From: Pagrus major
Lineage: Eukaryota > Chordata > Actinopteri > Spariformes > Sparidae
Assembly (NCBI RefSeq): GCF_040436345.1
Contig: NC_133219.1
Span: 20,239,458 to 20,303,457, forward strand
Direction: 5' to 3'
DNA: 64,000 nucleotides
In this document: one piece after another, positions 1 to 64,000 of the stretch
Position numbering within the stretch: the first letter of the stretch is position 1
Layout: each line of letters begins with the position of its first letter
Translations under genes and position numbers: made by a program
The notes under the pieces: generated by a model
Told to the model about the DNA's origin: nothing
The model's input: only the letters and a program-made list of their open reading frames with translations
The model's database searches: none

Positions 1-293
1 AGAGCTGTACCTAATAAAGTGGTTCAGAACATACCTATTACAGAATGTGTGTGTACAACCAGCACTGATGTTCTTCCTGCGTGTGGGCTCATGTGGCAAA
101 TACTTCAGAGTTAGTTGGTCTGTGTTAAATAAACAAGCTATTAATGTGCTGTTAAATTGGTTTGACTGTAGCATTATATCTGATCGGGCTGTGTGTGTAC
201 ATGTACAAGTACCATAATGATGATGTAACTTAATTTAATGTCATATTTTAGTTTGAACTGTGTTAATATGTAACCTCCTCATTTGTGTTTCAG

Positions 294-2588
294 CCAGGAA
301 CTATGATAGAATGGGGAAACCACTGGTAAGGGTCAACAAGTTGCTTTAAACAAATTTATGATATCAGTTGCCTGAACTTTTCCCTGTGTAAACATCAAGT
401 ATTGCAGTAGTCAGGTGATTATTACACCTCTGAAAATAACATGTCTTACAACAGGGCACGGGCAATCAAATACAGACAGGAAAACAACGAAGCAGTGGGT
501 GGGTTCTTCTCGCAAATCGGCGACCTGTATGCTGTTCATCATTTGTGGGGTGAGTATGTAACATATGTTCATCACCACAGACATATTGTTTTGAGTGTTT
601 GTAAAGGAGGCAAGCTTCAGTAGCTTTCACAAGGAATTAATCAAACATTACCTACCAAGGAAAAATGTGGATGTTTACATATGTTACAGTAGGGGCAGAA
701 TGACTGGCCCCCTGCAAATAATGATCCACAAAATATGCCTATTAAATATCCCTTTTACTAGAGTCCGACTGATATATCGGTATATTATCAGCTGATATTG
801 GCCTATCACAGATGTATCGGTAATGTCTTATATGTTGGCTGATATTTTCCGATAAATCTTTTTTCTTTACAGAACATAAGCAGAAATAGATACTTTGGGG
901 GAATTTAATATAATTAGATTCACAGCAAAGTTAACTGTTTTAGTGCACTGGTGTCAATTTGGACAATAAAGTTGATTGTTATGCAAATAAAAAATGAAAA
1001 AAATAACTTGACTCTTCCTTACTTGCAAAGAAAGTCCATGGTACATGTCGGCAGTAAGACTGAAATCCGAGGCACTCTGATATAGTTAAAAATCCTTTAT
1101 TAATTTAATAGATAAGCCTACGTATCTCGACTCAAAGAGGGCAAGCTTATTGTTAAACTGTTAAATATCCTGCCTCCATTATGTAACTTCGTCACGTGTT
1201 CCACAATTGAGGCATCATTGCAAAAATTGTGTGTTCATGTATATATTCTGTGTGTATAAGAATATTGGCCGATGAATTGATATCAGAATTTTTTTACTCC
1301 GTAATATCGCTATCCGCATCAGCCCCAATAATCTATCATTGGACTCTATACCTTTTTATAGAGATCTAAAATGGAGAAACCCTATGGTGATGTTGGGCTT
1401 TGGGGGTAGAATTAGCTTTTAGCCCTTCCACCTTCTCTGCAGCTCGCCAGCTACTGAGGTTTAATCCAAGCTATTTGATCATTTCTGCTCGAAATTATTT
1501 GTTCAGCTAAAACTCAATTTTGCCTGAAATCAACCTTCTAAGAATATCAACGCCAAAATATTATATATCAAAGTGATATACAGTAAATTCAATCACACAT
1601 AATGTAATATATGGTTTGGTTACTTGCGTTTACAGCTTATGAAAGCCTCCAATCCCGGGACGATACAAGGAACTCTGCCTGGCTGAAGGAGGGATGGGAT
1701 TCCAATGTGTATTATACAGGTAGACGAGACATTAACACACATATATTCCCAAAAAAAGAAATCTACCATTTAGCCATGAGTGATGAGATGATCATAAGAT
1801 GCCAATCACAAGCAAGTATTCAACGTAACATACAGTACATTATATTATCTGAAACGTTAAGCTTTGATCGTGCAAGAATGGGCAGTTTTGTCTCAAATCT
1901 GGATGAGATTGTACGTCACAGCAATACAAGAGGAAAGAGTTCAGACCGACAACTTGTGTATTAAAATATAAAGTTTACTTGACTCACTCCCTGTGAAGCA
2001 TATTGAGAGCATAGGAAGAGACTAGCACACATCCCCCCCCTGTAGAGAAGAGAGCCCACAGGTGGATGCTGAGGATATGGAGGGAGCAAACATCCATTCA
2101 TTTATCAAGAGCAGGCTTGTAGCTGCAGCAGCAAAGCAAGCAGGTAAGCTCAGAAATATATACAATATGAGTTGGCATATTAGGGAAGAGGTTTACCAAA
2201 CATGTATCCAGGCAATGCTGTTTCAGTGCCACCTGGGCATGGCTTTATTGTGTCATTTCTACAGTATTTGTTCTGTCTCAGCGCATAAAGACACATTTAT
2301 AGCTAGATGGATGTTTCAGCAACAGGAAAGCGTATTTATTTTTGACCGTAAAAAGGGTGAACATGATGTGATGACGGTCATTAACTCTACTTTACGATAC
2401 ATGTGCTGACCTCTTTGAAAATAATGTAGTCATCATTGTAAGTTCAACTTTAAATTAAACTTAAGTCCATGGTCTTTGAGTTAATGTTAACTCTTTAACA
2501 TGTTTCTCCCGTTCTCTCTTCAGTGCCTTTGATCAGAAGCATGGAGTCTAGAATAATGATTCCCACCAAGAGTTCACCTTTACAATGA
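294..2588 (+). CDS. nipsnap1: NIPSNAP1, C-terminal four exons (5' part outside window)
   Basis: Four exons at 294-325, 455-549, 1636-1719 and 2524-2588 (TGA at 2586) join in frame, each flanked by AG/GT, to give the last 91 residues. The peptide begins [11 protein letters not shown], continues through [11 protein letters not shown] and VHHLWAY, and ends [10 protein letters not shown]. This is the hallmark C-terminus of the NIPSNAP family (ferredoxin-like dimeric alpha/beta-barrel fold). NIPSNAP1 and NIPSNAP2 are mitochondrial proteins linked to mitophagy. AIKYRQEN and LQSRDDT are closer to NIPSNAP1 than to NIPSNAP2, and the neighbouring castor1 and LIF-type genes agree with the human 22q12 position of NIPSNAP1. 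Upstream exons with the mitochondrial targeting sequence lie left of the window. An AATAAA at 3120-3125 could end the transcript. Confidence 0.93.
759..1348. mobile_element. Non-autonomous DNA transposon with short inverted ends, nipsnap1 intron
   Basis: The left end reads TAGAGTCCGACTGATA and the right end is its imperfect reverse complement (ends GGACTCTA at 1348). The subterminal parts are rich in the ATCGG/CCGAT words typical of abundant teleost MITEs. CCTTTTA at 751-757 and CCTTTTT at 1351-1357 may be a decayed target duplication. No coding capacity is visible. It lies in the intron between the second and third visible nipsnap1 exons. A related copy is at 39471-39864. Confidence 0.6.
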
Positions 2589-3626
2589 GAAGACTGAAGC
2601 TCCAAAATCAAAATCCACCTACTGCCAGAGCAACATGGTTTTTCTTTTTATCTGCTTGCTGATCTGTGTTACGTTTAAGTATGTAAACAAAAACATTTTC
2701 CGAGAGTATATTTGCACAGAGGCCAACCAGTCATGACATGTAATGATGCAGAGTTTGTGTGCATTTATTTGACAATCCTAAAATGCTGCATTTCCAGAAA
2801 TGTAATTCAATCATGTGGAAGAAAGAAGTGACAATGGGCAAAATGAAATGCCAGATCATATGTATTACATTTCTTGCATGTTTATTACAATATAAAATGA
2901 CAATTACATGAGCAAGAGCAACGTTTGGTATATATCCTGCTTTTTGTTTTTACCATGAATTATGGTAATGGACCATGTAATTTGTTTTTCACAATGAAGA
3001 CTACCTCAGTCACCTCAAATCTGATCATCATTGTGCTGATTTAAAATTTACAGTAACGTGTAAAGAGCCTACCAGGAGCATCTGTGTTACTTCTGATATG
3101 AAGTGGACAGTATTTTCAAAATAAAAGTTGACTAACACACAGCAATGTGGTCACTGGTCATTATAATATACAGAGCCAAGGTTGCAGAGACAAAGAGAGG
3201 AAACTGCAGTTTGGGAGTTCAACCCAGTCAGATTTTAAGATATATAACTGAATGCTAAATGCATCTAAAGCCAGGGTTTTCATCAACACCAACACAGCAG
3301 GGCAGCACACACCCCACTTCACTGTCTCATATTTCTCTAAAACTTTGTGAAATGCTGAGTAGGTTTAGAATATTCAAATGATGAGGAGCCATAAGTGGAT
3401 GTTTCTTCATATTAAGGGATCACAAGCAACAAGGGACAGTGGCCTGATATAATGTGATATTGTATGCTTTAGCATTACAGTTTGACATTTCAGAAACTTT
3501 GCTTATTCGCTTTCTTACACAGAGTTAGATGACAGGATCTTTACCACTCTCATATCTGTCTGGTAAATGTGATTATAAAGACTACACAGCCAACAGTCGC
3601 GTTAGTGACATTGTCTCGTTGAATGG
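2589..3626 (+). other. nipsnap1 3' UTR and spacer
   Basis: This AT-rich sequence follows the nipsnap1 stop codon. The first canonical poly(A) signal is AATAAA at 3120-3125, which suggests a 3' UTR of roughly 550 nt. Nothing else is recognisable up to the transposon at 3627. Confidence 0.5.
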
Positions 3627-3725
3627 TACGGAAGCCCTAAAGGGCCATGCATTCATACATTTTATTTCCTCCGTTTTCCCGTGATAACGAGTTAATTTCA
3701 TTTGTTTTCTCGAGATCTCGAGTTA

Positions 3726-4130
3726 TTATCTCGAAATAACAACTGCCGTTTTCCCGAGATAACGGGATAATTTTCTTGAGATAACGAAACTTTGTTTTCC
3801 CGAGATAGATAACGATATAATTAATTCGAGATCTCGAGATAATGACTGTGATATGATAGGCCTGAGATTATGGAGACGCCCGGGACCTCGAAGCTGGTCA
3901 GCTATGTAGTTAATGATAATATCGGGCTCACTTAGATTGCGCCGCCGATATAGCTGAAGCCTTGCTAACCGTCTTTTTAGATTACGCACACTAATGTGTA
4001 TATTATCTGTAATAGCAAGGCATAATGCTATTTCAGCCTGTGTCAGGCCTTGATTGAAAAGATATGTGACGCGGTGATCGATATGCTCCTGCTCCTCTGA
4101 CATTGCTAAACTGAATGATGTTTCCTGCAA
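3726..4130 (-). pseudogene. Transposase N-terminal fragment, copy 1
   Basis: An open frame on the minus strand starts MQETSFSLAMSEEQEHIDH and contains FNQGLTQAEIALCLA and RNLKRRLARLQLYRR, which look like a helix-turn-helix DNA-binding region. After about residue 85 (GPGRLHN) the frame runs into the CTCGAGAT-rich repeat and encodes low-complexity SRDLE/SREN-type sequence, so the integrase catalytic core is missing. It is a truncated passenger of the surrounding transposon, not a host gene. Compared with copy 2 it has a two-codon insertion (AITDN against ADN). Confidence 0.7.
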
Positions 4131-4180
4131 TGATTTAATATACTACACTATAGTTTTGTTTTCTCAAGGTCTCGAATTAA

Positions 4181-4636
4181 TTATATCGTTATCTCGGAAA
4201 ACAAAGTTTCGTTATCTCGAGATCTCGAGAAAATTATCTTGAAATAACAACTGCCGTTTTCCCGAGATAACGGGATAATTTTCTCGAGATCTCGAGATAA
4301 CGAAACTTTGTTTTCCCGAGATAACGATCTAATTAATTCGAGATCTCGAGATAATGACTGTGATATGATAGGCCTGAGATTATGGAGACGCCCGGGACCT
4401 TGTAGCTGGTCAGCTATGTAGTTAATGACAATACTGGGCTCACTTAGATTGCGCCGCCGATATAGTTGAAGCCTTGCTAACCGTCTTTTTAGATTACGCA
4501 CACTAATGTGTATATTATCTGCAAGGCATAATGCTATTTCAGCCTGTGTCAGGCCTTGATTGAAAAGATATGTGACGCAGTGATCGATATGCTCCTGCTC
4601 CTCTGACATTGCTACACTGAATGATGTTTCCTGCAA
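4181..4636 (-). pseudogene. Transposase N-terminal fragment, copy 2
   Basis: This is a second copy, about 507 bp from the first, with the same start (MQETSFSVAMSEEQEH) and the same helix-turn-helix region, differing at only a few residues. It too loses similarity after GPGRLHN and reads through inverted-repeat DNA as SRENGS-type low complexity. The two copies are direct repeats, so an internal duplication, not two separate insertions, best explains them. Confidence 0.7.
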
Positions 4637-4905
4637 TGATTTAATATACTATACTATCATTTTGTTTTCTCAAGATCTCAAATTAATTATATCGTTATCT
4701 CGGAAAACAAAGTTTCGTTATCTCGAGATCTTGAGAAAATTATCTCGAAATAACAACTGCCGTTTTCCCGAGATAACGGGATAATTTTCTCGAGATCTCG
4801 AGATAACGACATAATTAATTCGAAATGAAATTAACTCGTTATCACAGGAAAATGGAGGAAATAAAATGTATGAATGCAAGGCCCTTTAGGGCTTCCGTAG
4901 AATGG

Positions 4906-5777
4906 TCAGCAAAACACGTAACTAAAACCTTTCACATAACTGCATTTATTGTGATTTTCATCTTTTTTAGTACCTTTTGTGAGCCCAGTTGGTGGCCATG
5001 TTGGTACTGGGCGAGATGATGTAGTTCACTGAGCGGTTTCACACAAACTAGATAGTATTTAACTTTGACTTTCTTGCCTTGAAAAGCATCTTATGTGTAG
5101 TTCATAGCACAATTCAAGTGGGATCAAAAAAATATTTGCCTTTCTCCATTCACTACCATACAACGATTTTCCGAATAGGGTGGGTGGTCCGCCGGTCGAC
5201 TCTCTATGCTGGGAAACAAGCAGAGACTCTCACACAACTTTTAAAATCTCTTGAACTACAATTTGTCCTTTTTAGATTTCAATTTTTGTATGCATTTTTG
5301 ACAATTGGTTCCTTACTTTAAGATTTTCCTTAAAGCGCAAACCATGAAAAACGGCTTCAGACCAAATGGACACAAAAGCCCACATGCTACTAATATTTTG
5401 GACTTTTTATACTTTAATTTTGAGGGCCGAAAAGCGGAACTTGAGTTTCTTGTCACTCTCTCACACTTGACCACCCTCCACATGTGCGAGACACTAAAAA
5501 ATATGTACCTGCACCTTTAAGGGGAGGGGGCGTGTCTTTGTGGGGCTGTCCCTGTATTTGAATATACAGTAGTTGAGCAGAGCTGGAGTCGGGTTGCGTC
5601 GGATGTTTTTCGCCTTGTGAGCCGAACCCAGCGGGACGTGGTGGTTGCATTCGTCGGTAATGCCCATCATCCAGGCCTGTATTTAACATTTTGAATGATA
5701 GCACTCAGCTAGTCGAGCGCTTTCTCTCGCCGCATGCACACACACACGGGGAGACTGCTCTGCTCGCAACCGACAAC
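4906..5777 (+). promoter_or_regulatory. castor1: castor1 upstream region and 5' UTR
   Basis: The spacer between the transposon and the castor1 start codon becomes GC-richer from about 5520, where a G-rich block is followed by a TATA-like ATATACA near 5560. The 5' UTR probably starts within the last 200 bp before ATG 5778. The transcription start cannot be fixed from sequence alone. Confidence 0.35.
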
Positions 5778-8700
5778 ATGGACTTGCACATATTGGACCA
5801 CAGGCTACGGGTCACCAGCATATCCAAGAATGGGCTGGTGAATTTCACACACCCCCTGATTAAACTGATATTCCTCCGGAACAGGACACGGTAAGAAGTA
5901 CCCACTGATCCGGGTCAGACGTTTGTGTCGCTCCTGTGTGAGCCTGGTAATCCAGCACGGATGTATGAGATAACCTACAGCGCCTTTGCATTCATTGGGT
6001 GGCCGAGCCATTATTGGGCTTTATGCCCGTGCATGTCCTGATCTGCCTCTATGAAAATGACATACTGCAGTGCACGTAGCCGTAGGTAATTACAGCAGTT
6101 TGTGACAGATATTTAACGTTTGGAAAACATCAGACAGTATAATTAAGTATTCATTCTCACAATGGAGATGGATCTCATCCGCTAGGTTTCTTATTTGCAA
6201 AGAAATCTGAAGCAGTTTAATCAACACAGTCCATTCTCACGTGTTAATGTGTATTTATTTCCCATGCATGACTGCTGCTTCAAGCATCTTAAAAAAAAAC
6301 AAAAAAAACATGCACTGCCCACCACTGTATTTTTTGTGGGACCTTGTTTCTCGACCCTTGACCTCCTTTACCCAAACTCAGCATCCAGCTTGCAAGTTGT
6401 CCGGATCTCATATTGGCGTTGGCACCAGTTTTCAGTTAATCCCTGGATATCCTCTCATTGTTATGCAATTGTTTATTGCTCGGGCTGCCCCACATATGCA
6501 GGGCCAGAAGATGAGCTCAGCATCTGCCTCCGAGCTGCCAATGATATGGGCCCGGGCAGTGGCTCGGCTAAGTTACCAACAAGTTGTAGGCAAATGCCAG
6601 GGAAGATTTTCCTCCTCTTATCGCCTTTCGTGACGTCTGAGGTGTAGATACCACACTGTCCCAGAGGATTTGCTCATTGTAAGCATCCAGTAATTATCAG
6701 CAATAGAACAGTCCTTTAATAATCAGTTTACAAGGCCAACAGGACTAGTATATGCCTGCATGAGGGATCATGATACTGTAAAACACTTGTTGTCCATTCC
6801 TTGTGAACTGACATTGAGATATGAGATTGAAATCTTGTATATTTGTCAAACACTTAACATCTTTTCACGCCTAGCTGCATCCACTGGCACTCATTTGTCA
6901 CAGAGTATCAGGCGATACAGTAGGATTTGACATGTCCAAACCAGACACACTGTGTCACCATGAATTGCAAAACATCATGAACAACTGTAGTGTACTAAGT
7001 AAATAACTAGTCACTGTGAGTAATACAGACATGCGCTGTAATTGGATCAGTATTTCTAAGCACAACAGGTTTGTGATGAGTAATCCAAAATGTTCATCCA
7101 GACTTTCAGTCAGGACTTTATTATTTCAAAAGTATGAGCCTACATTTTCAACTCAACATGCTCTGTTAAGCATTCGGTGTCTGTGAAAAAACAAAGCAGG
7201 CTGAGCCCAGAATGAGCCAGAAAAAAAAGCATGCAGGCTGCACTTCCTTGGATTAGCAGGCCTGTCTGCTTTTCAGCGTTTTGTTGTGCTTGCTTTGGAG
7301 TTATGTCATCGCACTGTGGCGTGGATGTATTTTTTGTCTCGTTTTTCTTGTTCTTTTTCTGTTGCGAGGTTGTTTCGTTTTTTTTTTTTTTCTTCCTCTG
7401 GTCAAACTATAGACAATGCAGATTGGGGAGTGGTGAAGACTGAAGTTCATGGCAACTCAAAACAATCGTGGAGCAAAAACAAGCCTGATTGCTGTGGTTG
7501 GTTTTAGCCATCTCCCTCTTTCAGGCCCCTGCTATTCATTAGAGAAGAACTCCCAGAGAATGCGCACAAAGTGATTTGAAAGCAGTCCTGAGCAGAATTT
7601 TAAAGAGGTAATCACTTTTAGGACCCGAGCATATCCCAGATTGTGAGAGGGTATTTTCCTCAAACATCATCCAACACAACTGAGTCATTACGACACCTGT
7701 GGTGCAGGGGATAAAAGTAGTCAAACACTGTGCCTGTCTAGAAATAAAACTCCTTATTTGATGATTCATGACTTAACAGTGAGGACAGTTAGGATGTTTA
7801 AAGGCAAGAGAATACTACAGTTTTTGGATTGTGTGCGTGTGTGTGTAACTTCTCACATTTTTGCAAAAAGTGGATGCATGTAAACACAGAAGGATGTGAA
7901 TGAATCCTCTCATGATGGGTGAAATAATATGAATCATGGGCTTGCAAACAGTGTGTTTTTAATCTTACATTGTCCTTAGTTGCCCGGTATCAGCCCAGTC
8001 TATCGGCCTTACTGTACTGTGGATGCAGCCCTGCAGGCTCCACACAGTCCTCCTTTCTTCTCTTCGGCGGCTCACTAACGAGAGCATGGGTTGGAACAAT
8101 GCCTCAGCTGAGCCAGAAACCCAGTGGGGAGTTTTCCACTTGTCTGCTTCAGTGATCTGTCATGGTTGGGGCTCTCGCTCCCCGTGTTTACACAAAGCGG
8201 CCCCCATCTAATAACAAGAAGGGATTTCTATGAAAAAAAACATCCCCATTGTTCTGAAAAAAGAGGAGCTCGTGAGAACGCTGTAGATCAGTTTTTTTTT
8301 TTTTTTGAGGAAGCTGCGAAGGTAGCAGATAGCTTTGGTCGTCCGCTGGCGATGAGGCTGAGATAGCTCAAGGCTAACTCCTCCCACGTCAACAACATCA
8401 GTTTGCTTCGCTCTTATCATGTTTCCTCAGCTGGAGCATCAGTTGCAGAAACCCCACCACCATCAACCCTCACTACCTCGCCGCTGCTACCACCCGTCGG
8501 TTTGTGCAGCTGGATCAAAGTCCAGACCCTTGTGTGCTTGGTTTTCATCTTCCCCACTTGGCCGCTCCCTCGCTACCTGTTGCTTCCTCTTCTCTTTGGT
8601 TTGTTTTCCATCTCCTTTTCATGTGACTTCATGCCTCAATAAAAGGAGCTTGTTTTTTCAACTCATTACCACCACTGATCATACACAGACTATGTGGCCC

Positions 8701-11700
8701 TGTTGCAGAGTGCTGTACAAACATGTTTGATTAGTTGATTAATCATTGAGTCCATGCAATGTGCAAAGGAGGGGAAATTGCCCGTCTCATGTTCAAACAG
8801 TCCAAAACGCAAATAATATTCAAATCACGGCTATCAAATAGCTAAATTTTACATTGGTGAAGCTAAAACTTGCAAATGTTCAGCGATAAATTGATAAACG
8901 ACTCATGCTTAATCTATCAGACTTTTTGTGTGATCAATTTATTTAATCAGTCATTGTGATTTAAAAGGGAGGGTTGGTGGAAGTCTGTTTTTTTCCCAAT
9001 AATTACAGACTTTTTTGGACAAATGGGAGGGTGAAGAGGAAGAGATGTTAAGGGTTTCCAGGATGCCTCTTCGGAAGTGCGTGTCGGATGCCAGGCCGCT
9101 CCTCCCAACATCAATGGGTTGTGTTACGACCATTTCTGTACCTTTTTTGTAAAACAGACAATATGATTCTCATTATTCTCATTCCCATTCTGTGATTGGC
9201 CTGATCTGTGGAGGGAAAAATGGAGCCAGTGTTTGAACTTCTCTTTTTTTCCAAAAAGGCCAGGAAATTGACTACCATGAACCCACCTCGACCCATCTAT
9301 TACTTGAAAGCTGGGACCAGGAACCACGAAGAACAAAAAACGGCGTTTGCCACATATAACCCATCCTCCCAAGCCCACACAGTTTGTAAAATACATCCAA
9401 GTTTTCTGTTATTCCTCTTTTGCCGATTGAAATATCACAGCTAAACCACTTCAGCTTTGCTTATTTGCTTTCATCTGTGCTCTCTGAGACGAGTCTGACC
9501 TCTGCTCTCCGACACTTCACCTCCCAAGCAGGGTCACTTACTTGCGTAGTTTATTTTGCACTACCTTGTGTCCGCAGATGCACTTTGCAGTTTGCTTGTA
9601 ATTGCTGTTGACAAGGCACTTTCATCATTATCAGCCCTGTCTGACCACACATGATTAATGCCAGGGTCGGAAAACACTTCGTACAAACCAGTACTGTTGG
9701 AGCTTTGTGCATCCTTTGGGCTCTATTAGTCCTCAACCTTTTTTTTTTTCCCTTTATGTGTTGATGTGGAGACAGAGGGTAGATGGAAGTGTAAGGGCAG
9801 TGTGCTTTTCAGTGATGCATAACAATATTTTACTTATTGTAGTTAAAAGCAACCTTACTTAGACTGAGTGATTTTCCGGAGTGCTTGCCAGTGGGCTGTA
9901 ATGAAGCTTAGGTGAGGCATCTTATCCGTCTTATCTGTACCTCACAAACAGGAAACCAAACAAGCACAGTTGTCACACAGATTGATTGGCCTTGGGTTGC
10001 TCGACAACTCACAACCAATGCGTTGTTGAGGTTTAGCTGCCTTACAGGTGTAATACAAGAGCCTTCATTATCTTCTCTAAAAGCACATCACATACTTGGA
10101 TCATTCTCACTTGCAGGATAGATGCTTGGCTTACACAACCTGCAGGAAACTGCGAGATGGGGAAGGTGAAGGGTCAACAGGAAATAAGGGGGTTATTATA
10201 ACACAATGGGCTGGCTCAGCTCGCTAGCACAGCTGATAGTTAGTGTTACAGTGTTCTCTTTTTGTCTCTCTGTGGGGTGATTGTCCCATCTCATTGCAGG
10301 GATTACTTTTTGCTGACTCAGGAGTTTGACTGTCTCACTCAGGCCTCTACTGTAATAGCCTCAGCTGACTGATAAGCAGAGGAAGAGGAAGGTGTATCAG
10401 TGAGACATTTTAAGAAAACAGGAATATGTAGCACTTCCTTTTTAGGGCTTCAAAAAATGAAGTTGGGAAGAAAATTGTAACTAAAGAATTGATATGTTTT
10501 GTTAAATTTCTAGGGCAGCTTGTGGTCTATATGTTAAGCCAAGCCAGCAAAAACTAACAGAAGGTGTTTTCTTTATGTTGCAACTTTACCCTTGTTTTAG
10601 TTCATTTTTCTATTTTTCTCTTGACATAACGCTTTGGGTTGTGTTAGGTTCACGCCCAAAAACCACTCGGTCAGGGTTAGGAAATCGTCTTGGTTTGGCT
10701 TAAAATACCTGTTTTCTTCATCAGTAAAACAGCTGGAGATGGTCTGCAGAACACCCAGTTATGGTCGACACGAAAAATGTGGAGATGGTCCAACTTTCCA
10801 TTGAAAATAGCTGGTTTTGGTATATACTGGTGACTGGGCTGCTTTTCAACACTAGGCTTGACACTGGTAGAAAATCTTCCCCAGGAAGTAAAAAAAAGCC
10901 AAAAAGGCCTAAACCTTGAAGCCTTTAGGAGTTTGAGTTGCGAGTGTATTGAAAGCCTTTAGTCTGGACTGTCAAAGTTGCCATTAATATCCAACTGAAC
11001 TACAAGGCAAGTCCAGCTCCTCAGTTACACAGTAATCAGTTCTCTCTGCCTACAATTCGACCACAGTCTCCCTGTTTTTGCGGTTACACATACCAAAGAT
11101 ATTTGTTTGGATGTAGAACAACTGGAATTTATCACATCCAGAAACTTGATTTGAATATTGGCCTAGAAAGCAGAAGTGATCCAAATAATGTTCACTGCAT
11201 AGTTCTTCCCTCAACCCGTACCAGATCCCATGGACCTATTTACTTTTTTTTTACAATATCTGTACTTTTTCTTTCATAAAGGCAACATTCAATAAAACTG
11301 AACGTTGAGGCCAGACCAAGCAACAAACCTTTGAAAAGAAATGCTTTTGGCCCAGAGCCTGATGAAGATCCAAAAACCAGAACTGGAGAGATAAAAGCTA
11401 ACTGTCATCAAAGAACTTAAAGGTTCAGTCTTGTGTACGAGCAGTTGTGAGATCCAAAACAACAACACCTTTATGCAAGCTGTTTTTTTCTGTCTTTTCT
11501 TTGTAAATTTTTAACCCAAATGGGCTGTATCAGTTGGCACAATGGCACCATCTTTTCAAATATTTAACCAAAGTGTCTCTTTTTATAGAACAGGGTAGGA
11601 GAAGGCAGCAAGAGAAGCTTTCAAAGATTGAGAATCGGTGGATCACTCTAAGCCTGCAGAATGCAGACTTGACTAATGCTGTTGCGGAGACATTTCAGCA

Positions 11701-14700
11701 AGTTATGAACTTGATGTTCACAGCAGATGCATATACAAAAACATTAATTCTGAAACTTGCGTATTATCACATTTAGAGTGTGTTGCCTGGTCTTTCCTTG
11801 AACGCAGCAGTTGGTAACTGAAGCAATGGCCCAGTTTGGTGTGTTTCCCACCATTTGCTGAAGACAAAGGAGTGAGGCTGGCCTAATGCTGAGCTTGGGC
11901 TTGCACTGATAGAGTGACAGCCAGTCCTGAAATCAGTGTGAATTTCGGTAACCCCATTCAACTTTCATTATGAGGATCTGAATCTTTTGTTCGGTACAAA
12001 TGAGTAAGACTGTTCTCTAACTCCCGTCCTCCTTCTTCTCTCATTTTTCTCCTGCTTTTCATGTTTTCTCACTTTCCAACCACATGTCGGTCTCTATCTG
12101 TACTTCCTATCTTGTTTCAGATGTAAGTTTTTCAGTCTGACGGAGACACCAGAGAACTACACGGTTGTCCTTGACGAGGAAGGATTCAAAGGTAAAACAC
12201 CCTTGCACACATATCTTAGATCACTTTCACCTGGCAGAGATTTGTCCTCTCACACTCTGACCACTCTTGTCCCAGTTGTATAGGATACCATAAAGTACAC
12301 AACACTTTTGAAGTATTGTGTTTGGCAGCTAGAATACAAGAAATGAATGTGTCTTGTACGGACAGAAAATGATGCAAGACATGCTCTGAACGTGAACCAA
12401 ACAGACATTTAGGGAAGCTACTGCCAACTTCGTCTTTCGAACTCCACCAATTTCACACGTCAAAATCAGCAGTAATGGGGAGAATTTTTTAACTGTCAAG
12501 TCTGCAAGTGACTCTAGTGATGTCACCAAGGTTATCTCGGCGTGGGAATCACATAGGATTTGTAGGATCAATCAGCTTGGAGACTTAGAAGGGAAATCTT
12601 TTTCTACTGCATCAATTTTTACCCTTTTTTTGGGGGGGGGGGCAGTCTTTTTTCACTAGTTCCCCAACTTTATTGAAATTGTCGCACTGCTCTTAACAGA
12701 GAAAAAGCAAATGTTTCTCCTAAGATTCAGTATTTTATTTTTTGTTTTCTTAAACCATTGTCTACTACTTGTTTTAATATTTATCAGCTGTGAGAATCTC
12801 CAACAAATTGTGTCACTTTCTGTATTAATGCGCCACTAATCTTAAAACATGGTAGCTCATAAATAATATCTGGTCTTGAATTGTGCTGCAGCATAGCACT
12901 TTTTGTTTTACCAGTCTAATGTTACTTCCTTCCTTCTTTGGTTCCCTCACACAGACCTCTCGAGGTAGGATGGGTGTATACGGCCAAACAATCTAGGAAA
13001 ACAGAGCTGTACATGACCCAAATTCTCTGCAACAATTTGTCTCGACAGCTTAACAAAGTTTTTGAACTCTCAGAGATACACTGATTGGGATCAATAGTTA
13101 AAGCTGCACTTACAATTAAAAAGCCTAATTAAATAATTTGTCACAACTTCAATGCATTTGAACAGAAAAGTATAGTTGAATTTCTCAGATTAAAGTTACA
13201 TTTTGAACAATTAAGATTAACTCCTACCAGTTTTTTGTTTTCTTTCAATAAGTTTATTGCCTTCGCCAAGGAGGTTATGTTTTCACCTGTGAAAAACTAC
13301 TAAACAGATTTCCACGAAACTTGGATGGAGGATCGGAGGTCTCGGCCCAGAATTGACCCCCTTAACTTTTGATATGGATCTGGATAAAGGGACGGATCCA
13401 GGAATCCTTTGTCACTTTTTTTAACATTGTTGGATAGGGCATTTTTCAACATTTTCATTAATTTCTCAGGGAATAATGCATGGATCTTGTTGAAATCAGG
13501 TGTATTTAGGTGGCTGGTATCTATGAGTGAGTACAAAAGGGGACTGTTGGGACCTGGCAGAGATATACATTGCAAATATTTCCCCTCTATTCCTTTTCAA
13601 AAACCTTGAAAATGAATATTTGCATGTTGTCTGACAGTAGGTCAGGTAATTTTAGCAATTTCCTAAGCAGTTTTCAGACTTATCAAAAAGATAATGGATA
13701 GATTCACAAATTAAAGTACAAAATATTTGTTAGTTAAGTATCTCTCAGGGTTTTGCACCCTTCTCTCTGAACAAACCCCTTAGGACATAGTCAACAGTAT
13801 AACTTTCTGTCAGGCAGCCATTTTCGTCTGGTCCTTTTACACAGATGTATTTGTTAAAGGCATATATCGCCTCTGGGTGCTCTGTTTCTCTCCTTGTCTC
13901 CTTTGCTCTCCTTCTAACTGAGTGCCTATTTTAAGAGGGGAAAGCTGGTGTAGCGAAGCCACAAGGGGCCGTCTGTGACAAATTACGCCAACCAGAACAG
14001 TGGCTCTTTGAAGGGGAGTAAAGAAGAAGGAAAAGGAGTGTTAACTGCAGGAGGTAGACAGCGTTTGGTAATGTTTTTAGTCCGATGAATGTGTGCCGCC
14101 TCTGACGGTTTTCAAGGCTTTAAATACAGTTGCATTACAAGCATACAAAGTTCGGCATTCAGAAGTTCTTCACTCTCTTAAACAATTTGGCAGTGCGTGA
14201 AGAGTGAGAAAACTGTTAATGATTAATAGTTAAGAGCTGTCATTTAAGTGGCACTTATAAAAGGTTACCGTGCACATCTCCAGTATCTCTTTCTTTCAGC
14301 TTCTTGTTCACTTCCTGGATAGACACCTGTTTCCCATGTAGCTTCCAGCTTTCACTCGAGTCTTGTTTCAGAACAAAGACTGAAATATCCTGCTTTTTCC
14401 ATTTTGGCTCAGAGACTTGGGTTGTTACAGTTATGCCTGAGGGTTCACCCCGTTTGAACTCCGACCCTTCTTTGGAGCCATGCGCCTGAGAGCATTAATG
14501 CATTGGTATCAGATCACACTTTATTGCCAGGTATGTTGTGGTGGTGTAGGTGGTGTTGGTCTCTCTTGGGTGTAAGTTTTACTTGTGTTACTGTGTGGTT
14601 TAAATAGTAGGGGTCTCCATGGTGAGGGGAGAGAGAGGAGGTGGGGGAGAGGAAGTGTGTGTACATTAGACTGAGCGGCAAAACAAGCGGAAGTTGCTAC

Positions 14701-17700
14701 TTAAAGCTGCCACATAGTTCACACCCTCACAAACATAAAGACACATAAGCGGTGACAAATTTGTGATGATGTGCAGGCATTGAAAACTTTTTCCAATTTA
14801 CTATTGTTATCACTGTAGAAATGAGACTGCTGTTCCTCTTTACTGGTGCAGTTTGGAAAAGTTTTTAGTATTTATTTTTTTATTTTTTTAATGTATGAAA
14901 CTGTATCCCTGGTGCTGCTGGTTTGGCTCCTGTCAAGCTCTGATGTTTACTAGTTTCAGAAGTACTCAATACTGTGTGAATCACGCAATTTGGGGAGTTT
15001 TGCACCTGCAGCATGAGCCTTACCTCAGGAGAACTTGTATTTGGTATTTGAATTTTTTTATTAGTGAGGCAGTTGTGGTTTGTGTTCCAAAGTATGTTAA
15101 AACCAGTTATTTTTTGTAAAGTAAAGGAGATGGTGTGAATCTGCCCGGTTACCTCAGGTTAAGTCATTTGAATTGCCAGATTTGGGGACCTGCAAGAGAC
15201 GGATTGAAAAAGTAATTGTCAAAAAGGGTGGCACAAAGGCCGAGACATCCTCACATTTTTAGTCCCTCCTATGGGTCAAGTTCCAAAAATACTGCATCCT
15301 ACATTTCTCACTGAGCAACTCGGTCGCATATTTCATCAACCCTCCCCTGTATTACAAATGCTCTCATCTTTCAAACTGCATGACCCCAGTTTATGATGCA
15401 CGTGTTCTCTCAAATATTTGACAGATCTGATCTGAAGTCAAACACAAAATGATTTTCTAAGACTTTAGACAGCCCCCTCCAGAGCCACAGGAGAGAGAAG
15501 GCAGCTCTTTGCAGGTTACAAGTAAACTGATCTCTACATGTGAAATATGTGTGGAATGCCCCTTTAAAACAGCATCAGCTGCATCTAAATGACTATATTT
15601 TAAAGGTGCAATATTCAAAAAATATTCAAACATGTACTAAAATTATCAACAGAATGTGAAGAAGTAAAAGTTATTGTGTCGCAGAGATATTTACTAAAGT
15701 TCGCACACTAACCAGCTAGACCTAGCCTGTTCCAGTCCAAAGCTCCTGTCTTAGTGGTGTATACTGCGACAGTTCCCCAGTGCTCCGAGCTCCTGTTTGG
15801 GACCACTACCTGCATGACTAACTGAGCTATCAAGCTAACAGCAGCTACATATAGCAGCAATTAGCGGTTACTCTACCAATATGCTGCCCCCTATTTGTCT
15901 TGAGTATGAATTAGACAGGTGGCTAAATTTTACATGGACCTTCTGCACAGTGAAATGAAGTCACTGAAATGCTGTTGAAAGAGTAACCTAGATGTCTAAA
16001 AAAAAACAAAGCTTTTGCAATTCACTCTTAACTGGGAATGTTCACTATAATACACTATCATAAAGTCATGCAGAGTGTTTGTATGCCCACTGACTCACTG
16101 ATTCTTGACCCCACTTCAGAGCTCCAGCCTTCAGAGCATCTCAAGGTAGAGAGCTCCATCTGGCTGCCGCTCAATGTGGTCTCCAATGGCAACGCCTCCA
16201 GCAGCTCTCAGGCAGTCGGCGTGACCAAGATCGCCAAGTCGGTCATCGCCCCTCTGGCCCAGCAGCATGTCTCCGTCTTCATGCTCTCCACTTATCAGAC
16301 CGATTTTATCCTGGTGAGTCCTATCTAATTTAGTCTTTTTTAGTATTTTTGCTCCACTTTATTCCACAAAGAGAAAGAGGCTCTCACTCACTGTCCCACC
16401 ACCTGGAGCAAATTTTCAAACTCTCTAACAGTGTAAGAACTCCTCACCTCTTATCTCGCAGTGCAGCCTTTCCCCTACTGAGCTCTGCCAGACAAAAGGA
16501 GCCACGGTGTCTGCATTTTGTCCACTCACCAGTTTTGCAGTCAAGGAAGAATTGACTCCCGACAGAGCTGAGCGCACTGGAAAGTTAGTTGATGTATTAC
16601 ATGCGAAAGTGTTAAGTGGGCGAAAATAGATAACACCTTGACAGACGTTTGGTCAGCAAGTATATTAATGGTCGACACGCTGGGTGAGCTTGAGTATCCC
16701 CTTAAAGTGAGTCAGTGCTGTACCCTTAGATGACACCACATATACAGAAATCCTGCAAATGAACTCATTGTAGTCTATAATCAAACGATGAGTTAGCTCT
16801 AAAACCATCAATATTTCTCTTTCAAATCTATGTTGTGTAGGTGAAAGAGAAAGATCTGTCTATAGTCATCAACACTCTGGAGGAGGAGTTCAACATGTAC
16901 AAGGAGGTGGGAGGAGAGTCTGTCCCCATGCATTGTCTGGATGTTTCCAACGGCCTCCAGAAGAACGGCAAAGAAGGTAAAGCTCACGGTCCTGTCTAGT
17001 ATGAATTACCTCACCTCCTGGATCAGTTGAGCTCATCTCAAAGGACTAAGTTCAGATCCTCTAGCACCACCTTCAGGTTCTTTGTGCAAAGTGTAAAGAC
17101 TTCAAATACATATGAGGTGATCTTAAAGAATGGTCACCGATCACTGAAGAGATTTGTGAGTGAACAATACATCATTGCTTTTTCTCTGGGACTGAAGGAG
17201 TAACTCAAGTAGAAATGTTGTAGGATTACTAATGGTAAAAACTACTCAAGTAAGAGTGTATAAACAGCTTTTTAGAAGACCAGTCTTATAAAACTGTTAC
17301 TTGAGAAACTTGTCACACATAGATGATGAAACATCTGTGCACTACACTGCAAATCAGTTTTAGGTGTTGATGTCATGACTGAGAAAGAGTGTGAGTCACT
17401 TTTCAGTCGAAGTTGCTGGTGCTTTCTCTGCTGAGGTCAGAATAACATTTCTGTAACTCTGCACATCTATAATTGAACTAAAAGTATTTGTACTTTTATG
17501 GTTCGAACATGAACATGCTGTAAATGTCATAGTCAGTATTAAAAGCACGACTGTTGTTGCCTTCTTGAGACAGCACTGTAATACTATCACATCGACACCA
17601 GAAAATGAACGCTGTTTAATAAACCACTTTACACACACAGAACTGTGCATAGGCCAATTTAAAAATTAAAATAGGCATCAGGTAAGCTTGTTCTTTCCTT

Positions 17701-18076
17701 TTACAAAATGCAATTCTACATACAGAGCATGTAAAGTTTATAAAATAGACATTAAGAGGTTGTTGCTCGTAATGTCTGCTCAAGCTGTGGACAGCGCCTT
17801 TAGTAGTAAACAGTCGAGCTTGAATTGCTAATGGGTCAACCGAACAGATCCACGTCCCCAGCCAGCCTCTCTCCAATTCATTGATCCTCTCGAAATTAGA
17901 CGTTTTCTCAGCAGTAGCCCAAAAGGAATAAATATGATATGAAATCTAAGTGAATGAAAAAGATGAATCGATTAAAAAATGCAACATATTCATGGGATAT
18001 TAAAGCAACTTGCTGGAGAGAGATGTTGTTGAGTCTCATTCCATCCATCCGTCCATCCATCCGTCCATCCATCCGT

Positions 18077-18110
<34 letters not shown>

Positions 18111-21100
18111 GTCCATCCATTATCTGTAACCAATTGCGGTACACCAGCTCATCACAGGGCTGAGTCTCATTTCCAGGTTGTCAAATGACCAGCGTTTGGG
18201 TAAATGGCTCAGTTTGGACACCTCGTGTCAGTATTTGACAACCTGGGAATGGGATTTAGAAATCAACTATCTTTTTGCCAGAATCATTTTAAAAGTTACA
18301 AAGTGTTGCTTTAAGTTACAGAAACAAGAGTGCTTGTCAGTAGCACACCTCTTGTGCTTAACAAAGCCATTTTTTACTTGAACAAACATCCCAGTACATG
18401 ACATTATATAATGAAACAATGCAAACTGGCTGGGTAGAACATAAAGGAACTGCTTTGAATTACTGTGTCCTTTACAGGAAGGACCATAAATTACAGGACA
18501 TGCTGTGCAGTGAGAGTAGAACATGCAGAAAATGTGTCAACCCTCTCACAATCATTCATATCTTTGCATCTCTAAGATGTCGGCTTTGTCTCACCATATA
18601 AGAACAACGTGTATTTTGTTCGACATGCCGTTAGACTAGTTTGGAATCAGTTCAGCCTCCAGTTCGGCTGTTTTGTTTTGTAGAATGCAGATTGTCCTGA
18701 CAAACTAGGCACAGTAGTGACCTAATTGCAGCCCTAATTTCACTGCTATCTGCATGACTGAAGGAGAAGATGAAAATAAAGTTGAGAAATCTTGGCAGAC
18801 ATTAGCAGAGATGGAGGTGAGTTATGGGTTTTTCACCAATAAATCAGTCTTTATTGTGGTCACCATGGTAAGGACCAATCAAATTATGTAACATAATTCA
18901 TAAAATACATAAATCTGAACACATATCCGCTCAGGATATCTGCCAGAGAATCGTCAAATGTTTTATGTTTCTTTTGTATCAAAGTAATCAAGCAATAGTT
19001 ATTGCAGGAAACAGGAAATTCTAATAGCTAATTCATTTTAATGGTGCCAGGATGTTATCAAATACTGAAGTCAGGATTTTATGTCTACTGCTTCCACAGT
19101 GTCAGACTTTAAAACCCCTCATCTAGGAGAAGAACTCAAAATGTTCCTCCCTAAAGCTTTTTAAAACTAGGAATTTGTAAAATGGTGTAATGGGTTAAAA
19201 TGTCAGGAGATTCACTCATATTTAAAACGTATACAAGGTGATTTTTTTCTCCAAAAAAGAATTCCCAATTTGTCAAAACTGCACTTTAGGAAGGCGGCCA
19301 GCCCATCCTACAATCCCAAAGTGTCAGTTTTTGACAGGTTGGGAAACCCAGAGTGCCACTATTGGACGAGTTGGGAATGAGACTCAAAAAAACAACTTTC
19401 CTTACTAATTGGTCCAGTAAACAGAAAGCTGGAATTGCATCAACATGGAGTAACTCTACTCTTACTGTAGTTAAAATGGAATAAATGCATTCAAGACTGT
19501 GCTGATATTTTAAAGTAAAAATACTATTTTTAATTTAATAGAAAATATAAGAAGGATGTAGTATTACAGAACATGCATGCACAGTACCTCTGTTGCAGAC
19601 TACAGACTAACACTGTCCATGCTCTTCCAGCCATCCAGCCGACAGTCCACCCGGTGCTGATCCCACAGAACCACTTCTGTGTCATGTCTCTGGACCCGGA
19701 CACACTGCCGTCCATCGCCACCACGCTCATCGATGTCCTCTTTTATTCCAACAGGTGAGACGCCACTTGCAGACACCACTGCAATTCCTTTTTACAACAC
19801 AAGGTGGCAGCACATGATGCAAACTAGACAGCAGCTCACAGGCGTATGAATATTGCAACTTTGACATTAAACATGGCAGTTAGGACACGTAATTATCTCA
19901 CATCAGTTCAATGTGCACTGATATGATTTCTGTTTTTAATTTTATTTTTGTCTCATCGAATGTTTCTCCTCCTCTCTAGTCCTAAAGAGGACGCACAGTC
20001 GTCTCCCAGCCAGGACTTGGACTGTATCAAGTTCTTCTCCTTCTCCCTCATTGATGGCTACATCTCACTGGTGATGGACACTGAGGCTCAGAGACAGTAA
20101 GGCTACTCCACCTTTGCACGCAGCTGTTTTAATGGCATGATTTCCACACTGTCAGCAAATGAAGTGAAAGTTGCATTGGGGTTAATAAAGGTAGTAAAAT
20201 ACTTCTCAGGTACAGCTTACCCCAGTCCTGATGATTTCTGAACCACAAAAGTTCTATCACGACACTTTTTAATGCAGGTCTTAATTTACTCCAGTTCACT
20301 TCGTTGCCCTGTTTTTTCATTGCTTTGCGGGAGTTGTGATGTTGCAGTATCTGTATTTGCAAGCATTTATCTGGCATTTGCTAGAGGAGGGTTTTCCCCC
20401 GTCCAACTTTGAAATGGTTTTGAAGTACGTGAAATACAAAATACGTGCCTGATCTTTGTGCTCTAGGTTTCCCGCTGATCTTCTCTTCACCAGCTCCTCC
20501 GGGGAGCTGTGGAGAATGGTTCGTATAGGAGGACAACCACTGGGCTTTGGTAAGGCCACTCTTTTACTTTTTGAAATATCATAAAAAAAATTATTACTTT
20601 ACTCTATATGCAGTTAAGAGCTTGTCAGTCATATGGTACAGAACCACTTGCTTCTGGAACTGCTTCCCTAGCCCGGATTAATCAGGTTAATTTGGTGTCT
20701 GACTGGTGTCATAACTCAGATCAGAAATCTTTAAGGTTATACAAGTGGTCCAAATCTGACCAAATATGTGAATAATCTAAACAAAGTCTGCATACATATC
20801 AGACAAAGCAAGTTAATGATATCCATTCCATGGCCTCTCAATGCCTATAAAAATATCTCAGTCCCAATCCCAATATGCACACTCACAGACTCACAGACTT
20901 TGAGGCGCGTTCCCGGTAAGTTTACGAGGGTTTCGTGCTGTCCCACTGTCACATTGTGAGGCGATTGAGGGCTCTCTCAGGAACATTTTGAGCCGTTTCT
21001 GACCACTCTCTCGCATTTCTGCGGACTTTGGCTGAGGGAATTACCCACAGTTTATAACGTCCTACCAGTTAACACAGGGTTACCATGGGTTACCAGGGGA

Positions 21101-23307
21101 CATCCAAAAATGTTTTTAATTCACAGATGGAAACTTACAAAACAGAACATCTGACATTTTCTCAATGTCAATCAATTCTCTATTTAAATCACTAACAACA
21201 AAACTCACAACAAAAAAAGTAATAAGCTTTTGAAACATTATGGAACTTCTTTCCCTGAAACCTCTGACTTTGTTTCTATTTGTGTTTATGTTGTTTCCCT
21301 GTTTTTGTTTTTATTATAAGGCTATATATTTAAAACATAAAATAAAAAGTCCAAAACCTACAAGGTTAATGCCACAAAGTGCTGTCCTATTCCTATTATA
21401 CCATTTTAGCCCCTTGCAGACTCTCTCACTTAAAGACTTACTAAGTGATGTCATCTTAGTCCCCAAGGGCTCAGGGCTTAAGGCCCTAGGGGGGACATTG
21501 GGATTGGGCCTAACTGATTGGCACTGCCATGATTCTACAGCATAGGTCACTAACAGGCGGACCGCAGTCCGAGTCCCAGACGCCGTCCTATACGGACCTG
21601 GACCTATAGTCAATTAATTACATAAATATTTAAAATTTTGACGGGCGCTTTTATTTTGACCGGTGCAGCTTTTCCAGACTTCCGGTACTGGTTTAGCAGA
21701 TCAGGAAATCCACTGACCAGTTGCATGCGAGTTAAGCCATCCCACATGATGCTGCTCAGCCAATCAAATCTGCATTCCAGGTGATAAACTTGGTGACTCT
21801 GAATACAGACAGATGAAAGAGGTGAGAAGCAAGTGACAGACAGCAAGACGAGTGAGCGATACAGGGAGAGAAGACAGAGAGAGATGAGTGAGCAATACAG
21901 GGAGAGAAGACAGAGAGAGACGAGCGAGCGATACAGGGAGAGAAGACAGAGAGACGAGTGAGCGATACAGGGAGAGAAGACAGAGAGACGAGTGAGCGAT
22001 ACAGGGAGAGAAGACAGAGAGACGAGTGAGCGATACAGGGAGAGAAGACAGAGAGACTAGTGAGCAAGACAGGGAGAGAAGACAGAGAGAGACGAGTGAG
22101 CGATACAGGGAGAGAAGACAGAGAGACTAGTGAGCAAGACAGGGAGAGAAGACAGAGAGAGACGAGTGAGCGATACAGGGAGAGAAGACAGAGAGACGAG
22201 TGAGCAATACAGGGAGAGAAGACAGAGAGAGACGAGTGAGCGATACAGGGAGAGAAGACAGAGAGACGAGTGAGCGATACAGGGAGAGAAGACAGAGAGA
22301 CGAGTGAGCGATACAGGGAGAGAAGACAGAGAGAGACGAGTGAGCGATACAGGGAGAGAAGACAGAGAGACGAGTGAGCCGGAGACAACAGAGAAAAATA
22401 ACTACACATGACGCTCTCTAAGAAGAGAAAAGTGGACAGCGAAAACAGAGCTTTCAACCCACAATGGACGGACTCATTCATGTTCATTCTTCCCCCTGGA
22501 AGCACAAAACCAGTCTGTCTCATATGTGCAAAGACCGTGGCACTCATAAAAAGTGTCAATGTGAAACGCACAAAGTTTTTGACCAAACATACCCACTCAA
22601 GTCTGAACTGAGGTCACGGAAAATAAGCAGTCTCAGAGCCCAATATGAACAATCCAGCCGGATCCTGACCCATTCATTCACTGCCCAACAGATGTGTTGA
22701 GATCTGTCTGTTGTAAAATTGGTTGAGACTGTTAAGATGTGAAACATTAACAAAGAAAAAGGGAAACTCAAGCTGCTGCTACACTTTATTTTATTATTAA
22801 AAAATGAAGTACTTTATTTTAAGATGCACAATTTTTAAAAAGCTATTTTATTTATTTTCACAATTTTATTTTTAAATGCAGCCCTTATTTTCCTTAAAGA
22901 GAGAAGAAATAATACATATCGACAGTATTATCTATCTGTATAATTAAATGTTAAGATACAGTAAATATTGTTGAAATGTTTTTGAATTCTTCTTTCTTTA
23001 TTTGATTTGACAGTCAGTTGTTGATTACATGCAGACGTTGATAAAACTGCAAGACTACTTCAATATATATCACACTAAATCATAACGCAGGTTAGACATT
23101 ATGATGTTTCCGGACCTTTGCTTTAGGAAATTTTCTCTAACTGGACCTATTTGAATTTTAGTTGAATAACCCTGCTCTACAGTAACAATATCTTTAAAAT
23201 GCTTGGTGCAAAGGAAAAAAAATTAGTCGATGTGTCTGTGGGTCTTGGAAAATACACCTTAGTAATTGTAATTGTGGGCAGCGTTAATGCTGCAAATGTG
23301 ATTTTAA

Positions 23308-23353
<46 letters not shown>

Positions 23354-26300
23354 ATCCTGTGACTTATTTACTGAGTAATAAATTCTTTGTTATTTTGGCA
23401 GTTGCGTTGTCAGATATGTAAGGGAGTGGGTAGTTTCTGTTAAACATATGTGAATGTGACCACTGTGAATTATGTTGTCTTTTTATCTTTCTGTTTTTCG
23501 ATGACCTTTTTTCTTACTTGGAGTTTGTAGTAAATTTAATTCACCGAATGATTAAAATAATACGGAACAGACTTGAAGTGGTAACAATTGTAAATCATCT
23601 GGTGAATTTTTTATGCAATTGAAGATCTTAAATTTGGCTTAATAACACTTTTTCTCAGGATAAACTCCTTGAGATGATCATCATATTGCTTTCAAGGGGG
23701 TCCCAAACATACACTCGCCAGTCACAAATGGAAAAGAGATTAGTACAAGACACAAAATATATAACACAACAATGACAAAACAAACAACAAACAGCCAACA
23801 AAAAAGGAAACTACATGAAACCATTAACAATGTATTCCAGTCAGAAATCATGTTTATGACACTAATTCAATTGTATTTCTGCTTCGCTCTCTCCATGTTC
23901 TTTTAGATGAGTGTGGTATAGTTGCCCAGATTTCTCAGCCTCTGGCTGACAGCGACATCTCTGCCTATTACATAAGCACCTTCAGCTTCGACCACGCTCT
24001 GGTGAGTCCAGCATTTTCATGTCATTAGTTAGGACTCCACCGTTGCTGTCATAGAAGCCAAAAACTGAAACTGAATACATTTGTGAAAGTAATGATTACT
24101 TTAAGCTCAGATATTTAAGGATTTCAGGTTTGGTCGTTGTTTCTAAATGTGGGAGATGTAGACAGATAAAGAACAAGCATACGTCACATTAAACAGCATT
24201 CCTGTGAGGTTAAATCAGGGACTGCTTAAGCCAGGTGATTCCAAATCAGTTTGAGGGTGTTTTTCTAATGATCCGAGTATTTTCTGTCGGGTTTGAAAAA
24301 TTTATCAAATAATTTTGGGTGCATCTGTCTGCCACCTTAGTCAGCATCGCCTGCAAACTGATTTATCTACATTCAGTTGGTGATTTATCTAAAACTTACC
24401 AAGAAAAGTTGATCTGGATCATTACCCAGAAACTTATCACAGAATATCTGACAGCGAGTGAATCAGCAAAGCTAAAATTCCCTCCCACATCAATGAGAGA
24501 GAGAGATGGATGCATTAATTATAATCATCTTTCCGCTGTCAATTAACAGTGGAGAAGGCCGATGTTTTTTTCAAATGATAACACCGCGGTTATGTACGAC
24601 TGTGTTGTGGTTTCTGTACATTTGTGGGTTAGTGTGAGACTTTTCTTCAATTTAGGTTAAATAGAGTCAGTTATAAAATCTTGGTGCACCGGTGGTGAAT
24701 TACATTATGTGTCTTCTATTGCTGCATTAGTACAAATCCTGTATCTTTCTGCTCTTCTGCTCCCACCTCTTTGCATCACTATGCAGAGTATTCACACAAG
24801 ACTCTGGTCTTAGACAGTCAGGCTTTTTAATTAGTCAAAGGTGAATAAAGGGGGGACCTGATCATGATGTTGAATCTTTGGGTATTCTGCATGTATTCAC
24901 TGGTTCCTCAGAATGTTTTCAAAGTTAATGTTTAAGACACATTCATAGCTGTATTACACAATCTAGCATGTCATTGAGTTGAACCATAAGGTGTCTTAGT
25001 AAGAGGAAGTCATCACTCTTTGTCACTAACATGAAACTCTATATTTACCGGAACCTTGTAAACATGAGGGGGAATTAGTGTTAACCACAGTCCAACCTAA
25101 TAATAACTAATTCCATTGATAAAAAACTGAACTAGCTGTGACATCACAGTGTCTTCCACTCATCCACTTCGGAGAAATTACTTGTAAATAAATGCAGTCG
25201 GGGGATCATTTCTGCAATGCCTTTGTAATAGATTGAAAAGTCATTTGACACTTTATATAGTTGAAATCTTTATTACTGTAGAGAAAGGTTTGTCGAAAAC
25301 TGTCAAACACTGCAAGAACTTTTAAATATGACTTTCAGATTTGAAATTACAGGCTTTTACCTCGATATTTTTAAATCTTCTCACAAGCACAATATTTTTG
25401 ACCAAATAGGCCCAACTTTGAAATCGATAATGCAACAATATTGTAGGGATTACTATTGGTACTTTCACAAAATAGTAACACAATGACATTTTTGATCAAT
25501 AATCATCAGTGATCGGAATATAATGACTAAGTGAGTAAAGACAAGTATAAGAACAAGTACATTAGCCTAGTAAGTTCAGAAAATGGCATCACTTTACCGT
25601 AATACAGCCTTTAAAACCAGGAAAAGACAACACTTATAACATATCACGGTATAACGATATCCAAAATCTAAGACGGTATGTAGTCTCATATCATGATAAC
25701 TATAAATATTCTATATAACCTTCTTCTTATAATCCATACTTTGCTTACAAAAATCTGCATAGCCAAAGTTTTGTAAAGAAAACGACTGAAAAGGATGAAA
25801 GTCATTTAGAAAGCTTTAGATTTAGTAGTTTCAATAACAGAAACAGTTTCCTGCCTGTAGAGCGAAGCTGCGTCACTAGAACATGTGAAAGAACATGTGC
25901 ATATGGGATGATGGGGAGGTCACAGTTTCTCTCATATTTCAGTGAATTAGTCAGAATAATTTTATCTTGAACAAAGTCAAGGGGAGATTCCAGTTAATAC
26001 CAATGAATTTCAATGAAAGCACTGCATGTGATAGACGCAAACAGTGTAATGACCTACATGTGACATTTTGGCCCTCAATCACAATAAAATCACAGGGTTT
26101 CACAGGCCCAGATTTGACAAGGAAAAAAATCCTGAAAAAAACATTTTGACAGGGAAATGAAAAATGAAAGAAACTTTAAAAGGGATCACAAAAAGTAAAG
26201 ACTTTTCTCAGTCTAGTAGCTCTACTGGGAAAAAGGCAAGATAGCAAAACATATAATTCCTCCTGCTTTGGTTATATAATGTTACACATCTTTTTCCACT

Positions 26301-26445
26301 TTCTTGGTAGGTATTTTGGCATTTGAAAATGCACAATTTTCTCATTGCAAAACTTTGCTCTAATATTTTCTAGGTCCCTGAGGAGGACATCGTTAGTGTG
26401 ACAGACATGCTCCAGCATCAGAGGAAAGAACCAGCCACGAGTTGA
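5778..26445 (+). CDS. castor1: CASTOR1 (GATSL3), cytosolic arginine sensor for mTORC1
   Basis: Nine exons join in frame to 334 codons plus stop: 5778-5890, 12121-12191, 16120-16313, 16841-16976, 19631-19754, 19980-20096, 20467-20549, 23907-24001 and 26374-26445. The human protein has 329 aa. It opens [12 protein letters not shown] and contains [55 protein letters not shown] and [13 protein letters not shown]. The family has four ACT domains; arginine binds between ACT2 and ACT4 and releases the protein from GATOR2, allowing mTORC1 activation. The arginine-contact residues human S111/V112 and D304 are present as S113/V114 and D308. THPLIKL near the start and the YKEVGGE motif favour CASTOR1 over CASTOR2, as does the neighbouring cytokine locus. 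All introns are GT-AG. Two possible poly(A) signals follow, at 27296 and 27414. Confidence 0.97.
5891..12120 (+). other. castor1 intron 1 (6.2 kb)
   Basis: This is the largest castor1 intron, without a credible coding exon. It holds homopolymer tracts (T-runs near 7380, 8290 and 9740; A-runs near 6290) and AT-rich DNA. All open frames are short and show no family signature. First introns often hold regulatory sites, but none can be named here. Confidence 0.5.
13255..13600 (+). repeat. Dispersed repeat, 'gccaaggaggttatg' family
   Basis: The sequence begins near GCCTTCGCCAAGGAGGTT and contains ACAGATTTCCACGAAACTTG, GGAATAATGCATGGATC and GGTGTATTTAGGTG. This word order is that of a repeat abundant in fish genomes, as I recall it. 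A shorter copy with the same words occurs at 49660-49740. No coding capacity is evident; the class is unknown to me. Confidence 0.6.
15599..15942 (+). repeat. TTAA-bounded MITE, copy 1
   Basis: The left end is TTAA followed by AGGTGCAATATTC. Internal landmarks TATCAACAGAATGTG, CTAACCAGCTAG and AATATGCTGCCCCCTATTTG are shared with the copy at 52359-52677 in the same order. The right terminus is eroded. Confidence 0.7.
16977..19630 (+). other. castor1 intron 4
   Basis: The intron contains the CCAT/CCGT microsatellite at 18041-18122, followed by TATCTGTAACC, a flank often seen with this repeat. I see no exon and no other clear element. Confidence 0.4.
18041..18122 (+). repeat. (CCAT/CCGT)n microsatellite
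   Basis: About 20 tetranucleotide units alternate CCAT and CCGT in a castor1 intron. Apparent open frames across it on both strands encode only (SIRP)n or (DGRM)n low complexity and are not genes. Confidence 0.95.
21847..22380 (+). repeat. 34-36 bp minisatellite inside the hAT element
   Basis: About 15 tandem units of GACGAGTGAGCGATACAGGG plus AGAGAAGACAGAGA, with a GA insertion distinguishing 36-bp from 34-bp units. Variants (CGAGCGAG, CTAGTGAGCAAG, GCAATACAG) recur in a higher-order pattern. On the minus strand it reads open for 276 codons as serine/leucine-rich repeats, which is only a translation of the satellite. Confidence 0.95.
22410..22700 (+). pseudogene. hAT transposase N-terminus (BED zinc finger), broken
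   Basis: The frame from ATG 22410 reads [16 protein letters not shown], then [11 protein letters not shown] and [21 protein letters not shown]. This is the start of ZBED/GTF2IRD2-type hAT transposases (KKRKVD, W, the C-x2-C of a BED finger, then H). It stops at TGA after HSSLN, and the continuation [18 protein letters not shown] lies in the next frame, so a frameshift breaks it. No catalytic domain follows. Confidence 0.75.
23309..23351 (+). repeat. (TG)n microsatellite
   Basis: An uninterrupted TG dinucleotide run of about 43 bp in castor1 intron 7. It is probably polymorphic. Confidence 0.97.
24002..26373 (+). other. castor1 intron 8 with an AT-rich repeat
   Basis: Around 25370-25715 the words ATCACGGTATAACGATATCC, AAGACGGTATGTAGTC and TCATATCATGATAAC resemble a common teleost MITE with 'cacgatat' ends. 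The copy is too eroded to define termini. The rest shows nothing identifiable. Confidence 0.4.
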
Positions 26446-27430
26446 TTCGTGAAGTCCTGTCTGAGCTGGATGATCCTGGATCAATGTGCCACCCCTCACT
26501 TCAGCTCCGCTAGCCAGGGGTGGCAGGCCAGCAGGAAGAGAGTCTAACCCCGTGCCTAGACTAGCACTGCATCGCCAGCAGTATTAACTCCTACGAACTT
26601 GCCATGACCACCAGAAGCGCTTCTCTACGGTGTGCACATGCAGTTTGTCTGTAAGGGCCTCCTGTCTTTCCTATCTAAGGCAGGATGCACTGAGTCCCAG
26701 GAGGCCTACAGGCTCACACATGCACATCAAAATGCACAATCACTCCTAAACACATCCAGACACACACACAGACACTTGCACAAGCACAAAATCAGACATA
26801 TGAACATGTATGATAGACCTCTCTCAAATACAGGAACTCTCGAGGTGTGGTCTGAAGTTGAGTTGTTCAGATGAAACATGCATTTCATACAACTTACACA
26901 CAAAACTTAGTCTTCCGGCAGTGTTCATATCATAATGCCATGTGTCTAAAGACCCTTTTTTTTTTTTAATCAAAGGCCATTTGCAAGAATAGCAGTTTCC
27001 TGTTTTGTGAAACTGAAAGCGTGAAGCTTGAAATGAAAAGCAGTTGTGAGAATGTCGATCTTATTTTCATGCGATAGCAAAATGAGGATTTCTATTTTTT
27101 TGACAACGGGGCTCACTCGTTTTGGTTTGAAATAAATGCGCTGGTAGTACTTATATATTAAAATTACTACAAATGCTGTCAAGCAGGACAGTAGGCTTGG
27201 TGAGTGTTTTCTTTTTTTTTTAAGAGGTCATCATTTCTTAACCGTAGTATTACCCAAGGTCAATAACACTATGTCTTACTTTTTGTTATTTGCACAATAA
27301 ACTTTTACTTTAGGTAATGTCACTTAGATGTTTTCTTTGGTACAACTACATTTTGTAAAATTTGAAGTAAAAATATTCTGTAAACATTTGTAATTTTTTG
27401 TGCTGCTTCATTCAATAAAGACCACTGAAA
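26446..27430 (+). other. castor1: castor1 3' UTR
   Basis: This is non-coding sequence after the castor1 stop codon, with AATAAA at 27296-27301 and a second at 27414-27419. Two alternative 3' ends about 120 nt apart are plausible. Confidence 0.55.
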
Positions 27431-28693
27431 ATAGGTACTCTTTGTTGACTTCTTGGCGCGAGGTAAATTCATCAGCATAAATGAAGGCTCGCGGAACAAC
27501 CACATGTTCCAACAAATATGACTTAGAGCGTGATCTGCCTGTCAGTCATCATTTATGAGTCAGAAATATACACAGTTAGGTTGTTATTTGTGGTTTTAAC
27601 AGGAATTGAACAAGTGTGATGGTTGTAAAAAAAAAAAAAATAAAGCACTAACTTTTTGCCTGCAGGTTTGATCCAGTGATCATGACTCAATAATGAATAA
27701 GGGTGCATTTAGACCCACCAGTGCCACGAGACAGCATTTGTTTGTTAGAGGAGCTGTTTCAAAGGACAACAAAAACACACACAAAGCTGCATGGCCACCA
27801 TTTGTTACTAAAACAAAATAGACTGAAGACAGCTTATAATGAGAGATCATACCAGGAGGATAAACCAAAGACATTTTTAAGCTGAAGTTTGCAGTCATAT
27901 GGCAACTAAAAGACTTGCTACCAAGTGTTGGGGAGAAACTGAAGAACTCAGCATGGCTCTCACTTTCAACTGATACCATAGGTTTGGATTTTGAGGGGAT
28001 GAATCTTAGATTGCACCAACAAGTGGAAATTGTTACAATCATGGTTCGGAGAGGGGAGAAAGAAAGTGTAGCTGACGCGGGAGTGTAACTGATAGCATCA
28101 AAAATAAATTCAAGATTAATTTCTCTGACGCATGTGGACAATTTTTTCAACAATACCTTGAGACCACCATACTTTTTTGACTTGCGTCACATCAAACAAA
28201 GCAATATCTAATTATGACCCCTTGGTGGTCGTTTTATTTGCACTTCCCAAGAAAAAAAAACGTGCTTAAGGGAAAAAGATTGTGTAGTTTTTTCCATCCT
28301 GTCAATCAACTCATGACCCCCACATGACACCCCCCCCCCCCCCCCCCCCCCTTGCATGATAACGACCACTGAATTAGAGGGAAGACTGGCAAAAAGAAAT
28401 GGTGTAGGCTGTGAAACATATCACTCAGTGTGTTATTTTCACTTTTGTATGCGATGTCACTTGCACTCATAACCTATGTTAATAATGTATGTATTGTAGC
28501 TTATTAAGTATTAGCGAAGCCTTCAAGATGTTATCTGAGGAGCACATGAAGCATTGATGCCACACCTCTGTAACCAAAAGTCTGAGGCAAGCGACACACT
28601 GTCACAAATGAATGTCATCATGGAATTTTGTCATTCCTTATAGCGTGTGAGGTGTCAGCGGGGGTGGGTGGGTGGGTGTAGTCAGACAGTGTG
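27431..28693. other. Intergenic between castor1 and the first cytokine
   Basis: A 1.26 kb spacer with a C22 homopolymer at 28330-28351. A 157-codon minus-strand frame (27680-28153) has no recognisable domain and looks like chance. G-rich GGGTGGGTGGGTG lies near 28665, just upstream of the TATA box. Confidence 0.45.
28330..28351 (+). repeat. Poly-C tract (C22)
   Basis: An unbroken run of 22 cytosines. Such tracts are prone to length error in sequencing, so the exact length is uncertain. Confidence 0.9.
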
Positions 28694-28700
28694 TATATAA
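28694..28700 (+). promoter_or_regulatory. TATA box of the first cytokine gene
   Basis: TATATAA lies 98 bp upstream of ATG 28798, placing the likely start near 28725. A short 5' UTR with a TATA promoter is usual for inducible cytokine genes. Confidence 0.65.
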
Positions 28701-28797
28701 ACCATTGACCAGTGACAAGAAGTTACACCTGGCTGCTTCTAAGTGATTTGTTTATCAAGAATTGCTGCGGACTAAGGAAATCACAACTACTGTCGCT

Positions 28798-31203
28798 ATG
28801 GATTGTAGACTTGGTGGACCTCTAGGCTACTATGGTAAATATCTTTATAATATTTTGTAGAACATTTAAATATGAATATGTACCTTAAATAATGACATGA
28901 TAAGATGTTGTTTTTATTTGCATTATGGGACAATCAAGTTTGTTCAGACATACATGTGCTGTGCTAAATATTTGGGACTGATTATATATACATATTTTAT
29001 GTTTTCTTGTAATTCATCCAGCATACTTTTGACACTGTGAATTAACTAGGACTGTACTACCGCTTAAACGGAAGCTACATCCTAAAAAGTAGTCAATGCT
29101 CGCAGTGATGTGAAAGGATTTAGTGAAACCAAACAAGCAATACTCACTACATGGGGCTATTAGAGGTATTGAAGTGATGATGCCCTTCCCTGTTTTATAT
29201 GCTTTATTTCAGGCATCAGTTCTCAATTCGATTTTTGGCTTAAAATGAACTTTTATCTGCTTCCCTAATTCGCCCATAAAAAAAACATCAGAAGAACCAA
29301 AATTATTTCTCACTAGTGTTCATGTAATCTTTCCCTAGCACTTGTCGCGATGCTCCTGGGAGTCCAGTGGAGGCCAGGGTTTTCTTTTCCGTCTACAACC
29401 AGCTGTGATGATGAGTTAAACAAGTCTACAGCTCTTACAAACACATTGGGACATGAAGCAAAAATGCTACTGGATGAATATGTAAGTACTACTAGGTATG
29501 ACACACAGTATTTCCTGTACAACTTGCATCATTTGTTGTAACCGTCCACAACACTCTCACGCCTCTGAGGACATTGTTCCTCCAAGTACAGCTTTGTAGC
29601 AGGTGAATGTGACCTAATGGGTTTTCTGTAACCCCATCGCTGATATGTTTGACACTGTAGGACCACATCACCAGCCCACCCACCTCCTTGATAGGGCTCT
29701 AAGATGTACAGCCAATCCACTGCTGAATCGGCAAATGTGGACATCCCTCTTTACAGATGCAAAGAGGTTTCCCCTCACATCTACCCACAGAGACAGTCAG
29801 TTTAAAGCTGCACTAAACTTTAATCCTTATGATTTCTGTACTAAATGACTGGCTGGGACCCCTGCATTGAGAAAGTGCAGTTTAATACGACAGGTAACAC
29901 TCTTTAAGCAGCTGCTCTGTCAGAAATAGGGGTGTGCGGGGCACCTCCTAATGTGAGGTTAAATGGAATGTGGCCTATTAAGTTAATTTCTCAGGGTCTA
30001 GTACAGTGTGCTTCTGGTCGGTTTACCACATTGCAAGCAGATGGCTTCCTGTTCCTAATTCTTGCCGTGTTTTTGTGCAGATCTATGGTGAGGACTGTTT
30101 TTACAAAGTCTGCTACGATACAGTACGGCCTGTACTCGATGTGAGATGATATCATATGCCCATTTCACACAGTGACAGAAGGAGCTGCACCAGCATCCTT
30201 TTCTTTTCCTCAACTCATAGTTTATATATGTTACTTAAACTTGTCCTTACTCACCACTGGTTTAGGTCACTGCACCTCCCGACAGAACATCGCGGTTGAA
30301 TTTCAGCCTGCACGAATGTTTAAGTTTTAGTGGCTGTCTCTTTAAGGCCCCCCTCCCGAAAAGCCCAGTCTGCTCTGATTGGTCAGCTCTCGCAGGCCAG
30401 AGCAGGTACCACCCACCATGTTTCCGCATCAACTGTGGCAGTGTTTTTGCAACCATGACTGTGCTTGGGGCATGGCATCAAGCCCTAACAGCTAATTTAA
30501 GGCACAGTTTCTGAATTAAGACTGTAGGAATTTCTCTGTGGATTATGATATTTTCAAAAAAAAAAATTAGATCTGCTTTATAAAAAAAAAAGACATCCAC
30601 ATGGAAGTCCCACTTTCTAAAATATGGGACCTTTATTGTTTCTTTTATTGTTATTGACACATAGCGCTCTATCTTACATTTGGCGCAAAGCGGCGCACAG
30701 CGTAGTGCATGTGTCATTGCAAGTTTGGGCTTCTACAAGGTTCACTCCACACTTATGAGGAATTCACTTATCTCTTACAGGAAAAATTTCATCACATCCA
30801 TAATTTACCGGTTCCAGATGATGTCCCTGATTCCACAATATCTGGTAACACCAACTCTGAGATGCTGCAGGACATCTACATCAAGGGTGTGCTTTTTCAC
30901 AAGCACATGTCAAAGGTAGAAGATTATCAGAGGGAACATTCTATCAAACACGAAACTGTCGTTGACCTCCTGTCAAAGGTCAAGCACAGACTCGGCCACC
31001 TTTCAACCAGAATGAAGATCCTTTTCACGACGATCGTCCCAGAAATCCCTTTGCCGGCAACGCCAGCCCCACCGAAGCTGTCCCACGATGATGACTATAC
31101 AAAAAAAGTATATGGATTGGGTGTCATACGCAGATTGGAGGAGTGGACTAGACAAGTGTTGCAGTTACTGAAGGCAGAGGAGGTCTGTAAGGTGCACCAT
31201 TAA
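28798..31203 (+). CDS. IL-6-family four-helix cytokine, M17/CNTF-like
   Basis: Three exons, 28798-28834, 29339-29481 and 30781-31203, join in phases 1 and 0 to 200 aa. Residues 1 to about 28 (MDCRLGGPLGYY, then ALVAMLLGVQW) form a signal peptide. The A-helix region follows TSCDDELNKST, which includes an N-glycosylation sequon. A proline-rich loop (PLPATPAPPK) precedes the D helix. The D helix KKVYGLGVIRRLEEWT closely resembles that of CNTF (KK-x-x-GL-x-V-x3-L-x2-WT), as I recall it. The exon-phase pattern equals that of the next gene and of LIF/OSM. Teleost 'M17', a LIF/CNTF relative reported beside GATSL3, is the likeliest name, but without alignment I leave the symbol empty. The product should be a secreted ligand for gp130/LIFR-type receptors. 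Confidence 0.85.
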
Positions 31204-32420
31204 GGCTGCCCATGAGAGCACAGGCAGTCAATCCTTTCAGATCCGATGGGCATCTTTTAATTTATATACTTATATGTATTGTAATTTATTGATATTTATT
31301 TGTTTTAAAAGTGAGTTCATGTGAATTAAATATTTGGGACATTAACTGAGATGTAGCTGAAATTATAATTATATATTGAATATGTATCTATTTTCTTAAA
31401 AGGCTCGGTGAAAACAATGATAATCTAAATATTCTTATTATTTATTAAACCTTTTTTGACAATAGCAATTTACTTATGTAGCACTTATCTTCAAGCAGTG
31501 TTCATGGAAGGAAAGAATACAAGCAAATATAGTAAAGTACTATATGCAAAGACGGGCTACAATACAATCTTATTTGAAGCCTCCCATCCTTTTAACCAAC
31601 ATTAACAGTTTATGTGTGTCATGTTATTTATTTTAGCGTGGGTGTGCATAATTGAGTTATCGAGTACTGACAAGTTTCGGAAAGGAAAGGTGTGACCATT
31701 GTGCAGGAAGTGATACTTTGATAAAGCTGGTGCACTAGAAATCTTAAATGAATGCTTTATTTATTATTTATTTTGAGTGGGATGATGTGTGTTTAATTCA
31801 TAAAATGTTCACCTCAGCAGGTGGTATGTTCCAGTTAGGTGAGGCTGCGAAGTCAGTAGTGGGAAGCTGTATAGCAGCTTGTGACGAGGCTGTGAATTTT
31901 TAATAGCTGTTCTGTTTCTCTTCCCTTCCGTTTTTATTTGTATTTATTTATTAATATCATTTTTGAAAAGCACAGTGTTCTTTTTTTTTTTATCTCTGCT
32001 TTGTTCATGTTCATGTTTTTGTTATAAAAATTTTTAAAAAATTGCACTGACTCCTGCCTTTCAATTAATGAGTGTGTATATGCATGCAGTGGCAGACTCA
32101 GGCTGTCTGTGGGGCGGGGGGGCAAGAAAAAAGTCATGATGCATTCATGGAGAAATAGTTTTCTTACTAAACCCTTTTCTGGCATTTAGGGCCGTCTACA
32201 TGGCACGTTTTTTCCAGGGGTTTGTAGAGGCCACGTTTAAATTTGTATCTAACATAAAGGCATCCAGGAGGGCTTCATGAGTCCACCACGCTATTAAGGT
32301 ATATCACAGTAAATATAAAGTAACTGCAGCCATAACCTCGGCCCCTGCTGTAAAGTTTGTGACCATAATGAATATTTCTAACAACTAATTCATGGTATTC
32401 TAGCTAAACCTAATAAAGCC
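31204..32420 (+). promoter_or_regulatory. 3' UTR of the first cytokine with AU-rich elements
   Basis: ATTTA motifs recur after the stop codon, with clusters near 31283-31300, 31756-31774 (overlapping TTTATTTATTATTTA) and 31941-31952 (TATTTATTTATT). Such class II AU-rich elements destabilise inducible cytokine mRNAs. An AATAAA at 32412-32417 may be the 3' end. The motif density is partly a product of AT-rich DNA. Confidence 0.45.
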
Positions 32421-33171
32421 GTTCAGATTATGTAATATTCTGTATCAGCTTGTTTTTTATTTGTGAAAAATAAACAAAAATGTTTCATTCAACTTATGTG
32501 CTAAGGATTGGACAACTTGTTGTCAGACTATATGATATCGAACCAGCCGTGTAGAAAATGTAGTTGGAGGGTTAAACGGAACTGAACCAGGTCGATGTGA
32601 AAGGATATTGTCGGGCTGTGGTTGGCGTCACATCTACGCAGAGGAAGTAATGTGTGAGGGGGATCAGAGAAGGAATGAATCAATCATAACGCAAACATGC
32701 CATCACAGAGGTGTGTGAAGAACAACTGACGTATGACAAAGAATGCTGTTTGTCAGAGAAAGTGCTTCATCTGAACTGATGTAAAGATGAAATGGTTGTT
32801 TATCTTTGGTGTTGGATGCTTCTACAAACTACAGATTCACTGTTGTGTGTAGATCATGCAAGGTAAATAAAATAATCTGTGTTTTCAAGATTTTTCTCTG
32901 TCGGTTATTTGCTGAATGTTTATGAACATTTCTGCACTGGAAGTGAATAAACCTTCACAGGAGTTCTGTTACACACATAGTTCTTTATCTTCCGTCAGCA
33001 TTTCCTTCAGTGGAAGTGAAAGTACTGCGCAAGGTGTTGACCTGTCAAATACACCCAATCGTGATTGGTTTGCCACTTTACTTTTTTCATCAAAGGATAT
33101 GGCTAAGTTAGAGATAGGGGATGTTTATCTCCAGCACCTCTTTCACACGCCTCTTTTCAGAGCTGAGCAAA
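32421..33171. other. Spacer between the two cytokine genes
   Basis: About 750 bp of mixed composition with no coding signal or clear repeat. It probably includes the proximal promoter of the downstream cytokine gene. Confidence 0.4.
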
Positions 33172-33178
33172 TATAAAA
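33172..33178 (+). promoter_or_regulatory. TATA box of the second cytokine gene
   Basis: TATAAAA lies 77 bp upstream of ATG 33255, giving a predicted start near 33203 and a 5' UTR of about 50 nt. Confidence 0.65.
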
Positions 33179-33254
33179 ATGATCCTGTGTGATTGGGATT
33201 GCACAAGAATAGGAATCAGTCCTTGTCATATTTGAAAAGTTGAGCAGAGTCAGA

Positions 33255-34659
33255 ATGAAATACAGAGCAGGTACGGTATGCCATGGCACTCACTTTCCTC
33301 ATTCATTCCTTAATCAGTGTTTCACAAACTTTCAAATGTATGTGATGTGTTCAAAAACTGTGATTGTGCTTTTACAGGTTTTCTTGGAGTGCTGTGTGCC
33401 TGCATGATGATTCTGATGCAGAGCTCGGATGCAAGACATGTACCGAACAAACATTCTGCTGGAGTTTCATGCAGGGCAAGAAAGCTGACAGCCCTCACCG
33501 AAAGTCTAGTTAATGCCAGTCTGGAAAGTTTTGTAAGTAACATAATCCTGTGTGTCTTTAAAGTATATCTGAGGGAGGAGTAGTCTATGTCTTCATCACA
33601 GTGGTTTTCTGCCTCTAGTTTGAAGAGAAGAGAACATGAAGAGATTGTCTGTTTTGTGCAGGCAGCAGTGGAAAGGATATTTAGATATTTTGGAAAATCA
33701 AGCAGATGTTGCAGCAACACAATGTAAAAAATGTTTTACTTAAGCACAGAAATATTAGTAGTAGTAGTGACCCATTTCAGTCCTAAAATATGGAAGCAGC
33801 AGTTTAATGTTTTGTCAATCAAATTTTACCCACTACATGTTTTAGACTTTAGATCATTGAGAATCATTGCTATAGATTAAACTCTCCAAAGTTTTCAATT
33901 TGTAAAAATGCATCTCTTCAAGATCTATAAGGCTGTGATTTAGGAAAAAATTTAATTTGAAAAGTAACTAGTAACTATAGCTGTAAAGATAAATGTGGTA
34001 AAAGTAAGCAAATTAAGTAAAAGTACAATATTTTACTATATAATATAACAATTATATTGGATATGTCATGTGATGAAATGAAGTAATCTTCCAATTAAAG
34101 GTTCACTTTGTGTGAAAGTTGTTTTTTGAGTCTCAAAAATAATCTTGTTAAAAAGATTTAATTCAGTGCTGGTCTTCTCTTCCAGGACGAAGCCAATGGG
34201 AAGAACCTCGGCACTTGGGCCCCAGGATTCCCTGAGCTCGAGGTCAAACAGAACGATTCTTTGGATGAGTCAAAAGTTCAGTGCAGCTTCCTCTTCATGG
34301 TCCAAGGCCTGGAGAAAGTTCTGGAGGACCAAAAGAATAACTTGAATCCCTTAGATGTTTCGCTTCACAAGAAGCTCAGGGAAACCATCTCCAGGGTCAA
34401 AATGCTCGCAGCGTGTGTGAAAGAAACCCTCGGAGGGGAATGCTCCCCGACGCCACCCCCACCTAAAATGCCCAAGCCTGCATTTGACAGAAAGCAGTGG
34501 AGTCACACTCTGTTGAAGATAGCCAGGGACTATCTGTGCTGGCTGGAGCCTAAGCTCCCAGTCCAAATTTCTAAGGTCATAGGGAAAAACACAATGAAAC
34601 ATATAGTTAATGAGGCAAAACCTCAGGGCTATTTTGAGGGGAGTGGATACTTCTTGTAA
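33255..34659 (+). CDS. lif: LIF/OSM-like four-helix cytokine
   Basis: Exons 33255-33270, 33378-33532 and 34186-34659 give 214 aa, with intron phases 1 and 0 as in the upstream paralogue. Residues 1-25 (MKYRAGFLGVLCACMMILM) are a signal peptide. The mature part has five cysteines (VSCR, VQCS, AACV, GECS, LCWL) and sequons NAS and NDS. QKNNLNPLDVSLHKKLRET aligns with the C-helix region of mammalian LIF (DQKILNP, LSLHSKL), and a proline-rich C-D loop (SPTPPPPKMPK) precedes a D helix ending in LCWLEPKLP. The chromosomal position beside castor1 matches mammalian LIF and OSM. Whether it is named lif, osm or m17 in fish depends on phylogeny, so the symbol is provisional. Confidence 0.85.
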
Positions 34660-34852
34660 AAACTTTTTTACACAAGTAGATCTCAGTTTGTGAGGCAGAC
34701 AGGGTTACAGATTATGGCAGCTCTTCTGAAAACAGGGTTTTTCAATATTGTTTTTTATTTGAAATGTGGCCTATAGAGCATGTAAAAAATGTTGTTTTAT
34801 GTACAATTAAAACCAATGTTCATACCCTGTAGGAAGTAATCAGGTTTACAGG

Positions 34853-35311
34853 AATACAATGACTTTTTGGGAAACAGCCAGGTTGATCAGTCAATTTTCA
34901 AATATGTAGGACCCGTATCGTGGAAGAATGTTAATCAGCTCCCAGGTCAGTCCCTGTCAGTGTTTAAAAAACTGTTGAAATTTGACAGACAGTCATAGTT
35001 ACTTGTTTATTTTATTTTATTTATGTCACTTTTCTTATCTGTTATCGGAGTTATCTATTTTTTTCTGTTTTTCATATTAGCCTCCTTTTCTTTTCAGTGT
35101 GTCATACTATGTAACAGAACAATGACTTTTATTTTCAGAAAGCGTCATATTTGTATTCAAATTGTAATTAGTAGTTTTTATTTGATTTTTATCAAAACAG
35201 GCCATGACCAATGATAATCCTCTGAGGCTTTTGGCCTCCCTTCCATATTCTGTTATCATTTCTATGACTTTGTTATTGTTCTCTGTTATGTGGTGTTAAA
35301 TAAGTTAAATC
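34853..35311 (+). mobile_element. Non-LTR retrotransposon 3' remnant (L2/CR1-like)
   Basis: In frame from about 34870 to TAG 34996 the DNA encodes FKYVGPVSWKNVNQLPG, then SLSVFKKLLK. This is the typical last stretch of fish L2/CR1-type ORF2 proteins (W-N-x-LP, then S-x3-FKK-x-LK). The following 300 bp end in GTTAAATAAGTTAAATC, an AT-rich tail as in such elements. The 5' part is missing, as usual for truncated LINE copies. It lies just 3' of the second cytokine gene. Confidence 0.65.
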
Positions 35312-37019
35312 AAATATTCACTGTCTTTCTTGCTGAGAGTTAAATGAGAGGATCAATATCACTCTCATGTGTCTGGTTAATGTGCGCTTGTAGTTAGCAG
35401 CTGGTTAGCTCGACCTGGACTGACTGGAAATAACTAGCCTCACATAGCTAATCTGAAAGCAACAAAGTAGCCTACAGGGACCTCTCACTTATTAGCATTT
35501 TATATCTTGTTATTTATTTTATTATTATTTCACCTATTAAACAAATAAACTTTAAAAAAAAAAAACTTGCTGTTTCCAGTCTTTATGCTAAGCTAAACTG
35601 CAAGGTACACACACTGTGTATTTCACAGACATAAAAGTGCTATCAATCTTCTTTTAAAACTTTTGGCATTACCACACTTGTATTTCCCAAAAATGTTTAA
35701 CTATTTGTCTAAAAGCTGTATCAGAAATGGTTTTGTTCAAATAAACTTGATACTTTACAGCAAATGACATCGTTCCCATGTGACAGTCATTAATCAACTT
35801 GCCAAAGAGGCAAATGAAAAGGGGCTCTAATACATTTCTTAATTACGGCAGTTTGTTTTCTCAGCCTTCATAATGATTAATTGTTTTGCTCCGACCATCT
35901 ATCCCCTGTGAGCGGGGCTACACTGCCTGAGGTAGAAAGAGAGGCTGATAAGAATCACCTTCAGAGAGCCACCAGTTTGGACTCCAATCACTGTTCTCCA
36001 CGGTGAAATTTGTGGACAGATGGACCGTGCACGGTGAGGCTGATAAGTCTGTCAGAACTCCCATCAAAGCAATGCGAGAGAAACAACACTGAAACAAAGA
36101 TTAATGTGGGCCTCGTCCTCCTAAAATTAGGTGATCAATTAATATTCAATAGAAGTTCCAAATTGTTTTGTGGGTCTGAACGAGCTTCTGAGATTTTATA
36201 TACTTTTGAGAACATGGTCGTTTTCTAGTGTTTCTACATACTTCCCTACGCATTTGAGACTGCTATAGAAAATCTACATGAAACTGTCTTCTGCTTCTTC
36301 TTTTTTTACAAAACAGCTATTAGAATTTTTTTAACTATGCCTTTTGTTTTTGCATTATTTCTATTAAAATAATGCTAATTTGTGATTTTGTGAATTTTCT
36401 TTGGCAAGCTTTAAATTACATGGTTATATTCTGGCCTTTGGTAGCTTTAAAATATTCAGCCTGCCTATCACCCTTGTTTTAGATAAACTACACACATACT
36501 CCATTGTTAAATCAATGCGGCTATTAAAGAAATTCTGAATGTCACCATTGATAAAAAAAGCTATAACCCAATCCACTTCACAGTCACTTTTATTAAATAG
36601 CAGTTTCATATGCATGCACTATACACAGAAAAGATGACACATTCTTGGCTGTTTTTAAAATATTAAACAAAACATGAAACAGCTGTTACCTTCTTTTAAA
36701 GTGAAGCCTATTTTATGAAATGAACTGGTTTGAAGTGGATTCAGATGGATGAGCTGCCTGCTATGTAGACCTGATGATCATCACGGATGAATGTATGAAG
36801 CGTTCTATGCACTTATGAAGTGTAAATAATCAAATCACATACAGAATTTGTCCATTTTTGAGGTTGGTCTTGGATGTCTTCATCTCTTTGACACTGATTA
36901 ATGCAAAATTGTCCAAGACAGCAGTTCATGTGCAGAGAGTTTGTTTTCAAAGCACCGCCAGGTGTCCAAACAAGGACGCTTTACTGGTTTTATTCCCGTA
37001 CATCCTAACCTCGAGAGGT
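35312..37019. other. Intergenic between the second cytokine and spring1
   Basis: 1.7 kb of AT-rich DNA with several ATTTA words and AATAAA-type signals, including one in AACAAATAAAC near 35541. The spring1 3' UTR occupies the right end on the minus strand. I recognise no gene or repeat in it. Confidence 0.4.
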
Positions 37020-40000
37020 TCATACAGGAAGGAGCTCTGGAGGACTCTCTCCGTAGCAGTACTTTGCTTGAGGGTTTCGGTAGGTGTTTTCATGTTGAAC
37101 ACTCTGCATCAGAGGAAAAAAGAAAAAAATTATAAATTCAAGTATTTATTTGTTAGGACGGAAGTTTAATTTTTGCTGCTTAATAAACATATCGTGAATT
37201 TACAAAGAACACGAGTATGAATAGCGCATTTAAATGTTCATGGGAGGTTCATTTTTGAAAGTTAACTAGGTATGTAATAAAATAAAACATTAATTCAACA
37301 CTGATTTGAGAAATGTGTTAGATGCTGTTATGGAGAGCAACTGACAATAAAATCCAACTTCTGAGTTTTGAAAGCAACTGATATTGGAGAGAGTAAAGGT
37401 CAAAGAAAGTGCAGAATGAACGTCAAAATATAATCTTATCTCCAGAGAATCTGTGTATGATATAAAAGTAACATAATAATACTCATAAAGAGAACAACCC
37501 AAATGCGTCGCCTCCAATTCTTGGTTAAACGACTGCAATGAGTCATGGTGATGCATTATAGAAAGTTTCGCATATCGTCTATCTAGCATTGACAGCTGGG
37601 TGACATGACGACTTTAATTGTCCAGAAACAGGCAGGAGGTGTGGTTGGGTATCTGGGAGACAACCGTTTTGACTAATCACGCAAACAGATCAGTTTTAGA
37701 CTGATTCAGTGTTTCGAAAGTTATGAACGCAGTCTGCCACAGTGTTGATCGTTTACACTTTTACTTATCTCATAACATACTTGTGAAGAGGTCCTGCACT
37801 TGGCCAGACACAGCTCAAAATGATCCTCCACAGCAGTGAAGAGGTTCTGGAAACCTTCAGCGGCACGATTCAGGAAGCGTTCAAGCAGAGGTTGCTGAAA
37901 AAGTGTACACAGATAAGAAATTGAGCATGTGTAAAACACACAAGTGCAGATTTTAATCTGTTAAACCTGCTCTTTTTCATCTCTAATTGTCACTGCTGTA
38001 AACAAAATTCAAAATAACTATTCAACTTTGAGACATATAATATCTGTATTCTTGCATTTTAGAATATTCTTTCAAAATGTATGCATGTAGTATTACACAT
38101 GCAACGTGTGGGCAGCATTTTCTGATGACAGTTAAAACCCAAGTCCCTGAACATCCTTGATAAAACAGATTACCTTATCAGGCTGGAGGCAACAAGACAC
38201 GCAATACTCATAGATGCTACAGCAGCCATTGGCGAGGCAGCTTTTGCAAATGTACTGTCGGCTGCTGGGAGCATTCACATTACAGCAGCCGTTAACCAGC
38301 AGGTCTTTTCTCTCGCAGACATAGCCTGTAAAACATTAACACAGATAAGAATAAACACTGATTAAAGGCACCAAAACATGCCCATGGAGCTGTTGTGTTA
38401 TCATCACTGTATGGTGGTGAGTAACGGCTGCATTACTCACCAAGTTCGTCTGTGAGCAGTGTCTTGCCCTGGATGGAGTTTCTGCACTGAGTGATCTGTC
38501 GGCTGCTGTTTCCCAGGTTGAAACGGACTTTCCAGGGGATGCGATGATCTGAATCTCTAACCTCTAAGAGTGTGCGGTCCCGTATGGTCCGCTCCTCCTG
38601 CAAAGTTCATACAGTAAAAAGTAAACAGAAAATAAAATGCCATCAAAGAAAAACACAGTTTGACTAGAAATTCACAGAATCGTTTTTCCAGTGATAGTGA
38701 TGATGCGATACCCAAATATTGGTCATGGCTTCTTTATCACACTTTTATCTGATTCTAGTTTTTATTCTGTTCATAGGCTGTAATCTTTTATTTTTTTATG
38801 TGAGTCATTGATTTCGTTCTTTTGTTGCTGTGTTTTTAAGTGTTTCAATGTTATGTATTATGTGTTCTTTGCTTGCTATGAGAAGCACTTTGTAACACAA
38901 GCACTTTGTTTTGATAAGTGATACATAAATACAGATATTATTATTTGTATTATTAAAATTAAAACATAATGTACTGTACCCCATTTTCATTGTTAGAGAG
39001 GACATGTCACATATTAAACAATCAAAATGTTGCAAAGTTGTATTTTGAATTAGAGCTGAGCCACTAAGATGATTATTAATAAATAAGTAAGTGAAGACTT
39101 TTAGCCATCCATGAAAGTAAACTGAATATCTTTAGGTTTTGAATTGTTGATATGACAAAAAACAATTTAAATATGTAATTTTGGACTGGAAATTGTGGAG
39201 GCAATTTAACAAAAAACAAAAAACTTTTTTCTGAAATATATCAGCTGGGGCTCTTGGGAGGTATATCGGGTCATCCTCTCCTCTCTACATGTTGAAGTAT
39301 TCTTGTGTCCTGAAGACCCAAAATTTGTTTCCAATTGCAGTGAGCATGTGCGTGATGAGAGGCATATTGTAAAAAGCACTTTATAATTGTAGCGATTTAA
39401 CAGTTGTACCTAAGAGTTATTTTCATTATTGATTAATCTGTCTAGTGTCTGTTATTTTTTTTATCGATTCAAGTCCGACCAGTACTCGATTTCGATGCTG
39501 ATACCGATTTTAAAATATCAAATTGAACTTCCTACAGTGGATCAATAAAGGTACATCTCATCAGCAACTAAAAAATCCCAATATCAATATATAGGATGAC
39601 TATTAATGTTTTTAACAAATATTTATGACAAAGATATGTAGCAGAGGCAGGATAGCTTGATGCTTAACAAAAGACTTCATTTTCTAAAATAACATCAGTG
39701 TACTGAAACAGTGAACTTCTCCTTAATCCAAATTATTATAAATTATCCCAAGCATCTTTTTCTGCATTATTATCTCTAAAAACAAGTATTTTCATATCAG
39801 GCGACATATACGCCCATACCGATATATATGTGATGGGCCAAGTGGTCAATATTATCGGACTCTAGAATCAATTACTTGGTTAAATCATAAAATGCCAATA
39901 AACAGCTCATGGTGAACAATCAATAATGAAAACTAGCAGGAGAAAAAGAGGCGCTCTAATAATTCAGTGCACTCAGAAGTTAATATAGCAAACAGCTTCT

Positions 40001-40616
40001 TCCAGTGAGAAAATATCCCATCACAGTTCAGTTTGTTTCCACCTTTTATTAACTAGTCTCCACCAACTCCAAAGATGTTCCACAGTCATTAAATCAGAAT
40101 CTATCAGATTGAAAATAAGAAATCAAGCAGCTAATCTGCCTGGCCATTTAATGTTTTGTTCAGTTTAATACAGAGCCTTAAAATAGAGCTATAGATTTGT
40201 TTCTATACCATTACAATGAAGGTAGCTATCCCTTTAATAGCTCATGTATTAAGTAATTGAAGGCATTATTACAAGTTAATAAGCAGGGCTGCTTGAGGCA
40301 ATATTGGGTTCATATGATTTTAGCATCAGTCTGAGGTGGAGCCTTGATTTGTCGGGTGATTTCTTGTTTGAGACAAACACAGACATTCTCATCAGGTTAT
40401 TTTCTGCTGTATAAGCTGGCTTTATATCTGGCTATTCCTCTTTCCATTCTTTGCTAAGCTAGGCCACACTTCTAGAAAAATAAATTACCATATGCTTTAG
40501 CGTGGTGTGAGTTTCTGTACCTGTTTGAGTGTGCTGGTGAGAAAGTAGATGAGAGACAGTCCGAAGACTACACCCAGCACCCAGCGCTTTCTCAGTAACC
40601 GCCGTAGCACCATCAT
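37020..40616 (-). CDS. spring1: SPRING (C12orf49), SREBP-pathway Golgi membrane regulator
   Basis: Five exons on the minus strand, 40521-40616, 38441-38597, 38174-38325, 37781-37894 and 37020-37103, join in frame to 200 aa (human 205). The N-terminus [14 protein letters not shown] is followed by a single signal-anchor helix ([11 protein letters not shown]). The lumenal part has [19 protein letters not shown] and [14 protein letters not shown] cysteine-rich module follows ([24 protein letters not shown]), then [13 protein letters not shown] and [10 protein letters not shown]. The short last exon begins SVQHENTYR and ends [14 protein letters not shown] supports S1P-dependent SREBP activation through S1P and SCAP trafficking. 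ATG 40616 gives MMVLRR; a further upstream ATG at 40621 is out of frame and stops at once. Confidence 0.96.
39050..39960. repeat. Eroded hAT-MITE fragments with a nested insertion, spring1 intron 1
   Basis: AAGTAAACTGAATATCTTTA near 39110 and GAGTTATTTTCATTATTGAT near 39415 are recognisable pieces of the very common teleost MITE beginning 'GGCTGCAACTAACGATTATTTTC', in opposite orientations. The second piece is split: TTTTATCGATTC stops at 39470 and ATCAATTACTTGGTTAAATC resumes near 39866, with another transposon between. Confidence 0.55.
39471..39864. mobile_element. Nested short DNA transposon, same family as 759-1348
   Basis: The ends AGTCCGACCAGTACTCGAT and (reversed) AGAGTCCGATAATATTG match the TIR family of the element in the nipsnap1 intron. 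Its position inside the split MITE sequence shows that it inserted later. Confidence 0.6.
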
Positions 40617-41401
40617 AGCATGGCTTTCTGGGGGAGATGCCGGTGACAGTGTCAGTCCAAAACATCAAACCTCCACGGGCATCAATTCCCTGAATTACGT
40701 TTATGTCAAGAGTGTGTAATAATGTGTGCCAACGTGACTCAAAAACTGGAAAAAAACGAGAAAAACGAGCACTGTCAACTGACGTTAGCTAGCTTAATCT
40801 GACAGCATATGTGAGAAAACAGCCACACACGTACCAATAAGTGAGGGTGTGTTATTTTCAGAGTAAAGTCAGCCACGTTAGCTAACCCATGCTGCAGGTT
40901 TAACTCTCGCAATTGCGCAAAACGGACAATTACTATAAATATATAGTGTGGACTGAAGCTCGAAACACGTAACTACTGGGCACGAACGCTAACGGCATTT
41001 CATCCTAAAAGACTGCTTTGTTAGCCTGCTAGCTAGCTGTCGTTAGCATTAGCTTTCTGTCTTAGACAAGCTATACGCTGATACATAAAGAAGAAATAAT
41101 ATACTATGACGCAGTCTAGTGACGCAGTTTCGTCTGCTCTGAAGAAGACGATTTTGTAATGCACCGCATTACGTCTAGCGAGCAGTGACCATGATATTTA
41201 TCCAGCGACATCTGCCATCCACCGTAAGCAAAACAAATTTCCAACACGGATGTGGTTTGGCCGGAAGGAGGACGCTGATTGGCAGATAGGCGCCCACGCT
41301 GACGTCATACCGGAAGTTTTTCGAGCTGCTGCTGCTGCTGCTGCTGGACCGTCGGTGCATCTCTTGCAGCAACACCAACCTAGCTAACCCTGACAGTAAA
41401 T
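40617..41401. promoter_or_regulatory. Bidirectional spring1/rnft2 promoter region
   Basis: The two start regions face away from each other with less than 1 kb between. The region holds a perfect CRE palindrome TGACGTCA at 41300-41307, ETS-type CCGGAAGT at 41310-41317 and CCGGAAG at 41261, and an inverted CCAAT (ATTGG) near 41278, the usual content of TATA-less housekeeping promoters. A GCT trinucleotide run (about seven units) occupies 41325-41346 in the presumed rnft2 5' UTR. Confidence 0.6.
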
Positions 41402-41593
41402 ATGACAACAGCTGAAGAGCAACTCACTGAACTCATTCAGGTAAAGTCGTCTACACTGTTATGCAGCTTTCTGTCTAACGCGTTGAACGTAAACAAGGCT
41501 GAATAGCTGAAGAAACAGGGTGTAAGCCGGGCTGTCTGTCAGTCATACACTGTTGATGTTGATTTGCATCTGCAGGGCCGGGCCATGTGGTGA
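41402..41593 (+). promoter_or_regulatory. rnft2: rnft2 upstream ORF across a 5' UTR intron
   Basis: The presumed leader exon ends at 41440 (CAG, then GTAAAG) and the next exon starts at 41576. Joined, they carry an 18-codon frame MTTAEEQLTELIQGRAMW that stops at TGA 41591, 14 nt before the main ATG. A second upstream ATG at 41593 is out of frame and overlaps the main start. Such frames usually lower translation of the main product. Confidence 0.45.
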
Positions 41594-41606
41594 TGAGCGG
41601 TATGCC

Positions 41607-44600
41607 ATGCAGAGGAGACACAGCAGCAACACGGATGGCATGCCCTCTGAAAGGTGGGAAGAAAAGCTCTTGGAAGCTTCACAGCTGCTGTTTAAAACCC
41701 CTTTTGTCTATATACAAGCCAAATGTAACGTTTCAGCATGGCCCAGACTGTCTACAGACAGTCTGGGGCTGTTTTTCATGGATGTGGTAATGCCCTGCAG
41801 CTGATTTGGTCTCGAAGTGCTCCCAACACAAAACCTAAGGGGAAAAGTCAAACCTTATTATTTAACCTGCTACGCTGCAGCAGGTTGTCTTAAAAGGTAA
41901 ATCTGTGTCCACCGTCTCACTGCAATAATCAAATGTTTGCCTGGAGCCAAAGCAATGTTTAAATGGATTATTAATTCGCCTTCCATTCCCATACACACCC
42001 ACATATGACAACACAACACAAAATATGATATATTAAAAGAATATGCAATATATGGTATGAAGAATGAAGCATAGCCACCTTCCTGGCTTTCTTTTTCCCC
42101 ACACAGGAGTCGAAGCCAAACTCTTGGATCAGAGAGCAGCCTGGATGAGGGTGGTGTGTTTGACTGCCTGAAACCCGACTCACCCGCTTCACCCCAGCAG
42201 ATCTTCTCCGGCCTCGTGGGTGTTCCCTCCAGCTCTGTCTCCTCTGCCCAATTCCAGGCAGCTGGATTAGTCCTGGGCTCTCCCCCTGAAGTTTTTATCC
42301 AGATGACTGCATCGTCCAGAGAAGAAGGTGGCCCCCACCGCACAGAGGGTGGACCTTTTCTCCCTCGGCCGCCCCAGCACCACCATCACCACCACCACCA
42401 CCTTCACCACCACCATCCCCTGCAGCACAGGACCTCCTCTCTGCTCCAGCAGGCGACCACGGCAGCGGCCTCTGAGAGGCACAGCTCCAGGGAGGAGGCC
42501 CAGGAAGACCCATCCACCCCGGCCCCTGCACTGTCTGAGCTGAAGGCAGTAGTCACGTGGCTACAGAGGGGCTTCCCCTTCATCCTCATTCTGCTGGCTA
42601 AAGTCTGCTTTCAGCATAAGCTGGGTACATGAGCTTATTAAGTAATGGTGTTTAACATGTCATACAACATAGAATCATGAGCAGCATATGTTCCGTTTTA
42701 TTGATGGTTTTGCACCTTCTCTCCTGCAGGTATTGCTGTGTGTGTGGGCATGGCCAGCACATTCGCCTACGCCAATTCCACGTTTAGGCACCAAGTGTCA
42801 TTACGGGTAAACAACTAATGTATATTAACTTCCAAGCTGGAACAGGTTTTTGGACAACAAGAGAGCCCTATGACACAGAGAGATAATATATATCAGGCTG
42901 TGGATACACAGATGATACTAGTTAATAGGATGAATTAATTGTTGGTTTCATAGGAGTTGTAGTCTATTAGAAAAATATACGGTATCACCAGCCTCATCCT
43001 TTTTAAGTTATTGACATGTTTAAAAAACAACCACAGTAACAAAACATCTATTTTGGAAAAAAAAAAATTATAGTAAACAAAGGATTATATTATATATATT
43101 CTTTCGCTTGGTGCTCCGTTTATTTCGAAACACTGTCAAATTGAGGATTGTGTTCGAGGATTTAAAAAATGTTAAGGTAATGACATGGTCAAATATGACA
43201 ATAAACATTCAAAGAGGTAAAGAAAATGTAAGGAAATGTATTGTAATGTCTGTGTGTCTCTTTTATGTCACCAGGAGGAGCGTTCTGTATTTGTTGCTCT
43301 GTGGATCGTCATGTTCCTTGCAGGGAATATAGTGTATATCTACTACACATTTAGTAACGAGGAGCTGCACAACAGGTAGGGTACCAGCAGGTATTTAAAT
43401 ATAAGCTGTGTGTTTCTTTGGCTGCCATCTTATGTTTTGGATTTGCTTTATAGTTTTAATTTTTTTCATTCATTTTGTGTTCAAGCCATTTTATTTTTAC
43501 CTCCATTTCCTAGGGATTGTTCCTGTTCTTGTCTGATCTTGTCCTGTGAGTATTTCATGTTTTTTTGTTACTATTATTTTGTTTCTTACATTATGTTAAA
43601 CATTTGCCTTGATGTTGCTTGTCACTCTACCAACCCGAGTGAAGACGCCAGACCTCCCTGTGACAACTCATTTTGTTTTTTGTTTTTTTCCTTTTTCTTC
43701 TAGTCTCATATTTGCCAAGCCAAACCTCAACAGCTTTGACTTTTTTGATCTGATCTGGGCGGTGGGCATCACTGACTTTGTCCTCAAGTACTTCACCATC
43801 GGCTTGAAATGCTTCATCCTCTTTTTGCCCAAAATAATCCTGGCCTTCAAATCCAGGGTAAGAAACCCACTTTTAATTACTCTGACCCTTATTACATCTG
43901 CAGAAAATATGACTTTTATTGATTAATTTGACATATTTTCATGGGACACACAGGTTACGCTATACCAATATATTATAACTATAACCTATATCCATACATT
44001 TTATCCTTGATTATATGAAGGGCTGAAATGGTTGATCAAGTAGTCATTAGTTTGTTTTTTGTATTTTATTAATCAATTTATATCATAAACCCAAAAAGGA
44101 AAAAAACAAAAAAAATGTATCCTCTGCGTTATCTATTTTATATCATTGTAAACTGAACTTCTGTGGGTTTTGGACAGTTGTAGTTCACAACTGGACAATA
44201 CACAGCTGATTTTATGGAGATTTTAAACTCAAGGATTAAACAACTTTAATAATAGTAATTATATTAATTGATAAAATAATTGTTGTGTGTTTGTCATTGT
44301 TATTATGTGCATTTGATTGTTTGCCCAAACTGCAATATATCCTTGCAGCGTTTTGCCCAACCAGTTCATGTATGTTTGTACATTTGATCAGCTGAAAACA
44401 AAAATCAAAAAACAAAAACAAATGACGACATAGACCAGCTTTTAATTTAGACCTAAAACCTAATAACTTAAATCAGTTGCATAATGTAATTGTAACTCAT
44501 GAAGAGGTGAATTTCGATGCCAAAATTGGGGAGAAGAAAACAACAACAATAATCTTTAAAGGTGCAATATGCAACTTCCTTAACAGCCTATAAACAGAAA

Positions 44601-47600
44601 GAGCTCTTGATACAAGGAATAGCAGTTAGAAAGAGCTATCATGAGTTTTACATATGATTACATTATTGTTTCTAAGCATTAGAGCAAAACAAGCCTGTAT
44701 TTTGATTAATGGTGGGGTGAGCACAAAAAGATCATAGAAATCCTGCAACTCAAGAATGTAGGACTATATAACAAAAACTGTTACCAGAAAATGTTATATA
44801 GTGCACCTTTAATTATTAAAGAAATTCTTATATCAAACACGTGTCATAAAGATATGTGTCATAAAGATGGCAGGACATTTTACAGTTTAACACTTAACCT
44901 TATTTAACTTCACTGGGAAATTAATAATTATAAATTACCCCAAGCATCATTTTCTGCATTATGTTCTGTAAAAGAAAAAAATAAATCATATCGGCGATAT
45001 CAGACAGTTTCTGATAACCTGTCATTGAGTCACAGGAAATTCACAGTCAAAGTTGTGAAACTTGGTTGATGATTTAAATAAAAAAAAATTAAAAAACATT
45101 GCTGAACTATGATGAAATACTCCACTGAGTGAAGAAACTGCTGAAGGGTCACAGTGTGAAACTGTTTTGTATTCATAAGGTTTTAAATGGTACTCCTTAG
45201 GTGAGCTTGTGCATGTGGGTGTCTGCGTGCGTGGTTAGTCTGGCCCGAGGCAACGGAATATGACTGCAGACACACTCACACACACAAACACAGATATAGA
45301 CTTTGATTTCCATACAGGTGCCGCTCGTATTCCTGGTGTGTGTGTGTGTTTGTGTGTTGGATGGCAGGAGGAGGAGGAGGAGAGGGTTTACAAAGTATTA
45401 GGATTAAATTTTCCACTGATAAACAGACCTGCAGGCCTATCAGAACCACGGCAGCCAGCAACTGAGCTCATTCGCCCTCGAGGGGGTTTGCACGGGTGAG
45501 GTCATCCCTCCCTGGAGCTGGACCATTACCTGTAGCCTCCGCTCATACACACATACACACACACACACACACACACAGATATACTACACACAGATGCAGA
45601 ATTTGACAGCTTTGATGGGACACATGTTGAGTCTTAGGGAATCCTTGATTCTATCATCACATTTACTAGTTCATCGGGCCCAAACGGTGTTCTTTATTCT
45701 GAACTCCATGAAGTCACATGATCAGCATGTGTGGTTCATTACTGCATCCGACCATGGATACACTAATGATCCTACATAATCACTGCCATCAGCGCGAGTC
45801 TGCACCAGTGATGCACGCATACAGAAGTTCCATGACGGCTTTGTTTAAAAGTCTCAAGGGCTCATATCTACTGCTAATGTATGGATCCTTTTAATTGTGT
45901 AACATGACGTGTTTTTGTGTATAAAGTATTTTCATTGTTGTTGTGCAAGAGGTTCTTTTGTCAGAGAGTCTTTTGGCACATGCAGTCTTCCTAATATTGA
46001 TCTTTAGTTTATTTTTTGCTCTGTTGGTGTTGCTCCACATGTCTGTTCTGTTGGCTTTGAGCAAGATTTAATGTTGAAGACTTCCTCCAGCTGAGGAAAA
46101 TGTTCAACAGCAGCATGAGTCGCATGTAAAGATTTTTTTTTTAAATAACTGAATATTTTTGATTAACTCAATAATTGTTTCTAAAATGTCATAAAAGAGT
46201 GAAAAAATACATTCACAAGCTCTGACATTTCAAGATGACACCTTAAGTCTGTTTGTTAAACCCAAATGAATTACATTTACAACAGTGTAAAACAGAGAAA
46301 GGGAACAAATCATGGAACCAGTGAATGTGTGGCATCTTTGCATGCTGAATCACTGAATTGTATCAACAGTTAAAGCAACATTATGTAATCATTATCTGTC
46401 TCCTTTTCCCTTTCCAGGTTTATATTGCTGAGTGTGTTCTGTGTAGAATAAGGTGCTCTTATGTTTCCTTTTGTTAAAACTAAAGCCAAATAAGATATCT
46501 TTGAAATAATCGATTAGCTGATTAAAGCCTTGCAGCTCTACAGGCGGGTGACACCATTCACATCCTGCTGTTGGTTCCACTGATCAATAATTGGTGGCAG
46601 TAAAGCAGCAAAAAATGTAGAAGTGCCCTAAGAAAGGCAGTGAAGAAGAAGACTTTCACCCAGCCAACAATACCGTGATTAAGATCTTTAAAAAAATCAG
46701 CAAACATTTTATGAGGAAGGAAAATGCACTCAACACGAGGCCTCACGCATGCATACAGTGTGTTTTGATATGAAACAGTGAATGTGAAGATAACTTACTC
46801 ATTTCTGAATAAATAAATATAGATGTAATGATAATTACAGATTAAAATGTACAGTTATGTATGTATGTGTGCGGTTGTGGAGTGGATAAAGAGATTGAAG
46901 CGAGTGATGAAACCAAGCAGGAAACAACTCAAACAAGGCCTGCAGTGGAGCTCACTCAAACTCTTTGGCTTCTGTCCAAACTTTAGATTTGACAGTTTTT
47001 GCGTGGGCGTGATGGGCACTGTGGGATACGAGGCTGAAGGGACAATAAGGAAGATGAATTAGCCACTGGCAGAGGTCTTCCTCCCCTACCAACCTGGCTG
47101 CTTGTGGCTCTTTGCTCACAGTCATCAATCTTTGTCAGATAACATCCAGGAAGTCATTATGCAAGCTGGGATGCCACAGGGGCCATCGGGGAATCAAGTC
47201 TGCCTCCATTCTGGTTGCCTCTGTTCTTAACCGTCCCCAGTTCACTTAACACACTTTGTGGCAGTGAGGACTTAGGCAGAAGTTCATTTCTGTGATTTTT
47301 TTAGGAGAAGGGAGGTCCATTTAAAGGCAGCTATCAAGCCCCCGTAGGGTTGGGTTTAATGTGGGCACTGGGTAGCAGGTGGAAAGAGCCGCTGCCAGTT
47401 TCCCTTGCAGTGTGGGGAAATTGCCTGTACTGCTGTGAAACTGCGGAGCTCTGGACAGCAGCCATGTTTGGGCTGGAGGCATGCTGTTTTAAGCTTTTAA
47501 TACCGCACTGCTCTTCACTAGATAGAAGAGTGCCCCGAAGCTGTTGATCTCTTTCTGCTTTTTGGACAGTTTGTGAGAGGATCAAAGAAAGAATACATAT

Positions 47601-50600
47601 TGTCGCAATTCAGTGTTTTTCATTCGGTTAAAACTTGGGCTAAGACTGCTGAAGTCCCTTTTTCTTTAGTTGTTTTGTCTTTAAAAAACACTGTCATTCT
47701 AAAAAACACAATATTAAGTGGGCACATTCACGGTCACAGTCACCGTCACCTAGTTATGGACACAAAGTTTCAGTGACTCATTTAAAAAGGGCTCCTCACC
47801 TATTATAGTTTGTAATGCTGTGTTTTTCCAGGGCAAGTTCTACCTGCTGATCGAGGAGCTGAGCCAGCTGTTTCGGGCCCTGGTGCCCATCCAGCTGTGG
47901 TACAAGTACATCATGGGAGAAGACCCCTCCAACAGTTACTTCCTGGGAGCCACACTCATCATCATCTACAGCCTTTGCAAGGTAACCAGGGCTGTATATA
48001 ATAACCTAGATCATGATATTGTTGCCAGTAGAGGTTTAGTGCAGGCTTCTAAAGTAGGTTTTGATGGTGGTGCTAGACAAACGGTCATGGGGCCAATCAG
48101 GTTCATACAATTACTGTAGTTTTGGGACATGAATGGTTTCAGCACGTTTCATAGCAATCCTATTTTTGAGAGATTTATGGTTTATATAATAATGTATACG
48201 AGATATTGTGTGTGTGCAGTTAACATTTCGGCACCTGGGTGGCATAGAGGAGAAGTCCATGAGTCAGTGAAATTGATTAGGGTTCACCTTCTCATGGAGC
48301 AGGAATGCATGCAGAAAGTATAATGGCAATTGTGTTAGTCATGCTAGCGGCGTGGCTATAATAATGGCAGTAACAGCCCCTTGGATACACCCTGAAAATG
48401 TTTGAGAACAGCTATTGGATGGATTCCCGTCAAAAAATTGTACAGACATTTATGGCGCCCAGAGGATGAAGCCTTATGACTTTGTTGATCCCCTGAGATT
48501 TGCTGTTGGTTTAAAACCATTCAACTATTGTATGGACTGCCATGGCATTTGGTACATGTCCCTCTCAGGATGAATTATAATGACTTTTTACAATTCATTT
48601 GTGCAATATTTTGGTTTATTATCAGACAGCTTAACAACCATTCACACCTGGGCTCACCTAGCCCTAGCAACCCACATGAAGGCGGGTTAAGTCAACGACC
48701 CACAAGTGGCCCTTACAACTCTGAAACTCAGAGCTCACACGTGTCCTTAACGACTCTGTAAGGACACTCCCACACAGAGTTTAAAGCCTGCAACTCCCCT
48801 CCAGTTAGTTAGAACTGAAGAAGCCTCTTGGATGAGAGGTGAAACGTCTTCAAGAAACTGAAACACGTCCAGCTGCCTACGATACAGCACTTAGAATTAC
48901 CATGACCTGGATGACTGAGAACCTTCATCAACATGTTTATTACCAGACATTGTCAATGTTATCATGCTAACACAAATAAACTAAGATGGTGAAGATGGTT
49001 ATCATCATATCTGCTAAACATTATTACATTAGTATTGTTGGCCATGGCATTTAGCTCAAACCACCAGTGTTAAATAGGGCTTCACAGGGCTGTTACTATG
49101 GCTGTAGACTATTACTCATGTTCTTGTGCAATGTAAAAAAATGTTTCATCAGGGAAGTTTCAATTCATCTGTTGGGGATCCTGAGTATCTGCAAGGTTTA
49201 TGGAAATCCAGCTATTAGTTTTTCAGATAAGTACTGCACCCTCTCAGCCACTTTTTGTAAAGCTGTAGGAGGTGCTCAAGGAAACAAACTGAGTCAGTCA
49301 CTGAGCAGTAAATAAGATAACTTAGACTTCGGGAGAAAGCAATTTTTACAGTCATGAGTCATTTTGTGGTCAGGATATCAAATGGGAACCTGCATAATAA
49401 TAAGTGAAACTAAGTGGAACTTGAATGAAACTCTCATTGAGGCAATGGTGAATAACGTACGCAGTGAGGTTGTCACTGTCATGTGTTGTGTAGCGTGTGT
49501 TGACAATTATAGTCCAGGCTTCTTTTAATACACCAGTGATTCACCGGATGCAGTTTGTAATGTTGGACTTGTCTTAGTGGACTGAGCAATAGCTGTTGTT
49601 TGTAGAGAAAAGGTTAAACTACAGGTGTAGATAAGAAATGGTCCAATTCTTTACATTTTTGTTGATTTCTCAGAGAATAATGCATGGATCAGGTGTATTT
49701 AGGTGTGATGTATCTTTGAGTGAGTAAAATTAACCCAAATGAAATTCTGGATCTAGCTTTCTAGTTTTCTTGGGTAATTTGATTTAGGAAGGGTTTTTTT
49801 CAGGAGAATAAGGGTGTGTGTGCTACGGTGCAGTCTGGGTTTTCCAGGATCACAACATATTAGCAGTGTGACAATGTTACTGAATGCTGATGCCATTATG
49901 TGCATCAGTTTGTTGATTCACTCTAGTCACGCTGTTGTGTAACACATGGCAACAGTTGCATAACGTATAGAGATTGGGTCTTGAGAGGAAAAGCTTAGCA
50001 GTTTGGAGACTGAGACCAGGAAGCTGCAAGTGGAGGAAGTCGTAATTTTCCAGTTGTAGCTTTAACGTAAACGGAACAGAGTACACATGAATTCCTAGAC
50101 ATTTGGAATATGTTGCCACTAAAAGTGAGCTTGTGTTCTTCAGACGAAGTGCTATCTTAAAAAAATATATGCTTTATTCTATTTCTAGGGATGTCATTGT
50201 CAGTCAGTTGGTCTGTCTGTCAGTCGCTTGGAGTTGTCCACCACTTGATTGTCATAATATTTTATACCAACATTCATGGTCCCCAGAGGTTGAATCCATA
50301 CTACATAATGACCTTTCCTCTAGCACCACCATGAGGTTGACATTTGTGGTTTTGAACAAAATGTCTCAACAACGTCTGGATGGATTTCTGTGACATCTGT
50401 TACAGTTGTTCATCATGTTCCCCTCAGGATGAACTGTAATCAATCTGATGGTCCCCTGCGTTTTCACCTAGCTCAATCATTGAATCTGAAGTGTATAATA
50501 CTTATCTGAAAAACTACATTCCCATTTGCCTCAGCTGAACTGTGTGTGTAAAGCTAATTAGCAAATGCTGGCATTCTATACTAAGATGATAAACATTTAG

Positions 50601-53059
50601 CAAGTTAGCATTGGCAGTATGAGGCTAGCATTTTACCCAAAGCATGGCTGTAGACTCTTAGGGTTGTTGACAAACATTTAGGTAAGAGTAAAAGACAGCC
50701 AGATTAGCTCAAACAGGAAAGCTTGTTGACAGTTGAAACAGAACATGGTGGCCATCTTCCTCTGACATCACACTCAGGGTGAGGAGTTCAAATGGTGTAA
50801 ATTAAATTAAGTACCACACATATCTTGAAGACATTTGTCTAAACCTGGTGGTGAAACACATGGTGTAATCAAACAGTAATGCTAATTAAGAAGTTGCTGA
50901 GTGCTAGCATCAGCCAACGAGTTACCAAATATGTTGTTTTACCTTGGAATATGGCCGATTGTGCCCCCAGATTTTCAATATCCATTGTCTTTTCAGTTGC
51001 TGATCAATTGGGAAGCTGTATATGACAACAATTTGTCAGATTACCCACGTTTATACGACAACAGAGCAGAACAGAGCAGTATCACATTATCCCAGCATTT
51101 AAGTTTCCCACCCTTTGTGTGAATTGGAGGAAAATGGCCGCCATGTGATATTGTATATTGCAATTCTCAAAACAAAAACTGATTGTGCTTCATCTTTACT
51201 GTTTTGCAGTCCTTTGACATCTGTGGACGTGTGTCTGCCATACGCAAGGCCTTGGTCATGCTCTGCAGCTCCCAGGTCAGATTCAGACTAACTTTTGTCA
51301 CAGAAATTGAGTCATGTTGAACTTTGTGTTTTTGCATTGAGAATATAGAAGAGTATCATCCTTGAAATTTCACTCTTTTTTTTTGTCTCATCTAGAGTTA
51401 TGGAGTGAGGGCAGGCAGTCAACAGTGCAGCGAGGCGGGCGATGTCTGTGCCATTTGTCAGGCTGATTTCAGAGACCCCATAGCCCTTCTCTGTCAGGTA
51501 AGGTTTCAGTAAGCTAATAAGAAGAAGGTTAAGAAATTAATATATTGATTAAAAGCAATCAAATTTAGTAGTAGCATTTTACTGCCCTCTGTGGTTGAAA
51601 GTTCTGTCAACCACAGAGTCACAAAATCTGCTAAACCTCTGACCTTAGCCATCATCACTGATGGGTGTAGTCTGGTGTGATCAGAAGTGTGTTGAGCTAG
51701 ACCTGTGACCTAACAGTGATGTCACAGTCAGCCATCAACTACTAATCCCTGACCATCGTAACATCGTGATTTAAAAGGCTTCCCACCAGACAGCACAATT
51801 AAAAGACGTGTTCCCTCAGAGTTGCTGTAGGGAGAAAGTTGTTGTTTGTAATATGTGTGAAGAGGAAATGAAAAGAAGTATGTTGTTGCTCAGTGCACTA
51901 ACATTATGTCTCCATGTCCCGTTTATTATTTTTTTATTAAATCAGCTCCATTAGGCGGAGCTGGTTTAATAGTTACGGACATGTGGTGCGGAGACAAGGG
52001 CGCTTTTAGACCTGGCACAGGCCTGTATGTCGCTGGTAACGGGAGATAGTTTCCTCTGCAGGGTGAGACAGTTGGAGATTCATGTCAGAACAACGATGGG
52101 AAACAGCGGTGGCTTCAGTGGTGACACGCAACTGCTGCCTTACGACAACGCTGAGGGGACACGCTGACTCACATTAATAAACAATGATGTCATCGTCCAT
52201 CACAATGTTCCACTGTAGACATCATCGTATGCCAATTCAGCAGACATCGCCCAACCCTAGTCACAGTGTTCTGATACACCCTCAAGTACATTCATTGTCA
52301 CTGCAGCCAGGTGAGGGGATAATTTACTAGAAGTTTTCAGCTGGTGTTAAGTTGCTCTTTAAAGGCGCAATGTGTAAGAATTTTGGTTTAAAATGTTCAA
52401 AAATGAACCGGTATTATCAACAGAATGTGGATAAATAATAGGTGTGACGTTATGTAGAATATGTGTATGTATAGTGTTGTAAAGGATTAAAGTTAGCATG
52501 CTAACCAGCTAGCCCATAGCCAGTTTGTACTGGAAGAAGTGATAGACCAATAGAAAACAACACCAACCCAGTCCAGACATAGTCAGCAAATAGCGGTTAC
52601 TCTGGTGATATGCTGCCCCCTATTTGTTTGGAGTATGAATGCAACAGGGGGCCAATTCTCACATATTGCACTTTTAAGTATACATGTGAAAGTAAACAAT
52701 CATTTAAACAACTGCGTACTTGCGTTTCCTTTTGTATAATACTACTATTATTATTTGATAAAGTAAGTGGTGGGTCAAAGGTACGTATCAGTCAATGAAC
52801 AGTGCTCGTAGCTGCAGGGTGGATCCAACCCTTGAATTGTTTACCACACATTTAAGACATGTTAGCTGTGCTACTTCTCTCCTACGAAGATGAAGCTGTA
52901 CGTGTACATTATGTTCCTCTGCAGCACGTCTTCTGCGAGGAGTGTCTGTGTTTGTGGTTCGACCGGGAGAGGACATGCCCGCTGTGTCGCTCTACTGTCA
53001 TTGAGACCCTGCGATGCTGGAAGGACGGCACCACCTCGGCTCACTTCCAGATCTACTGA
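41607..53059 (+). CDS. rnft2: RNFT2 (TMEM118), multi-pass RING-type E3 ligase candidate
   Basis: Nine coding exons join to 449 aa (human 444): 41607-41653, 42107-42624, 42730-42806, 43275-43375, 43704-43857, 47832-47981, 51210-51275, 51396-51497 and 52925-53059. The start MQRRHSSNTDGMPSER matches the human core N-terminus. A low-complexity cytosolic part includes a histidine run near residues 108-121. Hydrophobic segments follow (FPFILILLAKVC, VFVALWIVMFLAG, FVLKYFTIGLKCFILFL, LGATLIIIYSL). The C-terminal C3HC4 RING has C389, C392, C404, H406, C409, C412, C423 and C426, and the protein ends AHFQIY. Substrates are not known to me. The gene is head-to-head with spring1 and converges on hrk; AATAAA at 54014 is a good 3' end. 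Confidence 0.96.
44556..44812. repeat. TTAA-bounded MITE, short member
   Basis: TTAA (44556-44559) is followed by AGGTGCAATATGCAACTT, and the right end is ATAGTGCACCT followed by TTAA (44809-44812). The termini match the copies at 15599 and 52359, but the interior is shorter and different, so it is a related subfamily. TTAA at both sides is the target site used by piggyBac-type transposases. Confidence 0.65.
45546..45577 (+). repeat. (CA)n microsatellite
   Basis: A CA dinucleotide run of about 32 bp with one interruption (ACACATACAC) in rnft2 intron 6. Confidence 0.9.
46140..46541. repeat. hAT-MITE remnant of the 'GGCTGCAACTAAC' family
   Basis: AAAATGTCATAAAAGAGTG, TTTCAAGATGACACCTTAAG and the right end AATAATCGATTAGCTGATTA, then GCAGCTCTA, follow the order of this teleost repeat. 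It is interrupted by unrelated sequence between about 46260 and 46480. Confidence 0.5.
48410..49115 (+). repeat. Dispersed 'gctaac' teleost repeat, copy 1, split by a LINE insertion
   Basis: CCCCTCTCAGGATGAATTAT-type words near 48560 and, after the insertion, ATGCTAACACAAATAAAC, AAGATGGTGAAGATGG, CATTTAGCTCAAA and ATGGCTGTAGAC keep the order seen in the copy at 50180-50660. I recall this repeat as very abundant in percomorph fishes; its class is uncertain to me. Confidence 0.6.
48629..48934 (+). mobile_element. 5'-truncated LINE tail with 15-bp target duplication
   Basis: Identical flanks GTTTATTATCAGACA (48614-48628) and GTTTATTACCAGACA (48935-48949), with one mismatch, bracket 306 bp. The insert contains GAAGAAGCCTCTTGGATGAG, AGGTGAAACGTCTTCAAG and GACCTGGATGACTGAGAAC, a 3' tail common in fish non-LTR elements. 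The long, variable-type TSD and 5' truncation are signs of target-primed reverse transcription. It is inserted inside an older repeat. Confidence 0.75.
49660..49740 (+). repeat. Short copy of the repeat seen at 13255-13600
   Basis: GTTGATTTCTCAGAGAATAA, TGCATGGATC, AGGTGTATTTAGGTG and TCTTTGAGTGAG match 13455-13530 in order and orientation, with an internal deletion. Confidence 0.7.
50180..50660 (+). repeat. Dispersed 'gctaac' teleost repeat, copy 2
   Basis: CCCCTCAGGATGAACTG, AGCTAATTAGCAAATGCTGG, TAGCAAGTTAGCATTGGC and GCATGGCTGTAGACTCTTAG parallel the copy at 48410-49115 in the same orientation. Confidence 0.6.
51498..52924 (+). other. rnft2 intron 9 with MITE pieces
   Basis: Besides the TTAA MITE at 52359-52677, the words ACATCGCCCAACCCTAG at 52244-52260 look like the terminus of another common teleost MITE ('ctagggttgggcgat' reversed) whose left end I could not place. 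Confidence 0.4.
52359..52677 (+). repeat. TTAA-bounded MITE, copy 2
   Basis: TTAA, AGGCGCAATGTGTAAGAA at the left and ACATATTGCACTT, TTAA at the right form complementary ends (TIR about 18 bp). Internal words TTATCAACAGAATGTGGA, CTAACCAGCTAG and TGATATGCTGCCCCCTATTTG are shared with 15599-15942. Confidence 0.75.
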
Positions 53060-54013
53060 GCGCTGACAACATATCATATGCACCCGGAAAGATGTGCTGG
53101 TGCTGTAATGCAAGTTAGACAATATCTGTGTCATCTTTCTCTGTTTATCTTAGCAACGCACCTCTATAAATCAACACATCAAATGTACTTAAGAATTGTG
53201 TAAATCGCATTATTTTCAGTGTGGACACATGAAGCTGGCGGTAGAGGCCACATGCACAAACCAAATTATCAACATGGTATCACTTAAAAGACACAAGCTG
53301 GACTATTAGTTTTTCACTTGGACTGTCGTCATGCAGTTATGGCAAAAGTCACATTTTGTGTACATGTAGATTTAGCCACTGTTGTGAACTGTGAACAACA
53401 TTTTATTTTACACTGAACACATGTTAAAGAATGTTACTTTGATTTAATGTGGTGATAATGTAAGTAATCACAGCATTAGCACTCTATTCGGGGTCAATTT
53501 GCTGCAATTTTTTTGTATTCTTTAGGTATGTCATGTCTGTATATTTATATCAATTCAAACAATAACTGATGTTGCGATTTACTTTTAAGTTTTCTGATAT
53601 TTATTTGAAAATGGGATAGTCACCCTTTTGAACAAAGAAAATGTCTCAGAATGATTGTAGAAAATCAGTGCAAACATTTGTGCTGTCTGTAGGTTAATTA
53701 AGGTTATTTAGATATTGAGTAATGAATGTTAAGTTGTGTGTAACATTTAATTAGCCAGCCTTTAAACAGTAAATAGTGCAACTGTTTATGGCATCATAAC
53801 ATTTTGTAGATTTGTATCAAGTGTTGTGCATTTAAATAATGGACAGTGGGAGCTCATGTCTGAAAATCGGCCATGTTGCAAACTGCAATTCATTGTTATT
53901 TTAGTGAATATAGTTAATATGAATCATTTCCTTTTAATCGGTCGTTTGGTTGCATAATAGAAGGTGTGACTTGAATGCTGAATGCACTGCAGTGCAGATG
54001 ATTTCCATTTAAA

Positions 54014-54019
54014 AATAAA
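54014..54019 (+). promoter_or_regulatory. rnft2: rnft2 poly(A) signal
   Basis: AATAAA lies about 955 nt after the rnft2 stop codon, followed by a T-rich stretch. On the opposite strand AATAAA complements at 54079-54084 and 54095-54100 could end hrk, so the two transcripts end within about 100 bp of each other. Confidence 0.6.
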
Positions 54020-54078
54020 GCACTTTAGCTCACTTTATGGAGCGTATTTCTTCTTGTTACAGTGACACCCGCGGATCA

Positions 54079-54943
54079 TTTATTTCAGAAAGATTTTATT
54101 ATTTTAACTGCTAAAAATCCATATGAAATAGTCAAGTATAAATAGCACACACTTTATAAAAGACAGTTTCAGTAATTCTGCTCACATTACACGTGATATA
54201 TCGGAGAAAGCTTATTTCCAGAAATCACAGACAGCATTAACAGCTTCCTATGCACAGGTCCTGTATCTTGTTTATGATAAAAAGCCACTGAACACTGCCT
54301 GCGAAAGATAATGCTAAAGCACAGGAGAATGTGTAAACATCATCTAAACACTGTAGAAAACATCTATAAAAACATTCATCCTCTCATTATTGACATGTGT
54401 ACACGTACAGTATAGCTTATGTAAAAAAAAGTACAGTGCATTATGAAGCTCACAAACAGGTCTTTTTCAGTGCATTTTTCAGGATTGCTGCACTATTTGT
54501 AGCCTTAGATGCATTTTGACTAATCAGTTTAACTCCTTTGCATGCACTCGCACAGTGGGAGCTGAAAATGCAAGGGAGTCCTATTAGTAAGCTTTTCCCT
54601 CCACTCTACCAGGGGAGGATTACATCACCGTTTTGTTACTGGGATGACTGAATCGGAGAGTCACGCAGGGGGCAGGACGTGCAACCGACTGACTGCAGGG
54701 CTGCTGGGGTTCAGCGTGTCGGCTCGGTATGAAACTCAAAGTGCATCCACATCGGGCCTGAGTGAGTCTTCATGAAACATTCTGGTCAGACACAAAGTCC
54801 CGAACTTAAAACACACATTTAACCCCGCTTCCTCCTCCTCTTCTGTCGGACACACCTTCTCCTGGACCGCATCCTCCTGCATCTCTTGCTGCTAGTGCAA
54901 ATGATGTGAGCCCGTTCCACATGCGGGGTCCTGAAGGCACCAT
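54079..54943 (-). other. hrk: hrk 3' UTR exon 2
   Basis: On the minus strand a strong donor (CAACAG, then GTGAGTAAAC; exon end 55908) occurs 27 nt after the hrk stop codon. A polypyrimidine-poor but valid acceptor (TTGTGCAG) precedes 54943. The downstream exon would be non-coding and end near the AATAAA complements at 54095 or 54079. A stop codon within 50 nt of the last junction should not trigger nonsense-mediated decay. I recall human HRK also having a second, untranslated exon. Confidence 0.5.
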
Positions 54944-55907
54944 CTGCACAAGACAGAATATATGCACTTAATTTACATGAAGTCACATAAAATAAATGTT
55001 TGTACAATAAATAAATAAATAAATAAATAAATAAAACCTAGCTGTGAAGACAAATAGGCTACATCTGTTTCTTCATGTTGTTATTAATGCGCATTTAGTA
55101 TCTAGAATACACACTTTTTTCAACCAGCAAGATGTAACACTCTTCCAACAGGAACCTGGAAAAAATGACCACATTAACAGATCAGAAGGAGACGCAAATC
55201 TAGGATGGTTTAATATAAAGATATAATAAATAAATAAAGTATGAAATCCACAAGCAAGCCAATTTAAATCATGTCCTTTTACTCATGAAATCAGAATCAA
55301 ACCCGTTCAGGATTTACATTTAATGTGCGACCACAAGACCAGACAAGCATCTTCCTCTGATATACACTTTTATGTTTGGCGTCAGATTTAACTGAAAAGT
55401 GTTTTTGGTTGACAAAACCACACGAGGTTGAATGTGTGAACGACTAGATGCCGGATTAATGTAAAATAAAAGCAATTAAAACCACCTGTTTTGTATGCCA
55501 AGAAGGTGTTTAACCATCTAAATCTATTTAGCACCTGGTGGTTCACGTCAAAAGCTGTCAGTGTTGTGTGGTGGATACATTTCCAAACTTTTAAGGGGAT
55601 TTAATATTCATCTTTGCACATTTACACACAACGGAAACTAGAAGAAGTAGAAGTTTTCTCGGCGCAAGAACTGAAGAGAAAACTGTCTGAAGGGCCTCAC
55701 AACTTTACTTTACCGCCATTAACCTCCTGCAGCCAGGTGTTCACACACACCTGGCTGCAGACTTCTTTTTGTCTGTAACAAGTGTCCACGCACATTAACG
55801 CCTTTACAGAAACAGATGTTTGCTCACACCTGCGTTATGTCTTCCTCGGTCGTAGTTTACTCAATTTAAAAACTGCGCAGGTGACGTGACGCAGGCTGTT
55901 TACTCAC
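54944..55907 (-). other. hrk intron in 3' UTR
   Basis: A proposed intron of about 960 bp containing an (AAAT)n microsatellite at 55006-55036. No other feature is recognised. Confidence 0.4.
55006..55036 (+). repeat. (AAAT)n microsatellite
   Basis: About eight tetranucleotide AAAT units in the proposed hrk intron. Confidence 0.9.
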
Positions 55908-55934
55908 CTGTTGCTGGCGTTGCCGCCTCGCGCC

Positions 55935-56219
55935 CTACAGGTGTCGCCTCGCGACGACCAGCACGAGCACGGTGAAGTGTATCGCGGTGCGCAGGAGGCT
56001 CTTCAGGTGGCCTCGCCCGCTCACCAGCGCAGTCCCTCTGTCCCCGCAGACGAACCGGCTCTCGGTCTCACCGGCCGCCCAGCTCTTCTCCAGCTGGTCC
56101 CCGATCGTCCGCAGGCGCGACGCGAGCAGCTGAGCCACGGAGCACGGCGAGGGTCGGCGGCCGCTGCAGGTGGAGTCACCGGGCCGGAGCAAAGGCTGGT
56201 CTATCGGCAGCCAGCACAT
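55935..56219 (-). CDS. hrk: HRK (harakiri), BH3-only pro-apoptotic protein
   Basis: One coding exon gives 94 aa (human 91). The BH3 helix at residues 27-44 reads SVAQLLASRLRTIGDQLEK, with the essential L36-x3-G40-D41 core, and matches human HRK (SAAQLTAARLKALGDEL). The C-terminus (TAIHFTVLVLVVARRHL) is a tail anchor followed by an RRxL end like human GRRNL. BH3-only HRK binds BCL-2 and BCL-XL at the outer mitochondrial membrane. I chose the ATG at 56219 (MCWLPIDQ), because human HRK also starts MC and the length then agrees; the frame is open further upstream to 56294. The gene is tail-to-tail with rnft2 and head-to-head with fbxw8, as in human 12q24. The exon is GC-rich, CpG-island-like. Confidence 0.93.
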   Translation of the reverse strand: MCWLPIDQPLLRPGDSTCSGRRPSPCSVAQLLASRLRTIGDQLEKSWAAGETESRFVCGDRGTALVSGRGHLKSLLRTAIHFTVLVLVVARRHL

Positions 56220-56869
56220 CTTCTCTGACAGAGGAACCAGTCTTCTCTCTTTAAGTCTTGGAGATAAATGACCCTCCTTCTCCTCTCTCATCAAACCTTT
56301 ACCGTGTTTGCGCCCCCCTTTCTCTCCCCTTCTCTCTCCCTCTCTCTCTCTCTCTCTACTGTATTATTCATGACAGTGTCACATGGTGAGGGGTTTACAT
56401 CATCTTTTCCCAAAAGAGAGATGCAGTGGTTAACTCCTGAATCTCTCCTGTCTGGTTTGATCTGAGGAGTCTTTTGTTATTGGTTGTTCTGGGACATTGT
56501 GTTCTCTTGTCTTATTTTTCAAATGGAAAAGATGCGTTGTGTATTATTTTCAAATATGACCATCATGCTGCCATGGGATATGCAATATTTGCATTTAAGT
56601 TCAGTAGAATTGCCGGTTGTGGCCACAGTGACGTATATTATTCCCGAGAACTGCCGCTTCTATAATAAAAATGCGGAATTAAAAACTCCCGGAACTTTTG
56701 TGCAGCGGCGCCTTGTCCCTCCTCGGTCTGTTTATAGAGAAGGACATGTGCTTGTTTTGCGTCGGTGTCTAGCTGGGGCTTCCCTCAACTGGTCTTTAAA
56801 ACTAACACATTGACACGACACCTCTCTGTAACACTGTAAAGTATGTTTTGTCAGCGATGATAGAGAAAT
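56220..56869. promoter_or_regulatory. Divergent hrk/fbxw8 promoter region
   Basis: The 650 bp between the two start codons contain a CT dinucleotide tract at about 56318-56358 on the hrk side. The fbxw8 5' UTR probably begins after 56650. No TATA box is convincing for either gene. Confidence 0.4.
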
Positions 56870-59800
56870 ATGGCCGGGGAAGAACTCGCTGCGTTCAGGG
56901 AGCGTTGGAAACAAGAATTAACGACTAAAACAGATGAGCAGCGACCTGTTTGTGCTCCTTCTCATTCGGGGGGTTCCTCAGGCCAGAGAGGCTCGAAAAA
57001 TAGGTATTTTGAAGACTCGAAACAAAATCTAAACAGGGCCTGTAATCCCTCAATACCAGAGGGGGCTTGCACTGAGGACGAAGCATGTGTTGCTGCAAGA
57101 GGAGAAGGAGGTAAAGCTGCAGCAGAGTCAGAGGATCAGCCCGAGTATGTGGCCATTGCACATAGTTTGCTGGATGGGAGGACCAGCCCCCTGCTGGAGA
57201 GGATCCAGGAGGAGAGGACCAGGAGAAAGAGGCAGTATAACAGCATGACCAATGTCTGCAGTACATCCCTGCAGCAGCAGCATCCTAAGAGAAAAGTCAA
57301 GAAGGACGTGAAGCTGCTGGATCAGCTCATTCATGATCTGGTATGAGGACGGTGATAACAAAAATGAGGCTGATGTTGAGGATGGTGGTTGAACAGTATA
57401 ACAAGTCTGTTTCCATTTTTTCTTTTGCAGAATGAAGTCAATGACATTCCCTTCTTTGATGTTGAGTTACCGTACGAGTTAGCCTTGAATATATTCCAAT
57501 ACCTCAACTGTACAGAGCTGGGCCGATGTGCACAGGTAAGCTGCTATTGTACAACTATTCTTGGCAACAGCTTTACATCACATACAAGAATGAGCCTCAA
57601 ATGGACAGGTAATGCAAGCATGATTTCAAAAAAGTTGGGTGATCGTGAACATATGATTACCAGCTACGGTAAGCAGGGCAGAGGGGTTGTCATTGTTTAA
57701 TACACACTGACATCTGCAAGATCATGCGAAGGGTGAGTTACACATTATTTTGAGCTGGTACAAACAGCATCTCAGAGGAAAACAAGAGCAATTCAGGCCA
57801 TCCCACCTTGTCCCATCTTGTCCTGTCCTTGGACACGGAATAGTAAAACTGAGGGTTTCTTCACATTTCTGTGTGGTCATTTTGACAAAGTACTTGACCA
57901 GCATGGCCAGTGTTGTGAAAGACTGCATAAGATACAGGAATTTCCATTTATACAGACAGACACAAGACAGACAGACCATCATGCCTTGTCGATCCCACAA
58001 GTGAAATTGTTATGTCACAGCAGCATCATCTACAAATCATTTTTAACAACAAAAGATTTTTTTTAAAAATGGTAATACTGTATACTGTATAATGGTGAAA
58101 GGTAAGAATGATTTCCTGAACCGTTCTCTGTGTCAGTGGAACTGAGTGAGTCTTTTGGAAATTGAGCTCTGTTGTCTTCTTGAGCAGTTTGTTCAGAGAC
58201 CTTCTGATTCAAACATCAATCCTTCTTCAGTCTGGTTTGCTATTCCTTTTTGACATGTGCTCTGAAAATAGAACAAAGACAATATATTCAAAGTTTTACC
58301 TCATTAACTTCATTGATTTCTATACATACAACCTGTTTCTGAATTAGATGGTAGCAACGTGTTCAAAATAAAAGTTGGGACAGGTACAACCACAGACTGG
58401 GAAAGTTGTGGAATGTTCCAAAAACACCTGTTTGGAACATCCCACAGGTAAACAGGTTCATTGGCAACAGGTGATAGTATCGTGATCGGGTATGAAATGG
58501 GCGTCCTCAAAAGTCATTCACAAGTAAGGATGAGGTGAGGTTCACCACTTTGTGAACACATGATTGTATAAACGATATTACATTATTATTATAGGTGTTT
58601 GCAAACATTTGCATCCTGTTTTTATTTACGTTTTACGAACTTTTTTTGGAATCAGGATTGTATTAATTTTTTGTATATGGACCGTCTGAAGAAACCGCAA
58701 AGATTTCATTACAGTTGGAAAGATAAATCTGTTGGCTCATGATATGAAGAATACAATAGAGACAAAACAAACAAACAAAAAACAATGCAACACTAAGATT
58801 AATGTTCTTTGATTATAAATATAATTAAATATCATTATAATCAAATATAATTATCACTATTTTCTTTTGAAATATTGGACAGTTTCACAGAATCAGTCCT
58901 GTAACAATCATTCATATGAAGTCTGGGGTGGAAAAATCACAATTTGATAATTAAACAGCGAACATAAACTTGTGCACCCTTTAAGCCAAGGCTACAAATG
59001 TTTAATTTAACTCTGAGGCATCACAAATAAAAAAAAGGTTAGGTATAGTTTCGGTGGGGGTAGGGTATGAGCTAGCCTGCAGCTTGGAGGCATGGAGCAA
59101 AACAAGAAATCTCCCTCTGAAGATAAAAGTTAAAATTCATAAAATCCAGCAAACTTGCCCTCTTGTGCCCTTCCTGTAAACTGTATGGCCGTGAAGAACA
59201 CTTTTCCCAACATGCAGGATTGCTTTGGGCAGCTTTAATACCTTATGTGACTTAAATTACTATAGATTAGTAAATGACATCTTCCGTGGCCGACCTACAC
59301 CACATGGTGCACAGGGTCCATCTGGCAGTCAGCCGGGCTCATTAAGCACAAATAAATCAAGTGATGCAAGCCTGTAATATATGCTGACTCAATCCACCGT
59401 CACACTGTCCAATCTCCTCCCAGGTGAGCAGGGCATGGAGAGTCCTCGCTGAGGACGACGTCCTGTGGTTCAAGATGTGCACGGGGGAGGGTTATCATCA
59501 GGATGCCAGCGTGTCCGACTCCCCCTGCTGGAAGAGCACGCTGCGAGACTGCAGGAACTCGGCCAAAGCGGTGTGCTCCAACTGGAAGGTGGGCTCGGGC
59601 TGTTCCACTGTGGTGAATCAGAATCACTGTTTGTTTTTCCACGCAGATTTAAAGCCCACGCATGAGTTAGTCTGCAGAAAGCAGTGTATAATCTACAGTA
59701 TTTTACAGTGTTTTGTATTTTAATGTTGTATGTATAATTTTAATAATAAAATATAATAAACACCATTCAAGATGGGATTTAACATAATGGGAGGCTCTGA

Positions 59801-62800
59801 TGGGAAAGTTCTCCTCTGGTTTTAATTTTAGATAAAATATAACAAAGATTTTGAAAGTCTTCATCTTCTGTGATGTGATTTATAGTTAAATTACAGTTCT
59901 GCTCTTGTAACATAATATATTTGTGTTATGGACGGAGCAGTGTGTGTTTTCAGCTCTGTAATATTCTCTCTCTAGAACCGAGTGGGTTCCATCAGCCAGC
60001 TGCAGTTCGAGCTGGGGAAGGTGCTGTGTGACGTCAGCTCCTGTGACAACTTCGTCCTGGCCGGGTGAGTTCAAGGACTCCCGACATGCTTCTGACATCT
60101 GATGTGCATTAACATTAGCTGCAACTCCCACTGCTCGTATACTCTGAATTAATCTGCTGTTCTTGTGTACCCTGTCACTCTTGGTTATAAATCTTGTGAT
60201 TTATGACTGGATGTTTCATTAGAAATATATCACATTTAGACAGATTGTGTTACGTAACACTGACAGATACAATGAAATGGTGATTGACAACCAAAACTCA
60301 TTGTAACCAGTCTTCTGCCATTGACTACAGAGCAGGTAGTCGACAGGGGTATACTCGGGATCTAACAACCTTTAACAAAGATTCAAAGGAAAAAAATGTA
60401 CAAAAGTCCTTCTACATTTTTATCCTCCTGAGGCATAAAATATGCAAATCTCTGTTTTTAAGTTTCAGCATTCCTTTTGAAATTATGTGTATATTTAAAC
60501 CTTTAAACATCTTCAACTGATTTCAGATCTGACAGTCTACAGTGTAAATAAATGACAGTGTTAGCAAAAATGTACGCCTTGTGTTAGTTATGATTGATCA
60601 GATTTAGTAAACAATGCGGTTCAGTTTTTGCATATTTTTACACCTGTAGCTTTTTATACCTCCTTGTTGGTGAGTAAATGTGTAAATTGCAGCTGAACTA
60701 AACAAACTTTACCCTGAAACAACTGTGGTGAGGCAGTGATAGATTGTGAGGGCCCACAGGAGCCTGATAGACTGCCCACAAGGAGATGTGCAACGTCTCC
60801 AGGGAGCGGTGTGATTAGATTCCCCTCGGTCCTGCTGTGTCTCACTGGGAGAAGACGGTGTGTTTGTATCTTCACAGATGGGCAGATTCAGGACACACAG
60901 TACCAAAACAGTGTAGACATGAAATAAATCACTGCAAACATGCTATTAAATCTTTCTTTTGATACCCTCTTTGTCAGCAATTTTACAGCCTCAATACTTT
61001 CCCCATTATCGGTACTTCAAGGGTCATTAAGCTAAGTGAAAGTACTTGAATTTGTTGAGCTAAAAGAATCAATGATGATTCAATTGCATCCAAAAAAATC
61101 TTTCTCTAAAACCAATAGAATGAGATTTGTCACTTGAAAGGCAACCGGAGACATTGCCTCATTAACCCAACAACTCTTGGAGTCACACAGTGACATAAAG
61201 GCCAAGTCTGTTGATTCTTCCTCGCATGAAGATCGCAGTAATGTGTGCACAAAGTTTCCCGCACATAAAAGTTTCAACAGAAGTACTTGGATGAGATTCA
61301 GCATCATCATCCTGTTCTTCGCTGGCACTGAGGTGATGTACCAATTAAGCGAAAGTGTGTAATCCTATTGTTTACTTCCTGCCAAAACCCTGCGATGCCA
61401 GTCACACACACACATACGGACGCACACATGTACACCCTCTGTCACACTTGCTGTCACTGTGTCACTCGCGGTGGCTGTGAGGCGGATACTTGCTCAGACA
61501 TGATGGTATCTGTGGAGGTGGTAACGCTGGCAGTTTGTTGTCTCCCAGAGTGAGAGCTCGTCGACTCGGGCGTAGAGCGAACAGAACAGAAGCCTGTTGA
61601 GTGGCAGGGGGTGACTGTATTCTTACTTGAGGAGGGGAGATACAGGCGGGGAAAGAAACACACACAGGTTGAGGGTGAGGTCACATCCCTGGCTGTTTAA
61701 TTTTGAACTTTTACGTTGTGTAGTATTAAAGACGCATATGTCATTAACACAACAAGTTATGAGATGTGTGTGATTGATGCAGACCTCTGTTGACCTCGAC
61801 ACTGCTGTGAGCCAGTGGTTAGATTTGTCTGGTTGCCTTCAGGCATAGAAACAGCCCTCTCTGTGGCACAGTCATGTAGACAGAGGAAAAATTAAAGGCC
61901 AGTGAAGCAGTCACTGTTGCTTTGTTATTATTTTAAAGAGGGAGGGAAAAAATCTTTGTGTGAAGTAAAGGCTGCAACTAACAATTAATTTCATTAATGT
62001 TTAATCTGCTTATTGTTTTCTCTGTTTGTTGAGCAACATTATATAGAAATTGGCATTTTGCTCAATTTGTTGTAAATACAAATCTCAGGTCTGTAACAGT
62101 TTGTCAGACTTAATGTAGGTGCTAACTACAAACAGAACTCATTACGTCATAACAATGTTATGTGTTGAAAACTTGTATGTTGAAGTAAACATGTATGTAA
62201 CTCTGTGATCCTACCCTCTGACTGAAGATACATAGTGCAGAAACAAGTGATGGGGGGCCAGAGTGGCTGAGACAGAGACACCATTCACCCTGTTACAAGA
62301 CACTGTACCATCAAAATGTAGTGTGGCTTTAATTGTTCTGTCCAAAAAATGTCAGAAAATACCAAACATCACAGTTTTCCAGAGGCCAAGATGACCTCTT
62401 AAAATGTCTTATTTTGTCCAACAAACAGTGCAAAACTCAAAGATCTTCACATTATGATCACATATTACAGAGAAAAGCGACAAATCCTCACACTAATGAA
62501 GCTGGAACAAGAAAATGTTGGCTCAAACAATTATCACGTCATCATTAATCATCATTAGTTGTCAGTCGACTACTCAATTAATTAATAGTTTCAGCTCTTA
62601 ACATGCACCCACCTGATTTTTCAGGAAAGTTTGAAAAAACACTGGTACATTTACTGGTTTATGTGCTAGAAACAGCAAATTGTAGATTAATTAGTTTGTG
62701 TTTGTGTTTTGTCAACAGAAATTTTACAACAGATTTAAAAAGGGATGTCCAAGTGATTAATTATGCCCACATTTGCTGGTTGCACCTTCCCTAATATGAG

Positions 62801-64000
62801 AATTTGGGATTCACTTTTAAATTGCATATCTTTAAAGGGGCACCATGTGTTTTTGGAGAAGAAATTCAAACTCAGAATTTTAATATTTACAATATTAATG
62901 ATAGGTAATATAGGTAATGATACAAACTCAGAAATATAATTTTTTTCCATAACTGAATAAACCAGCTGTTCTCAGAGGAAAATAAGGTCCTGAGAACACT
63001 GTTTGAAGCTAGGAAGGTGGCAGGGTCCGCCAAATACAAACAGTATGAAATTGTGTTAAGAGTTTATTTTATTTAGTTTTTTTAGGCATAAAAAAATCAG
63101 TCACTGCAGATCTTTCTCTTCTGATTAAAATCTCTCTGTGAGGGAGTCAATGGGTTCATACATTCAGAGTTTTTTATAACTGCGTAGGAGACTTCTAGCA
63201 AGGGCACCAGTCGGATAAACCAGTAAGGGGTGAAATGTTCAGCATTGTTCCGCCCAAACAACACCCCTGTAATCCTCGAAAGATCATGATGTAACGATTT
63301 CAGGAAACAAACTAACAACAAGTCAGAGTGAGGAAAGTGAGGAGAGTGTGAGAGGGGAAATGATTCAGTGGTGAGAGGGTGACGTCAGGTATTCTCGGAG
63401 AGACAAACTTCTCAGCCTGTGATGGAAAATGGGCAACGATCCTGCTGTTACATTCGTCTGCCTTTTTGTTAGAAACCTAAATATTTGAGTTGTGTATGAT
63501 TAGTGTGCTTGTTTTGTATTTCAGGTACACGTCTGGTGATGTGAGGCTGTGGGATACGCTGCACTGGGACTCAACGTCCTCTTACCTGAAGACTAACAGC
63601 CTGTCAGCTAACTCTGAGCCCAGACCTTATGTTAGCCACGTCCAGGTCAACGTCACAGTGGCTGCTGCTGCTTATGAAGATGGTGAGTGTGTGCATTTCT
63701 GTTTATGCAGCGTGATCCTGTGGTCACATACAGAAATATATTCATTCAAGTACACAGCTTAGCCTCCTTCCTCAGTTGTCAAGTTGTTACATTTTTCACT
63801 CTCTTGGCTGAAGGCTGTGTGGACCTGTGGAGCACAGAGACAGGTGGAGAGCCCATCCACCACTACCAGAGCCCAGGGAGGATCCAAGCCCTGGCTCTGA
63901 GCCCCGACAGCCCCGTCCTGGGCACTGCTGCCGGGCCCGACATTCGACTGAACTGTGCAGACGATCGGGGCTACTGGAGGACACTTTGCCAGGCTCAGCT
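56870..64000 (+). CDS. fbxw8: FBXW8, F-box/WD40 substrate receptor, first six exons (3' part outside window)
   Basis: Exons 56870-57340, 57431-57535, 59424-59588, 59976-60064, 63525-63682 and 63814-beyond 64000 join in frame. The N-terminus MAGEELAAFRERWKQEL resembles human FBXW8 (DEFRRRWQEEL). The F-box spans about residues 163-210: NDIPFFDVELPYELALNIFQ, then LNCTELGRCAQVSRAW and VLWFKMC. The WD40 propeller begins with LAGYTSGDVRLWDT, VAAAAYEDGCVDLW and RIQALALSPDSP, matching human landmarks. FBXW8 pairs with CUL7-SKP1 in an SCF-like ubiquitin ligase involved in growth control. The last five or so repeats lie beyond 64000. Residues 20-150 are poorly conserved and charged. Confidence 0.95.
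57536..59423 (+). other. fbxw8 intron 2
   Basis: It contains the TA-flanked transposon at 58327-58662. TTTCAAAAAAGTTGGGTGAT near 57625 may be an older fragment of the same family. Otherwise nothing is recognisable. Confidence 0.45.
58327..58662. mobile_element. TA-flanked non-autonomous Tc/mariner-like element
   Basis: The left end TACAACCTGTTTCTGA pairs with the reversed right end TACAATCCTGATTCCAAA. TA occurs at both outer edges. Internal words AAAGTTGGGACAGGTACAAC, GGGAAAGTTGTGGAATG, CACCTGTTTGGAACAT and GTGAGGTTCACCACTTTGTG, and the right arm GTTTTTATTTACGTTTTAC, are those of a widespread fish repeat that I recall as ISRm11/TcMar-like. The class is therefore tentative. Confidence 0.65.
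60065..63524 (+). other. fbxw8 intron 4 (3.5 kb)
   Basis: The main recognisable content is the hAT-type MITE at 61969-62598. A CA-rich patch near 61405 and T-rich DNA make up the rest; no further exon was found. Confidence 0.45.
61969..62598 (+). repeat. hAT-type MITE of the 'GGCTGCAACTAAC' family, interrupted
   Basis: The left end AAGGCTGCAACTAACAATTA and the right end ATTAATAGTTTCAGCTCTTA are complementary in outline. Internal order (AAAAATGTCAGAAAATACC, CCAAGATGACCTCTTAAAAT, TTTTGTCCAACAAACAG, GAAGCTGGAACAAGAAAAT) is that of the family. About 290 bp of unrelated sequence (about 62040-62330) splits it. Confidence 0.65.

Follow-up and report, generated by a model that had tools for sequence, protein, structure and literature searches.

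A 1273-bp element at positions 3627-4899 of a 64,000-nt stretch of the Pagrus major genome (the window) has the outside of a complete transposon and an inside that is repeated. It raises the question of what kind of mobile element this is, how its interior came to be duplicated, and whether the duplicated form serves the host or the family. In this study, we concluded, with a probability of about 0.77, that the element is an internally deleted derivative of the IS3EU type in which one unit was duplicated between arm repeats, that this multi-unit form was later moved or copied, and that it has no present role. The genome searched comprised 786 Mb in 25 contigs, and the locus of the element, designated L001, is on C5 (C5:20239458-20303457). 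Elsewhere in the window, we observed a minisatellite with periods of 34, 70 and 104 bp (21838-22379), two exon-like open frames (30706-31203, with a weak Pfam CNTF match at E 0.00035, below its cut-off; 34162-34659, with no Pfam match at E 0.01), and an F-box-like match among the frames.

The features of the element are collected in Table 1. It is bounded by perfect GAATGG duplications and its termini are TACGG..CCGTA. The sequence-only reading had described the outer structure as complete, with 77-bp terminal inverted repeats (TIRs) and a perfect target-site duplication (TSD). This was confirmed, as the ungapped terminal arms (3627-3703 and 4823-4899) were 77 nt long and 96% complementary, and the TSD was exact. 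Because the consensus TIRs are 220 bp long and the right arm is rearranged, these 77-nt arms represent only the in-register remainder. The inside had been read as two copies plus a partial third of a 507-bp unit. The direct repeats were real (289 nt at 97% identity with a spacing of 506; 206 nt at 96% with a spacing of 512), but the third unit was coreless, being a left-arm stretch within the right end. As had been proposed, arms carrying AGATAACGAAACTTTG faced one another, forming inverted pairs of 46 nt at 96% and 43 nt at 100%, and the arms were rich in a self-complementary word, with CTCGAGATCTCGAG found at 7 sites within the element (one mismatch or fewer). The two cores differed by 3.6%, with substitutions and the 6-bp deletion between them, and the fragment frame was open in both.

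Table 1. Coordinates in the window of the features of the IS3EU-type element
Feature	Positions	Strand	Remark
Left target-site duplication GAATGG	3621..3626	.	exact
Left terminal inverted repeat / arm	3627..3842	+	94% identical to consensus arm 1-220
Core copy 1	3843..4158	+	consensus core match 97%
N-terminal transposase fragment copy 1, 78 aa (MSEEQ...GRLH; start codon inferred)	3870..4103	-	frame extended into an integrase core in L082
Inter-core spacer (inner right arm + left arm)	4159..4354	.	one long hairpin predicted
Unit junction 1: right-arm GAGAAAATTATC joined to left-arm ..GAAATAACAACTG	4227..4253	+	
Core copy 2	4355..4664	+	95% vs consensus core; 6-bp in-frame deletion
N-terminal transposase fragment copy 2, 76 aa	4382..4609	-	
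Right terminal arm, rearranged, outer tip intact at end	4665..4899	-	80% to consensus arm
Unit junction 2, start of partial third unit	4733..4759	+	1 base differs from junction 1
Right target-site duplication GAATGG	4900..4905	.	exact

The element belongs to a large family. A DNA search of its own genome gave at least 216 matches, with the best 40 of 845 candidates scored and ranked against the two-core query. A tip word occurred 1355 times genome-wide (667 + 688 occurrences, two mismatches or fewer), and its reversed control 0 times. The consensus of 14 single-core copies was 756 bp with TIRs of 220 bp at 99% identity, and the 316 bp between these TIRs is defined here as the core. After six loci were dropped as duplicates of re-fetched ones, 40 loci held 41 elements, of which 38 were two-ended and 3 had one end missing. 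Exact 6-bp target duplications were present in 26 of the 38 two-ended copies, the element included. Within these 38 copies, a sample biased to core-rich copies because it was ranked against the two-core element, 18 were 743-757 bp long, 1 was shorter and 19 were longer. The sequence-only reading had left relatives to be counted by their internal units; two full direct cores were found in 3 of the 38 two-ended copies. Copies with more than one core therefore exist, and the possibility that all relatives are single-unit did not hold. Lengths were also taken from 24 tip pairs that were not chosen by core content, found among the first 100 of the 1355 tip matches (perfect tip words listed; C1-C3). 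They ranged from 518 to 1288 bp, with 9 below 738 bp, 5 at 738-770 bp and 10 above 770 bp. Thus, 756 bp is a common length but not a dominant one, and copies deviate from it in both directions. Short length, shared TIRs and TSDs, high copy number and the lack of a complete transposase are the features of a MITE or non-autonomous transposon. A length of 1288 bp was recorded at C2:17065247, and a 314-aa open frame was recorded at C11:30758259.

We then compared the element with IS3EU, the Repbase name of a superfamily. The available text on published families describes TA..TA ends and, usually, 6-bp duplications (PMC10045372), and that on fungal families describes termination in TAYGG..CCRTA (PMC12730594). 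The TACGG..CCGTA ends and the GAATGG duplication of the element agree with these features. The rve-like integrase core is absent from the element itself and was found in a relative. The genome was searched with the 79-aa fragment, the best 150 of 920 candidates were scored, and the 150 matches among those listed were 89-100% identical. In one of these, L082 (C9:689656-689889), the same N-terminal frame runs on into an integrase core (Pfam rva_4, E 1.6e-20, over the cut-off; rve, E 0.0004, below its cut-off), in support of the earlier claim that each unit carries an N-terminal transposase fragment. The right arm of L082 showed 98% identity. Full-length relatives with an integrase core had been expected; the core was recovered, but in a damaged, one-ended copy, whose frame stopped after NQRIESW and whose left TIR was not found within C9:684200-691400. 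A search with the integrase part of L082, in which all 130 candidates were scored, gave 74 matches. L082 was 100% identical and the next by E-value, L084, 54%. Two short fragments at C4:13748796-13748950 (83% over 24 aa and 67% over 27 aa) could be additional remnants of closely related copies. From the L082 comparison and this search, the short elements therefore look like deletion derivatives. In this one assembly, an intact same-family transposase flanked by both TIRs was not found, so that mobilisation of the short elements in trans is presumed. Among the matches listed (best 150 of 294), a number of integrase-core copies lay near contig ends, whereas the perfect tips listed on C1 and C2 lay well inside the chromosome. 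The ends, the 6-bp TSDs and the integrase core of L082 indicate, as far as sequence features define it, a non-autonomous DNA transposon of the IS3EU type. It differs from IS3EU in being non-autonomous, palindrome-armed and multi-unit, and no IS3EU family with comparable unit duplication was found in the literature text available to the search.

Two direct cores could also have arisen in other ways than by duplication of one unit, and a second multi-unit locus was informative in this regard. This locus, L002, is on the same contig at a distance of 0.5 Mb; it has its own exact target duplication, CCTCTA, and contains two full cores together with roughly half of a third core. No flank similarity between L001 and L002 was detected by blastn at E 0.01. 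The two elements were collinear and shared both junctions, L002 being longer in the spacer and in the third unit; its first spacer was about 113 bp longer than that of L001. The junction word (two mismatches or fewer) was present twice in L001 and twice in L002, and absent from the other 33 loci examined, which represent 29 distinct places. Genome-wide, with one mismatch or fewer, it had 5 matches (2 in L001, 2 in L002 and 1 in L081), and its reversed control had 0. Since the word is found mostly in L001 and L002, the multi-unit form was probably moved or copied as a whole; the fifth match, L081, is a single-core copy, and therefore the junction word can arise otherwise. In a core tree, in which 22 of 32 inner branches were weak and the bootstrap had not settled, the four cores of L001 and L002 formed one clade (support 96/90). 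They shared non-consensus bases, one of which was found in no other core. A common multi-unit ancestor of L001 and L002 is the simplest reading, and the sharing may stem from transposition or from interlocus gene conversion.

These data bear on two alternatives. Assemblers can mishandle palindromic and repetitive regions, and the region of the element is both, so that a false tandem duplication had to be considered, as the sequence-only reading had pointed out. However, the TSD is an exact 6 bp, the cores differ by substitutions and a 6-bp deletion, and L002 carries the same junctions. Misassembly is therefore very unlikely, on evidence from the assembly rather than from raw reads, and we rejected it. 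The second alternative is the fusion of two neighbouring insertions with loss of their facing tips. Neighbouring insertions do occur, as two complete copies separated by about 100 bp are present in L033, and the two 3.6%-divergent cores of the element were not nearest to each other in the tree. However, the clade and the shared non-consensus bases described above, together with two junctions that differ by one base and sit at homologous words, argue against fusion, to which we give a small chance.

Duplication of one unit is the preferred reading, and the arms suggest how it may have occurred. The consensus carries TCTCGAGATCTCGAGA twice in direct orientation (148 and 594) and CTCGAGATCTCGAG four times (83, 149, 595 and 661). 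A 16-nt word was common to the consensus arm and its own reverse complement, a length reached by 8 of 1000 dinucleotide shuffles. Left and right arms share direct repeats because they carry palindromes such as CTCGAGATCTCGAG; a palindrome is identical on both strands, and therefore the inverted arms contain direct repeats about 512 bp apart. The unit junctions adjoin the shared palindrome words. In blastn, one stretch of the element matched the consensus up to about position 612 and another matched it from 75 onwards, the two overlapping at the shared words. The switch was from right-arm CTCGAGATCTCGAGAAAATTATC to left-arm TCGAAATAACAACTG, with one base different at the first junction. We infer that the junctions fit unequal exchange or template switching between the words at 83 and 595, with the exact switch in the neighbouring ATTATC. 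Arms within an element were no more alike than arms between elements (permutation p 0.74, 18 copies), and frequent arm-to-arm exchange or conversion was not seen in these copies.

The IS3EU-like relative L084 (C1:38263400-38264400; upstream of C1:38262930-38263403) gave an indication of what the arm words may be. It begins with the tip TACGGAGCCCCTAAAGGGACATG, directly behind which stand three perfect palindromes around GCGAGATCTCGC that are 14, 20 and 20 nt long. The core CGAGATCTCG is common to the L084 palindromes and the arms of the element family. Because L084 carries the CGAGATCTCG palindrome three times behind its tip, we infer that the iterated arm motifs and self-complementary words such as CTCGAGATCTCGAG are putative transposase-binding sites. 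In short pieces of six relatives (L084-L089), a TACGG tip was present in three (L084, L088 and L089), and palindromes of at least 14 nt were present only in L084. L088 and L089 each had one unrelated 10-nt palindrome, and other iterated subterminal words were noted by eye. Neither tip nor palindrome was found in the short pieces sampled from L085-L087, which may miss the ends.

From these observations, the following course of events is proposed. Comparison with L082 shows that the short form has retained its ends and about the first 78 transposase codons, and that the catalytic part is missing. Such copies would have been mobilised in trans by an IS3EU transposase making 6-bp staggers. The core-plus-arm unit may then have doubled through unequal exchange or replication template switching between direct repeats. 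A further copy whose core was lost probably left the partial third unit; in L002, about half of the third core is still present. The multi-unit form would then have been mobilised, or gene-converted, to the second site.

Other copies were also rearranged. L032 has two direct cores without the L001/L002 junction. L031 883-4351 (C10:14154500-14159800) is 3469 bp long with one core, about 50 copies of a 54-bp arm repeat and an exact 6-bp target duplication. L064 1755-2967 (C1, around 24751206) has a 407-bp unit in three copies that are 98% identical; the array is satellite-like and built from the element end, with core pieces and right tips recurring. Arm expansions were present in L003, L006, L009, L013, L031 and others. 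L053 684-2012 (C2, around 22453948) is 1329 bp long and contains a full core and, in the opposite orientation, a core of 265 bp; its flanking hexamers, GTATGG and GTGTGG, differ. It is possible, though we regard it as doubtful, that the palindromic binding words are built-in duplication sites from which multi-core elements, as well as the 54-bp and 407-bp satellite-like arrays, arise repeatedly in this one family, with the grown forms still able to transpose.

The sequence-only reading had suggested that multiple copies of the N-terminal part could act as a repressor of, or a sink for, the parental transposase. Truncated transposases are known as repressors for other elements, and the element might be kept because its cores make this part or its arms titrate the enzyme. 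The frame was open in 25 of 35 cores, as well as in both cores of the element, and the arms hold many repeated words; the 25 come from a word-based test that needs words at both ends of the fragment, and missense in an end word therefore counts as not intact. The 35 cores exclude four loci that were duplicates, as well as core matches shorter than about 300 bp. However, distinct transitions against the majority in the 78-aa fragment used 42 of 153 possible non-synonymous and 19 of 81 possible synonymous changes, and distinct transversions 30 of 381 and 8 of 87, with 1 stop. Changes across the 35 cores thus appear close to neutral, and the fragment seems to be without clear constraint. Among the 218 substitutions in 14 copies, 105 were CpG transitions, at 94 of the 756 bases of the consensus, a pattern expected of methylated, decaying copies. 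That just 3 of 38 copies have two full direct cores, and that no intact same-family transposase was found, also speaks against a repressor or sink. Pfam returned nothing for the 78-aa piece and named no DNA-binding domain in it; DNA binding by the fragment is putative. The closest matches were rejected: DUF6115 in Pfam (E 0.068, below the cut-off), the AraC-like regulator QhpR in NCBIfam (E 0.055 and 12.6 bits, where the cut-off is 250), a weak match that would lean towards a repressor, and a phycobilisome protein in the PDB (best E 0.0015, only 27 residues). We consider a repressor or sink improbable.

The facing arms had also been suggested as a source of hairpin RNA, in which read-through transcripts would form hairpins through the arms and supply small RNAs that silence the family. 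The inter-core spacer folded far better than shuffles (z = -20, DNA parameters), and the consensus TIRs are long. However, any inverted-repeat element folds in this way, and the multi-unit form is not needed for hairpin RNA because single-core copies with the same TIRs are commoner. We therefore think this role unlikely as well. The positive evidence for a repressor, sink or hairpin-RNA role is the open fragment and the foldable spacer, nothing further, and these roles are unsupported. Most likely, the element has no present role.

Comparable growth has been described in Drosophila. In the available text on Galileo, subfamily F of D. mojavensis has long TIRs, internal tandem repeats and large copy-length variation, and non-autonomous two-TIR derivatives occur whose repeats were proposed as secondary transposase sites (PMC3573991). 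The element shares long TIRs with internal repeats, length variation, non-autonomous two-TIR forms and putative transposase-site repeats with it. In contrast, Galileo is of the P superfamily with 7-bp duplications, and it expands repeats of about 210 bp inside the TIR (PMC3573991), whereas the element duplicates a core-plus-arm unit. Membership in Galileo or P was rejected from the 6-bp TSDs and the integrase-type core of L082. Tetris of D. virilis, according to the available text, is a non-autonomous foldback-type element in which the repeats of the TIR expand and give rise to satellite arrays (PMC4079207), an expansion comparable to that of L031 and L064. It differs in its 8-10 bp TSDs, repeats of about 220 bp and a middle domain without apparent protein-coding capacity (PMC4079207). 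The foldback-type feature was present in the family, as its 220-bp TIRs have internal repeats whose number varies between copies. In the literature text available, no case of tandem duplication or of arrays within MITEs resembled the element more closely than Galileo and Tetris. The behaviour of the element is of the same kind as that of Galileo and Tetris, in a different superfamily and with a core-plus-arm unit duplicated rather than an arm repeat alone.

No new regulatory system is revealed by this element. It is apparently an unusual-looking but ordinary case of mobile-element decay, in which palindrome-rich arms let the inside duplicate. If true, this IS3EU case would join the pattern described for Drosophila foldback elements. 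It would also show, at the level of sequence, how a cut-and-paste transposon can give rise to tandem repeats in a vertebrate, with presumed binding-site palindromes doubling as recombination sites.
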